The notes under the pieces: generated by a model
What the model was told of the DNA's origin: nothing
Databases searched by the model: none
What the model saw: only the letters and a program-made list of their open reading frames with translations
NCBI GenBank assembly: GCA_905221615.1
Contig: CAJNDT010004968.1
Span: 65,001-129,000 of the forward strand
DNA length: 64,000 nt
Source: Symbiodinium sp. CCMP2592
Lineage: Eukaryota > Sar > Dinophyceae > Suessiales > Symbiodiniaceae
Direction of reading: 5' to 3'
Part shown: positions 1 through 64,000 of the stretch, in pieces
Position numbering within the stretch: position 1 is the stretch's first letter
How the letters are laid out: every line of letters begins with the position of its first letter
Program-made: the position numbers and the translations under genes

Positions 1-650
1 CGCCTCGGCAGGGGCGGGAGGAGGGATAACCCACAACAGTGGAACCACAAGACGGCGAACCACAGCGGCGGGGTGGGGAAGGATAATCCACACAGGGAAC
101 CAGCGGCGCCTTCCCTTCCCCTTTCTTCGAACACAAATGAGAATGTTGCGCACAATGATGTTGATGTGCTAGTCCCAGTGTGGCTGTTGGTGGTACCTTT
201 GCTCTTATGTTGCTCCGGGCTTCGGCACCGCATGTTCATTGCTTTATCTAGTTGAAAACCGTGCTTGGCTTGTGATGTTCTTGCGCAAACTGTATCGACC
301 GTTGTCATTCCAAGCCAAGTTTCGGTTGGGTTCGCTACAAGTAAGCTTGAGCACGTGTTTGAATGGTTTTCATTCGGGACTTTTGAGCAAGGGACCGGAG
401 GAGAGTGCGGATGGGGATCATGACCACCATCTTCGTCATCATCATCACCATTATATTCATCACCATCATTGGCTTTGGAGCTCAGGGCAGGTCGGAGTTC
501 AATAGACCTGTATCACATCCTACGGTCATGGACGGGGGCGCAGCCGACCGCAACCAAGGGGCAGGGGGGAACCCACACCACAGCGAACCACAGGGGGGGA
601 GGGGGGTATACCATGGGGTGGGGGGGGGAGGGGGGGCCTAGCAGCGCTGC
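1..650. repeat. G-rich low-complexity sequence
   Basis: Wording of the type 'accacagcg' followed by long G runs appears near the start and again at about 555-635, separated by a CAT/CAC-rich stretch at about 415-470. The short open frames here are histidine- or glycine-rich and low complexity, so no gene is called. Confidence 0.6.
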
Positions 651-654
651 ACCA

Positions 655-800
655 TATATGAGTATGTATGTGTATATCTACATAGGTATCAATATGTATA
701 CGTATGTCTTTAGATATATATGTTTACACAAACAGATAGACACATAGATAGTAATATAGATAAATAGTCAGATCGATAGACAGATAGATACACATGTTAC
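655..800. repeat. GATA/ATAC-type microsatellite
   Basis: Imperfect tetranucleotide wording (tatgtatgtg, atagatag, gatagaca) runs for about 145 bases. Confidence 0.75.
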
Positions 801-3800
801 TGTCCGGGCAGTGATACACTGAAGTCTCGGCTGGGGCCGAGAAGCCATTGCAGAGAATGTATTTTTCTCAGGAATCCCCAAGGACACACAGTATTGCATT
901 GAAGCGAAGCATCAAAACGAGCTGGCAAACTGAAAACCTTTCATAGACCGCAACGTGCGAAAAAGAAGCGAATCCCCCTTGACACTCGCCCTTCATAAGC
1001 GGGAGCACTGAGGGTTTCAAGAAGAGTTTTAAGTTTTAATATTAAACATTGTAGCAGTAGCAGTGGCAGCACTTGCACAACGTGAGCGCCCTAAGACATC
1101 CCACCCCGGAGGGAGGTGGAGGTGAACGTCTCCGACAACAAGAGCCTACTGCACACAAGAGCAGCTGCACCCCGAAAACGACGCACAAACAGCCGCTCGA
1201 GACACAGATAAGTGATGAAATGAAAACACATCGCATCAAAATCGGCAGCCGTGCCCCATGTAGACTGTCAATTTTGCAAAACAGGAGCAGGAGCAGGAGC
1301 AGCATTGGTGCAGCAGCAGCAGCAGGAGCAGGGGCACGGACAGGCAGCAGGAGCAGTAGCGGGGACAGCGGCAGGGCATGGAGGAGCCGCAGCCGCAGCA
1401 GTGCGTTCGCCCTTGTCGACGCGCATTCGCAACGACTTCCACAAGATGTTATGACTTAGACCAACCTCTAGTAAAAAGAAAGACAGACAGGCAGATACAT
1501 TCTTTTGCCTCCTGCATTGTTGATTAGATAGACAGGTAGATAGATGCGCAGATGGATGAATGTAAAATTATGTAAAGACAAAAACCGTACATACATGCAC
1601 GGCTTGGACAACAACATGGATAGATCCGCGCGTTGCAGCAAAGCCCATCCGACTGCAGATGCTGTGAGCCGCACGCTGAACCAAGTTCGAATCATAAACT
1701 ATCACAGTGCCGGCGGCCAAGAAACCTCATCTCTCTCAGAATGCGAAACTTCCATTCAGTGGAGCCGCGGCCGGCCAAACTGACACAGTGTGCAACTCCT
1801 TTGCGACGGAGGCGCGGGCAGCATATCCATCTCTAGTGCGGAGAGGAGGATGCGCATCCGAGTTTCTGGAGATCCCGCCTGTCTCGCTGTATGGTGAACA
1901 GTTAAACAGAACCGACTAATAAGGGTGGAGCTGCAGAAACTGTTGTGCTCGTCTGCCACGAAACGGTCGTGCTTCATTTCCGGGATGAAACCTATAACCG
2001 GGGATATCCTTGGCTCAAATCTTCTACGGCAGCACGTTGGAAGACAAATAATGGAGCTAGCATCCTGCAAGGTACTGTGCCAGCACCAAAATTTCAAATG
2101 CATCTCAGATTCACTGCCTGCAAAGCCACCAGCACCTTGAAAGAGGCAGATTTGGCCCGGGCGCAGCATGTGCTTTGCTGCTTTGCGCTATCCAGCCAGG
2201 GACACAAAACCGCCGGGGCACTGTGTAGCGGTTCGGCGTGCTGTTGTTGGGACCACTCCACAGGAACTCCTGTGCGGATCTTGTGCCGTCGGCTTTCTGC
2301 TACCCCACCATGAAATGACACGGTGCTATCCCGAGACATTCTCCGGCGTCCGTTTCATTCCACTCGGCAGCACACGAAAGGCATTGGATGGACAAGGAAA
2401 GCAGGTCACAGCCTCATCAAAGCTTGAAGGTACCAAGTTTGCATTCTGCACGACGCGACTCTTTGGAGCTCAGCTCTCAGCATGCACTCGGAGCAACAGC
2501 CGCCTGAGGCGAAGGGAATTCTATCTTGCTGTGGCTAAAAGCGGATGCTGGCATTAGTTGCAGCATGCCTTTATCACGTCCCACATGAGGGCTTGTGGGG
2601 CAGTGAACGGCAAGGACCTGTTGCCGTAAAAAGGTTCGGACAGGTAGCTATACAACCAGTCACAGCCAACGCATGCCCAAGTGGCTTCTCAAACGGGCCA
2701 CCATGCGGTGGTGCTAGTGTGTCCTTGCATGAGCAACTACTTCAATGATCTCTCAGAAAAGCCGACAGTCTCCAGCGACGAAATTTCAATACTCGATCTT
2801 CTTCCCTCAGAGGCCTAGTTCTGCAATGAGTTTCTGCGGCTAGCCTAAGGTCTCATGTTGACATCTTCATGTACCATGTGGCTTCGGGCATCTCATCTGA
2901 AATACATCGATGATCATAATGCATTAGCGCGGCTTCGCACGGCAGGTCTTGAGCAGCCTTCAGCAATGCGGACACCTCGCAGCAGCCGGAAGGTAGTACT
3001 CAGAAGTTCATCTCTTGCGAGCCGTCACTGTGCCGGCGGCATAGCCCTGGTCGAACCAGCCTGGCTGCACGTGGATGTAACCTTGATTGGGAGCAATTTG
3101 CAGCTGAAAGTTGACGTGTATTAGTCATATGCGTTCATAGATCTACGTATCATGAATATCCCATTGCTGAAGAACCAGTAATAAAAGCAGCGGTTCTATA
3201 GAGAAACAAGGCTCCACAACTGCTCAGTTCACTCGCCAACTGGGCAGTGGGTGACCACGCTGATCTCACACCGGCACAGTTTCGCCTGGCCTGCAAAGGT
3301 TCAGTCTTGCAAACGGGGCATCATCTGCATAGTTTTGCAGCTGCAAGAATCTGGAGTATCTAGACTCGGGAACCTCGCGGACATCAGATATCCTTCCGCG
3401 TGAAGATGTCGGGTACTCTTCCATCATGTGGAGAAGTGGTAGCGCTTGCTCCCTCCAGGGTTGCGCTGATCAGTGCGAATGACGTACACCCGCAAGCCCA
3501 CATGAAGTAAAACTGGCAGAAAGCCTCTCCAGCTCCAGGCCACCTCGCAAAACTCCACTGCAAAATGCTGCCAACAGTAGCTCGCAAGCGGGCCAGCCAT
3601 GCATGCGGAATTTATGTCGATGTTTACCATTCGTCTGTTGTTCGCCATCCTTCTGCCCCGCTGGGACATTTGTTTGAGACAATTTGCGGTGGTTCCTGAC
3701 CTTGTCGTACCCCTTCCCTGATTGCAGAACAATCAGAATGGTGCAGAATCGTCCCGGCTAGCATCCCGGCGGACTCTGAAGCACGTCGGCCAACGAGCCT

Positions 3801-3990
3801 CTATGAATTAGCTTGCATGTGGTGTCGATCCTTCAGGCGTCCTTGGATTGCTCTTACCTTCACGACCCCGACATCTCCTTCACTTGTTGGTTTTGAGCTT
3901 GTCGCGTGCTGTTGCGATGGCAGCGAATTGAATGACACTGCGCCCTCAACGAGGGATGCAGGGATCCCCCAAGTTTGGCGGGATGCGGCA
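800..3990. other. Gene-poor stretch
   Basis: I see no convincing gene. The longest minus-strand open frames (about 1756-2169 and 3424-3732, each 100-140 codons) show no recognisable domain, and I could not link them to neighbours by splice sites. The CAG-rich repeat at 1270-1395 is listed separately. Confidence 0.5.
1270..1395. repeat. CAG/GCAGGA imperfect repeat
   Basis: Tandem gcagga, gcagca and ggagca words. The open frames through it encode Ser/Arg-rich, Gln/Gly/Ala-rich or Cys/Leu-rich peptides in different frames, which is typical of a trinucleotide repeat rather than of a gene. Confidence 0.75.
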
Positions 3991-4049
3991 ACTTCCCTGA
4001 CCCACGGAATCGGCACCAAACAAATGAAGGACTCAGACTGCAATCACTG

Positions 4050-4113
4050 CGGAACGTCGTCAAAGCCAAGCAGCTTAAGCGACCATCCTTGTCGGCGTCG
4101 GCGAGTTCAAAAC
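4050..4113 (-). CDS. Degenerate EF-hand exon
   Basis: Minus-strand reading after an AG|G acceptor (exon first base about 4113) gives FELADADKDGRLS, which matches the first nine positions of a calcium-binding EF-hand loop (D-x-D-x-D-G). The usual Glu at loop position 12 is not present in this frame, so either the loop is degenerate or a donor lies just after RLS. The exon end is therefore uncertain. It lies about 600 bases downstream of a perfect EF-hand exon on the same strand, so both may belong to one calcium-binding protein. The joining exons were not found. EF-hand proteins sense or buffer calcium; no specific role can be given. Confidence 0.45.
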
Positions 4114-4691
4114 CTGGTAAATTAAGAAACATGAAGCGGAGCTGGGAAAAACTGGAAAGCCACCGACCATTGTCAATTTTCTGCCAGCGGGCGACCTGGC
4201 CTCGTCGCAAGGAGTCCACCCAGCCGTCAAGAAACAACTGCTCCGCGAGCAACTCTCGAACTGCCTTGCAACTTCGTGACGTGTCCGTCCAAAACTACGT
4301 TTGAAGCAGGGCTCCGCGACGGGAGTTCCAACATAAGCTGACATGTCTGTCCGGGTACTGGTTCCTGACCTAATCCTGAATGGCATTAGTACGGTGGTGC
4401 TGTGTACTCTGGAAGACGGATGTGTTATTACGTGGCTTTCTAGTGGAAGCTCTCTTTCAGGTAGAATGTCAAGGCATTGGGCCAGGGCTGCGGCAAGGGC
4501 ACTGTCATTGTCAGCATCTAGCCTGGCACAAGCGCGACACAGGTCGGTGAGACAGCTCGTCGGAAGTACCCGTTGTACACAGCTCTGTGGGGCCCCACTT
4601 GGAAAACTGCAAAGGAGCAGCGTCGGTTTGCTTGCCAGCCTTCAGGTCTCCGCGCAGCAAGCACCGCGGTCTGAGTGGACCCCCCTTACGA

Positions 4692-4763
4692 TCATGACGC
4701 CTGGACTTCAAACTCCTGAAGATTCAGCTTCCCATCTTTGTCACCGTCCCTGACAGCAACGGC
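4692..4763 (-). CDS. EF-hand exon (calcium-binding protein, partial)
   Basis: After an AG|GCC acceptor at 4763 the minus strand reads AVAVRDGDKDGKLNLQEFEV. DGDKDGKLNLQE (4713-4748) fits all coordinating positions of the canonical EF-hand loop (Asp 1, 3, 5; Gly 6; Leu 8; Glu 12). The frame stops 12 bases after the FEV codons, at 4692, so this is either the last exon or a donor lies within FEV. Upstream minus-strand frames at 4786-5079 may belong to the same gene but carry no recognisable motif. The EF-hand is clear; the identity of the whole protein is unknown. Confidence 0.6.
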   Translation of the reverse strand, partial: AVAVRDGDKDGKLNLQEFEVQAS

Positions 4764-4769
4764 CTGGGT

Positions 4770-7700
4770 GAGACATCTCGGCACTTCATCCGCGGGGGCA
4801 AGGGTCTGATCGCTGCCGGGTCTCTGCTCGGACCAAGGCCTCCAGTGCAGCCTTTGACAGACACGCCATGCCACAGCGCACGCACGGCAGACACGCAAGC
4901 TTCGCGTCTAAGCTGGCGACGGAAGATGACCTGAAGGCATCCAGCACTGCGCCACCTTTCCCGCACGGTGTGATGAAGCTGTATGGCTGTCTCAAAGAAG
5001 CCGGGCGTGCCACCGCTTGCCTGAATGAGGCAGTATGAGCCCTACCGCAGGTGAGTTGCTTCATCTTACTGGACGCCACCCTGGTGGACTGCCGAGGTGC
5101 GTCTATATGCTCCGAAAGATGGTCCTGACGAGTCTCGGAAATGTCTCAATACTTGAAACTGCACTAGAAGCTTCTTTTTCGCATCCTTGCCTGGAGTCCA
5201 AAGTTTCTAAGCTGGTGGAGGTAGCCAGTTTCACCCATGTCAAGCACCCCCAGCGATGCCAAAGCCCAGGTCACCAAAGCGGTCAGGCCTGTAGTTGATG
5301 CGCTCGGCATGGCATGTTTGAGCACGAGCCATGGGCCGTGGGAACTGCTGCGACTTCAGTCAAGATGCTTTCTGAGTGTGCGGACGCCGAGTGTGCCTGC
5401 ACCTCCTCGGAATACAGACATGACAGCACACACAAGCAGGCAGACGGAGACAGAGACAGAGACTTTGAATGAATCCATGCTCCATGTGCAGGATCAATAC
5501 CGGGCCTGGCGCCTATCATCTGGCCTAAACCGGGCCGGGGGGCTGTCATCTGGCCTAAAGCTCCTAAGAAGCCTCAATCTTCAGCTTCATCAAAGCGGCC
5601 AGTGCGAACCAACAAAAGTCGGGAGTGTTTCGGGCGGCCATGCAGGTACACACCATGACGTCTCCTAGTGACCTAGTGCATCACCAGAGTAAATGTGCGT
5701 CTTCGTTGGCAGCGATTCCGAATGTTTCGTCGCTGTCGCTGCTCCCTGCAAATTAGCCGGGTTCCCCACATACACACACAGACACTCACATACACACGCC
5801 TAACTAGTAACCATGGTCGCTGTTTGGCAGAGTGGCATCCCAGGAGATGCGGCAATCCGCGGCCTCACAGCATGAGAAATGTGACAGAACAAGTAAGTCG
5901 TTTCAGCAATCGCAGGCAGGTCGCCGCAGCCATGCTAGGTGAGACGGCAGGCAGCCACTGCAACGCAAGTCTTTGTCTCCGGAAGTCCTGGCCCAAGTCT
6001 GTCGTGGGGCACAGCAGTAGCTCGTCTATGCTTTTCCTCCACAGCAAACGGTGACCAAGAAAGAGCTGAAGACTGCTCTCGGAAGTCTGAAGCCTCATAC
6101 AGAGCAAGATCTTATTCGACTCCAAGCACAATCTGCACTCCTCGGGCTTCTCAGCCGGTAGCTAACTTCTGTGAATCGCCGGTTGCCTTCCAACCTGTGA
6201 AGCGCAAAGCCGCCTACTGCGCGTACCGTGCCTCAAGCAGAGCGGCCCAGCTTTTCTAACCAAGGGAGCTTAAGTGTGCTGGCTGGCCTACTTTCGAGTT
6301 CAGGGACGCAACTTCCAGCAGACCGCGCACGTTTGCTGAGACCTCACAGTCGATTCAATGACGTTGACGAAAAAAGCTCGCCCGAATGCAGTCTAGGGCG
6401 TTCGCATTCGCGAAATAGGAGTGGAATGCCTGCCGCGTACCACCAGCAGCAGCTTTTACAAGGCAAACAGCTCATCTGCCGGTGCCAGATTACAAGTGTG
6501 AATTTGTCGTACTTCGTATTTCGGCTCTGCTGATGCAGCTGCTTGGTGAACTCGTGTCTGTCTCAGTGTGAATGGCACAGGTAGGAGCCTGAGAGGCCTG
6601 CCGTCGCATTCGACATCTCTGTTCTGGACCGAGCGAACGAAGAACATCAGGCACAGTTGCCACTGCCTGACAACGTGATGTCCACATCTCCGCTTATGCT
6701 GCTTCCAGTAGACTCTGCCAGTTGGCTTGTGATGGCGGCAGGTTTCTCCAAGGCACCGATTCAGGCAGAATTACAGCCATCCTGAGCTGCTTTACTCGAC
6801 ACCTATAGGCGACGGCCTCCGATGACCGACTAAGAAGCCAGCTCTGACCAGTTCAAGATCTCCGAGAATGGTAGCAGCTTGTCATCCGCAAAGATCACTG
6901 GGATCGCACAGAATGACATGATCCTCCGCGAGCGTGAACTCATCTCTGAATGGACACTGGCACAATCTGAGCCAAGAACTCGTAGAGTCGCAATGAACAT
7001 GGACTATGGCCAGCAGGAGCAAGCGCAAATTCACTCTCCCGCATAAGCGCGGCATACCTGAGAAAACGTCAACCATGAGCAAGAGAACTTTGCTGTAGAG
7101 TCTGTAGTTGTGGAGTACTTGGTGCTGGTGCTGATGCTGCTGGCGGTGGCGGTGGCGTGGTGGTGGTCATCGGGAGGTAATGGCGCGGACGGCGGCGGTG
7201 GCTGAAGCAGCGGCTGCCTGCCTCCGCCTCCGCCCGCGCCTCATTCCCCTCCTCCTCCTCCTCCTCCTCCTCCTGTTGCAGTGCATTCGCACATGGTTGT
7301 CGTCATCGTCTGAAAGTTGTTGTCACGGTCGCTCGTGGTTGATGCTGTAGTTACAGGCTCCGACGTCATGTTCACGCGCGCCGCAAACACCTCTAGCGCA
7401 TCGGTGTTGACGCTGTTCGCCTTCATCGCCATCGGTATTTACAGTCGTTCGCGGACTCTGCATGATGAAAACGTCGCGCCTGCCACTGCCTTCTCGGAGT
7501 TTTTAAGGTCCATTTCTTGACTATCCTATTCGGCGAGCATCCATGTCGGAACCGTGATGACGGCCCAGCGCATGTCCAGCCAACTTTCTTATAATTTACT
7601 ACAACTTGTTAACCGGCTGACGTTCTATGCCCTAAAAGTTCCGTGCCTGCCATGTAACGTGCTCAGCCTGCCGCTGCATCCTTTTCCGGGCGCATGTGAA

Positions 7701-8780
7701 CAGCCCGTTGCAACGTGAACGGAATGCATCCGAGTGGCTGAGATTTGATCGGGTGACTGATGTCCCAGCGAGCATCGGTAGTGTTCAGAGCACTCTTCCT
7801 TGGCTTCGAACTGTCATGCCGTGCCCAACTCTAGCTTATTCGTCCTAGTCACTCGTCGACACTTGCTCACACTTCTATGCACTCCCGCGCTATCTGCTCC
7901 ACTCTTTCGGTCTGGATCATTTCTCGTCCAAGCACTTGCTACTCTTGCGATTTCCCCTGGGTTGCGATCAGGTCTCGATACATCAACCACATTGACCACC
8001 TTTATCCGCGTCAATTTCTGGATTTCTGGAACACATGAACAGAGCAGAAGGTGCGCGTAAATGCCCTGCTCGCTCTAACTAAGACACGCACAATCTCATC
8101 CCCGTCATGAAGTGCACGTAGCTTCTGCCTCACTGGCCGCGTTTGCGCTCCTGCGACTGCGCCGGCGTTAAGGCCAAACGGTAACGAGCACAAGCAGAGC
8201 ACAATACGAGCAAAAGCGAGGAAGCCACATGTACCTTCATACACACGTTCAAAAGCTTGACTGGCCCAAACGGTGTCCGTCCTTGAAAGGAAACGAGCCG
8301 TTTGCGAGGTGAGCAGCTGCAGTCTGTCAGCGGCGGTTGCTCGACTGTGACGGGCATCTCAGGCCATGAAATGTCAATGCCACTTCCTCGGCTCGATGGT
8401 GCTGGCGAAACGACAACGGGCCCAGGGCTTGTTACGACAAGGCTCTGTACCCATAGGGTCTTCCTTTCAACTGGCCCACTCCCGCTAATGTCACCGAATG
8501 GTGCGCATGCACCAGCTCTGACAAGGGATGGTAGCATAACCTCGGATGGAACTTGGCAGCAAACAATGCACATGCGAGAAAACCTCCGTGACACTGTGTA
8601 TGTCCATGTAGTCCTGCAATGTTCTTGCAAAATAGCAGCTGGTCGAAAACAATGTGCTGCTTCTCAGCAGTTCCCCAATATGTGGCCCAGCCGTTTCTAG
8701 GCCGAAGCAAGCATCCAGCTGAATCCAGCTCTCGAAGGCTACAGCGAAATTTCTGTTGAGGGCTGCGCCGGACATACGCT
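4770..8780. other. Gene-poor stretch
   Basis: Only short minus-strand open frames are seen (for example 5865-6131, 6456-6687 and 6882-7082). They could be isolated exons, but none has a domain I recognise or a splice partner I can show. The GGC/CTC repeat at 7120-7265 lies within it. Confidence 0.45.
7120..7265. repeat. GGT/GGC and CTC trinucleotide repeats
   Basis: Clustered ggtggcggtggcg words are followed by an uninterrupted run of cctcctcct at about 7245-7273. Confidence 0.75.
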
Positions 8781-8781
8781 T

Positions 8782-9508
8782 CTAGGCGAGCTTGGCGGCT
8801 TTCGCGGCAAGCTCGCGCATCGCCAAGCGTGCCCCAGCGAGCCTGCGGAAGATGCGGGCAAGGCCATGAACGAAGGCATCCAAACCTTCGTGGGAAGTAC
8901 ATGGCCTGCGTGACGTAGTTTGCAGCGCCGGGAACTGGAGCCGAATACCTCAAGGCAGCTCAGAGTAAACAGTCGCGAGATTACGAGACCTGGCCAGACG
9001 CAAAGCCAACTCTGAAAACAGCTTCGTGGCACTGGCCAAAGATAAGCACAGCTGACCTGAAGCTTGCGCAAGAGAATATGCAAGTTGTGCAACATCGCAA
9101 ACTGTGTCCGAGCGAGTTCAAACGGCCTTGCTCTGCACATGTTCGGACATATGGCGAGAATCAGTCTGAAAATGTCGACCCAAGCGAGTGCTGAATGACA
9201 CTGCTGCCCAAGTGCGTCAATGCCGAGAAAGAAAACCGACGCTTCTTCCGGTGATGTGGTGCGCCATGGGTGCGTCTGCAGCTCCTCGTATAGCTGGCCT
9301 GACTCACAGCCACCACCCCCCTGTCCCCCCCACAACATCCCCAACAAGCAACAGCCGCAGCAAGCTCGATGCCGAAAGGCTGCTGTACCAAATGCTCAAA
9401 AAACCGTCCCTTTCGAAATGGGGCGGATAAAGGAAGAAGCGAACCTAAGCAGATGCAAAACGACAGCAGTCTTGCATGGCGATCCATTTCCCTCTCGTGC
9501 AAGGTCAT
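8782..9508 (-). CDS. Exostosin/GT47-like glycosyltransferase, multi-exon
   Basis: Three minus-strand pieces read as one gene. First, at about 9508-9402, is a hydrophobic N-terminus (RLLSFCICLGSLLPLSAP) that would serve as a type II Golgi anchor; in-frame ATGs lie at 9517, 9508 and 9487. Second, after an AG|GCC acceptor at 9298, comes LYEELQTHPWRTTSPEEASV followed by FFLGID. This is the exostosin-type pattern in which a Tyr/Glu-rich segment precedes a 'RT.dPeeA..Ff' motif. Third, exon 8782-8905 (acceptor AG|GCC at 8905) reads GLDAFVHGLARIFRRLAGAR and ends in an Ala-rich tail with TAG at 8782-8784; its length fits a phase-1 exon exactly. GT47 enzymes transfer sugars in the Golgi. Most of the catalytic domain is not visible, so exons are missing or the gene is short. 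The family call is inference from one motif block. Confidence 0.45.
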
Positions 9509-9559
9509 GGACGGCATGGGGTCGTTGCAGCAAAGTCGCCGGAGATGCTGCAATTGCAG

Positions 9560-10250
9560 CTGGAATGCAGATCAGCAGAAAAGTCGCCTCAAACATGATT
9601 CGCAGCGAGCACTACACAATTATGACACAATTATGTGACGTGTTGAAGGAGATTGAAGGAGCCTGAACGCGATTCCGCATCTCATCCCGCTCCGACCAAG
9701 CTGGCAGGGGAGCATGCGACCTCCGTTTGGCGACCAGGATGCCAGTCCATGGCTATGACATACTGTCGCCCACGGCAGTAGTATGTAGCATGTAGTTGTT
9801 ATTAGGATGCGAAAGTCTCCAGATTGGGGCGAAGGGTAAGCAACCATACTTTTTCCGGCCCCGTGCAGTGATGTGCCTTTCCCAGATAGAAATTTAGCCT
9901 GCCTGCAACAGGTGCTGAGAAGGAGTCGGACGCACGAGTGCTGAGGCCCGTGTCGGCTTGCAAGCAGCGAGCAGCGAAGCACCCCAGCTCACACTCGCCA
10001 AAGATCGCTGGACCTCCTGCGAAACGCTGATATCTCTTTCTGCGCTTGCTACCGGTAGAAACGTCCCCGCTTTCAAAGCGATGGTCATGCATGCTCCTAG
10101 CACGATGAAAATGATACCAGCTTCGCCAGCATCAGATGTTGAAACAAGGTCATCCTATCCTAGAGTGAGTTTCCATCACGACACTGGGAGCAGTGATGCA
10201 GTGTCCAGCCATGGAATCCCATTTGGGATATCTATCCATAGCGGTGCTCA
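9560..10250. other. No gene recognised
   Basis: Overlapping minus-strand frames of up to 120 codons (9620-9982, 9802-10092) have no domain, and no start or splice site is favoured. Confidence 0.5.
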
Positions 10251-10253
10251 AGT

Positions 10254-11282
10254 CTACATGCTGCTCTTGGTTTCAACCGTGGCATGCTCGACTCCAGCTT
10301 GTTCTTGCACTTCTTGCACTTCAGTACCTTGGTCCGAAACGGCTTCTGCCGTGTGGGAACCAAGCTCTGTGGCTGCGTCTTTGCCTCGGCTCTCGTCCTT
10401 GTCTTCACGCTCTGCTGCCTCTGCTCTCAAATAATGTCCTTCACCGATGTCTGCCTCGAAGCTGTCGAATTGGGATATGAAAAGAACTGCAGTGCAATCC
10501 TTAACAAACTCCATGTCGTTGTCAGAACCCATTGTCACGAGCGGCAAGAGCAAAAATACAGTGGTGAAAAGGATATCATTCACGATCCACGACATCAGCA
10601 AGCGCATCTTGGGGTAGTGATAGTGTCGACGATAGTGTCCGCGATTACTGAAGAAATACGTCATCCAAAACGGCTTTAGCTCGCCTGAGTGGAACCCTTG
10701 GCTCATCACCCGCTGGACAGTAGCAACAACGGAGCCTGCTGCATACCGCACAAATTCTTGCTCTGTTGTTTCTTCCTCAGAAAAGGATTTAGAGGCTATC
10801 CACCGTAACAGCAAAACATAGAGCAACATCTGAAGCACAAACACACTTGCACACTTGAGGAATGTGCCGGCTTCGATGTCCGTGTACACACTGACGGGCT
10901 CTAGTGGTTCATCTGTCACACCGTGCCCGGCGCTCTCCTTCTTCACCCGAGCATAGGTCACAATAGTCATGGCAATCGACCGCACAATAGAATAGAAGAA
11001 CACTCCAATCATGGCACCAGTTGTCGTATATTGGACACAGCCATACACCAAGAGGAAGACACAGCTTCCTTCCCAAAGAAGCGCAGTGGTTCGAACAACT
11101 TCTTGATAGTATGCTGTGTCCTTGTGGACACCATCTGACGAGCCGCCGTTGAACCAAAATTCGGAGCATATCAATGCCGGTACAGCCACTGGAGCAACCC
11201 CAGCCATCACCAGACCAATTATGACCTCTGGTTCCTGGACCCACTCCTCGAAAGGGAAAGGAAGGAAATCTTCCATAGCCAT
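10254..11282 (-). CDS. Multi-pass membrane protein, unknown function, intronless
   Basis: This is a 342-codon uninterrupted frame from ATG at 11282 to a stop at 10254. A second in-frame ATG two codons later (MAMED) could also start it. Hydrophobic segments lie at roughly residues 20-45, 68-112 (probably two helices), 143-163, 232-254 and a weaker one near 265. The segment NDILFTTVFLLLPLVTMGSD is the most striking. A Glu/Asp/Lys-rich hydrophilic tail of about 65 residues follows and is probably cytosolic. I do not recognise the family. The gene lies 1.2 kb downstream of the channel gene on the same strand, whereas most neighbours are broken into short exons. The intact frame and strong membrane pattern make it a secure gene even without a name. 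It could be a transporter or channel subunit, but nothing in the sequence proves that. Confidence 0.8.
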   Translation of the reverse strand: MAMEDFLPFPFEEWVQEPEVIIGLVMAGVAPVAVPALICSEFWFNGGSSDGVHKDTAYYQEVVRTTALLWEGSCVFLLVYGCVQYTTTGAMIGVFFYSIVRSIAMTIVTYARVKKESAGHGVTDEPLEPVSVYTDIEAGTFLKCASVFVLQMLLYVLLLRWIASKSFSEEETTEQEFVRYAAGSVVATVQRVMSQGFHSGELKPFWMTYFFSNRGHYRRHYHYPKMRLLMSWIVNDILFTTVFLLLPLVTMGSDNDMEFVKDCTAVLFISQFDSFEADIGEGHYLRAEAAEREDKDESRGKDAATELGSHTAEAVSDQGTEVQEVQEQAGVEHATVETKSSM

Positions 11283-11289
11283 AGTCGGT

Positions 11290-12485
11290 GCGGCAGCAGT
11301 AGGCTGCCGACCGAAGGCAGGTAAGTTTTCCTTTAGCGGATTCTGCTGGCCGTGACGTGTAGCAGTGTAGCAGGTGCTGTGATCTTGTTTGTCCTTGTCT
11401 GGTCACACTGCGCTGTCCTTTTAAAAACTATCGTGCGAATCAGGCATTGGGCCGAAGGAGAACCGGATCAACAGAGAATTGACTGCTGTCTGTCAATCTC
11501 GCACCTGAGAACAAACAGGTGCTGTCCGCCGGCGTTGCAAATCTAAGGGAGAGATGTGGTTGCGTAGCGAAATTCTATGCGGGCATGGCGCGCGCTTCGT
11601 TCAAAATGAACAACATCCACATAAAACCTGTTTTAGACATCTTTTGGCCTGCGCGTTCAGAAGTGTTTGCCTAATTGCTGCCGGGGTGCCTAAGCCTGGG
11701 CCTACAGTAGGTACAGGCATGCTCGCGCATGCACGGCAGCAACACGGGAGCAGGAGATCAGGAGATGCAGCTTACCTGCATTGCCGCATGTTTTCGTTCC
11801 CAGAGCCACCTGCTCAAGGAGATTTTATTGCATAGTAGCCGCGCAAATCTCTACTAGTCTCTCTGGCCGTGCAGCGGCTTCGCACTTTCGGCATGGTGGG
11901 CGGTGGATTGACTAGACAACGGAGCGTTGGAAAAGGCGGCGAGAACACCCAACAAAGCAACGAGGATGACAACTGGGAAGATGTGGGCTCCGAGCACGGA
12001 GGAAAGCTTTCTTTTGCAAAGAAAACGCGTGCTTGGGGCGGCGCGAGACAGATCGTGCACTGCATCGACATACTAGTGAATCAAGAGTCCGGAGGTTTTG
12101 CCGAATCAATGGCCTGATGCAGTACCAAAGCCAAGGACAGCCTTGACGATCTGCCACATCGCTTGTCGTTTGTCGGCGTTGGTTTCTGATTCTCTCGAGG
12201 AAAATGCACACCTAGCATCTCCATGTGCTCAGGAGACCATTCGGGAGTAAGTTCGGGGCACTTGATTGCATACCGGGCGGCTTCCTAGCTTGCAAGTGGG
12301 CAGCATGCCCGAAGCAGGCTCGAACGGCCTGAATCCACACGAACTTGCACACTAAGCACACGATGTACGAAGTGCAAGCGGCAACAAAAGCAAAGCTGCA
12401 GCTCAGGTTGAGCTCGCCAAGTCGGGTAAGCGAACATCCTGTGAGCATTTCTTGGGTAACAAATGCAGCAACAGAGCTGCTCACG
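11290..12485. other. Intergenic, no firm gene
   Basis: A plus-strand frame at 11869-12117 (82 codons, no ATG until 11893) and several minus-strand frames overlap each other. None is favoured. This would hold the 3' region of the channel gene and the 5' region of the membrane-protein gene. Confidence 0.5.
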
Positions 12486-12489
12486 GCTT

Positions 12490-13270
12490 TTACTGTAAAT
12501 CGTCTGCCTCCCACGCCTCTGATGGCTCTGTGTTCCTACGATAGACTTCGTCTTCGTGAACATCTTTCTTTGGTGAAACACGGCTGAAGCTGTTCAGACT
12601 GCGCGTCCTCGAGAGGCCCCTGCTTACGGCCTTTGGGGCACCGGAAGAAAAATGAAAAAGAACAGCAGTGCCAACACCGACGGCATGTAGCGTGAATATT
12701 CCAAGCATACTTTCGAATTTGAGCTGACCAGCTGTGCTTTCACGAGGGTTCACCTCTGTGACACAGTTGTCCACAGGCATCAGGGACTTCTTGACGATCG
12801 AGCGCAGCGTTCCATCCAACTCCATCTGCAGAAGCCACAAGCCTAGGACATCGCGAACCAAGGAGGTGCAAGAGTCGGCGACGTCATTGAGCACCATCCA
12901 TCCGGCGGCCGTGCTTTGTAAAGGCTCTCCTATGGTCTGCATGTAGCAATTTGGGTTCAGGCTGTGCGTCTGCCTCAGGAACTCATACTCAAACTTGGCA
13001 TAGGTGGCGACATCACACGTGCCCTCATTCAACCGTCTAGCACGTTCAGCGGGACCACCCGAAACGGGAATTAAGTTCTTGTAATTCGGAAACGCGGATC
13101 GGAACCAGTCGTGGTCAGCAGAATTCGCAGCGACGCAGACTTTCTTATTCTTATTAACAGCGCCGCTGAGGGAGTTGAACGACGGCTGGCTCTTCGCCTG
13201 AACAACAAGAAACGATGCCAGATTAGCAGTGTAGGCCGCCAAAATCAATACGACACACCAAGTCCATGAC
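12490..13270 (-). CDS. Ionotropic glutamate receptor-like channel, last exon (M3, S2, M4, tail)
   Basis: The exon begins at 13270 after an AG|G acceptor and runs to a stop at 12490 (781 bases; one base completes the upstream codon and 260 codons including the stop follow). It starts with WTWCVVLILAAYTANLASFL, the third membrane helix carrying the signature SYTANLAAF of ligand-gated glutamate channels, here AAYTANLASF. The S2 half of the ligand-binding lobe follows, with three cysteines in its C-terminal half that could pair (GTCDVAT, LNPNCYM, DSCTSL). The fourth helix is MLGIFTLHAVGVGTAVLFHF, followed by a Ser/Arg-rich cytosolic tail. These channels open on binding an amino-acid ligand and pass cations across the plasma membrane. 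The ligand and ion selectivity cannot be read here. Confidence 0.85.
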
Positions 13271-13488
13271 CTCGGCTGCATGGTGGTAATGAAAGACAAG
13301 GTGAAAACCAACAAGTCCCGCAATAGATGTCGAAACATGTCGAAACTACAGTGCGGAGGTTAAAGGTTCCAACACGAGAACATGGGCGTCTTCAGGACGC
13401 CAGCATGCAGCACTTCGCTTCAAGTACTGCAGCCACCGAAAACATTAAGACTTACTGGACCTGCGTGTGTAGCCACTGGGTCACTGAC
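13271..13488 (-). other. Intron of the channel gene (218 bases)
   Basis: The minus strand reads ...GTAAT|GTCAGTGA at the donor and CCGAG|GTCATGG at the acceptor. Removing 13271-13488 joins GKILVM to SWTWCVVLILAAYTANLASF in frame, which restores the expected pore-to-M3 sequence of the family. It is a GT-AG intron with a G after the acceptor, the style seen across this window. Confidence 0.8.
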
Positions 13489-14042
13489 ATTACCAGTATC
13501 TTTCCTGCCCAGGTCCTCGGTGAAAAACTAGAGGCTCCAGTGATGTGGCCCGAGGACTGGAAGATGGCATCCATGCACTGCATCCAGACTTTACATTTGC
13601 AGGACCTCTGCGGTCCATCCGGGAAGTCTTCAGAATTGCGGCCGACCTCCAAAACCCTGTACATCAGACCCGTCGCCACCATGAGGCCAAGGAAGCTCAA
13701 CCAAACGGGGCCACTGAATGGTGTGAGAAAGGAGAATATCTCTTCGAGATCAATCCCTTCCTTGGTTTCCTCCATCACTACGGCCCAATACACGGCATCT
13801 AAGATTCCGTAGGGGCTGTATGCGCCGATGCTCATGCGTTCTGGTGTAATGAACCAGTATGCGTATGTCACCAGGTCGAATCGACCGATCGCATCCTGAA
13901 GCTGATCAAGCCAAGGGCTCGAGGACGTCCAGTTGTGGAAGTTCAGGCTGTAGGTGAAGCGGCCTCGCCTGGAAAGCTCCTCCGGACAGGCAGAGTTAGG
14001 GAAGTCCAAAGGGCAGGAAGGACAACCCCAATACTTGCCCAT
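13489..14042 (-). CDS. Ionotropic glutamate receptor-like channel, S1-M1-pore exon
   Basis: The frame runs from about 14042 to the donor at 13489. The S1 binding-lobe pattern FDLVTYAYWFITPERMSIGA (about residues 55-74) resembles the conserved 'D..v....it..R...v.fs.p' block. M1 is GPVWLSFLGLMVATGLMYRV, followed by a Cys/Lys-rich linker and the re-entrant pore region around DAIFQSSGHITGASSFSPRT. The start is uncertain. The ATG at 14042 is preceded in frame by TGA, so an acceptor just upstream (TGAG|TT) is likely and the ATG is probably internal. It continues directly into the M3 exon through the intron at 13271-13488. Confidence 0.75.
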
Positions 14043-14549
14043 AACTCATGCTTCGTCCCGCCAGAATGAAAAATGAACAGCAGACAGTGCGTCTGACTCG
14101 AATTGTGTCGACAGACGCTTCCTACTTCCTGCTGCGTGAGTCTCTATTCAATTCCTTTAACTTCTGGCTATACTGTTTCTCGTTCATTCGTCCTAGCAGC
14201 GTGAAGTCAAAGAAATGTTTAGCCGCCGGCGACACACAAGCACAAAAGCGTCCAGAGGGAACATATGTTTTGTGGGAACAAGTGGACGGAGTCAGCGAGG
14301 CTGTTGGGTTGAAGGGTGAACCCCGCGTGAGGTGGCCCCGCTGCATTGGCCATCTTCAAGTGGAGGAAGTCGCAAATGCTCTCAGCTTCTCGGTGATTCT
14401 GAAGTACGTATGCGTCGGGAAGGCTTCCACCTACAGTAGCTCTCAAGATGCCCCACATTAAGAGAAATCGCTCTCACACTCGGACCGGCCATATGACGGG
14501 AGGTTCTCCGTTGAGTTCGCCGGTGATTCTGATCATGCCTCTCCCTGAT

Positions 14550-14846
14550 TCTGATGCAAACAGATACTCCAGCCGAGCCCGGCCGGTCCTCGAGCAGCTT
14601 CACCTCCAGGCCCACATAGGCACCCGTTTCATCCAAAGCCAGAAACCTTTCATCCCAAATGCCTGTCCCCACTTCTATATGAATGTCCCGCAAGCCGTCT
14701 TCTTGGGGCAGAGTGCCGTTCCGGATTCGGTCCGCATTATCGCAGAGAAAGGTGCGGGAGCCACAGCAGCAGGAGCCAATCAAGACAGCATTCCAAAGGA
14801 AAGCTCCACGCCAGTGGAAGCAGCGACAGAACCAACTGGCGTCCAT
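14550..14846 (-). CDS. Probable first exon of the channel gene (signal peptide, start of S1)
   Basis: An ATG at 14846 opens a frame with a hydrophobic stretch (AFLWNAVLIGSCCCG, about residues 15-29) suited to a signal peptide. It then gives HIEVGTGIWDERFLALDETG and AYVGLEVKLLED, which matches the beginning of S1 in glutamate channels (a beta strand, then 'g.y.G..vdLl'). The frame remains open further down but becomes unlike the family, so a donor probably lies near LLED. The link to the exon at 14042 across about 500 bases was not resolved, and one or more short exons may be missing. If correct, the protein goes almost directly from the signal peptide to the binding domain, without a large amino-terminal domain. 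Confidence 0.55.
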
Positions 14847-14849
14847 CCG

Positions 14850-16539
14850 CCTATATCATGCGGAGCGCTTGAGCCATTTGCAACAGTGTGCTTTGCACTA
14901 CCATACCGAAAGCCTGTGCCAAAGCAGCCTTCTGCACGACTGCGAGCTGCTTCCGGGCCTTCCCTGTTCTCTGCACTCCAGACTCATTTTCTCCACGGAT
15001 CCACGGGCCAGGAAGCTGTGACTAGCATGGGCTAGCCAGTGAAATGTTTTGCGGACAGCCATCCTATGCTGTACATCTCGGAGCGCGGCCTCATTCCAAG
15101 TCAGCACTCGGCTACGTCGTAGCCTATGCAGTTGAGTGCGGGTGTGGCTGAGGATGAGGGCGAGGAGTGCGAGTGAGGAGCGACAGTGAGGATGAGCAGT
15201 GAAGGTGAGGGTGAGTGAGAGGAATGACATTTCAGTTGGGATGATGAACTGAAGCTAGGGTCACGGCGTCGTCAGCAGACGGGGCATGCCGAGTGAGGCT
15301 CAGCCGAAAGCTACCGTGTACACACACACACACAGACACATGTCAAAACGACGGCTGAAACGCGCACGATGCCAACTCAGGTACCAATGTCAACTTATGC
15401 CTACTGCCTACAATTCCAACAGACGCCAACTCGGAATCAAATGCCAGCTGACGTGGTCTTTGTTGGGTGGCCACACACACACACACGACGAAAGGTGAGG
15501 ATTGAACCGTATAGCCCTGGCTCGAGGATTGAAAATATCGGAACAACTGAGATTGCGCGCTTGGTGCCACGATCTTTCAGTTGCCTGGAAGCACTGAGGC
15601 ACGAGCTTCTCCAAGTGCAGCAGATGCCCGACTCAAAGCCCGTGCCGTTGTCGGCAAGCCTCTCCGGCACGCCCGAGTTGAGACCCGAGTGCATCACATC
15701 CCTGGATGTTGGGCCTGGAGTGAAAATGAAATCGCCGCAGAAGGACGCGACCTCTGTCGAGCCACTACAGTAGCGATCGGGTGTCCCGAAAGCTTTACAG
15801 CCAAGAGTATTGACAAATAAACCGTATCATGCAAGACTGCATGCATGCATCTTGAAAGCATGCATGCATAAAGACTATTAAGGACTCATTCGTTAGTCAT
15901 TGATCCATCAGTCCACCTTGGCATCGACAATAATAAGAGTATCCATCCATCCATCCATCATGCATGCATAGATCCCTCATCTGCATGCCTGCATTCATAT
16001 ATACATGCATGCATTCGTACGTTCAACAGATCATAACCCACTACGTGTACTACGTTTGTACTTCAATTTTGGAAATACAACCGGCTGACATCTCGAGCGC
16101 TGCCGGCGACCCCGGTCTTGGAATTTGTGATGAATCGCGGCCGACACGTAATCCATGTATTGGAAACTTACAGGGGGTCACGAGAAGCTGATCGTAGCGG
16201 CACCACCCGCATGTGCAGCGCGCGCGGCACGATATCACTGCTCCGGCGGAGGCGAGAGTTGGGATTTGCGATGGAGGAACGTGTGCACATTCCTTTTCCC
16301 TTAGTACCTGAGCGATTCAGCGACGCACGAGGCTGCTTTTTACAATGGATCACGCAGCTGGAATTTTCGGGGCCGGGAGGGCACGTCCACTGTCAGTTAC
16401 AACGGATCGCGCCGGCCCAAGCGCGAAGCAGCAACTGCTGCTAACCCGGTCCGGTGCACTATCAGAGAAAGTGCATGAGGACGGACTCACAGAAAACATG
16501 CCAGAAAGAAAGAGAAACAGGCACAGCATCACATCATAT
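14850..16539. other. Intergenic with microsatellites
   Basis: No gene is supported. Short (CA)n runs occur near 15318-15338 and 15472-15487, and a CATG/CATC-rich block lies at 15836-16020. The YR retrotransposon begins at 16540. Confidence 0.55.
15836..16020. repeat. GCAT/CCAT tetranucleotide repeats
   Basis: Repeated gcatgcat and ccatccatccat words; the GCATGCAT runs are self-complementary. Confidence 0.75.
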
Positions 16540-16715
16540 CATGTTAAACCCTCATGGCCGCTTGAATGCTGATTTTCAGCGCCGACAGCTGTGCAGTCTT
16601 GTGTGAAGCGTCGCTGCAACCTGAACAAGAAGCTTCGTAAGTCCTCGCGGCTGTACGGAGAGCAGAGAACAGCTTCTAAAAAGGCAGTTGCTGCAGCAGG
16701 CAAACTCACGCCTTC
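16540..16715 (-). repeat. Split direct repeat B2 (3' end of element)
   Basis: These 176 bases look identical to 16777-16952 (constant offset 237). It ends the element: beyond 16540 the sequence no longer matches B1. Confidence 0.9.
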
Positions 16716-16730
16716 AGGGCGGGTGGGCGG

Positions 16731-16779
16731 GAAGAGCAAAAGCTGAGCGGCCGGTTTTCAGGTTGAACATGCTTCACAT
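16731..16779 (-). repeat. Split direct repeat A2
   Basis: These 49 bases match 24133-24181 (offset 7402). It overlaps B1 by the three bases CAT (16777-16779), which are probably the recombination core, and is separated from B2 by a 15-base G-rich spacer (16716-16730). Confidence 0.9.
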
Positions 16780-16952
16780 GTTAAACCCTCATGGCCGCTT
16801 GAATGCTGATTTTCAGCGCCGACAGCTGTGCAGTCTTGTGTGAAGCGTCGCTGCAACCTGAACAAGAAGCTTCGTAAGTCCTCGCGGCTGTACGGAGAGC
16901 AGAGAACAGCTTCTAAAAAGGCAGTTGCTGCAGCAGGCAAACTCACGCCTTC
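16777..16952 (-). repeat. Split direct repeat B1
   Basis: This is the internal copy of the 176-base B repeat, starting about 100 bases after the YR stop codon. The 97-base spacer from 16953 to 17049 contains several AAGGCC/GGCCTT-type complementary words but no ORF. Confidence 0.9.
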
Positions 16953-17049
16953 CACCCTTAGAAGAACACCTCAAGGGCCTCAAAAGGCCACGAGCGTGGT
17001 CGGCTCATGACAGTGTGGACAAAGCCAAAGCCTTGAGGTGGCCCGCAGG

Positions 17050-18822
17050 TCACTGCAGTAAGTAGAGGTCGTAGAGGCTGGCGGCGGCTTTGACGCGGTC
17101 GGTGCAATGTGGCGGCAGTTTAAGTAGGAGGTTTTCAGCCGCAACTTCCTGTAGGTAAGCTTCCAGCGTGACCTGATGCCGAATGCGCATGCGCCATTGG
17201 AGCGTAGCCAGATCAGTGCCACGGTGGTATTCCGCCACAGCGCCTCCACCACGAAGGCCTCCCGGAGTGAGCTTGAAGGACTTCGGCACCAAAAGCGCGT
17301 CGAGGAGGGAGTCCCACCGGCGCCTGAAGGCCGAGGGCGAGCCCGGAAACAGCGCCTCGTTCGGAGCGAGGTTCTTGAAGACACGCTCCAGGAGGGGCAA
17401 GACGGCTGCATTACGAACGGAAATATGCTGCACCCGAGCCTTGGTGCGCCGGCCGGTTTTGGGAGACCGGATCTTGAGGTAGCACACCGCCTTGTCGCCG
17501 AGGCACAAGTCCGAAGGGAGCAACATGTCTGACCGGAGGGAGCGAAGAGCCTCTCCGGGCCGTGAAATTCCCCAGAATGAGATCAACAGGATGCCTGCGA
17601 CCCTCTCCCATTTCCAGAGAAGGGCCAGGCAAACCATGCCCCGCAAGATCACTTCCGGAAGGGGCGCTCTATGTTGTAGCGGCTCGACAACCTCCCACTT
17701 GGAGACGAGGTTCCAGCACTCGTAGGTGTGTTGGCGCAAAGCTGGGAGCCGCTTGACGGCCGCTAGGATCAAATGTCTGAAGAGATAGAGAGATTCTCCA
17801 GTGCTGAAGAGGTACTTTCCAAATCCACAAACCAAGGCCGAAAGCAGCACAGCTTCGCTCAGCAGCTCGTCACTAGCTGACGGGGAGGTCCCGTCGATCA
17901 CCCACGCTTGGAATCTGGACCAGATCCGCTCCTGCAGCTTTTCGGTCTGAGCTGAAACGAGCTTGACATCATCGAGATTCTGATTTCGCGCTGCCCGGAC
18001 TTGACCTCTGGGGGGCCGCGGTCCTGGGTGGCTGGCCTCGCCGATGATCTCGTTGGTGATCTTCGCGCAGGCCGCTAAATCGAGCCGTTCTCGGAGCCGT
18101 TCTGAACCAACCGAATAACAAGCGATGACTTCTCCAAGCAAACCTGAAAACTGTTTCGGAAAAGGTTCCGAGACTCTCGTCCAGGCCTGCTTGAATCTCC
18201 GACTGTAACCTCTCAGAGATAGGTGTCGTAAGCATCCCGGGCAGTTGATTTTGAGCTCCCGAAGACTCGAGTTCGTGAGCACCTTAGTCGGTTTCTTCCA
18301 AGGGGCCCCGAACGCGCACATGTCACTGGAGAAGTAGCCTACATCACGATGCTCTCGAATGCTTTTCCACTCGCTCTGTCGCCACAGCCAAGAGCGAGCG
18401 GGATTTTCAATCCAGAAAATCACGTCACGTAAAAGACATAATTGAACCAGTCTGGCGAGCCAAGCTGAAAGCAGATTTCCATTCGCAACTTTCTCGGCCA
18501 TGCCTTCATGGAGATTCGGTAACCCTGCAGGGAACTCTGATGTCCGAACCGCAGGCTGCACGGCAACAGAAAAAGAGGAAGCTCCAATGGCAGCCCCGAT
18601 GGCAAAGAAGACGCCACCTTGGATTAAGCGCTCGATTTTTTCCCGAAGCTCCACTTCGAGAAGGTCGCAGTCCGGACCGTCACGAATGTCTATGCAGAGC
18701 GACCAAGTTGCAGCAGCCGCGGAAACAACTTTGGCGACCCCGCGTCTACCAGCAAAGAGGTCTAAGTACCCAGGTTTGTTGAAGACCCAAGTGCTGCAGT
18801 GGTCTCGGTTTTGGGGCCACAC
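17050..18822 (-). CDS. Methyltransferase-like / tyrosine recombinase fusion protein
   Basis: A 590-codon frame is shown from GTG 18822, but it is open from about 18962 and overlaps the end of the RNase H ORF in the -1 frame. No ATG precedes the first domain, so expression by frameshift or reinitiation is likely. Residues 19-185 resemble a C5 cytosine methyltransferase fold: DLFAG (21-25, motif I), FWIENP (136-141, motif VI-like) and APWKKPTKV (173-181). Where the catalytic Pro-Cys is expected it has IGASSFSVAV (79-88), so it is probably inactive. GEASHPGP (261-268) links to the recombinase. Recombinase residues are R421 in SRPGE, a Lys-rich hairpin (449-461), R524 in GGLRGGG, H549 and the nucleophile Y556 in LEAYLQ. 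The usual His of the HxxR box is Gly. The recombinase would insert the circular copy. Confidence 0.85.
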   Translation of the reverse strand: MWPQNRDHCSTWVFNKPGYLDLFAGRRGVAKVVSAAAATWSLCIDIRDGPDCDLLEVELREKIERLIQGGVFFAIGAAIGASSFSVAVQPAVRTSEFPAGLPNLHEGMAEKVANGNLLSAWLARLVQLCLLRDVIFWIENPARSWLWRQSEWKSIREHRDVGYFSSDMCAFGAPWKKPTKVLTNSSLRELKINCPGCLRHLSLRGYSRRFKQAWTRVSEPFPKQFSGLLGEVIACYSVGSERLRERLDLAACAKITNEIIGEASHPGPRPPRGQVRAARNQNLDDVKLVSAQTEKLQERIWSRFQAWVIDGTSPSASDELLSEAVLLSALVCGFGKYLFSTGESLYLFRHLILAAVKRLPALRQHTYECWNLVSKWEVVEPLQHRAPLPEVILRGMVCLALLWKWERVAGILLISFWGISRPGEALRSLRSDMLLPSDLCLGDKAVCYLKIRSPKTGRRTKARVQHISVRNAAVLPLLERVFKNLAPNEALFPGSPSAFRRRWDSLLDALLVPKSFKLTPGGLRGGGAVAEYHRGTDLATLQWRMRIRHQVTLEAYLQEVAAENLLLKLPPHCTDRVKAAASLYDLYLLQ

Positions 18823-18938
18823 AAAGAGGCTGCTGCTGAAGCTCCGAAGAATGCCGATGAGCTCGGCTCCGAAAATGCTAGACTCTGTAAGGGCCCCACC
18901 TCCACAACTCGATTGATCAGCACTGATGTCGAGGTTGT

Positions 18939-20345
18939 CTAATGAAATCCCGGTCGGCGGCCCTCACTTCTAGACCCTGACTCCGTCAGGTCTCGCGGCC
19001 CTTCTGTCCGTGGCAGGGCCTGCTGGCGGGACCACACATCGCCGAGGAGTTCGCAAGGACTTGGGATGTCGAGTTGCGTGGAAAGTGTTTCCCCGGCCTC
19101 TTCAAGCCACTTGTCGAAAGTGGTGTAGTTGCCTGAGGATAAGTCGGACCACCACTCGGGCATCTCGAGATCTGGGCCACGCACCTCCAAGCCTCGGGTG
19201 GGATCGTCAGCCCTGTTGAGCCTGGTGTCAACATAGAAACTTTCACTGGTGACGTCGGCCCCAATGATGCACGGCACGGACTGCTGCAGTAGACTGTTCA
19301 ATGCCAAACTCGACGATCTCCCTTTCTGCACGCACCCTAGAGTGACCTGAGAATCAGACCCTCGAAGTGCCCGGCTGCTTGGATGGTGCCGAGCCTGCCG
19401 TCTTTCGGACCGTAAGAATGCTCTGAGCTCGGACACGTTGATGTGGCGTCGAGCCTCGCTCTTTGCCTTCCACGCTGTCCTGTAACGAGGGCAGCGAGTC
19501 AGCACCTCCCACAAAGGATGCATCGAGTACTGTTGCCCTTCAGGAAGCTCTTCGCTAGGATCTAGAGTGCCGTGGAGTCGTGCTAAAGATGATGTGGGCC
19601 CTAGGAGACGAGTCCACACCGACTTCCTCAATGAGTGGCGCACCCCCTCCCGGGCGATCTCACTCGGAACCTCCGCTTCCACTTCTGCTTCGCCCCATCC
19701 TGAGGCATCGGTCGCGTAGACCTGAGGCAGGATGGCGGCTCGAATGTTTGAGACAGCCAGCGGGATCATTAAGGCGCACAAGACGAGCTCCTCCTGAAGT
19801 TCGGGCCCGAGCGGTATGATATCATCGGCCTCGTGGTGCTGAACAACGGCAAACACGATGTTCAGGAGGGAAAGCAAGCGCCTTTTGTAGATGAAAATGG
19901 AAACGAGAGATCCCGAGATGACCTGCAGGAGCCGGGCAGTGGCAAACTTCACGGTCACAACCCGAAAAATGATGTGCATCAGGGGAATGGCCCTGACGAG
20001 GGAAGCTCGTACCAAACCGGCCTCACCGTCCACAGTACCCCAAAAGGTCGCCTGAGGTAGATCACGAAAGGCCTTGCCGGGGTGCGGTATCAAGCCCTCT
20101 GCGACATACGTATCACTCATGAGGTCGGCCGCCTTTGCGCCGCCGCTTCGGTGCTCCCCGCCGCGAAAGTCCCCTCCGACCTTTTCAGCACAAACGAAGT
20201 CGTCTATGACGATCCCTCCGAAGGTTCGAGACCGGGGCGGAGGTCCCGCCAATGTCAATGTGGACTCCGGCTCGAGGGCACCTGATCGCCAAGCCATGCT
20301 AAGGTGGCAGGTTTGAGCTATTTCCACTGCTTGGCAGTCTCCCAT
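18939..20345 (-). CDS. RT C-terminal part and RNase H domain
   Basis: The ATG at 20345 lies inside the conserved RT block, so the true N-terminus is in the preceding ORF. Reading this frame upstream gives IPSLNTLAMGDCQAVEIAQ, which is RT motif B. GIVIDDFV (residues 44-51) is motif C with the paired catalytic Asp 48-49. FWGTVDGEAG (101-110) is a downstream conserved block. RNase H follows, with Asp213 in YATDASGWG, Glu306 in NVSELRAF, Asp331 in GSDSQV and Asp381 in NRADDPTRG. It ends with TAG at 18939 and overlaps the YR frame by about 24 bases. The function is to finish cDNA synthesis and degrade template RNA. All visible catalytic acidic residues are kept. Confidence 0.85.
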   Translation of the reverse strand: MGDCQAVEIAQTCHLSMAWRSGALEPESTLTLAGPPPRSRTFGGIVIDDFVCAEKVGGDFRGGEHRSGGAKAADLMSDTYVAEGLIPHPGKAFRDLPQATFWGTVDGEAGLVRASLVRAIPLMHIIFRVVTVKFATARLLQVISGSLVSIFIYKRRLLSLLNIVFAVVQHHEADDIIPLGPELQEELVLCALMIPLAVSNIRAAILPQVYATDASGWGEAEVEAEVPSEIAREGVRHSLRKSVWTRLLGPTSSLARLHGTLDPSEELPEGQQYSMHPLWEVLTRCPRYRTAWKAKSEARRHINVSELRAFLRSERRQARHHPSSRALRGSDSQVTLGCVQKGRSSSLALNSLLQQSVPCIIGADVTSESFYVDTRLNRADDPTRGLEVRGPDLEMPEWWSDLSSGNYTTFDKWLEEAGETLSTQLDIPSPCELLGDVWSRQQALPRTEGPRDLTESGSRSEGRRPGFH

Positions 20346-20368
20346 TGCTAACGTGTTCAGGGAAGGTA

Positions 20369-21376
20369 TTAAATTAAGTACCGAGCTCCAGCATGTAGTT
20401 CAGGATCGTAGGCACGAAAATTGCGGCACACATCCTCAGGAACGAACATGTTCATGCTGTTTCGGATCGATCTGTTCTTGGGCACTTTGAACAAGTGATA
20501 GAAGTCTCGGACGTCATTCCCCGAGAAGACCAGGCGCTCGCCTGGCATCAGGATGAGCCGGCACAAACTTTCCCCGGACGCTAAGCTTCGAATCCACCGA
20601 CCAATCGGGTGCTCCAAGGCATTGGGTCGCCTTGCGTCCAGGATCATGCGGTCCTTCGAGCTGTCCTTGCCTACAGCGAAGACACCCGAAAGGAATTCAA
20701 GTCGAACGTCTTCGGGTCTAAAAAGGGCCAACCTCCCGCTCGCATCCAAAAGATCCAGAAAGCGATCCCTCTTGCCGTCGACGATGTGCACCTGGACCGC
20801 GGGGAGCTCACCGAAAAACTCCCAAGGAAGCAGGGCGTGCCGTAAGGGATCCAAGAAGATCTCGCGCCCGATCTTATCTAAGTACGGAGCCGGGTCAAAG
20901 GAGGGCTCGCCGATAAAGGAGATCCGGTCGGGGTCGAGCTTCTTGAAAGAGGTCCCTAGGCTAGATGCGAGTTTCCCTACACGGTTCACTCCACAAGACG
21001 GGGGCTGGCCAGGCTTGAGATCCTCGCGGCCAAACCGGTTGTAGGTGCCCTCGGGGAAGAGGCCGATCAGGACGGCCTCGAGGTCACTGAGCACGGCATC
21101 GATTTCCTCTACTTTAGCTGCATTTCTCCCGAGAGTTTCGGAAGTGACCAACGGATGAATTAGCCACGCTTCCAACAGCCTTTCGAAACGTCTAACTGTG
21201 GCCCACTGCTCCGAGCTGAGTTTCCTTCCCAACAGCATTTCGGCAGGCGCCTTCCGAGGACGCCGCAGATGGAGGAAGGAGAGGCCAACCACGAAGGAGT
21301 TCACGGCTCGCTTTCGGGCCCGGCTCTCGCGAGGCTCTCCAGTCTCTCGATAAGCTTCGGGGTAGGGCGGGGGCAT
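20369..21376 (-). CDS. Reverse transcriptase N-terminal part (frame broken after motif A)
   Basis: 335 codons from the first ATG (21376) to TAA at 20369-20371. The frame itself is open upstream into the Gag-like ORF. GVFAVGKDSSKDRMILDARR (231-250) is the fingers region and VFSGNDVRDFYH (283-294) is motif A with Asp288 and Asp291. The frame then stops after ARYLI, and motif B continues in the -1 frame at 20375 and below. Upstream conserved wording such as LLGRKLSSEQW and RNAAKVEEID fits the N-terminal RT extension of dinoflagellate YR elements (inference). No ATG lies near the end of the Gag-like ORF (21580), so the start may be 21376, or the protein may be made by a -1 shift from the Gag-like frame. 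The longer open reading upstream to 23755 overlaps Gag and is not counted. Confidence 0.8.
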   Translation of the reverse strand: MPPPYPEAYRETGEPRESRARKRAVNSFVVGLSFLHLRRPRKAPAEMLLGRKLSSEQWATVRRFERLLEAWLIHPLVTSETLGRNAAKVEEIDAVLSDLEAVLIGLFPEGTYNRFGREDLKPGQPPSCGVNRVGKLASSLGTSFKKLDPDRISFIGEPSFDPAPYLDKIGREIFLDPLRHALLPWEFFGELPAVQVHIVDGKRDRFLDLLDASGRLALFRPEDVRLEFLSGVFAVGKDSSKDRMILDARRPNALEHPIGRWIRSLASGESLCRLILMPGERLVFSGNDVRDFYHLFKVPKNRSIRNSMNMFVPEDVCRNFRAYDPELHAGARYLI

Positions 21377-21579
21377 AGGCCACACATCGGCTGATGAAGA
21401 AGCGGTGTTCGGCCGTCTTCGGCCGGTCTGTCTACGGACGCTTCTGGCAAAGGAACCCAAGGCACAATCTAAATGCAGAAGTTTCCTGGGCAATGAGGTC
21501 AAAATCGAAATTGCAGACAAAGCCGTGGAGAAAGGGGAGGCCTTCTCATCGATGTTGTTCTCCACGCTCGCCGCAGCCT

Positions 21580-23316
21580 TTACTCTTCGCTGTGCGGACC
21601 TTTTGGCTTTTGTTTGGCTTTCGGGCCCCTCTGAGCCGCCGCGTCTGATCCGGGGTCGACGGTAGGGCCGGGCTTTCTCTGAGTCAGCTTTCGCCGGGCT
21701 TCCAAGTAGGACTCGTGCTCTTTCAGCTGCCAAAGGAAAAGCTCGAACCAACGAGGATCGTAGAGAGCGGAGTGCTGGCACTCGTGGGCGGCTGGGGTCG
21801 TATGATGACTGAACTGCTGGTACGGTGGTGGGGGCTCTAGAAGAGCCACTGTCGATATCAGCCAATTTCCGCTGTCGATGGACGACTGCTCTCCGGCTGC
21901 CATGAGCAGAGCCACTCTGGCTCTCGCCTCTTCGTTCTGCCCCTGCATCAGGCAGTCCCAAACAGCACTCAGCTGCCAAAGCCATCGTACATGATTGGTG
22001 TAGTTTTGGACCCTCGAGCGCGTTTGGAGCCAGGCCCTCGCCGTCCCGTGCCCAGAGGGCTCCCCGGCCACTTGGGCGCGCAATCCAAAGTCTTCTCGCA
22101 GGTTCCGCTCGATGTTCTCGTAGATGGCCGCCGGTTGTTCCTTCAGGAGACGCTTCAAGGCGGCCAGCGCCGCGGAGTTCCGACGGGAGCCGCCGCCGGA
22201 AGATGTATCCCCTCGGTCTGCCAAGCTCCCAGAAAGGAGGTTCTCCAAGTCCGTCTTCGCCTCCGCCTTCTTTGGAACGAGGGTCTTGGCGATCTTTGTC
22301 AGCTCCACCACGGCCCGCTTTAAGGGATCCGGAGGCTCGCCCGAGCCAGAAGCGCCGCCATCTGCTGCATCCACCGCCTCCTCGTCCTCCGTCTCGGAAA
22401 GAGGTCCCTGTTTCTGGGGCCGACGAGGAAGATCTTCGATGCGGCCAGGCCGAGATAGGAGTAGATCGGCCATCTGATTCAAGTGTTCCTCGGAGATCCC
22501 TGCGGCACGAGCGGAAGCAACAACCGAGCGATCTAGCTTTCCTATGCCCCCGGCTTTCTCCCGAACTGTTGCTGAAGGTGCGGCTGTCGTCGTGGCGCGA
22601 GGTCGCTCCCGGTCGGCTCCTGGTTTCTGGGTCTCCCGGGCCTTCTCCTTCACGAGCAGGGCAAGGGACTGCTGAATCTGAGTCAGAGAGCCTTCCAGTG
22701 CCGCAACCCGTCTGGTGACGTCCTCGCCAACGGCGGCGCCGCCCAAAGGAGGAGGATCTGCGGACTCCGCGGTCAGGAACGAAAAGTGCTCGTCCCCCAA
22801 TCGGATAAGGGCCTCGGAAAGGGGCAGACACCTCTCGCCCTGGGCATCTACAAAGGAGATCGCCAAGTCCTCGCCGGCACCCCGCTCCCTGACCTTGGCC
22901 TCGGCGCTCGGAGCGAGGTAGGCGACCCAGACCTTCAGTTCGCATTCGGAGGGCTCCCCATCCGCCGCAGCTGGAGGTTTCTGTCCAGCCACCAAGGCGA
23001 GCACAGGTTTCGAAAGGCTTCCAGGTGGAAGAGCTCGCCGAGCAGGGCTTCGATGCCAAACCCCAGCAGGCAGGGCTACTAGCAATTTGCCCCCAACCAC
23101 AACTACGGGAATAACGGCAGCAAGTTGCAACCCGGCCCCGTCCTGACCAGCGGTCTCCAAACAAAGCTCGGGGGCGGTCTCGTCTAATCTCCCGCCATCC
23201 TCGGTGACCAAACACCAATCGCGGACCGTCAAGGGCATGCCATCGTCGCCTGGACCATCGGCTTCCACTGCACTGTGCTCCGCTCCGCTGCCTTCGCCAG
23301 CAGATTCGGCACTCAT
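21580..23316 (-). CDS. Gag-like structural protein of the retrotransposon
   Basis: 578 codons from ATG 23316, which overlaps the stop of the upstream ORF as ATGA (23313-23316). It stops at 21580. The N-terminal 150 residues look like a folded beta-rich domain. A short coiled coil follows (about 200-225, RRVAALEGSLTQIQQSLALL), then a low-complexity Pro/Asp/Glu linker (230-335). A helical C-terminal domain (340-545) contains NHVRWLWQLSAVWDCLMQG and PRWFELFLWQLKEHESYLEA. PPPPY is at 495-499. The end is Lys-rich (RGPKAKQKPKG). No zinc knuckle is visible. The Gag role is inferred from position before RT, size and composition; the protein would bind and package the element RNA. Confidence 0.75.
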   Translation of the reverse strand: MSAESAGEGSGAEHSAVEADGPGDDGMPLTVRDWCLVTEDGGRLDETAPELCLETAGQDGAGLQLAAVIPVVVVGGKLLVALPAGVWHRSPARRALPPGSLSKPVLALVAGQKPPAAADGEPSECELKVWVAYLAPSAEAKVRERGAGEDLAISFVDAQGERCLPLSEALIRLGDEHFSFLTAESADPPPLGGAAVGEDVTRRVAALEGSLTQIQQSLALLVKEKARETQKPGADRERPRATTTAAPSATVREKAGGIGKLDRSVVASARAAGISEEHLNQMADLLLSRPGRIEDLPRRPQKQGPLSETEDEEAVDAADGGASGSGEPPDPLKRAVVELTKIAKTLVPKKAEAKTDLENLLSGSLADRGDTSSGGGSRRNSAALAALKRLLKEQPAAIYENIERNLREDFGLRAQVAGEPSGHGTARAWLQTRSRVQNYTNHVRWLWQLSAVWDCLMQGQNEEARARVALLMAAGEQSSIDSGNWLISTVALLEPPPPYQQFSHHTTPAAHECQHSALYDPRWFELFLWQLKEHESYLEARRKLTQRKPGPTVDPGSDAAAQRGPKAKQKPKGPHSEE

Positions 23317-23813
23317 TTCTCCTCAAACTCGGGCCAGGCCAGACGGGCCCTGGCAACTGCGGTCCGTGCCTCGCGTTGCGAGGCAAAACCGGAGAAGATG
23401 GAATCCGCAAAGCCGACGCCCTCCTGCACGAGGGGCCTGCAGTCGCTGAACCTGTAAAAGACTCGGACAGGATTGTAGCAAACCCCAGTCTTTCCCCGAA
23501 CCACCACGTAGACCCTCTTTGCGAGCTGAATCTGACGCTGCCCCGATTCTCCCCTGTCTCTGCCCTCCAGGCAGCGAAGGAAGAAATCACCAGTGTCACG
23601 AGCAATTTCCAAACGGCGCTCCCAACTGAGAGAGCCGTCTTGAAGAGCCCCGGTGTCCGCCGCGGCGGCTGAGATCTGTTCGAAGCTGCCTGCGGTGGTA
23701 CCGGCAGTAGGTTCGGAGTTCCCAGCAGAACCGGACAGGCCGGCCTGGATTTCAAGAGCTCTCACTCGCAGAACCAGAGAATCGATCTGATCCTGCAGAT
23801 TCCCCTGGCTCAT
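23313..23813 (-). CDS. Retrotransposon ORF2, coiled-coil protein
   Basis: 166 codons from ATG 23813, whose ATGA (23810-23813) overlaps the stop of ORF1. A short heptad-like helix opens it (LQDQIDSLVLRVRALEIQ), followed by an Ala/Gly/Thr-rich linker. A basic domain (about 60-166) includes KRVYVVVRGKTGVCYNPVRV and YRFSDCRPLVQEG. This could be n RNA-binding or Gag-accessory domain; no family is recognised. Its ATGA overlaps on both sides suggest that the three 5' ORFs are translated by coupled termination and reinitiation. Confidence 0.7.
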   Translation of the reverse strand: MSQGNLQDQIDSLVLRVRALEIQAGLSGSAGNSEPTAGTTAGSFEQISAAAADTGALQDGSLSWERRLEIARDTGDFFLRCLEGRDRGESGQRQIQLAKRVYVVVRGKTGVCYNPVRVFYRFSDCRPLVQEGVGFADSIFSGFASQREARTAVARARLAWPEFEEK

Positions 23814-24172
23814 TCAAGAATCTTATACAGATTCGGGGGCAAGCGCCTAAGTTGGGCGCGGATCCGGGCCTTCAAGAAGGCCTGCCACAAGTAAAGGAGT
23901 TCAAAGAGCGGCCACAAAAGCAGCCCAATGACAACCCCGATCACCAGGGACAGAAGATCCAGATGGAGCCCCAAAAAGCTCAAGCAGGGTTCGGGCCCCA
24001 AGCTCGGGCAGTGGAAATCCAGCGGTAACTCAGGAGCTCGCAGATGCTGAGCTAGAGCCACAAGGAGTGCACTCAAAGAGCCAGAGGCGGCAGCCGGAGC
24101 GATGCTATGGCTCAGGTCCATACACTGTCGCTGAAGAGCAAAAGCTGAGCGGCCGGTTTTCAGGTTGAACAT
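23810..24172 (-). CDS. Retrotransposon ORF1, small membrane protein
   Basis: 120 codons from ATG 24172, ten bases inside the element's 5' end, so the first codons are encoded by the terminal repeat A1. The N-terminus is MFNLKTGRSAFALQRQ. A long hydrophobic segment (about residues 72-98, with LVIGVVIGLLLWPLFELLYL) predicts one or two membrane passes. A basic tail KARIRAQLRRLPPN follows. It ends in TGA within ATGA shared with ORF2. I know no standard role for a membrane protein in this element class. Confidence 0.65.
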   Translation of the reverse strand: MFNLKTGRSAFALQRQCMDLSHSIAPAAASGSLSALLVALAQHLRAPELPLDFHCPSLGPEPCLSFLGLHLDLLSLVIGVVIGLLLWPLFELLYLWQAFLKARIRAQLRRLPPNLYKILE

Positions 24173-24181
24173 GCTTCACAT
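24133..24181 (-). repeat. Split direct repeat A1 (5' end of element)
   Basis: 49-base repeat at the element's 5' end. It contains the start codon of the first ORF (24172), ten bases inside the terminus, and begins with ATG immediately followed by TGA. Confidence 0.9.
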
Positions 24182-24276
24182 CCTATAAGCACCTCTGCTG
24201 AAAGATCTGAAAGTGCTGTAAAAAAACAGACCAACTGTTGCGACATAGCGTAAAACAGTGCTTTTAAAGCAGCCGA

Positions 24277-24664
24277 TGCTCACCACTGCCACGCCATCGC
24301 AAGCACACTTCATTCGAGAAAGCACCTGCGCGGATCTACATAAGTGACGGTCTGGAGCCATGGGTGCTTTCAAACAGCAACACCTGGAATTGTCTTCCGC
24401 CTACTGATATTGCAGCTTTGTCTTCAGCTCCGAACTCATGCAACGGCTCGGAACTGCTTTGGAAGCCGCCAATGCTCACCACTGCTACGCCATCGCCAGC
24501 GCACTCATTGGGCAAAACGCCTACACGAACCTTCATCAGTGATGCGCTCGAGCCACACGTGCCTTTAAGATGCAACACCTGGATTTGTCTTCCGCCTGCC
24601 GTTCTCGTGGCTGTGTCTTCAGCTTCGAGCGCAAGTTTGCGCAAAGCTACATTTCGGAACTGCC
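24277..24664. repeat. Two tandem copies of a 194-bp unit
   Basis: 24277-24470 and 24471-24664 share wording throughout (atgctcaccactgc, cgccatcgc, caacacctgga, ttgtcttccgcct), with clear divergence. Both strands are partly open. The minus strand gives the repeated peptide pair GGRQIQVLHL / GGRQFQVLLF and GDGVAVVSIGGFQS / CDGVAVVSIGCFKS. Whether it is coding is not decidable by eye. It begins about 95 bases from the retrotransposon's 5' end. Confidence 0.75.
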
Positions 24665-24910
24665 TTCGAGGTTTCGGAGGTGCAGACAATACAATGGCTT
24701 TGGGCGGATGGGGAGGTGCACGGACAAGTCGACTGGAAGAATGGGGGCCCAGCAACACATCTAGCCACTGGTTGCGGCAAGCACATCTAAGAAGCTGGCC
24801 CAGGAGATTGTGAGGAAGCGCAGAGCCAGACGCCCGAAGCCATCAAAGACATCAGGGCTTCCCAGGTACGCCGACCAAGCCTATGGCACTATGGGGCTTT
24901 CGTTGCGGCT

Positions 24911-25425
24911 TCAAGTGCGCAACCAGCTTTTCTGAGTCCCTCGGGACCCTGCGACGGCCAGGCCGATGATAAATGCACAGTGGAAGACCACATCCTGACA
25001 CGATTTGCGAGCTTCGACAGCACAGTGGCACAGCTTCGTGACGGCGTCCTGCCACTTTTCAGGCGGGAAGGAATTCCGACCAACACCAGCGAGCCTCCAA
25101 GGAACGCAGAACGCGCGGCTCTTTAGTCTGTGACTCTTTTTGAATTCAACGTTGGGCCTGGCCCAAGCAACTAGGAGCGGGTCGAGCTCAAGCCCGTCTG
25201 CCTGACAGAAAGCTGACGTCCCGAGCCCTGACATGCCCTGGCGTCTCTGGGCCATGCTGGGCGTCTGGCGCTCTCGACTGTAGAAGGTCGCTGCAGGTAG
25301 CACTGCAGGAAGGCACCGCTTGGCCTCAAGCCAGGGCGAGATTCGGCATATCTGTCAACCTGTGGCCTTTGCTTAGACTCGGCCGACAGGCGCTGGGCCC
25401 GTAGCAATCTCCCCAGCGGCTCCAT
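24911..25425 (-). CDS. Small unidentified protein, two exons
   Basis: ATG 25425 opens MEPLGRLLRAQRLSAESKQR, which runs to a CAG|GTTGAC donor. A second exon begins within about 25300-25270. Its frame gives MAQRRQGMSGLGTSAF, LELDPLLVAWARPNVEF, PWRLAGVGRNSFPPEKWQDA and a hydrophobic segment VVFHCAFIIGLAVAG, with a stop at 24911. No domain is recognised. It follows the stop of the next upstream gene by only about 10 bases, so the two genes are packed head to tail. Confidence 0.45.
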
Positions 25426-25437
25426 CTCGCCTACACA

Positions 25438-26090
25438 CTACACACTGTCAGCATCAGCATCAGCTGGGAGTTCATGAGAGGTCGCGGACCGCTGCACGAT
25501 GCTGCACGGCTCGGGCTGCGGCTCAGCAGGCGGCCACGGAAAACGCAGCGTAACCGCCTGCAATTTGAAAACAGCGCAGCCAAGTACGTGACTCTGTATG
25601 GCGGCCGGCCAGCCGACTGCAAAGTCGACGCCCAGGTAGTTGCCGTCCTGTGCGCCACTCGGAGACCCGAGTGCTTGGCGGGAAGCATGGGCACTAGAAA
25701 TGGAAAGCTGGGACACACATGGAAGGCCTTGAGCTGAGCCACCGTGGTGGTGGGATCAACATGGATGTCAACTCGTCTTTCCTGGCCTGTCACTCACTCA
25801 CTGAAAAGCCGAACTCCCATGCGATCACGACCTGTGCCATCAACGATTTGTAGCCGTAGCATGCGGCTGCCATCGGGTGAGGGCCTCGCGGAACATGCAA
25901 GATCGAGCCTCTCCCGGTAGACATTCGCAGGCGTTAGACGAGCCAAGTACAAATGCAAGGCCTGGTCTCTGCGTTTGCAGTGTCCGAGGGCTGTGGCGAT
26001 CCCTTGGGCTGCAAGCTGACATTCAAAGGACACGGCATTGAGAAAAGCGGGTTCCAGGCCTGCTCCGAAGAAGCACTCCTTGTTGATTGT
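25438..26090 (-). CDS. Unidentified gene with ubiquitin-like wording and an in-frame TGA
   Basis: From an acceptor at 26090 (TTTAG|ACAATC) a single frame runs INKECFFGAGLEPAFLNAVS, QALHLYLARLTPANVYRERL and MLRLQIVDGTGRDRMGVRLF, then meets TGA in a GTGAGTGAGTGACAG stretch. In the same frame it continues VTGQERRVDIHVDPTTTVAQ, which resembles the start of a ubiquitin-like fold ('V.V....TV..LK'). Excising exactly 25787-25801 (GT...AG, 15 bases) would keep the frame. A last exon probably reads GNYLGVDFAVGWPAAIQSHV and ends at 25438. Function unknown. The TGA could also mean a broken gene. Confidence 0.45.
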
Positions 26091-26408
26091 CTAAAGGCTA
26101 AAGTAGAGAAAGTAGTGCCCTTCCTCATCAACTACAGGCTGATGCGCACAGCCTCGGCATCATCCACCAGGAAGTGCTCACATGGAGAACTGCCGCTTCG
26201 TTTCAAGCGGCGTAGACATGTGTAGACTGTTTGGTTGGCTGCGCTCTACTTGTGCGTCAATCCTTGCACAAGGCCTACCTACGTGCACAAGAGGTCCTGC
26301 TATGAGCACATCTTGCGAGCCGAAAGGCAACAAGTCAAACACCGTGATAGCTCATGCCGCAGTCTTCTCGCAGTTCGGGCAGTTCCCTCGCCTCGATGGT
26401 CTTTCGCA

Positions 26409-26879
26409 CTAAAGCTGCTCTTGCTTGCAGGCACCCAGCTCGACACAGCAAAAAGCGAAGGTTCCAGTTTTGACGTGCCATATGCCAGCCACTTCACGGT
26501 ATGTGTTGACGAAGTTCCGCACTCCTGGCATGAACTCAGTCTGGACAGCCTTGCAGCTAACGCAGTTCTTGACTGGGCGCTTGTCTGGCGCTGCGCTTTC
26601 GCATGCAGGTGCGTCACCGGCATCTGTCCGATCATTTTGGCTTGATTTCTCCTACGCAAACTGGAGCTCAGGAATGTCTGTCCTCCCTTCCTCAAGCTCT
26701 GGGCCCTGAAACTCAAAATCCTGACATGATCCTGTCTCCTTTGCTGCTGCAAAGCACGCCGGTAAGGCCTGCTTTTGGGCGGCTAGTGCCCACGCTGCTG
26801 GAGCCTGGGCGGTTTCAGCATGCACAACTGGGCACAGCCAGGCGAGGAGCCAGCACGACAACGACCGTGCAGTAGCCAT
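26409..26879 (-). CDS. Small secreted protein, Cys-containing, two exons
   Basis: ATG 26879 begins a textbook signal peptide, MATARSLSCWLLAWLCPVVH with Ala next, followed by a mature region with ALPACFAAAKETGSCQDFE. A final exon (26409-26524, acceptor AG|GAG at 26524) reads VRNFVNTYREVAGIWHVKTG and TFAFCCVELGACKQEQL, then TAG. The two ends fit one small secreted or vacuolar protein with at least five cysteines. The joining exon boundary between about 26525 and 26660 was not resolved, and exon 1 itself can run to a stop at 26652. Family unknown. Confidence 0.5.
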
Positions 26880-26899
26880 CTCTAGTGCGTTGACCCGGG

Positions 26900-29190
26900 C
26901 TTCTCAGGCACCATGGGCAGCTAGGATTCCACGAACGATCCGCAAACGCAATACGGTCTCGCAACCCGGACAAACGCAATGAGGTTGTGCAGCGCATTCC
27001 ACCACGGTATGCAAAGAATGCGCAAGAACGCTGTCACCAGTTCGGGGGGCCTCTCCCTGAAAACGCCCAGTGTGAGCAGCGCACCTTGTACCTTGCAGCA
27101 ACGAGCTGTTACGAGCTCACAACATCGGCGGTCAGGCATGGAGCACCTGCACAAGAGAATGCTGCGTGTGCTTCGATGTAGGGCTCTGGCATTTGCATGA
27201 TGCTGTATGCCTCCTTCGTGCACTCCAGCCTGCAGGTCTAGATAAGATATTCCAATTCACGGTGACTCATGCACACGACCATAACCACGCAAACCCCAGC
27301 ACATGGGCACATGGAGCCTTCCGAAACAAGCGTTGAGTGGGGGGGGGCGTGGCATAGGGTGGCATAGCTGCATGGGCACTGCACAGAAATGTTGCTGTCC
27401 AGCCGTGGCCGAAGTCTCTGCAAACTGTCTGCAAAGAAGAGACTGCCGAATTAGTCCCGAAACGGCGAAGTCAACCAAAACGTGGTCAACTCTGAACTTT
27501 CTTGGCAATTAGGGCATTGCTCGCCGTCACATCAGTGACAAGCAAGCCATGGTTCGCCCCAGCTTTGTAGTGCTCTCCACGCATCCTTTTCAAGGAGGCG
27601 CTTCGAACTCTCAGCCACAGGCACAAGTTTGGTTTCCTGGATGTATCACATGTATCCGACCTCTTTCACCTCTCCCTGATGCACTTGTACGAGTTCCTGA
27701 TCTGTCGGCGGCATCGGACATATGAAGGCTCCTCTACGACACTAAACAAGCTCGGCATAGGATTCAGAGCTAGGTCAATGGCAGAATGCTCAGTGTCTCA
27801 GTCTTCTGGCTTCTTTCGAAAGCCTCCAAGCAAAGTGGCACCGGAATGCGAACATCGACGTGCTGCAATCGCCTCGCGGTTCGGCTTCGCCGTGGAGCAA
27901 GCGTGTCCAGATGGGACCTCGTGCCCAAGAGCTTCTGAAACAGTGCAGCGACGCACGTTCCTGGGGCCAAGACCGCCTCGGGTGTTCAAAGCCCTCATCA
28001 CTTCTTCGCTGTAGACATTACGGGCTGGTCCCATCTTGCACCTGTTGCATATTATGACAACTTGAGCTGGAGCAGCACCTGACTTGCCGGCTGAGCCTGC
28101 CTCTTGCAAAGAATCTCGGGCTCAGCCTGGTAATTTGCGAAGCAAAACTCAAGGATCAGAACCGCCAGCTGAAGGTAAGCCAAAGTGCGTGGTGATGCCA
28201 GCCATGGTAGGGTATGGCACAGCAGTCGGCTTCGACACATCGGCAACGGCCCTCCATCCGGTCTTTTCTGACCACCTTCACAAGCTTATTATCTTGCCCA
28301 ACAACAGATTTAGCAGATTTGGCCTCCTTAAGCCCGCGCACGAGGTAGGCTGGGCGCATTCGGCTTGTAGCAAGGCCGGCACGAGGCACCTTTTCAATCG
28401 TTTCTGCTCTCCGAATTGCGTCAAAAGAGCACGTCTACGTGTCATCTTATGGTGCGCACATCGTGCCAGATGCTCTTGGGCTCTAACTATCACAGCTGTC
28501 GGGAGTAGACTACCCAGGCGACCTGCGGTTTGTATGGCGGGGAAGAGCAGCTGCGTCTGCCGGCGCCCTGGGCGCCGGAGCCAGATGACGCCATCAGGTG
28601 AAGCTCCGCGCTCTCTGGCTTCCGGTGCTTATTGCTGCATCGGGAAGTGACAACACAATGCAACATAGTCCATGGCCTGCAGTGTGCAAGTTTCATATTA
28701 ACCTGGCAGCTGACTGGATTTCGAGCGGGCAATATGAGAAAACTGGTCCGATCATGCTACAGTACAAGTGTGAAGGAGCATCAGGCTCCCACCGGAATGG
28801 TGCTCTGCCCTGCCTCCAGCATCACACGCTAACGCGAAGGCGCAAGTGTCCGGTGTCTCGCACATAGTTCTGCTAGAAGTCGACCACGGTGGCGAATGGT
28901 CGCCAACTGGCCGGTATGGCCAACTGATGCCCCATCGTTGCATCCGATGTCTCCTGCTGCTTCCGCCTACACATGATATCTGGCTTTGAGTGTAGGCAGC
29001 ACCCAGAGGAGGCCAGCATCTGGAAACGTGCCTCAGGTGATGTCTGGATGGAGCCGCATCAGTCATGCTCTCAAATTCAAGCTTGAACCAGCCACAACCA
29101 GCCACCTGCAGAAGGGACACAATGCCAGAATCTGCTCGAGCAGCGCTGCCCGAAGATGTCAACCTGCAGGGTTGCTTCCCCTCGTATTTC
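26900..29190. other. No firm gene; one possible exon
   Basis: Minus-strand wording CKMGPARNVYSEEVMRALNT after an AG|G acceptor (about 28040-27980) may be an isolated exon. A short minus-strand piece near 28880-28960 (QLAIPASWRPFATVVDF, then stop) may be a terminal exon. Neither has a known domain or shown splice partners. Confidence 0.35.
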
Positions 29191-31240
29191 CTACAAGTAT
29201 GTCCAGAGACAAATCAACGTCTCTTCGATCCCAGTCGCGTAATGATTGACGCGTAACAGCTCGTGCGGCATCTCCACATCCGTGGCTCCAGGGACTGATC
29301 TGGCATAGTGGTCCAGAACACCCCAAACCTCAGAAATCGAGCCGATGCGGCTCCTACCATTCCCGACTGCGACCTCCCTGTCCGTGTCGATGGCACATGG
29401 TGGAAGAGTCACAGTGTCGTCTCCATGTCAAGCACTAACATCATCCCCACTTCTCTGCATTTAGGCTTGGGAGCATTCTCTGGGTTGCGAAGCGTCACGC
29501 CAGGATGATTAAGCCAGGATTCGTCCCGAGGATTGCCACGGCCAATCCTTCTTGAATGTGTGCTCAGCGAGCATTCATGCAAGCTTAAACCTGCTACACT
29601 GTCAGGAACGCAAAACATTCTACAGCCTGGAGTGTGCATGCTTGCAGCCAGGCATCTGCGCAAGCACTTGCATGGGCTGTGGCGCACGTAGCTGAAACCG
29701 TTCCTGTCTGCATGCTCAACTTGAAGGCAACACCGGAAACTATCATGTCGGGCTCGCTTGCGGGAGACCGGTGACAGACTGCTTCACCAAACAACTTCAA
29801 CTACATTCTGCAATAGCCAGAGTAATTAGCATGCCTGGAACTAACCACCTCGAGAAGCAACAGTGACCTGAAATAGTTGAATGTACCGGGAGGTTGCGAA
29901 TGTGAATTACTTGTTGCGGCTATGCGGCCTTAAGTGCCTTAAGAACACTCTACGCAACCAACTACACTACCAAACGAATCAACTATAAGTGTGAATGCCA
30001 GCCCACCTACACAGTCCTATTCCTCTATAGGACTCGAGGCTGCAGGATTGCACAGCACTGTTGGCACTTTGAGTGTGTCATAAGGAAGCCAAGCCGCAAC
30101 AAGGAGCGATGAGTTTCGCGGAGTCCCACCGAACTCGACCATAGCCAATGGCACGGTACCAATCTGGCGTCGATGCTCGTCCAAGTGGTGCAATATCCTT
30201 CCAAGTGCTCCTGCTCCGCTTCCCCAAGATGGCGCAGGGGCCAAGTATGCATCGAAGCTATGCAAGGTGATGACCTGAGCAAAGAAGCCGTGTTTCCTGG
30301 TTCCCATGCAAAACACCACGAATAATGGCTCTCTGCACATCGGGAAAATGAACAAAAACCTCTGCCTCTCTACCAGTTAACATCTTTGCACAGCGCTCCA
30401 CATCTATGGCGACGCACCACCGGCGCAGGATGAATGTTGGAACACGAGCACGAAGATTGATCCGTGTGGCCAGGTCCAAGACCCTAGAATTTTTGTAATG
30501 TTGCTGAAACTCCTCGTGCCCCACAGATGTACGAGTATCCTCCATAAACAGCGTTGCAATCTGGGGCCCTGGCCCAGCTCGAGAGGCCACGATTTCTGAA
30601 CAAGCAGTGTGCTTCTGCCAGCACGCTCAAACAATGCCGGCAGTGCGGTGTCACGCTGATCTCCCCCAGCTTTGCCGATAAACGTGATGGCCACTGAGGA
30701 AAATATGTTACCTGCACAAAAACAGCTTGTTCGCTTGAGATCTCGCTCTGTACTGTACAGTCCATAGCCCCACCTTGCCCTGGCGTCCCTCCACCTCTGG
30801 GGCTGCCGAGCCGTCCTCGGTGTAAAGCCCCATAAGCTACGCGGCGAACATGGCGGATCATGGCCGGATCTTTGCGGCAGCCACCATCCATGCCATGGGT
30901 CAGAGTCGTACAATACAAAATGGTCGACTCCAAGCTCCTGTGCAGTCTGTTTGCTGTCTGCCACACGTGCAACTCAGCCGCTCCTCGTGAAAATCGAGCC
31001 ACTGCCTCAGCAGTGAGCTGCCACCAGGAAATTCCGGAATCCTCTGGCCTCCCGTTGGGAATTGCTAAGCACTGCTAAACAGGGTTTAGAAGTCGCCAAT
31101 ATGCATCAACCTGACAGCGGCCTGCGTTGAACATGACACCGCTGCACACCGTCAATCGGTGTGAAGGCGGGTCTGGAATCACATCCAGCAGGGAGCCGGT
31201 CTCACCCGCGCCACACAAGCGAATTCCACCCACTCTCCAG
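29191..31240 (-). CDS. GT92-like glycosyltransferase, multi-exon
   Basis: Four minus-strand blocks follow the order of a glycosyltransferase 92 (DUF23) domain. About 31240-31085 gives TVCSGVMFNAGRCQVDAYWR. The exon starting at 30937 (AG|GAG) gives ELGVDHFVLYDSDPWHG, the family's 'G..hF.lYD' motif. About 30640-30560 gives EAHCLFRNRGLSSW, the conserved Cys block before the metal site. The exon starting at 30274 (AG|GTC) gives VITLHSFDAYLAPAPSWGSG and GTVPLAMVEFGG. About 29400-29270 gives MPHELLRVNHYAT, resembling the C-terminal His-Tyr block. The usual D-x-D-E-Y is S-F-D-A-Y here. Such enzymes add sugars in the secretory pathway. Exon limits between blocks are incomplete, and the altered metal motif leaves activity in doubt. 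Confidence 0.55.
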
Positions 31241-32639
31241 GAACCTCCAAGTGACACGCATGAAGTAATGCATGACGCGATGGACAACGCATAGTGACTA
31301 CGAATGCAGGAAGTGCAGATGTGACAGCACAATGTTCTACATGCCTGTGTCTCCAAGCCTCTTTCGCGACTCATCCTTTGGCCTTTTACAATTTCAACCA
31401 TCATTCGCCGATTACCTGGAAATCCTACGGAGTCTGGTAGGCATCGAAGGTGTGGTTTCAGTACTGTGTTGCTGTAGGATTCCTCGTGCACATTGGAGTT
31501 GTTGTGTTGCCTCTGCTTTTTTTGGCGGGTCCCCCCGCAGGTGGCTCAATGCTTGAGAAATTCAACTTCAACTCTGCGCAAGCTGCGCGAAAATGCAACT
31601 CGACTTCGCTGACATTGCATCGGGCCTGCCGAAAGTTGCATAGTCCGGATCTCGCCGCAGCTGCGCAGGGCCTTCTTGCAAGCTTCACGAATAGGGAGGC
31701 TGTGGGTACGATGTGCCATTCCGCGAAATGAATTTGCGTCCGATCGTACTACGTATCCGTTGGTCTGGCCTGTGAGCTGATCGCACACCGCAGCACCACG
31801 TCTGTGCCTGGATCTACAATTGTCACCGCATGGAAGCTTCAGAGGCCCCTGTCAAGCTAGGGCTGTGAGCAAGGTCAGCTGTAAGCTTCTGCTTTCTACC
31901 AGTATAGCACGGATTCATTTCGATGTTCCCTACTGCAGCTGGCGAGGCCGCGTTTCGCTACCTGTTCCTGTGCACTCTTACTAGGCAAGCGAACGGTTGA
32001 AAGATCTTCTTGCTTCCTTCCTGTCCACAACATCTTTCGCAGAACGACCTTAAGTTGGTCAGGGCGCCGAAAGCCGAAGTCGCAGAGCATTCCGCAAGAG
32101 CGGAGCCTGCATCGCCCTGACAAATGCTGCAAGATGTAAATTTCTGGAAGCCACATCACTGCCTCCAACTCTACAACTGGAAAAGAGTGTGGCATCTTGT
32201 AGCGCCTCCAGAGCTGCTGTCCAGGCAAGGAGAAATGACTTTGGCGCCGTTCTGGGGTTGGATCCGGCCTCCGGCTTTGTGAGGGCAGGAAGTATGTTCC
32301 TGGATCTGCTGTGGCATGCACGGGCATGCATGCACCAAGGCCTAAATCTAAAATTGAGCCAATTACGCTGCAAAACTTCTGGCATTGTGGGCCTGCGTCA
32401 CATAGCAGCCGTCCTGGCAGTCGTCCAGACGATGCGAGCAGGAGCAGTTGTCCAGTTCTTAGATTCTTTCTCCCCGCTCCAGCATCTTAAAGGCGAGCGA
32501 CTGCGACTAGTCTTGACCGAACCGTCGACCCACATCTTCTGCAGCCTGCACCGCACATTCATCTATCCCACCCAGCGGGAAAAGGGACTGCAAAACCCGA
32601 TTTGCGTAACACAGAACTTACAATCTCTTGTGGATGAGT

Positions 32640-32777
32640 GTTGATGTACCAAACTGCAGCGGTCCTTCGACGTGATGTGCATGACCACCTCCATGAGCAC
32701 ACACTCTTGGTCTTTCGCCTCGCCCACGGATGCAGACACACCCAAGACGTGAATCTCGACGTCGTGCTGGGAACTGC
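32640..32777 (-). CDS. Isolated exon of unknown protein
   Basis: After an AG|GC acceptor at 32777 the minus strand reads SQHDVEIHVLGVSASVGEAK and DQECVLMEVVMHITSKDRC. This regular alternating hydrophobic pattern looks like a beta-sheet domain. The donor was not placed and no family is recognised. The wording is too ordered to be chance, but the gene around it was not found. Confidence 0.4.
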
Positions 32778-33539
32778 CTGAGCAGCACCGCTGCAGAAGA
32801 ACAGATCTGTCCCAACATGCAGCTCATGCGCGTCACTGCGACCTGCAACCTTCTTCCCGAATGCACGGCAAGTCGAGCTGAGAATCTGGTAGCACCGCAT
32901 AGCCGCAAACCTGCACGGCAGGGCCATGTGACAGGATGGAGTAGTCAACTTGTTTCAGGAATGTGTTCTTCGCCTATGGTGCGCCGCCGTTTCGGAGCCA
33001 ACAGCAGTATTGCCGCTGCCTCCCCACAGCCACTGGAAGTTGGCCTGCACATGCCCAACGTTGCTCACGATGGCACGGCTCTTTGCCCTTGTACGAACAC
33101 ACCCCCAAACTCCAACCACACTTCCGCTCCGCGGACATCTGACACGCTTGCCCTCATGAGCTGCCTCCAGAATGCCAGCTTCCACCAAACTGCAGACAGG
33201 GCGGCTGCGTCGGAAGCCTGTGAGCGCAAACGAACTTATCCCTTCGTCGTGATTGGCAACATGCCAGCATCAACTTCAACTTTACAAAGCATGACGAATC
33301 CTAAGCTGCAGCTACGTGTAGCTCGACAGGGTCCTCCCAACGCACAAACACAGAGTTGACACATGCAAACAAACTACATATCCATTCTCACATCCATCAA
33401 TCCCATTCAGACAGGCAGTCATAGATACACCCATGCATGCATGCATGCATTATTTCCTTCCTTCCGTCCGTCATGCATTCAATGCGTAAATACATACACA
33501 TGTTTAGCACTCGCGCTCGAGAACCTCAGGTGCAAGAAA

Positions 33540-33800
33540 TACAGACACATCCATCCATCCATCCATCCATCCATCCGTCCGTCCGTCCGTCCAGCCAGCC
33601 AGCCGGCCAGCCAGCCAGCCAGCCAGCCAGCCGTCCATCCGTGCATGCATGCATACATATGCTACCTATGCGTGCATACACGGAAACACATTATGTGATT
33701 ATGACAATCACACATACATACATACATGCACATACATACGCGTACATACACATATCTACACAGACATACATACACAGACACATACATACACACATACCCG

Positions 33801-33832
<32 letters not shown>

Positions 33833-33845
33833 TTCATGACATGAC
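33540..33845. repeat. Tetranucleotide repeats (CATC, CGTC, CAGC, CATA) and (CA)n
   Basis: 33548-33640 shows about seven CATC units, then CGTC units, then CAGC units, then CATG. 33715-33800 is ACAT/ACATAC-rich, with a (CA)n run at about 33800-33822. Confidence 0.85.
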
Positions 33846-34019
33846 GTTACATACACCCACTTATGCTGGGCAAGGAATAACTGCGACCAGCGTCCAACAG
33901 GACCAGACGACAAATTGTAAACGAAGATTATCCGCGACGGCGTGGGTCCCGCGACAGCAGGTACGCAGGGGTCCTCGTTGACCACGGCTCCACGGTGGTC
34001 CTCTTTTACACCATGTTCA

Positions 34020-34185
34020 GGTGTCTACACACACATACATGCGTAAATACATGCATACATGCACAGCTACATAGATACATACATCCATACATCCAGAAAT
34101 ACATGCATGCAGGATATATGTATATATACAGAGACACAGACACTCTGATAGAGACACAGGCAGAAAAACAGACAGACATGCACAC
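34020..34185. repeat. ACAT-type microsatellite
   Basis: acatacatg, tacatacatcc and agacagac words in an imperfect array. Confidence 0.75.
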
Positions 34186-35335
34186 ATGCGCAAACAATGA
34201 TCACAAACACGTGCACCAGCACATGCAGTACAGAAACCAGTGCATGAGCTGTCCTACTGTTGGCAAAGATTGGTGGCAGCTGCCTCTGAGAGGCTGCAGC
34301 CGCGCAGTAGCTCGGCCAGGAGTGACAGCACTGGTGCTGGAGCTTGAGCACTTGGCGCTTCTCGCAGCACTGCCTTCGCTGAATGAGATCTCAGAGCACA
34401 CCAGGCAACTCGCGGCAATGAAACTGACAGGTAGCCAGCGCCGAACGGGCAGCGCAGGGAAACGTCGCATGGCTGGAACCTGCTGCATGACAGTATCTTG
34501 GATCCAAACGCCCGGGTTCGTGGCTTCATGACCCGATCAATCCGATCTGCTTTCATCTGACTGTTTGCCCCAGTTGTTGGCTTGCCTGGCCTCGATCTTC
34601 TGGATCTGCTTCCTGGGGATCTCTGCAACAGCGGTGACCCACATTCAGCTCTTCATGTTTCGTTCAACTGTTGTAAATTTCGATACCGTGCATGCGGCGA
34701 GAAAAAGGTCAGTAGAGTCATTAGAAGTAGCAGCGTGCGATTAGTAAGAAATTGAATGACTGGGCAGATCTACAAAAACCATGCATCTGGCTGTCTCTAC
34801 ATGTTTTTGCTCTGCTTGAGGGCTCGGGCCGGCTTCAGGTTCTAAGGTTGCCTGGAGAGAAGTTCAAAACACCTGAGTCCTTTGCCACAAACCCTGCCTT
34901 GCGAGGGCTTAGAGCTTCAGTAGCTCATAGTGATACTGGTCTCCAGGTTTGAGACGTCGGGTGGTCTGTGCGGGTTGCAAAAATTAACGCTCACCAAAAC
35001 AACCGAAACACGCACCAAACGAGCAGAACACGCACCTAGCCGACGGGGGCTGCACCAAAACAAATGCAAATGCGCCAATTTTTTTTGCTCGCTCGGCCCG
35101 GAGAGCATTGCATGTCCGGCGGTCGTTGCCATGACCGATTCCACACTCGAACAGAAGTGTCAAGTATCTCTGGAATCTACACTGCCGACGTTCTCGACCG
35201 ACTGTGCTTTATCGACCAAAGGCTACGAACCTTGGACCGGATGTGGATACAGGAGCAAACACAAACGTCAATGAATTTGTCCTCCGGAACTTCCATTCCC
35301 GGTCACCTCGGAAGAGCACGCACAACAAGGATCTG

Positions 35336-35500
35336 ATCTGACCGGCACTGACCTGACCTGAGCTGACCTAAGCTGACCTGAGCAGACCTGACCTGACCTG
35401 ACTTGCTGTGACCTGGACTGTCTGATCTGAGCCGCGGTCTTTTGAATCTGATACGATCTCACCTGACCTGATCTGATCTGACCTGATTTGCCTGGCTTGA
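35336..35500. repeat. CTGAC/CTGAT pentanucleotide array
   Basis: ctgacctgac, ctgagctgac, ctgatctgat and similar words repeat with 5-10 base spacing, broken once at about 35425-35455. Long open frames through this array are an effect of the repeat. Confidence 0.85.
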
Positions 35501-36060
35501 CCTCGTGCCTTCGGATCAGAAAGCCCAGCGGCGCAGAGACTCTGGCGCTTCGATCCGGCCCAGCTGCAGCGCGCGCATGTCCAGCCAGCTTCGTGCTCAC
35601 AGGACATGTTTAGTGGCAAGCAAAGCCTAAACCCGAAAAGGTGGAAGTCTGTTGCCTCACTCCGAGTGCTGGCCTGCCGCAAAAGCTTCTCAGTGGCCTC
35701 CTCTCCCTGACCGAAGTCAATCACCATGTGGAGCACAAGTGTCAAGATCAAGATCTGGAATATGCAAGGACATGTCGGCGCGGTGGCTTTCAGAAGAGAC
35801 AAACCTGGAAGCCATGCCTCAGGATGCAAGAGCGCATTGCGTCGCCGCCATTGTCGAAGCTCCTGCCAAGACCATGCAAAGCAAGTAGCTTCAAAACGTT
35901 TCAACGAATGCGCAGCATGGGAAGGTGGTGGTAATGTCTGCGTCTCCTTGGCCGACGGCTCGTCTGCAGCTGAGGACATGGCTGGACATCGGCTAGGACT
36001 TCATGTTTCTGCTGCTGTACCAAGCTAAGAAACAGTTGCTGGGGGTTTCCATCCGAACAC

Positions 36061-36260
36061 TTATCGGCCTGCAATGGCTTCTAGAGGAGCCTGGTCTGCT
36101 TCGTGAATGACCAAGACTTGCCCAGGCGGCACTACGGACACTAGCGGTAAGTCTTGGTACACCACGACACCATCCTGAGAAGGAGCTGGGTTGTCAAGGA
36201 TTCGACCGTTGTGTCGCTGTGCAGCTGCGAGTATTCCGCTTGTTCTTGCCAAGTCTGTGG
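36061..36260 (-). CDS. Terminal exon of unknown protein
   Basis: The minus strand reads SGILAAAQRHNGRILDNPAP, QDGVVVYQDLPLVSVVPPGQ and VLVIHEADQAPLEAIAGR, then a stop at 36061. The regular amphipathic composition supports coding. Upstream minus-strand frames at 36443-36790 (SWLEIILLGWQGVLHAQGYK) may be earlier exons. No domain recognised. Confidence 0.4.
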
Positions 36261-37026
36261 TTTGGAAGCTTGGTGACTGCAGCAACTTCTTGGTGAGAGT
36301 TGGGGTCGTTTTGGTGCGCTGGTCATGGGTCTTGGTGCGGGTTTGAAGGTTTGGTTGTGGTTTCGGGCTGCAATCGGTCTGTGCGGTGGACAGTCGGAGC
36401 GCAGCAAGCAAGAACCGAGTCGTACGACGAAGTCATGCAGGGTTATCGCGCACGAAAGATTACAAAAATACTCCGGGAAGCCATACATTCAGCCAAGTCT
36501 CCCACGCATGCCCGCAACCTCCGACGGAGGAATGGCAGACTTCTTCTGCCAGAAGCGACAGCGCGACGAACCTCGCAAAGGAAGCATTCTTGTACGATGC
36601 AACAAAACTCCGAGCTGGGCATGGGCGCAAGTTTTTTGTAGCCCTGAGCATGGAGCACTCCCTGCCATCCCAGCAAGATGATCTCCAGCCAAGAGCTGGA
36701 GTCCAAGCACCACGGAGCAGCTGCCAGCGCTTCAAAAGGAGGCTTCTCTCTGTCCTTACTGTACAGGACAGGCCACGTCGTCGGCGAATTCACAGTTCTT
36801 TTCTAGTTCTTACTAACGAGGCTTTGCGCGGCTTGTTACTTGCGGTGTGAGAGCTCCCGCTGCAGACTCTGCACATCCAGAACCAGTTGCGGAATTGGTA
36901 GACGTGACCTGCTACCTGCGGCCTTTTCATGTTAATTAATGCTTGCTTACGCCACCCTTGTGCCACTCGTCCTTGATTGGCACATTCTGTCTGAGCCCGA
37001 GTTAATGCTAAAGACTGGAAATTGTA

Positions 37027-37521
37027 CTAAAGACTGGAAGTCTCTGCTATGGCCCTGGTTGCCGCGACCAGCGACAAAGCACGACCCAGCCAGGTGGTCT
37101 GCTCACCATCTGCCAGCTCTTCAGTGCTTTCTCCTCGAAGCTGCCAGTTGAATGCCCACAAACTTCCACCACGGCTGTATCTCCGGTGATCCGGTACGTA
37201 GCGGTCGTTTGCCTCGCTTCTCGCTGTCCAATCTAACAGTTGCTCAAAGCCCACGAGGCCCACTGGGCCTGCGAGAATCAGGACGGTGGAAGGAAGTTTC
37301 ATCGGATGGAAGTCACTATCATTCTTCAGAGCCTCTGGGCGATGGAGCCATGCATGGCATCCTGCTGGCATGGGACTGCCTCCCAGTCCACCCACACGGG
37401 CCAGGGTTTCGTCCACATCCTGACTGGAAATCGCTGCGGGATACTCCCCACTGCGAAGACGCACTCTGCGCAAGTCGGCAGCGGAGATGGCAAAGAAGGC
37501 CAGCACGTGCAGCACATGCAT
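37027..37521 (-). CDS. Possible secreted protein, unknown
   Basis: 164 codons from ATG 37521 to 37027. The start MHVLHVLAFFAISAADLRRV looks like a signal peptide. The rest includes LPSTVLILAGPVGLVGFEQL and TARSEANDRYVP. No family is recognised, and an intron within it cannot be excluded. The opposite strand also has open frames, so confidence is moderate. Confidence 0.4.
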   Translation of the reverse strand: MHVLHVLAFFAISAADLRRVRLRSGEYPAAISSQDVDETLARVGGLGGSPMPAGCHAWLHRPEALKNDSDFHPMKLPSTVLILAGPVGLVGFEQLLDWTARSEANDRYVPDHRRYSRGGSLWAFNWQLRGESTEELADGEQTTWLGRALSLVAATRAIAETSSL

Positions 37522-38206
37522 ATCACCGAGACATGCCCATTCAAGCGAGGCTTTTGCGCAGGGGCGTTGGCCCTTGAGGATGAGGGCCCACCATCAGCCT
37601 GGTACGTCTTTATTCCTGCCTGGTAGGACTAAAACTCTGACTCTGGCAAGTACTTTCACTCTGGTAGCTTGCTGAACCACTGAGCCATGCAGCGCGATCA
37701 GCATGGATGAGGGCAGCATCAAGAACTACACAGGTGCAAGCCGTTGCGCGCTTTCGTCAATTTTAAATTTTTGCATTGCACGAAGCTGCTGAGCCGCGTG
37801 GCATAAGACTTAGGTCTTGGGCTGCTAAAAACGAGCACGGCTTTGGCGCTCGAACAGCTCGATTGCAGCCTGGCCGGGTGCGGACAGAGTTTGAAGAGCC
37901 ACCCCACATCTTTCACAGTCATCCTGCCTGGGGCCCCAAGCAGCGCTTCATGGCAGCTTTCACCCAGGGATCCATCCTTGGTCTCGTTTGAGAATCACGC
38001 TGCAGAGAGGTGTTTGGAGGCGGCTTTAGGATTTGCACCCTTGGACTCGAGCTGATAGGTTCGGGGCAACTCCGAGAAGGCGCGGCGCGCATCCTGGCAA
38101 TAAGACTGGCCAACACACGGAGGAATCGAGGTAAGAGACGCTTGGCTTGGAGCTGCGTCGCTTGCTTCGAGTAGCCTCCACACGCTTCGGGCATGCATTG
38201 GCATAC

Positions 38207-38297
38207 CTGCCCAGGCGGCCAGGAGATTCTCATCATGTGTGATCCGTGCAGCATTCCATGGAAGCAGTGTAGGACAGCTTCTTCATCCGGCTCACGC
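38207..38297 (-). CDS. Possible exon of unknown protein
   Basis: EPDEEAVLHCFHGMLHGSHM and MRISWPPGQ end at a CAG|GTATG donor (exon last base 38207). A hydrophobic frame just upstream (38292-38500, FATLLAACSVLVSQALLAEM) could be a preceding membrane segment but is in another frame. Identity unknown. Confidence 0.3.
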
Positions 38298-38727
38298 TGA
38301 AATCCTCAGTGAGTGGGTTTTGTTGTCCGGTGCAATTTGCTTCTGGACCATCTCAGCGAGAAGAGCCTGCGAGACCAAGACGCTGCAAGCCGCTAGCAGT
38401 GTGGCAAAGGCAGAGTAACTTGCACAGCTAGCAAGCGAGTTTTTCTCCAGGAAGCTCAGAGTCTTGCCATCGTGCCGTGACTTTGCAGCTGGAAGCAAGG
38501 ACAAGAGTGACCACCAAAACAAAAAAACATTCCTGCACCTGCAGTAATCAGTAATCCTTCCCCCCTACTATTATAACGCTCCGCCCCTCTGAAATAGAAA
38601 AACACATAATATTCGGGTGGTTTCGGGGCATCCGGGCATGAGTCAAATTGACAGTTAAATTATTGAGTCAGACAGTCAGACAAGTAAACAACGACCGTTT
38701 CCTACACAGCCGTTCCGGTTTTAGAGC

Positions 38728-38862
38728 CGAGCCCATGAACCCTAAGCCTTAAACCTTGGGCCCTAAACCCTCTAAGCTCTAAACCTTGAGCCCGAAAGCT
38801 CTAAGCCCTAGACTTAATGAGCCCTAAGCTGTCAATCCCTAAACCCGAAAGCTCTAGTGCTT
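38728..38862. repeat. Degenerate interstitial telomere-like repeats
   Basis: ccctaaaccct, ccctaagc and cttaaacctt, plus cccgaaagctctaa variants, recur about a dozen times. These are degenerate copies of CCCTAAA, the complement of TTTAGGG. Confidence 0.65.
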
Positions 38863-39753
38863 TCGGGCTGATTAGTACTGCTGTGGTCTTGGCTCTATGA
38901 AAACTAGCACAATCCTAGAAACCCGCCCCTTCATGTTTTAAAACTGACTTTCAATTGTGGGCCCGAAGCCGCGAAATTCCGGGGGTGGGAGTTTATATTG
39001 CTTACACGTAGGGAGAAGGGATTAGCTGATTGTGCGCTGCTCTCAGAGCCATCTCAGGCCCTCCGCCTGCAGGGCTGGAAACGGTCGGGGCAGTGGCACA
39101 GTGGCACCGGTGAACACCGAGAGAGTCCCAGAGTCCCACCCGGTGCTTTCGCTGCTCCGGAGCTCCTGCGCCGCCATGGGTCGCAATGATTCGCAACGTC
39201 GCGTGACCGCGTGACTGGCGCCCGGATCTCGCGCTGGCAGGGGCCCGGCCGGGCCCCGGCGGGCCTGCTGCAGTTGGCGGATTGCTTGCATCTGAGACCC
39301 TTCCTGCGCCTGCAGGCAAGGTTGAGCTTATTTTGGTGTGTTTCGGGGCAGTTGCACTGTACTCCTAGACCTCGTTCTCCACTTCCGAGGTGCGACCTGA
39401 CTATCAGTGAGCGCTTCATTATTCTGTGGTGAGATGCTGAACGTCTGTGGTGCCCAGAATGGCGGCTATGGGACAATGATGGATGATGAGACATGATGAG
39501 ACGGATGGGGCCCTGGCACTCTTCCACAAGCCAGGTCTCTTCACGGCCTTTCAAGCACTCTCTCAGCCGGCAGCCTCTGAAAACCCTGTATTTCTCGGAA
39601 CCAAGCGCAGGCTGTCAACGCCTGACAGCAAGGGAGGGTCATGAGATGTCATGAGGATCTACTGGCGAAGACGAGAATAGCTTTCTCCAAGTGGCAGTCT
39701 CTCCAATATGCCATCTGAACGTCAGCCTGGTCCATATAATTGCCTCGCCAATG

Positions 39754-40470
39754 TTACACAAAGCGGCACCCATGCTTTAGCTTCTCGACACAGGTGTTGC
39801 AAACGGTTTTCCGTGCAGCGCCAGAGGTGCCTGTACTAGACTCTTGGCGGGTGCCTGCTTCTGCGAGCATCACCGGAGTTTGCACTAACTGGATTTCAAG
39901 GTACTCGGTGAGGGCGAAGTGCAAAGGAGACACTCACCCACGACGGGAGCTGCAGGGCTTTTGAATATCACCCTTGGTTTCTGCGAATGAAACAAAAAAT
40001 GCCTCCAGGACGTGGCAGAGGACAGTGGGCTCGAAGGTGCCCACGTCTGATCTGAATTAAAAGCCTCCTATCAGCTCCCTGGAAATCTTGGCCGTAGCAG
40101 GCTTCTGTCCGCAGCAGGTGCCTTTTTTTCTTGGCCAGCAATTTCACTTGATTGCAGCTTGTGGAAGATACCCAGGAGACTGCCAAAGCCAAGCGCGATA
40201 GATTGCACGCGGTGCTGGAACAGGTGAGAAGGACTGCACAACACGATCACCTGGCTACCAACCACGGCGACGTCCCTGGCCGCTGTAACGCACTCAAAAG
40301 CGTTGGACAGGCACCTGCATCCAATCCAAGACTTGCCATTGCAGCAGGCGTGACTGTAAATCTCACTCTTCAGACCACTACGATTCAATTCAGGCACCAC
40401 TGCCGGCATCTCTCCGTTCTTTCCGGGAAACTCATGCAGAAGCCGCTGAAGCGCTGTACACCTTTTGGAA
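39754..40470 (-). CDS. Ankyrin-like C-terminal exons
   Basis: The last exon (about 39930 to TAA at 39754) reads SPLHFALTEYLEIQLVQTPV and MLAEAGTRQESSTGTSG. SPLHFAL matches the ankyrin TPLHxA signature. Before it, one long frame (40071-40470) gives ALQRLLHEFPGKNGEMPAVV and CLSNAFECVTAARDVAVVGS, the latter flanked by AG acceptor and GT donor sites. They may be the 3' end of the coiled-coil gene that starts near 44.5 kb or a separate gene. Ankyrin repeats mediate protein binding, and the partner is unknown. Confidence 0.4.
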
Positions 40471-40859
40471 GCCGAAGTCCTTCGGGCCAGGTCACGCAGC
40501 AGGAGTCATGTGGCAATATCCATCACGGCTTCTCATGCTGCACCAAGCCGCCTACCTCGCCAACTACTGCAGTGTAAACCACGTGATGCCAGGTCTTCCG
40601 ACAAGAACTCTGCCACTTGCTTTAACCATTACAGCCTTAAATACCTTACAGGTATTTGTATGTGCCGTCGTGGGTCGGCCGGCATTCCGCAGCAAAGAGG
40701 TTTTCAGGTCGTCTGAACCCGTGACCCAGAATCCGAAATACCGGCCTCTGTCACCTCTTCCACTTCGTCATCACTGTTCCAGCCAAGTTTGACGAAATCT
40801 TCCTCTGTGTCCTGTTGACGGCAGTAAACACTGACCTTGGCCCTGCATGACGGCACTTT

Positions 40860-43800
40860 CCAGCATCTGCATGGAGCTTGTCTTCAATGGCACAGGCCTT
40901 CTTCTGCATTTTTGCCTTCAGCTTATCGACCTGACCCGACCACATGAGCAGGCAGCAATCTTTGCGCGGCCTGTGACCGACCTCTCCCTTGGCAAAGGCG
41001 TGGTCTTGCTGAAGCTTGCTCGTTTCCTTTGCAGCTGCCTGCTAGAAGAGTGCCCATACAGCCACTATTCACTATCAGCCACTGCAAAAAGACGCGGCTG
41101 CACGCAGCCTCTAGCTCGGCTTGCAAGCGTCGGTTCTCGGCCTCAACGGCCTTGAGGCATGCCCTGCAGCACCAGAAGTGCTTCTCTCGACTATGCCGTC
41201 AGGACCTGCTGTAGTGAGCTGCATTTCTCTATGCAGCCCGCAGCGCATGGTTTCCACAACTTGGGCGTTTTTGGCGGTGATGTCTTCCTCCTTGCAGGAA
41301 AGCGTGTCCTTCAGGATCAGCACCGTATCCTGGGCCGGGCGAGCAGACTCCAGAAATCTGCGAGAACTTGCAAGTGCTTGAGCCGCGGGTCCTTGAGCTT
41401 CTTTACTGCTTCATCGGGATTGCGGTGCTGCTTCTCGGTCTCCCTGCACGCAAACCGTGAGATCGCGTTTTCAAGTCGCGTTACTTGTGGTTCAGTTCTG
41501 ACTCACAAGAAAACATCCCGCAAACTCCCCAACCCTCGACTCACTCACTGTGGTCCAGTCGATCTGCAAGTCCAAGAATGCCAAAGTCAAAAACAGATTC
41601 TACACACAGCGAATCATATCCAAGTTCAAGGCGTTTCGAAGGTGTTTCAAACCTTTCCCTGTAAGCGTGTGATCCCGCTGCTCTTCTATCCAAGTCGGAT
41701 TGCTGGCAAAGTTAAACGTCGTGATCCCGCCGTCTTGCATGAACCTTGCTATGTCCGTGGCACCCCACCACCTGGTAGCAACAACGCATGCACACAGATG
41801 TTCCAAGCTTTCGGCGCTAACTGGACGTTCAACACCTTGTCGTGTACGGCCCTCTACCTTCTTTAGTGCGTATCGAAGATTGACTTGCTACCGGAACAAA
41901 TCTTTTTATTGGCTGTGTGACCTCCGGCATCGTCCACTAGGTAGATTTCTGAATGTTGGGCCCTCAGTGATGCTCGCTGGTAAGATGTATACATCGGCAG
42001 TGCCCCAGAACATCAGCAAGGCCGAGCCCAACCAGGTCTGCAGACCAATGGACCCACTGCGCCACTGCATTTAGCACATCACGATTCTTCCGGCTGCGAC
42101 ACTGTGTTCGCAAGCTATTGACAACCTATCCCGATCTATTCCGGGTTTGAATTTCCCCGACACATTACCAAAACCGTCGAGAAATCAACTCGACAGAAAC
42201 CATGGGCATCAGAACCAGCCACCGGGCCTTTCCAGTTGTGCTTTCTCGTGCTCAACTTCGACCAGCTTCTCGGAAACCGCACGAAGGGAATCCTCAAGCT
42301 TGCGGATTTTCTCCTGCCCATGAAAGGCAATGCATTTGCTGCAGCTTGGGCAGTTTGGATGGTCACCGTGCACAGATCAGGGCTCCTCCGCACCCCTCTC
42401 CTTGGCCGCGTACCTCTCTGTGACCAGGATGCATCTTGCAAAGCAACCAGCCGGATTCACTCGGGTCTTCTCGACCCCAACATGCTAGTACCCCCAAGCT
42501 GCCGTCTGAGGGACGTTCTCATGGCTTTCGCCTCTTTGTCAGCTGCTTCTTGGAACTGTTCCTCCAGCTGGCTGAGCTTCTCCTGGACCGGCTGTGACTT
42601 GCTCTGGCCATTCGCTTCGATATGAAGCAACTGCCACCAGCATCACGTGAAGAGACTCAACCCGCCCATCACCCGTGCCCTGAGTCCCGTGTAGCATTGA
42701 CCTATCAATGCAGTGATGCTTTCTGGAAACAGCTCCTGACTAAACTACCCGACTACATTCTCTCTACACGAGTTCTACACATGAACAAATTGCACTGCAA
42801 CGGTGAAGACTAGGCTCAAGCAGGAGGCAGTGACAGGCAACTCTTTCCACCGGTGTCCATATAAAACAGGAGTCGACTCGAGGTGCCTGTGCAGCGTGAC
42901 TCTTCCTGGCTTCAACTGCCAAAGCCTCTTGCGATTCCTTAAGGCTTTTCTGCAGCTCTGCCATCTTGCTGGAGTCCTGCAAAGCACATCAAAGGGACCT
43001 GCAGTTGACATTCCGAGGCTTTCCTCGCCTGCTTGGCGCTCTGAAGGGCATCTTCCAGCCAGTCCACATGCAGCCGCAATGCCTGAACGAGCTTGACATA
43101 AGGCTTTCTTCAACGGGTCTCCATCAGCCGTGGTGCATCGATTTCCTCTGTTCCTTTGGCCAGCTTCGACTCCAAAGCCTCCCGAGCTTGCCTGGCCTGT
43201 CGCAGCCAACGACTGATTCTTTCCGAGTTGTAGACATTCCAGTTGCCTCTGCAACCTCGCTCCGGAAAGCCTCCGCTTCGTGTTTGTGCGCCTGGTCGGT
43301 TCGCTTATAACTTTCCTTAGGCTTCATTGAACTGCTGGCGCGGAGCGACTTCCGTCGAATTGCCCTGCATCTGCTCTATCCAAAAAAGCTGCCGCGGCTA
43401 CCTTGCCAGCTGCCTTACCTATGAATGTAGCTTTGGCACCGCACTTAGGCTAGCTGATCTGGCGCACCCTGCACCTGGCATCGCATCGCCAGTTCCTGGT
43501 CGGCTTTCAGCGCCCTCCTCAGTTTGTCGGCGACGACAGAGCATGCCGTGCCGAGATGCATCTGGAGAGCTCCCCCAACCACAACACCGGAGCTGCATGA
43601 TCATAGGTCGTGGTACCAGGACCCAGTCCCCAAAGAGATCTAAATTAAGGCTTTGCCACCCTTCATTGACTATTCCTGCATATACCCCCAATGCCGGCAA
43701 CAGCCTTCATAAGTGTCAGATGCATCTCAATCTGCCAGGCGTCTCTTCCGCCGCCCAGGCGCGCTCTTCCTGCTGCTGTGCAGACCATCAAGTATCACCG

Positions 43801-44298
43801 CACGTCCAGGAAGACAAAGCGCAACACACGGCGAACCAAGGCCACTGACTTAGTGTGACAAACACTAGTAAGACTCTCGGACCACCAGCCACCGGATTCA
43901 CCACTGCCTAAGCCTTGCATTCTTCACTTGACAATGTCAATGTGTCTTTAAGAAAGACCTTTTCGGCAAGTCAGCCTCGGAGCACATAGCATGCTCTTGC
44001 GGTTCAACCGACGCCTACTGCCGTCACAACAAAGTCCACATCCTGCTGTGTGGCGTCGACAATAAACCATCATGGGCAGTTCCAATCGGCTGCATGTCTG
44101 GAGTCTAGAGCTGTGCATTAATTATACTTATAATACAATCCTCTGCGACTTGCTGATTCACTGGGATTGTACCTCCTGCTAAAGACACTCGGATAGCAGA
44201 TCGCGGCATGCCTCTTCGGCCAACTTGTCGGCAGCAACCTGCTGCGCCTTTCTTGCCTCAGGGCTCGTCCACAGGTTCCTATTGCAGTCAATGTGAAA

Positions 44299-44337
<39 letters not shown>

Positions 44338-44518
44338 CCGAGGGACACATGATCTGACATCCTGACATTTGATCGCAGGATTTCTCATCGGCCTCTCCGA
44401 AAGCGACGTTCACCTCAATCAGCTGCTGCTCCAGAACTCGCAGCTCCTGCATGAGAGCCGGCGCAGCGGCGATAGCTGAAATGGTCCCCAATGCTTTCAC
44501 TGCGCCGTCTGTCACGAA
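40860..44518 (-). CDS. Intron-rich coiled-coil protein gene
   Basis: A dozen short minus-strand exons give heptad-rich, Lys/Glu-rich sequence. They include LMQELRVLEQQLIEVNVAFG (exon from 44518), RKAQQVAADKLAEEACRDLL (about 44250), ARQAREALESKLAKGTEEID (from 43196), VQALRLHVDWLEDALQSAKQ (ends 42999), KMAELQKSLKESQEALAVEA (from 42976), VQEKLSQLEEQFQEAADKEA (from 42603), KIRKLEDSLRAVSEKLVEVE (from 42313), RNPDEAVKKLKDPRLKHLQ (41368-41443), DTVLILKDTLSCKEEDITAK (41206-41329), VEAENRRLQAELEAA (about 41100) and KLKAKMQKKACAIEDKLHAD (about 40930). The 41368 and 41329 ends join in phase. A non-coil exon (41600-41830, SNPTWIEEQRDHTLTGKG) lies between. The protein is probably a long structural or scaffold protein; no family can be named. 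Confidence 0.6.
44302..44333. repeat. (GA)n microsatellite
   Basis: Uninterrupted gagagaga run of about 32 bases inside an intron of the coiled-coil gene. Confidence 0.9.
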
Positions 44519-45057
44519 CTGAAGACTGACTGTCCCCTAACTTCGCTTCACTAAACAGACTTCATCCCGAGCAGCTCTTGACCTGTACGGGTGCAGATTA
44601 CAGCTATGAGGATTCCCTCGCTGCATCCACCGGTCGTTGCACTCACTGCACAGTACAGAAGCTGTCACGTTGCCTTTACGAGGCCAATCATGGGAGCATG
44701 TGATACGGTCCTTGGGGAGTGACTGCGCATCCAACCAAGACTGGCTCATTTGCTTGAAGCTCTATTGCCTTGACAGTTTTCCGTGTCGAAAAATCGTCTT
44801 TTCCTCGGCTGAAGGTGGTGAGAAGCTGACGTCCTTGCAGCTTGTTGTTGGGCTTGAAAGTGCCTGCGAAAAAATGTGTCCTCGGCTAGCTCAGGAGGTT
44901 TTGCATCACCTTAGCACAGGCGATTGGCCAAAACCACCTAGCATAATTCCGGCAACAGGTAATTGACCATCGCGCCGCATCGAGTGTCCTGAGCCCACCA
45001 CGTGCGGCCAGTGGAGGAACATCCTCGCTCCTTACAGCGCAGAGACAGCGAGTCAAG

Positions 45058-46720
45058 TGAGCCTTCGAAGAATCTGCAGTCGCTGAGCAAGCAACGGCAG
45101 CTCCAAAGAGAGCATAATTCCCTCGTCGTCTGGAGCAACGCAACGAGCGTAGACATCTGAGACTAGCTCGTGCTCCTGAAGTGCATCAGGGCAGGCTCTC
45201 CCCGGCAGCCGCAAGCATCCTGAAAAACTCGCCCGCTTCTTACAGCTACTGTATCTTCGGCATGCAGCAGAGAGCAGGGAGAAGCAGGGTGCCCTTGCCG
45301 GCCCTTGCCTCGACATCTACACCAGCCAGCTGAAAGATCCTTAGGGTGAGGCCGGGAAAGGCAGGCCGCGTAGCACCACAAACGCAGCTTGGCCCAAACA
45401 CATGCTGGGCGGGGCGACAGCATGATGCGAGTCCACACGATCAAATGCTGTTTGGACTGCTGGAGCATGCCAAAGTCTGGAACATGGTCGTGCCGAGCCG
45501 CACGGTGCTCCAGTCCACGTCCAAATGCCCGCAGCCCAGATGTTTTGGAAGAATCCTGAGATAGGAGAGCAGTGTCGCCGTGCTTGAACCGGCAGTGGGC
45601 TGGGACACGCCACGTTGATCTAGGAACCTGCTGCAATTATTCATGCCAGAGAGTCTTGCGCAAATCCTTGCACGTCATGCTCTTCGGAATGAGAAGCTTC
45701 TTGTCCAGGGCAGGCAATCCTTCACCGAGGGACGGTGTGGAAGCAATATGAAGCAATCGCCCTGCGTGCAGGGCAAGAGGTCCTGGCGCTTCTGCTTGGT
45801 TGATGAGCACTGGAACGCGGTCTGGGTGCTTCCTGAAGGAGTGCCGTGGGGAAATCGATGGCTACGGTACTCTCGGGCTCAGGCTCTCGAGTGCAGCCGG
45901 GGAACATGCGAACTCGTCGGGCTTTTTCAGCGATGTCATCCTTGGAATCCTTGTCGGAGATCGCCACTTTTTTGGCCTTTACTTTCTTCTGATCCTGGAG
46001 GACCAAAGTTTTGAAAGAATGGTCCACCACAATGAGACAAGAAGGCCACTAATGGAACTGGGCAGACGCTAGCGGACCACGGTTGCTCCTGTGGGACTGC
46101 CTCGTCCATCTTGAATTCTTGAGGCCCTTCTGCCGCGTCCTGTGGTGAGATGAGAACAAGGTTTCCGAAAAGGCCAATGTTTTGAGATTCAGGTGGTTGC
46201 AGCTCGGTAACCCTTATAAGGGCCCCAAAGCAGGGACGAGTGTGGCGCGGACGTGGACGTGGAGGAGCGAACGCCAGCACTTTTACACCTCTACTCGGCT
46301 CTCACTCGGCTCAGGGCCGCGCTGTTCTTCCTCTCATATCCCCGATTTTCGAAATCTGGTAGACATGCGCGAGAGAGAAAGGTCAGAGGGAGAGAGGAAA
46401 AAGAAAGAACGACAGAGAGAAGGACCGGTGTATGAAAACACGGCCAAGCAGGAACCCATCCTTCGCAGCTTCCACCCTGAAGTACAGCGCTCCGTCCGGT
46501 GCCTCTTCAAACAGGATGGCTTCTGGAAGTGCTTGTGCAGACAAGCAATTTAGTAGAGGCATATCAGCAGCATCAATCAGCATTCATGCACCACACATTA
46601 GCACCAACGAGCATGACAAGAGAGTGCCAGGAAGCTGCTGGATTCTCGGGCGCCAAGCCTTGAACATAGAATCCAACTGCTTCATCGTCCTCTCTCCTGG
46701 CACCTCCATCGTGGTCGAGC
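45058..46720 (-). CDS. Scattered exons of unknown protein(s)
   Basis: Three minus-strand pieces look coding: STTMEVPGERTMKQLDSMFK and AWRPRIQQLP (about 46710-46630); EAILFEEAPDGALYFRVEAA and KDGFLLG (46522 down to about 46430, acceptor AG|A); and EHELVSDVYARCVAPDDEGI and MLSLELPLLAQRLQILRRLT, then a stop (about 45180 to 45058). They may be one gene or several. No domain is recognised and the introns between were not resolved. Confidence 0.35.
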
Positions 46721-47574
46721 CCTTGCCTGGTGGCAGGTCAAGTTCACAGCGCGATAGTTTGGGGATACTATGGCCCAAATCAATACATCTATGTTACAAT
46801 GCAATGTTTGGACGACAGACTGGCCTTTGCATAGCAAGACTTTGCCACCTTGCACGGCCCACGCACACTTTTCACGAGCTATGTCCAGGAACCTTAGCAA
46901 CATCTCTCACAACCCGGACGCTTCTATGCTTCGCAATGCTGCTACGCACTGTACGCATGAGAAGCGAGGCCGGCACGCGGCACCTGGCGATTACAAAACA
47001 GATGCCAGCGCATAACGCTGCAGCAAGCAGGTCAGCGGAAAACTCACATGGGGCATACCTCCGTAGTTTCAAGTGCCCAAGGAATTGACCGCCGCGATCA
47101 CAGCTTCTGAGTATTCCCTGCTGACCCTGCACTCCCTATTTGTCTACTCTGTCGCAGTTCTGGCCTGTTGTGTCGTTGGGCACGATTAGCTTCTGCTCCC
47201 TCTTGTCATCTCGGCTGTGCACCTCGAAGGGACTGTCAAAAATCCGAAGATGGGCTGAGACTTCAAGCTAACTCGAGAATATGGTTGTTGGTGGACGACG
47301 CATATGCAGGATCATGCGCAGAAGACGAGCGAATTCACTGCCGCAGAGCGTCACAAATTACCGGCACGTGCGCAGGGTAGCGTCTGCGGAGCTTCTCCAA
47401 CTGCCAACTCAAGAGCTGCAGGCATTCCACCACATGCAGCATCTAACTCCCCAGGCCTTATTCTCCATGGCACCGCAGGAGTGCAAACGAAGGTCAAGCG
47501 AAGGCTCGAATACTCTAGCTGGGTGAAAGCGTGAGCCAAGCAATGTGCCAGAAACACTGTCCACTCGCGCTTAC

Positions 47575-47690
47575 AGACGCAGCTCACATGCAGGCCGTAG
47601 AAGTGTCTCTGCTGCTCTTTGCAGAACAAGACGAGGCAAGCCACGTTTGCCAAGGCACATATACCCCCAAAGCCTCGCAACTTGCCAGCC
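47575..47690 (-). CDS. Possible exon with membrane segment
   Basis: FGGICALANVACLVLFCKEQ and QRHFYGLHVSC end at a GTCT|GTAAGC donor (exon last base 47575). The hydrophobic core suggests a signal anchor. Unknown protein. Confidence 0.3.
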
Positions 47691-47945
47691 GACTGTGCTT
47701 TTTCGCGTAGCTCCGCAGCCTGAGGTGCATCAAAAGACTTTCAGAACATTGGAAGCGCAAGGATCAGTTCGAGCCAAATCACAGCTTGATTTGATATAGA
47801 GACTGCGAGACTTCGGGCCAAGGCAGCCCGCTGCTCGCGATCCCCCCAGCGCTCAACTTCTCTCCTCTGCTGAGCCTGGCAGCGTGCGCAGATTCTGACC
47901 CGGATCACCCCTTCCAGCATTCGTACAGTCCGTTCCTGGTGTCAA

Positions 47946-48250
47946 ACCCTCCTGCCACCTTCAGCCGGACTGTGAGTCAACAGACAAAACTGTAGTCTTG
48001 GCAGGTGAAGGCCCGATGTCGTTGGCAAGCCGTCTGTTGAGATTGAACTCGCAGAGCCAAGAATCGGAACCGTTGCACTGATTTTGGACACGTGCTTCAA
48101 GCCTCGTCGAAGCGCAACACGCTGCATCGCCGCAAAAGCCTGAGGCCAGATCTCTGACATACGAAGGGCACGCTTCGACAAAACTTACGAACGGCAAAGC
48201 TCCGTTGCCAGTGACTTTGCGATGAGCTCCAGGCGTGGTGGCGGCGGTGG
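47946..48250 (-). CDS. Two exons of an unknown protein
   Basis: LELIAKSLATELCRS ends at a strong GTAAGTTTTG donor (about 48196). The next exon, after CCTCAG|GC (about 48140), reads AFAAMQRVALRRGLKHVSKI and SATVPILGSASSISTDGLPT. The frame continues to a stop near 47942. The helical first part and clean splice sites support a real gene; no family is recognised. Confidence 0.4.
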
Positions 48251-48299
48251 CGGTGGCTTGTGGACCTCGGTTGAGAAGCATTCAGAGGTTGTTCAGCCC

Positions 48300-50060
48300 A
48301 ACATCCCCCACACCCACACAAACACACACATACATCATATAATAAACATTTTTTTTGGCTCCCGCATGGCGAGTCTGGCGACTGCATAGCAGGCAACACC
48401 TAGCTGACGAGGCGAGAAGCTGCCAGAATTCAGTGTGGCAGCTCCGTCGAAAGCTCCCCCCACTATTCCAAGTTCACCAAGACACACTCACAAAGCGGAG
48501 AATATATATATATATACATTACACGCAAAAAATACACACACGAACACAAACTCCGATTCAACCTGCCACTTCTGCGTCGGCTCATTCTGGCTTCTTTCCA
48601 CTGTGTAGCTTGCACTTCATGCCCACCCACGTTACTTGAAAATTCTGCGGCACGGCCACGGATGAAAATTGTGACGCTCAGTATGCTGGCAAATGTTGCT
48701 CTGGTTCTGAGGATGCTCTGGCTAGCCTGAAAACTGTACTTAAGTGACAGCGTGCGGTCATAATGAGTATCTTCGGAACCAGCAAGTGGGAACACTCTAG
48801 ACAGCGGATAATCGGACGACAGAATCAAAGGACGCCAACAACTGTCAAAGTACGACCTTTTCCCTTCATCCGTCCTTTCTTTTGTTTTCTGCTACTCCTT
48901 GCCCCGCCTGTGCCTGTATGGTTTGTTGGTCGAATCTGTAACTGTAGCTCTTCATACCCATCCCGCCCAGCAACTAGCTCTGAAGGACGTGCCTGTTGAA
49001 CCCTGCGCAGGCGATCGCAGGCGGTGGCGTGCGAGGCAAGTGTTCTGTCGCTGCTGTGACATGGAACCGAGAGCTGGGCCGGTTGCATCACGTGCCTGAA
49101 CACTATGGCAGATTTGTCTACTGCGAAGCCTCACATACTGCGCTCACTCGCGATGCCTCCATGGCTTGTGGCTTGCTGGCTCGCCTGACAGGCAGGCTGT
49201 TATTCTTTTGCGGAAACGCGCTGTGATCATGTGCAAACGTTCCGGGCACTGTCCGAGCACCAAGCTGCTGGAGAAGAGGCACCTCAATCAATGGGTGTGC
49301 TGGGTGGGAACAAAGGACTGGACAAGAAAGCTTTTGCATCAGCTGAGAAAGTAACTTTGAATGCATTGCCCACCTGCTGCTTGGTCTTATGCTGACCTAG
49401 CGCAGGAAGCACTACAGTGCAGTCTCAGCGCCATATGCTGCTACGAAAACATGCAGAGAAAAAACAGGCTACTGGCGAATTTGCTTCTGCCTCTGGCTGT
49501 ACCGTTGCAGGGCCTGTCAATCCAAGCCCACCAGCTCTGAACTTACAGGAAGTCGGTATGTCTTGCGGGGCGCCTCTTGATAGGCCGTCTCCATAGGCTT
49601 CAAGCACCTACGGCACAGCCAAGCTGAAACAAGTCATGCCCATGTTCGCAAGTTCTGGTTCCCAGAGCCAAGGCACTGAGCGCTGCTCCATTTCGCCGCA
49701 GCCTGGGCAGCTTGGAATTCGGGATCATGTGAGCAGTCCCAGCAGATGAGATTCTGCCACGCAGTGTGCCTCGCGGGATTCAATTTCTCGACGACAGTTT
49801 GCCACAAGCAGCGTCTGCCAAGCAGAGGCCGCAAACGACAGGTGCGAGCGTGCCAATACGACGATGCACACTTCGGGAAGCTTGCCGTTTTGCGCTGCTG
49901 CTCGGCTCGCTGACGATGGGCAGCACGATGTCTCAGCATCGGCCAATGCTAACAGCATTTGCTCTGCAAATCTCCCAACTACTTGTACCAGAAATTTGCG
50001 TCCTTCCAGCCGCGAAAGGAGGTGACTCCGCGGTCAAGTAAGGCCTCGGCTCCGATTCCA
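48300..50060. other. No firm gene
   Basis: A short (TA)n run lies at about 48500-48515. Minus-strand frames at 49634-49958 are open in more than one phase and cannot be resolved. Confidence 0.4.
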
Positions 50061-50062
50061 AC

Positions 50063-50560
50063 TCACCTTGCTGGGCAAGAGATGGAAAGATGGCATGGCG
50101 TCACGGCATCAAAACATTGCTGGAGTCCAGGCTCACTCTCTTCTCCCAGGCTTTCTTCGCTGTTTGCTTCCTGGCTTGTTGGCTCCGACGTCAGCTGGCT
50201 TGACGAGCCAACGCTTGCCGAAGCACACGTCCAAGGCGGCATGCATCTCTTCAGGAGGTCGCCTTGCTGGATTAGTGCAATGGTCAAGTCGACATCAGCA
50301 AGAACCTGTGATGAGCTATGATAGCCTGTATAGGCCCTGTAGGAATCCGAGGCTTCGGCTGGATGGCCGCTTCCAGAATCTCAGATGGCCCCGCAGACGC
50401 CCCGGAACAGTGTAGGAGTCTTCACGTGCAGAGCTCGGCGCCTCGAGCTCGTGCTCCAGATTGGGGATCGCGGCTTCCTCGCGATCAAGACTCGGCTGAG
50501 CAAAAGACCCCGGTTCAATGGCAGATGTAATGTCGCCCCGGTAGATGGGAAACACTTAGC
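50063..50560 (-). CDS. Unknown protein, last two exons
   Basis: The terminal exon 50063-50305 (acceptor ACAG|GTT) has exactly 81 codons including the stop. It reads VLADVDLTIALIQQGDLLKR and SQLTSEPTSQEANSEESLGE, then a Cys-containing end. An upstream exon (about 50560-50340) reads GSFAQPSLDREEAAIPNLEH and EDSYTVPGRLRGHLRFWKRP. Unknown family. The acidic Ser-rich middle suggests a disordered linker. Confidence 0.4.
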
Positions 50561-50902
50561 TTCCCGATGGATCCACCTCGGTCTCACCCCCCGACCCCGC
50601 GCCCCGGGCGTAGCTTGCAGCTTGCAGCCTGCCGCGCACCATCCTAGCTGAGCCCTCAAGTCTCATAATCCTTGAAGTTGCGGCTCTCACAGCACCAGTC
50701 CGAGCGAGCGAGGCGTCTGATTTTCCGGTTTAGGGCTTAGTCTGGCCTTCAAGGTACGCGGCTGAGACTCGGTGTGGCGTGCAAAGCCCTGTGAGCCTGC
50801 TCAGCCGACCTACCCTGACACTGCCTTGGACTGGCCGAGGCGGGGTCACGTGGCGACAAATTTGTAATTGTCTCACTCAGCCGATTCCAAGCTGCAAGCT
50901 GA

Positions 50903-51370
50903 ATGCGCTGTGATGGCGGTCCTGTTCCTCACGCACCTGGCGATGATCAACCATCATATATCATTCGGCACGTAACACAAAACGCTTCAAGGCATAACGG
51001 CGCAACGACGATGCGAAAGGGCTTTGCCAGCATTTTAGTCGACGAGGAGTGTTTGGGAAGAAAGAGAACTGATGGAGTTGAAGAGTCTACGATGCACCCA
51101 CTTTCCACCCGTTCGCCTGCTGGAACTCTGAGTTCCTTCTTTGAAGCTTTTGCTCCAGTGCCTTTCAAGCGCCAGAAGTGTGAGATCCGGGCCCGGATCC
51201 TGTTACACCGGCGGCTCCTCTGTGGATCTATGGCTTGTGGCAGTTTGGTTCCGGCCTCCTGCTCGGCTGCAAGCTTCCTGCAGTGGCCAGATCAGCTTCC
51301 CAGCATCTTGGACCGGGTGCGAATGGGGTATGGGGCCCGGTACTGGGGAACTAGCACGAAAAAGGAGTGA
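50903..51370 (+). CDS. Doubtful plus-strand ORF
   Basis: 155 codons from ATG 50903 with varied composition (RKGFASILVDEECLGRKRTD, SFFEAFAPVPFKRQKCEIRA). It would be the only plus-strand gene in the window, and the minus strand is also open here. It is listed only because it is long and intact. Confidence 0.2.
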   Translation: MRCDGGPVPHAPGDDQPSYIIRHVTQNASRHNGATTMRKGFASILVDEECLGRKRTDGVEESTMHPLSTRSPAGTLSSFFEAFAPVPFKRQKCEIRARILLHRRLLCGSMACGSLVPASCSAASFLQWPDQLPSILDRVRMGYGARYWGTSTKKE

Positions 51371-51824
51371 CTTCCACCTGCAGCATCGGGCTTCACATTT
51401 TTAGTCAGCGCAGCCACTTTGGCACCTTCGACTCGGTTTGGTTTATGGTCGGCCCGCTTCTCTCTTTCACAAGCGGCCGATCTCCAAGAGCGATTTTCAT
51501 CGAATTTTAAGCACTAAGACGAGCAATGTAAATGTATCGCAGGCGCCTTGCTCCAATGTCACAGAGCAAGGCCTTGGTCTGTGGATGTCTTTGCACTGCC
51601 ACTGTACACGTTGTACATCGCGCCGGATTTGTTTGTACAAGTTGGTGATTCATCAGCACTTGCGAGATGGCAATGTGTGCCACGGAATAACGATGTGCTG
51701 CGAACCTGGATTGGCGAGACTCCCACATTCAACCAAAACCATGCCTGAAAACGGGAGAGCCCTCGATTCGCAGTACAATAGAAGGATCGCAAGCACTGCA
51801 GCCTGCAGCCAGTGTGAAACTTGA

Positions 51825-51850
51825 AACACTTCTCCGAAACACTTCTCCGA
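51825..51850. repeat. 13-base tandem duplication
   Basis: aacacttctccga occurs twice in direct succession. Confidence 0.85.
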
Positions 51851-51995
51851 GTTCTCTGACATTTGGTAAGGAGAAACAATTCGACCCGACAGAGCAGTGG
51901 GCAAGGCTTGGCGCATGGTTGTTCGAATTTGCACTTGGGCTGGGCACATGTGCCAGACCTGACTACAATTGCTGAGCTTGTTAAGTTAACGAGAC

Positions 51996-52083
51996 CCTGC
52001 GCTCTCTTCGCTTCTTTTGGCAGGGACCAAGCCATGACCCGCTCATACAGTCCACTTAGTCCACTTGCCTGTTTGAGCACTCC
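51996..52083 (-). CDS. Isolated exon of unknown protein
   Basis: From CTCAG|GGA at 52083 to a GG|GTCTC donor at 51996 the minus strand reads GVLKQASGLSGLYERVMAWS and LPKEAKRAQ. Both splice sites and the helical wording support an exon. Identity unknown. Confidence 0.4.
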
Positions 52084-52733
52084 CTGAGCCTTGGGCTCCC
52101 GTCAGTATCGCTCCATCTATATTAAAGATCACCGTGAAGACATGTGCCAGGTTGCACAGCACATCGGGCACCTGACGTAGCTACGACTACGAGCGCAACT
52201 CAACTAATCACCACCGGCAACTTCAGCCCTGTGCTTCATGCATGTGGCGGCAGAAAGAGGCAACACGCGCTCACTTAGCGCCGGGAGAATCCAAAATCGT
52301 AAGTGCACGATCCGCTAGTTGCTGCAGAGCAAACAACGATCAAACCGCATTAACGGTGGGTGTAGGTGCAGCGCCGGCTGAATCAACGAGACGCTTGAAA
52401 ATGCTGGCACGCAACAGAAAAAGTCACCTCACAGGAGAGCTTCACAAAACAAAGTCTTCACAAGGCAGTGCTCACTATGCCACTATGCTGACACAACTGC
52501 TAATCTGCTAAAACTCTCGGGAGACAAAGAGCTCAGACACCCTAAAGCAGTCCCAAGACTGCGAGAGCTTTGTCCGTCAGAGGCTGCTGGGTCTGACATG
52601 GTCCGACAACTCAGTACACGGGCCTTTTCGCCCGGCCCAGCCTGCCATCACCGAACCAACGGGAGTTGGACGGGGCGTTTCCTAACAAAACCAATGCTTC
52701 ACCCAATACCCGGCTAAGCTACGCAGGCAAAAA

Positions 52734-53229
52734 TCATTGAGACAGCAACTGCCTTGCACTAGGCGGTAGCGACGTGGCTGTGCTGGCGCCTGCCACGGAT
52801 ACCCAGCTGCAGGCGACAGGCACATTCAAGGTTGATAAAAACTCAAATGGAAGCTGATCCCACTGGCTTTCAGCATCACCTTTGCAGAAGACCTTGTAGC
52901 TTTTTCCGCTGCAGACAAGGTGCTGCTCCGTCGACGGGGCATGAGCCACGCCAGCCCCACCTTTGCTGAGCCAACCCAGCGCCTCTCAATCACTCGGCCA
53001 GTGCCCTCCCGCTCAACTGCAGCCATGCCGCATCGCCAACCCTTAGTTGTTGGAGTGAGTGCTGAATGTGCCTGGACCGACGCCAACCCGTGTTGAAGCG
53101 ATGTCTGTCATACGAGAAGGAGGGGGTGACATTTAGCTGCGTGCTTGCCACTTTGCTTTGGCTGCTTGCATCACCAGACGCACTCCTTTTTAACGACTGC
53201 GCAACAGATCGGCAGACGGACTCCAGCAC
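52734..53229 (-). CDS. Unknown protein, at least two exons
   Basis: The terminal exon, ending at 52734, reads STEQHLVCSGKSYKVFCKGD, AESQWDQLPFEFLSTLNVPV and a Ser/Ala-rich end. Upstream frames give MAAVEREGTGRVIERRWVGS followed by AAAG|GTGGGG, and SFSYDRHRFNTGWRRSRHIQ. The compact first segment looks like a folded domain. No family is recognised. Confidence 0.4.
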
Positions 53230-53377
53230 GGTGGGGGACAGAGAAGCGAAGACACCAAGACAAGCCGGAGAAAACCAAGAAGCCAGAAAGTCAACACCAC
53301 GAGGGTGTCAGCCATGTGTACAACAAGAGCCACAAGGGAACAAAACGACATGCGACAAGGACGTAAAACAAGAAAGC

Positions 53378-53420
53378 ATCTATCTGTCCGTCTGTCTGTC
53401 TATCTGTCTATCTATCGTGT
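53378..53420. repeat. CTGT/CTAT tetranucleotide repeat
   Basis: tatctgtccgtctgtctgtctatctgtc-type wording. Confidence 0.8.
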
Positions 53421-54529
53421 CAGACTTGGCCAGCTGGCCTCGTTGCCTTTCCATTTATCTGTCTTTGTTCGTCTTACATCGTATCTCACGCCTTCTCTCT
53501 CGACTGTAATATTCACTGAATGCTTTCTAGATGAATGTTGATGTTGACACAAATCCCGACGACTTTCTGGGCTTACCAGGATGTTAATCAGCATAAGAAG
53601 GGTCAATTAATTAGTGCATCCTGGAAAGAAAAAGGTACAGCCCGGGTACAGTTTATTGGTGAGATCGCCTGTCGTAACAACAGTGCTGATTCCGAAACCT
53701 AGTGGCTTGGCTTGGCTTATCTCATCTCCCCGTAGATGTGGATTTGAAAGAAGGAGCCTAGCAAGTTCAGGTAGCAAAAACCATGCTTCATGGAGTGTCA
53801 GTGCTGCAGTTTACAGTAGATGCTGCCTGTGCAGGCTCGCAACCGAGCCTCGAAGCACGGGTGTTTTTTGTTTCTCTCCTCAATTGTTACGGGCTTTTTC
53901 TTCACTCTGCTATTTCCCTTCTCTGTCTATAAGAACCAGAAACAAAACACGGGCCGACATCAACCAGCAAGTATATCAGAGTAGAATCGCACTTCATACT
54001 TACCCATTTGTCTTGTGACTCGCTCCGGCCCTGAGGGTGGCCGAGCTGCAAAGAAAGTAAACAACAAATTTTCGCCATCTGCCTCCCAATTTGGATCAAG
54101 CAGCTGCGACCCATCGCCAATTCGAATTGCGCTGCCCGGCTGCCGCTGTGCAGTAGCTTGAACAGCCTGATCGTCCGCTGATAATCAGATCACCACACTG
54201 CCTTGCTTGTCCGACCTTTTCTGCATAGTCTGTCAAGCAAAGTGGTCACAAAGCACAGCCTGCAGTGCTCTTTGCCGTGCCAGCTGGTCGATGGGGACGC
54301 TGCCGCTTCCAGGTCGCACTGGCCTGCACTTACGATTGCATATTGCCATTGAAGAGACTGGGCGCCAATGAAAAGACTTCTAACAGTCCCTGTGGGTTCT
54401 CGATGCTGGCAGAAACTACTCTGCAGTAAATTACCATTACCTTACCGGGAGACACCGCGCAGCCGACTATGCTTGTGATGGTTGCGATGGTTTTCAGAAT
54501 TTCACAAGGAAGAAAGATCACATGGTAAA

Positions 54530-54630
54530 TTAGATGACTTCGTGAGCTCGCAGCCAGAAGCCTGTTGCATCCAGAAGCGAAAACTGAAGCGCGCTTTGGC
54601 GGAAGGAGCCAAGCAAGTTCGAGTCATGCC
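54530..54630 (-). CDS. Short terminal exon, unknown protein
   Basis: From CTGCAG|GGC at 54630 to TAA at 54530 the minus strand reads HDSNLLGSFRQSALQFSLLD and ATGFWLRAHEVI. A related reading (NLLGSFFQIHIY) is seen near 53750, so the exon may have a diverged duplicate. Unknown family. Confidence 0.35.
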
Positions 54631-54924
54631 CTGCAGACTCTGTTGAGCCTCTGTTCTGCTGCCTGTGCCTGTTTTGCCGGCGTCGCTCGCCCGCCCTGAT
54701 GGCACAGGTTGCAAAGTGGGAGGAGCCTGTAAGATTGGGAGTACGTTTTGCCGCGGCCTCCACGGAGCGACCACGGGCTTTGCGCTGGCTCAGGGCCTGG
54801 CTTGGCACTTGGAACCCAAGTGCCAAAGAGCACAGGGGCCAAACTCTTGGACCGCCGCCCTGCCTGCCACACCGCATCCTAGGCTCAGATTGCGGGCTGT
54901 GCTAAGCAAATCGAGACTCAAGCA

Positions 54925-55340
54925 TCAGAAAGCATCAAGCAATTTTGGAAAGGCCAGGCGAATGCAGCCACGGTCTCCAAGTCCTGTCGCTGTAGCTCCG
55001 TGTAGGCTGGAACCTTGAGCATCTCCTGGAGGAGCAATTCTCAAACAGTAGCCGGTGGCACGCTCTGTGGGCAGGAAGGCGTCCTGTGCCAGCAAGAGCC
55101 GCTCCTTGGAGGACTCGTACCTTCGCAGCTGCCTCACAGGCGTTGCGCTTCACTGCAATCCCGCCGCAGAGATGTTGTGTGGCTTTTCGAAACTTCAGAG
55201 GCACCGCAAGCATCTAACAGTCTAACATCTCTTGCACTCCAATCCCGGGCTTGCCTCTGGAAGCCGTCGTTGGGGCAAACCGCCGGGCGCCGTTGAGAAA
55301 GGAACTGCAGCGTCTGCTCGAAAGGAATGTTCCTTGCCAT
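54925..55340 (-). CDS. Unknown protein, start and second exon
   Basis: ATG 55340 opens MARNIPFEQTLQFLSQRRPA and VCPNDGFQRQARDW. A second exon (about 55135-55020) reads RQLRRYESSKERLLLAQDAF and LPTERATGYCLRIAPPGDAQ, followed by a GT. The join was not resolved. Helical and basic; no family recognised. Confidence 0.4.
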
Positions 55341-55560
55341 AGGCCATAGGCGAGCAACCCCCTACGGCCCTACGAGCAGGCTGTGCCTGAACCAGCAAAG
55401 TATTGAATGCCTAAAGTCAGTAACTAAGTAACTAGGACACATTGCATCAAAGGCACAGGTGGGCCATGAGATATGCGCAGATCGATGTGGAGCTTCTGGA
55501 TATTCCTGGAAGCAGTGCGAGCCACGGACGTGATCCCAGAAGTGAGACCGGACGTGGTTG

Positions 55561-56016
55561 CTAGCAGAAGATGCAGCAGGCGCCTGCAGCGCAATGGACA
55601 TAAACACAGTGCCCATTGTGCCGGGCTGATGAAATGAAGCGGACGATTCCTGACTGAAGGATCCAGGGAGAAGCCGTCACTTGAGAAAAAACTTGTCCAT
55701 CAATGACCAGCATGCCTGTGCTCAGACAATGGTGCCAAGACACTTGGAAAGTGAACACCTGACCATGCATTTGTCTGCTCATTTGTCTCAGATCGCTAGC
55801 CACTATTCCGATATTGCTTGATTTATTGTTATCACGGGCTGTACTTCGAACTCGACATGAATGGCGCAACACAGTCAATGTCAAGCCGCTGAAAGACACA
55901 GGCACTGCCTTCAGGCCTTGCCATCTAGCACTAGCAGCTACAGGAGCTTTCCAGCGATCTCGCAAGCAGTTCGGCAAGCCACTGAGATCAGCAGTTGGCA
56001 CATCCGGCAAGTTCAC
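55561..56016 (-). CDS. Uninterrupted unknown frame
   Basis: 151 codons without a stop, entered from upstream (no ATG at its beginning, GTG at 56016). Wording includes ADLSGLPNCLRDRWKAPVAA and SWHHCLSTGMLVIDGQVFSQ. It could be one long exon. No domain; the other strand is also partly open. Confidence 0.3.
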   Translation of the reverse strand: MNLPDVPTADLSGLPNCLRDRWKAPVAASARWQGLKAVPVSFSGLTLTVLRHSCRVRSTARDNNKSSNIGIVASDLRQMSRQMHGQVFTFQVSWHHCLSTGMLVIDGQVFSQVTASPWILQSGIVRFISSARHNGHCVYVHCAAGACCIFC

Positions 56017-56826
56017 GTGTTCGCCTCAATTTTTTCTCATGTCTGCTCTGCCCAGTATTGAGTACTGTCATTCTCGAAACGTCGCGCTCTTGCCTATTCT
56101 GACGCATGTAAAGGGAAGCTTGGGAATGGAAGCTTCTGCGCGTTGTGCGGCTTTCTGCACCGTCAACACGAGCTCTCGGACCACCCGATAACCGAATCCC
56201 GTCCAAGATTGTGCTCCGTCTTCTGCCGAGCTACGCGCTGCCAGCCGGATTCGCTGCGAGGGAGTCGCAGGACCCAAAGACAGCACACCTCCCATCCCAG
56301 AGTCTCAACTGTCCAGAGGCAACTGCGTGCAAATGTCCATGCGCGGATGTCGAGAGGCCTAGCTAGATTCTGTATACTTTCATTCAACATGCAATCATCT
56401 TTCACCGATTCATGCTTCGCGGCATGGACCTGAACCATGCAGACAGAAGAGCAAAAGGGCAGAGACTTTAACAGGCCAGGCAAAGGCCCGGGAACCTTCT
56501 GCCTGGGGGCCTAGCGTAGCAGAAAGCCCATTTCTCAACAGTGCATACAATCGTGCGGACGGGCAGCAAGTTATGTTGTTCCTTAGTGCATTTCAGAGAA
56601 GAAGCTCAAGTTGCGACGTTGTCGTTGATCTACTCCTCTTGAAACAGAACATGTTTTCGGATACTAGTCGGACGGCCAAGACTCTTTCGAAAAAAGTCCA
56701 AGTCGTCCAAAACATCTTGACCTCTACAAACACGCGTCTCTGTTGTCTCCAGTGCATCAGCTTCCTCAACAGCCTAAACACTTCACCAGCTGTGAACCTT
56801 GCTGGAAAAGCCGATCATGTGCTTAC

Positions 56827-56890
56827 ATTCGTTAAAGCCCAGGCCTCCTAGCCACAAGTTCGGTAGAATCAAGGATGGCGCGCCACCCAT
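56827..56890 (-). CDS. Possible dual-specificity phosphatase first exon
   Basis: ATG 56890 gives MGGAPSLILPNLWLGGLGFN, ending at an AAT|GTAAGC donor (56827). The 'ilP.LwLGg' wording is how dual-specificity phosphatase domains begin. The catalytic HCxxGxxR exon was not found downstream, so this is tentative. Confidence 0.3.
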
Positions 56891-57139
56891 GGCTGCAGCA
56901 GCTTGGCTTGAGCTCCCAGCTGCAGTGTCTCCAGGTGAGTGAAACTCTACAACTCTAGAGACTCTAGCGGGCCAATTTTTGCAAACTCTGCTGCCTTGGC
57001 TTGGCTCCCTGTTCTGGTGAACCTGCCGAGACTGAGGCTTTGGCTGGCATCTCGTAGGGGAATGACCCGCCATTCTGCGATGGTCCTCTGAGAACGCGGC
57101 GGCAAGACGGCTGACCAACCCGGCCGTTGCAGCGGCCCT

Positions 57140-57672
57140 CAAGCTAAGCCAGCCGCTCTCGACCTCGTTGCTTCCTTGCTGCTTGACTCCTGCAAGTTAA
57201 CCGAACCTGGTAGTGAGACGCACACACACAGCACGAACACGCCCAGACAGAGAACTTGCCAAAGCTCTCGTCCGATGTGTCCTGTCGGTAAACCAGGTCT
57301 ACCAGCAGCGCCTCCTCTGTCTGAGCCTCGTCTTCCCAGCTTGGAATTTCTTACCTTGTGTCCAGCTCTCGCCTCCCCCATGTGGCTCTCCAGAACTGCA
57401 ATCTCGCCGAGCGCCTGCACTCTCAGCACATTAACGCTCCAGCTGAGTTCTTGAGCCTTCATTGCCTCCATTTGCCGTTTCTCCGACGCTCCCAATGCAT
57501 CCATCGCTGCAGCCTGCAAGGCAAGTCCCAGGTTCCGTGACCGGTGAATGAGGATTTCAAGCGTCTCCACACCCACCCCTTACAGCCGTAGAGCTTCAAG
57601 CCAGATAGGGTCTTCGAAGCCATGCGAGCAAGCCTCTTGCTCGCACTCGAGTTCAATGAACGCATGCAGCTC
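57140..57672 (-). CDS. Helical unknown protein with an in-frame TAA between two blocks
   Basis: The exon beginning at 57672 (CGAG|GAG) reads EELHAFIELECEQEACSHGF and EDPIWLEALRL, then TAA. In the same frame it resumes VETLEILIHRSRNLGLALQA, GASEKRQMEAMKAQELSWSV and QALGEIAVLESHMGEARAG. The gap GTAAGGGGTGGGTGTGGAG looks like a very short GT-AG intron but would shift the frame. A GC-AG alternative of 30 bases would keep it. The protein is helical and coiled-coil-like; function unknown. Confidence 0.4.
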
Positions 57673-57947
57673 CTCGGCACCAAAGCTTCACTCACACTTG
57701 CTTGAGTCCCTGTCCCTTGGTCCCTTGCTGTCCCAACATGCCAATTTCCAAGCTTTACGCCTTCGACTGTTGACCCATTCCTGCATGCCGGAAGCTTCAT
57801 CTCGAAGCAATTCGACTCGCACACTCGCTCAGGGCAGGCATGGATTCACAGCGACTGCAATTTGCAGTTTTAACGGATCCAACCTCGCACTCGAGTGGTC
57901 AGCTGGCCAAGATGTGTCTTTGCCTGCGGATCAGCAAACGCACTGGG

Positions 57948-58104
57948 CTTAGAGTCCAGAAGAACGTGAAACCGAATGATGCGCAACGAAATTGTCGCAG
58001 TCTGTGACAGCACGCGCTTGCCCAGACTGCTTGCCATTGTACGATGCAGCTTGGAACGCCAAATTCTTTTCTGCATGACCTGGCCTTCAGCCTTTGCCTT
58101 GAGC
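57948..58104 (-). CDS. Basic helical exon, unknown protein
   Basis: After a CCAG|GC acceptor at 58104 the minus strand reads LKAKAEGQVMQKRIWRSKLH and RTMASSLGKRVLSQTATISL, then IRFHVLLDS. It probably belongs to the same gene as the blocks at 57140-57672, about 280 bases downstream. Identity unknown. Confidence 0.35.
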
Positions 58105-58842
58105 CTGGCGTCCAGGTCTAGGTCCTCTCTTTAATGTTTGTAAACTATTGCCTGCCACGGCTGCATGCCTGCGGCACCATCTGTAAGAAATCTGCGCGGC
58201 CACGAACGCAAGACCATGGAAAAAAGCAGGCTTGGTTTTGTAAGACGATTGCCATGTCCCCTTTGCATCAGTGCTTGGGTCGTGTGTCGGGCCTTACCAG
58301 GTTCCCACAGCGACTCTACGTACTCTACAGTGTCCTACAGCTGGCCATGCACAGCTGTTGCTCCGCAACCTGGTCTACACACCTCTCTGTCAGGCCGCAC
58401 GAGCGGTCCAGGTTAGGGGGCGAGAGACACAGGTAAAGGTTGCCTCCGGGAAGGCCCCAGGCTGCTCCGCAGCTTCAGATGAAATCAATTTCAAAACTTG
58501 CACTCAAAAGCTGTTTGCTTCAATCTCTTATCTTACTTTACAGGGAATGAAGCAAAAGAATTGGGAAGGACTCCCTCACGCTCGCCCTGGACTGAATGGC
58601 AGGTGGATCGGCATCCTTCCAGAACCGCCGCCTTGAGCGAATCGCACTGAGAGTTCACCTGCAGGTTTCGACTGCACTGCCACTCAGCGCCCGCAACCGT
58701 CTTGCAACATCCTCGTGCCCGCCAGCAAGAGCTGCCATTTCCTTGCACCAGAAGACATGCACACGAGCGTGGGGCGTGGAGGGCAAATGAACGACGACCG
58801 GACCCCGTCCACCCCCCGACGCAACAAGGGAGCAAACCCATG

Positions 58843-61490
58843 CTAGCATTGGCAGGCATCGGGAGTCTCGCCATCATCGTCTGCTAGGCTGGTGTCTGCA
58901 CCAGAACTTAGCAGCAGGTCGACTGCTGCCAGATGCCCAAAACTTGCTGCCAGGTTCAGCGCAGTCCATCCAGACCTCGAAAGACCCCGAGGGATTCCAG
59001 GCGGTTCTCACTTAAGGCCTTGAGGCTTTGTGCGCTTCATGCAGACAGCTGGGCCAGCATCGTGTGAGAAATCTCTGAGAGGCGTGCTGCCCGACATCGT
59101 TTACCTCGGCGTCAGACAGATCAGACAAACAAGTTGGGCCTGTGTTGTTCAGCAACGTCAACAAATGGCTTTGTTAATGCTTTGCGATTGTTCAGGGCCT
59201 GACGCCTGCCATCTGCATCCTCGCGTGCAAGTTCAATTGCTGGAACATCTGTTGCAGCTGAGCGGCAGCAGCGCGGTGGGCGAGCAAGGAGAAAAGGATG
59301 TCGTCATATCCCGATTGCGCAGCGAGAAGGAGGGAGTTGTTCTGGTCTCCGTCTCGCACATTCCTGACGAGAAGTCCCACGAAAGACCCGAGCTGCACTA
59401 ATTATTAGTTGAGTCGGGCATGTGTAAAAAAGGCGGGTTGGTCACTGCCGGAAAGTGGCGCTGCGGCCTGATGCTCCAATAAGCTTCGGGCAATCGCAGT
59501 GTGCCCGAAAGTCGCAGCCAGCATAAGGGGGGTTCGTCCGTTGAGAGCCTGCGCGTTCAGGTCCGCCCTTCGGGCCAGAAGGTCTTGCACAACATCAGCT
59601 GCCCCATATTGGCAGGCGACGGCAAGGGCAGTGAAACCATTGGCCGATGCAGCATCCACATCCGCGCGACAAGCTAGCAGCGCCAAGGTTACCGGTCGAT
59701 GGTTCCTGCATATTTTGGAAGGGACCGGCTGGCAAGGAGACAAGAAACCACCCGCAACCGGTGTACATGTGTTTGCAGTGCGACCAAGGTCACCGGTGAG
59801 CAGCTACCCGTAATGCTTGGCCACCGATCGACTCGTCTCCATCGGAGCTTCTGGCATCAAGCTCCAGGCCAAGCTGAACGAGCAGCTCGACAACATCTGC
59901 AGAACCGTCTTCGGATGCCCGCAAGAGCGCATCCGCCAGTGCTCGCTGGTCCTGAGTGCAAAAGGCACACATCGTGACTACGATAGCAACCCTTACTAGT
60001 GGAGGAGGCTGCAAGGGCTGTGCCCTAAGTGAAGCCTAAAGTAAACATGAGGTTTACTGAAAAGCTTTAGAGACTTGAGAGACCAAGTCAGATACTCTGA
60101 GCCTCAATGGGCCGAGTGTCCTCACCGTGCGCAAACATCAGTTCGTGCAGTACAGCTGAATGGCATTTCTGCGCAGCTGCAATGAAGGCAGTGGTGGAGT
60201 CATCGGCCTGACATGTCAAAGAGGCAACGACGGCCTGCAGGTCTCAATGCGTGAGCCACAAAGCTCCTCCTTGATCGTCACTGAACTTAGGAGTTGTGAT
60301 TCGTTTTGCGACGTGACTTCCGGTGTCGAGGGCTCAACGCGTCAAAGCTTGAAGCACCTATCAACCAGTGCAGTCCGGGACGCATGCAAGAAAGCTGAGT
60401 AAACATCGTAAAAAGTCCACTGTAAAATGCGGTGATGCCCTCAACTGAACGACATACATTGTAGGGACATTGGCAGCCACCCTTACGCCCCGCGTTTGCT
60501 CTCGCAGCACCGGCCTGAATGCCTGGGCCTAGGCCTAGACTAGCGAACCCAGCGGAACCCCAAACAATCTCAGAAAGAAAAATCAGCCAGCCACAGCGAC
60601 ACTAAGCAACGGCGGACCAAGGCGAAGCCTGAAGATGGACATCAGCTCTGCGGAGCAGAAGGCACTGCACAACGGCCACGTGCCCCATGTCCGCGGCCAG
60701 AATCAATGCAGTGCACTTCGTGTCATTCTGCTTGTCGGGGTCGGCTCGCTCATCCAGAAGGGCTTCTACCGCTGTGGTTCGGCCTCAGCGCTGCTGAGGC
60801 GGCGAACGCGCACAGTCCCCATATGTCCCCATCACACACAACTCAAGACATCTCAAGACCGCGAAGTCACGCCGGATGAGCATGCCAGCAACGTCGAATG
60901 CAAGTACTGGGTTCCGAGGCATGCCGTGGTCGGTGGACATTACATCCTTCTAGCAGACAGTGACGGTCCCGCGTGTCTGGCTTTTTTGGTTGGAAGAGCA
61001 GGTATACAGGGCCATGTGAGACCCGTGACTGCCGACAAGCATATGGACAGGTATTCGCATGCTTCTGTGTAGGATCCACACGTCGGTCTAGGAGGGAAAC
61101 ACTGAGACGCCTACCTGCCAACGCAGCCGTCATCAAGGGTGTGAGATCATCCTGCAACCGGAAAAAGCAAACCATGAAAGGATCACAGCTGTGCAGTTTG
61201 CAGACCCCAGCCGCTTCACCAAACTTGCCAAAGCACTGTGCGTTCGTGCCAACGGTCTCCAAATGCCAAGCTGGAAAGCCAGCAAAGTGGACTGCAAAAT
61301 TAGATGACAAGGTTACCGGGTTGTTCAAAAGCAGTTGGCAGGCTTAGATCGAAGGCTCTTCAGACTCCCTGTCGCACTCCTCTCCGATGGCGTTGACATT
61401 CGCACCCATCCGGATAAGCAGGCGGCCTTGCACGCTGATCGCATTGGCCCTCATGCTAAGCCACGCGCGGAGGCGCTGTCCTTCAATGAT
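58843..61490 (-). CDS. Ankyrin-repeat protein gene with many short exons
   Basis: Minus-strand exons in order: about 61490-61340 with RLLIRMGANVNAIGEECDRE; 61115-61151 (37 bases) with DDLTPLMTAALAG; 60629-60783 with TTAVEALLDERADPDKQNDT and KCTALILAADMGHVAVVQCL; 60126-60207 with DDSTTAFIAAAQKCHSAVLH; from 59951 with ALADALLRASEDGSADVVEL; from 59705 with NGFTALAVACQYGAADVVQD and NGRTPLMLAATFGHTAIARS; from 59363 with NNSLLLAAQSGYDDILFSLL; and the last, 58843-58975 (44 codons with TAG), with SGWTALNLAASFGHLAAVDL. The 60629 end (GC donor) and 60207 start join in phase. At least eight repeats are present; some linking exons are missing. Ankyrin repeats bind other proteins, and no catalytic domain is seen. 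A frame at 61730-62059 (ATG 62059, MSDQITSLHADKSRQAV) may be the N-terminus. Confidence 0.75.
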
Positions 61491-61499
61491 TCAACTCTC

Positions 61500-64000
61500 A
61501 GGACCAAGCAGAGCTGGACCTCTCCTGCTTGAGCTGCACGGCAAAGCTCCCAAGTGCCGTCCTCAGCAGCAAGCCACAGCTGCAACCACAGATGCGAATG
61601 ATGAAGGAGCGGACTGCATACGTAACTGCTGCGATGGCAAAACGATATGCCCGAAGCACAGAAGCATCCCTAGCTGCCGACCTTGCCAGCCAAGGTTCAG
61701 TACCCGCAGCACATCTACGGCAAGCCTGGTCACATAGGGTCATGCGAGCCACTGAGCCGTTTGAGAGGTGACTGGTAGCCTCGACCTCCCTGCAAATGGC
61801 AGATGCCAAAGTTCGTAATCGAAGCCTGCTTCCTGCGGAACAGCGTGACTGCGATGCACAATGCACCAAGCTTGTGCCGTGCAAGGGCTCCTATCTGCAG
61901 GAAGCCAAAACACAGTGGCAAAGGAGCCAAGTGTGCTTCCTTAGCGAAACAATCGAGATCGATGTGCTCGAGTGATATCTGTTCAGCCTGTGGCCGCATG
62001 GAACTCGTGACAGCTTGTCTGCTCTTATCTGCGTGCAAGGATGTAATCTGATCACTCATGGGCGATCGATACCTGAAAGGTGTCTAGACCTGAAGACATT
62101 TCACAGCATCTGGAAGTGGGAAGCACTCAAAGTTTGTGCAGTCGATATCTGGTGTCAGCATGTTTGGCAACAAACAAGCAGATGTATGCAAACAGCAATT
62201 TTCAAGGACAGAAGAAAGCACAATCAAGAATCCGCAAGGAAACAAACAGATTGCGAGCCGACCTTACAAATTCAGCCTGCATCAAGTCTCCATCCTCAGA
62301 GAGAGCCAGTTGCAGCTCTCTTCACCGCCAAGCCGTGAGCGGACGACACCTCTCCGTAGGCCAGAAGAATGAAACTAGGCGGCTAGCGGCTAGTGATCGC
62401 CAAACTTCTGAAAGAGATGTCTGCCAGGTGCAAAGGCACCTCAAGGCCTTCTTTGAAGCAGAAACTGGAGGTTTAACCCCGCTACCGCTACTGGCACACG
62501 AAAGCTCCCATCCTGCACAGGAATCAGCTGCCAGCTTGGCTGCTCCGCGCCAGGAACCAGAGAGAGCCCAGGCGGAGCCGGCTGCAAGTCAAGTGATTTT
62601 ACGCTCTCAAAAGTTCGCCGGAGCTACCCTGTTCGATCTGGCTGGCTGCGGACGGAGCAAGGAAGCTACACACGCAACGGCAACTTCGACGAAGCATGAA
62701 GTGGCATGCTTTCACAAGGGCCCGGAGAATCACGCAGAACCCAGCCTGATCCAGGGCTGCTGATGCCTGAGATGCGAACCGGTCAAAAGCGAACATAATG
62801 CCCCAGTACCTGCACCTGTGCATTCAAGCAAGGGCCGCCGCCGTCACTCTACGTTGATCTGCTGCTTTGGCTGCCTCCTCCCAGCCACGGCGTTGCTACA
62901 GTACTGTCCCCAAGCCGTTGCCAATCAACGCCACACGCACGGCCAACAACAGGCTCTTGTGCTTGTGAATGAATGAGGCTGTCGAACCATGTTGACCGAT
63001 TTCCGGATGATTGCACGGGGTTGCATGGCGTTCGCTTCCGAGCAATCCGTGCATGGCCGCTGATCTATGAGCCGTGGCCGACGAGAGCCTACCTTTTACA
63101 CCTGGACTACGCATATGCCAGGAACCGAGCGACAAGAGCCTACCTGAGGAAGAGACCACCCTTTTCGAATTGACTTGTGGAGACGTCAATGTTTCCTGGC
63201 AGGAACACTTTGCCTATGCAAAATCCGTTTCAAGGCCTGCGATGTTGATGTCATGCTGTCCCTGCTCCACTTCAGAGCGGAGCTCCCTTTTTGTCATACG
63301 TTTCCTTGACAGCGGTCATGATATTATGCGAACCTTGCACCATTGGGACTGTGAGGCAAAGGCTTGGAACGAAGGTTGGAAAAACCAGAGACAGGGCTTG
63401 CCCTGCACACGAATTTCCCTGACATACACGGAGCACGCGGCAAAAGCAAAGCATACAAACTTGACTTGTTACTTGAAAAGTGTGACATGTGAACAAGATC
63501 TGGGTTCGGACTGGATCTCGAGGCGAGCTGCAAGATCAAAGAGCTGCTGTCACCAAATTCTTTTCTCAAGACGCGCCTCGGCTGCGGCCTCTATCAAGTG
63601 TGCTATGGATATCACACGGGTACATTATCATTGTGAACTTCTTCACACGATGCTTGGGCATCGTGCGCTTGTTCCTGTACACGGTGAGCGCAGCATGGAC
63701 TACAAGATGTGGTAGCACAGCTGCGGAGCAAGTCAGAAAGTGTTGCACGTGACACCCGGGCGACCCTCAAGACTGCAAGAACAACTCCGAGTATGGGTGC
63801 CCTAGCATCATAAAAACCGTGTGCCTGGTGCAGTTCCAGGACGGCAAGCCGCTAAGGCGTCACGAGCACACACGAACAAACAGTTTCCGGGGAAGCAGCC
63901 GGCACTTCTGAAATATGACCTGCTCCAACTCTAGAGACGACATGCGGAGTTGAGGTGCCCTAGTGTGCCTTTATCTGCTCCCTGATCCATCCACTCATGA
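61500..64000. other. No firm gene
   Basis: A minus-strand frame at 61730-62059 may be the start of the ankyrin gene. Plus-strand frames at 62080-62763 and 63074-63715 are long but begin without ATG and have no domain. Nothing else is supported. Confidence 0.4.

Follow-up and report, generated by a model that had tools for sequence, protein, structure and literature searches.

What kind of mobile element occupies positions 16540–24181 of the window, by which we mean the whole 64,000-nt stretch of DNA analysed here, from the coral-symbiotic alga Symbiodinium sp. CCMP2592? An earlier note had proposed a complete PAT-type tyrosine recombinase (YR) retrotransposon with A1-B1-A2-B2 split direct repeats. 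In our reading, to which as a whole we give a probability of about 0.87, the locus holds a recent, defective copy of an element with a fused Pol, which would form a circle by means of its split repeats, recombine at a lox-like core site and make some use of DNA methylation.

Repeats, ends and nearest copies

The element is a YR retrotransposon in the order A1-ORFs-B1-A2-B2, and lies on the minus strand, so that it runs from A1, its 5' end, at 24181 to B2, its 3' end, at 16540 (Table 1). The 49-base repeat described earlier at the 5' end and near the 3' end, and the 176-base repeat described as occurring twice at the 3' end, were both located, each pair being 100% identical. Their lengths are far above chance expectation, and apart from the 176-nt pair no repeat of at least 60 nt was detected across the whole 64-kb window (20-nt exact seeds). 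The last 3 nt of B1, ATG on the element strand, are also the first of A2. The terminal repeats are direct; two inverted pairs were found, neither of them at the element ends.

A second copy in the genome, C5067, is 99.4% identical to the window copy and has unrelated flanks. A divergent relative, C5280, lies elsewhere in this genome and served for comparison of the reading frames. The window copy is probably a recent insertion, and it is coding-defective.

Table 1. Features of the element in the window, in order along the element strand
Feature	Position	Strand	Remarks
A1, 5' terminal repeat, 49 nt	24133..24181	-	Starts ATG + spacer TGAAG + right arm CATGTT
ORF1, 103 aa from Met-Asp-Leu-Ser-His	23810..24121	-	A longer 120-aa reading begins within A1
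ORF2, 166 aa, function unassigned	23313..23813	-	ATGA overlap with ORF1 stop
ORF3, 578 aa, Gag-like by position only	21580..23316	-	ATGA overlap with ORF2 stop
Pol piece 1: N-terminal part and first part of RT	20369..21496	-	-1 frame relative to ORF3
Pol piece 2: remaining RT (IDD catalytic motif) and RNase H	18939..20399	-	
Pol piece 3, 637 codons open: C5-methyltransferase-like domain, then tyrosine recombinase	17050..18963	-	
C5-methyltransferase-like domain	about 18780-18100	-	Within Pol piece 3; catalytic Cys replaced by Ala
Tyrosine recombinase	about 18000-17100	-	Within Pol piece 3
B1, internal repeat, 176 nt	16777..16952	-	
B1/A2 junction, putative YR core site	16761..16787	-	GGTTTAACATG-TGAAG-CATGTTCAACC; inverted arms, 5-nt spacer
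A2, internal copy of A1	16731..16779	-	
A2/B2 spacer, 15 nt	16716..16730	-	C-rich; the whole A2-to-B2 distance
B2, 3' terminal copy of B1	16540..16715	-	Last letters ...AACATG at the host junction

Reading frames

ORF1, ORF2 and ORF3 are intact in the window copy. ORF1 contains a hydrophobic segment which, judged by eye, is probably membrane-spanning. It shares 68.6% identity with its counterpart in C5280 (pN 0.206, pS 0.718); the corresponding values for ORF3 were discarded because ORF3 of C5280 is itself frameshifted. ORF2 is present upstream of most YR matches in the lineage. When five ORF2 proteins were scanned against Pfam, two resembled the Cauli_VI / RNase H1 N-terminal domain below the cut-off (E 0.024 and 0.058), a likeness that offers a weak lead only, and a profile search of PDB with the ORF2 alignment returned nothing relevant.

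The frames that follow ORF3 are fragments of a single Pol reading frame, broken in the window copy; the corresponding region of C5280 is one uninterrupted frame of 1799 aa. Where the earlier note counted as many as six ORFs against a customary three, there are therefore four, and the extra frames were rejected as independent genes. Since Pol is broken in the window and open in C5280, the description of the element as complete holds for its ends and gene content and fails for its coding capacity. No -1 slippery heptamer common to the five elements checked was found at the ORF3/Pol junction; the window copy and C5067 alone have one pattern match each, and a common slippery sequence thus does not explain how Pol is expressed.

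Domains of Pol

Pfam returned no reverse transcriptase (RT), RNase H (RH), methyltransferase (MT) or YR match for the window ORFs, their relatives or 30 Pol proteins, and at an E-value of 0.01 none of the 30 matched any family. A profile search of PDB chains with the Pol alignment (E 1) likewise gave nothing relevant and no sequence-level match. The domain identities consequently rest on predicted folds and motifs, and the lineage has probably been tallied as unknown or as host genes.

Structure models predicted a Ty3 RT fold and a Cre fold. The order RT-RH-MT-YR was found in 52 of 77 homologues, with the YR on the RT strand and in a single protein with the RT. Canonical recombinases carry the residues R..K..HxxR..(H/W)..Y. 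In the alignment, the first Arg is kept in 44/45 sequences, the Lys in 43/43, the second Arg in 40/40 and the Tyr in 39/39; at the box-II His position of HxxR, 37/42 sequences have Gly instead, and only 25/39 retain the later His. The RT, RNase H and recombinase that the earlier note had placed between the repeats are borne out by these conserved catalytic columns and predicted structures, and the pairing of RT-RNase H and tyrosine recombinase within a single element, as in the DIRS order, is seen in the domain order, folds and columns alike. A correlation of distances left RNase H out, since no RNase H motif could be placed in the row used as reference.

For the domain preceding the YR, the fold matches listed for the predicted structure are C5 enzymes; Dam is absent from this list, which does not exclude it. 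Two alignment columns, which we take to be the catalytic Cys and ENP motifs of C5-type methyltransferases, are kept in 44/46 and 44-45/45 sequences, respectively, most rows having 35-43% identity to the first sequence. On these models, Pol apparently carries a methyltransferase domain of C5 type next to the YR. The lineage appears to be large and poorly recognised, with RT, recombinase and apparent methyltransferase joined in one protein.

Relation to known elements

DIRS elements of Symbiodinium with the order A-coding-B-A-B were described in 2018 (PMC5890265), and the general element type is already known; what this analysis adds is a Pol fusion that Pfam does not see, together with ORF2 and the putative core site. 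No description of the fused version was found in the papers searched. Among the closest published systems is SymbioDIRS-Dnmt3, which shares with the window element the genus, the repeat order, a DIRS-type RT and YR, and a cytosine methyltransferase in Pol. As described, however, its methyltransferase is Dnmt3-class and counted by PF00145, and its YR occupies a separate ORF (de Mendoza et al. 2018, PMC5890265), whereas here RT-RH-MT-YR form one ORF, the methyltransferase is undetected by Pfam, and ORF1 and ORF2 precede ORF3. It is conceivable, and among the alternatives the best placed, that the element is an ordinary SymbioDIRS member whose novelty is only apparent through divergence: the host genus and repeat order are the same, and the 2018 paper reports further Symbiodinium DIRS elements that lack a DNMT and whose RTs are divergent (PMC5890265). 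The published elements are nevertheless set apart by their description, with a PF00145 DNMT and a separate YR ORF, from the lineage here, in which the YR is fused to Pol and Pfam is silent on the 30 Pols scanned, and among the matches listed (at least 112 YR and at least 124 PF00145) no YR match lay within 10 kb of a PF00145 match. Two PF00145 loci were inspected for SymbioDIRS-Dnmt3; neither was informative, as one was without an RT by eye and the other was N over its last part.

The PAT group (Pat1, Toc, Kangaroo) is described as having A1-B1-A2-B2 split direct repeats, RT-RH, a methyltransferase and a YR (PMC4157794). Under that definition the window element, with its methyltransferase after RNase H and its YR in the same orientation, might be a true Pat1/Toc-like member carrying the usual DIRS/PAT methyltransferase. 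We consider this unlikely. The methyltransferases of the DIRS class are described as Dam-like adenine methyltransferases (PMC5890265), but the listed fold matches and the Cys and ENP columns here are of C5 type. Pat1 is described with a zinc finger in Gag, whereas neither a strict nor a loose CCHC/CCHH pattern occurs in three frames of the ORF3 stretch in any of six elements. The YR is fused to Pol and extra small ORFs are present; in Kangaroo, as described, the YR is inverted. Of the PAT-type label given earlier, the split direct repeats and the methyltransferase in Pol stand, while the C5-type model of the methyltransferase and the lack of a zinc-finger pattern fit it less well; the label is a structural fit only, judged against published descriptions of PAT.

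Ngaro elements, including those of the protist Cafeteria, share the arrangement A1-[ORFs]-B1A2B2 as well as RT-RH and YR (PMC8547959), but they are described as keeping the YR, with a His-X-X-Arg motif, in its own ORF and, in PMC4157794, as lacking a methyltransferase, in contrast to the methyltransferase fold fused to a YR with mostly Gly for His. DIRS1, likewise a YR retrotransposon with a methyltransferase after RNase H, is described as ending in inverted repeats and containing an internal complementary region (PMC3266345), unlike the direct repeats found here.

State of the methyltransferase-like domain

In both the window copy and C5067 the methyltransferase Cys is Ala. The Ala form has moved, because these two copies are 99.4% identical at unrelated sites, and when 30 genome loci were scanned roughly for motifs, the Cys motif went unrecognised in many. 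One could therefore suppose a structural, catalytically dead DNA-binding domain whose activity is dispensable. The conservation of Cys and ENP across sequences as divergent as those aligned makes this improbable, and trans-mobilisation by intact relatives could account for two defective copies. If the methyltransferase is active, the lineage would be a differently built case of cytosine-methyltransferase retrotransposons in a genus with most of its genome reported as CG-methylated (PMC5890265), and the link between the two would become testable.

Further copies and the putative core site

A search of the genome for further copies, as proposed in the earlier note, found the order A1-B1-A2-B2 in the window copy, C5067, C5280, C1935, C424 and one divergent four-copy family, in agreement with the claim of split direct repeats in a dinoflagellate YR retrotransposon. 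A genome-wide count of the A repeat of the four-copy family gave exactly eight occurrences (4 x A1+A2), against 0 for a reversed-pattern control. Of the 30 best YR loci, 27 have B..B repeats 3' of the YR, in the order B1-A2-B2, and none were seen at the other three. Repeat lengths run from 96 to 285 nt across families, with a B1-B2 gap of 51-63 nt in 24/27. Because B extents were defined as exact repeats, the identity of B1 and B2 within an element is partly by construction; substitutions common to B1 and B2 were observed, two of eight substitution sites (in C3624 and C3424) being in one B only.

Inverted arms (...AACATG / CATGTT...) around a spacer of 5-7 nt recur in the same register among 21 B1/A2 junctions, some of them from the same family. 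Taken singly, the inverted repeat of a junction is weak evidence (p 0.002-0.066 when compared with shuffled letters), so the case for a core site rests on this recurrence. The right end of C5067 is without the G of CATG. Assembly can generate long exact repeats, but an LTR-type element or a tandem-duplication artefact mimicking split repeats can be set aside as very improbable, given the YR rather than integrase fold (no integrase having been noticed), the differing flanks of compared copies, and the many families that differ in repeat length and share both the narrow gap and the junction motif.

Proposed life cycle

For the fused-Pol element we propose the following. A single multi-gene RNA would be transcribed, carrying ORF1, ORF2, ORF3/Gag and then Pol in the -1 frame, and would be translated polycistronically. 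The Pol polyprotein would supply reverse transcriptase, RNase H, a C5-type DNA methyltransferase-like domain and a Cre-like tyrosine recombinase. During reverse transcription, the split repeats would rebuild both ends from their internal copies, giving a putative circle with a B-A junction, the sequence also present at B1/A2. This junction would be the lox-like core, which the recombinase may cross with a (C/A)TG-like chromosomal sequence, the position of the crossover being our supposition. After insertion the left junction would read TG + spacer + A1 and the right one ...AACATG, and the target would not be duplicated except for 2-4 shared bases. Such an insertion would resemble the integration described for DIRS1 through 3-bp identity without target duplication (PMC3266345). 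As the recurring inverted-arm core offers a concrete candidate YR substrate, the assumed circle-and-recombine step could be tested in vitro. The methyltransferase would probably methylate the cDNA, the circle or host DNA nearby, and might thereby help integration or escape from host control.

A more specific proposal is tentative, and we would sooner bet against it: that this is a large Pfam-invisible dinoflagellate YR clade with a C5 methyltransferase welded to the YR in one Pol polyprotein, in which the enzyme responsible for insertion, acting at a lox-like CATG-spacer-CATG circle core, also marks the DNA that it recombines, and ORF1-ORF2-ORF3 are stop/start-overlapping cistrons of one RNA.

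Three of the 77 homologues bear host-gene names (Rraga twice, and ANK3). Another homologue, P0044, which lies outside the 30 scanned Pols, carries precomputed EF-hand and ion-channel domains and is probably a fused gene model.

Layout, copies and reading frames

Read on the minus strand, the element has the order A1 (49 nt), ORF1, ORF2, ORF3, Pol, B1 (176 nt), A2, a 15-nt spacer and B2, with zero mismatches between A1 and A2, and likewise between B1 and B2. Just beyond its 5' end lies an imperfect tandem duplication (~195-nt spacing, 73-86% identity).

A search of the genome (G000, 1.10 Gb, in which the window is G000:C4882:65001-129000) using the element's 3' 661 nt revealed a second copy, on contig C5067, along with relatives on contigs C5280 and C1669. 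Across 16531-24181 the second copy matches at 99.4% identity; the left ends are the same, the right ends differ by at most one base, and the flanks are unrelated. Nucleotide identity to the relative on C5280 is mostly 65-70%; that element has 49-nt A repeats, 204-nt B repeats and one 1799-aa Pol frame.

Four ORFs are present in the window element and its relatives. Of 11 boundaries checked across six elements, either ORF1 to ORF2 or ORF2 to ORF3, 8 show the stop/start overlap ATGA. All five elements inspected for it have Pol in the -1 frame with respect to ORF3, and no slippery heptamer common to the five was found at ORF3/Pol. The window Pol is broken inside RT and between RNase H (RH) and the methyltransferase-like domain (MT); C5067 has the latter break too, plus others of its own elsewhere. 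In C5280, Pol is intact and ORF3 is broken. The pN and pS values against C5280 (dS saturated, ORF3 not comparable) indicate that ORF1, ORF2, the RT pieces with RH, and MT-YR are or were under purifying selection.

Window coordinates of features, with pN and pS between the window element and C5280
Feature	Coordinates	Strand	pN	pS
Element	24181-16540	minus
ORF1			0.206	0.718
ORF2	23313-23813		0.309	0.684
First RT piece			0.215	0.736
RT end + RH			0.235	0.732
MT-YR			0.260	0.778
Tandem duplication	24259-24633
Lig_chan match	12490-13338	minus
Adjoining ORF	10254-11282
Adjoining ORF	13452-14042

ORF2 encodes a conserved small protein with weak similarity, below cutoff, to the RNase H1 N-terminal (Cauli_VI) domain. 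It matches 104 places in the genome including the window (103 further), of which 32 are not upstream of any listed YR. Of the at least 112 YR-domain matches, 72 are preceded by an ORF2 match on the same strand at a distance of 2-12 kb, and a wrongly oriented ORF2 match occurs within 12 kb of none; ORF2 precedes 28 of the 30 best YR loci.

Repeats across the genome

The YR total includes two pieces of one place and is a lower bound, 111 of 701 first-look candidates having been scored. A direct repeat of 96-285 nt lies 3' of YR at 27 of the 30 best loci, with none at C4966, C802 and C4888. The B1-B2 gap is 51-63 nt in 24 of these 27 and 40, 88 and 125 nt in the others, the last because a mismatch shortened the repeat found. 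Among four further elements, A1 and A2 match in C1935 and C424, the C4079 sequence ends before its A1, and C4985 has two B pairs with no A pair found. At C4985 (locus L047, C4985:1354206-1363205), a single Pol frame lies between two pairs of direct repeats of 251 nt that are ~5.5 kb apart; this may be a nested or tandem element. One family of four copies has exactly eight occurrences of its A sequence genome-wide, the A1 and A2 of every copy (reversed-pattern control, 0 occurrences).

Comparison of copies within five families gave eight distinct B substitution sites, six of which carry the identical change at the identical offset in B1 and B2 (window/C5067, 1; C5280/C1669, 1; C259/C334/C178, 2; C4290/C83, 2). 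Two are confined to one B (C3624, C3424). Such mirrored changes are predicted if B1 and B2 are both copied from a single template, with a few mutations added afterwards. Three other two-copy families have identical B repeats and are uninformative, and the C5251/C4985 pair differs solely in the extent of the exact repeat. Three copy pairs (G000:C4079/G000:C2724, G000:C3046/G000:C705 and G000:C4960/G000:C5339) combine identical B repeats and differing right flanks with open frames of ~1900-2560 aa in most (496 in C705), which suggests very recent movement.

Repeat and host junctions

The B1/A2 junction of the window element reads GGTTTAACATG-TGAAG-CATGTTCAACC. Of 21 distinct 48-nt stretches across such junctions, some sharing a family, 20 have their best inverted repeat at the junction itself, with CATG arms flanking a 5-7 nt spacer. 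In the exception, C3424, a mismatch displaced the B end, and there too the junction is AACATG-TCAAG-CATGTT. Both arms vary together among families (GCCATG/CATGGC, TACATG/CATGTA, AAACATG/CATGTTT). Single-junction inverted repeats are weak (p 0.002-0.066 versus letter shuffles); it is the recurrence of the arms at one register that makes the junctions, taken jointly, resemble a recombinase core site.

On the left host side, the spacer is preceded by TG in 9/9 ends, by ATG in 7/9 and by CATG in 4/9. At the right, B2 ends in CATG in 25 of 26 inspected (after one mismatch in C4490), and C5067 ends in CAT. The simplest reading would be a crossover between the CATG edge of a putative circle and a TG-like chromosomal target. 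Such a crossover would resemble the 3-bp identity described for DIRS1 in PMC3266345.

Comparison with known groups

Compared with published descriptions of PAT and Ngaro, the element works like a PAT/Ngaro element and is a candidate member. PMC4157794 takes split repeats and a methyltransferase to define PAT, with a zinc finger in Gag marking Pat1 and the absence of a methyltransferase marking Ngaro; the present lineage fits the PAT repeat layout, but its type of methyltransferase, its Pol fusion and its small ORFs set it apart. PMC5890265 describes SymbioDIRS-Dnmt3, whose repeats run A-coding-B-A-B and whose Pol includes a Dnmt3-class DNMT, with YR in a separate ORF, so this repeat order is already known in Symbiodinium; it also reports DIRS without DNMT, and DIRS RTs that align poorly to Pfam. 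Among the 112 YR and 124 PF00145 (Pfam DNA methyltransferase) matches listed in the genome, no YR match lies within 10 kb of a PF00145 match. No description of a single-ORF RT-RH-MT-YR was found in the titles and abstract openings of the openly accessible journal papers listed on DIRS or YR retrotransposons of dinoflagellates, Symbiodiniaceae and Symbiodinium, on YR plus cytosine methyltransferase polyproteins and on split-repeat YR elements.

Elsewhere in the window, a Pfam Lig_chan match (E 1.3e-9) marks part of a gene for an ionotropic glutamate receptor-like channel. Two adjoining ORFs, with no Pfam match, may be further exons; the group sits ~2.5 kb from the retrotransposon, which is on its upstream side.
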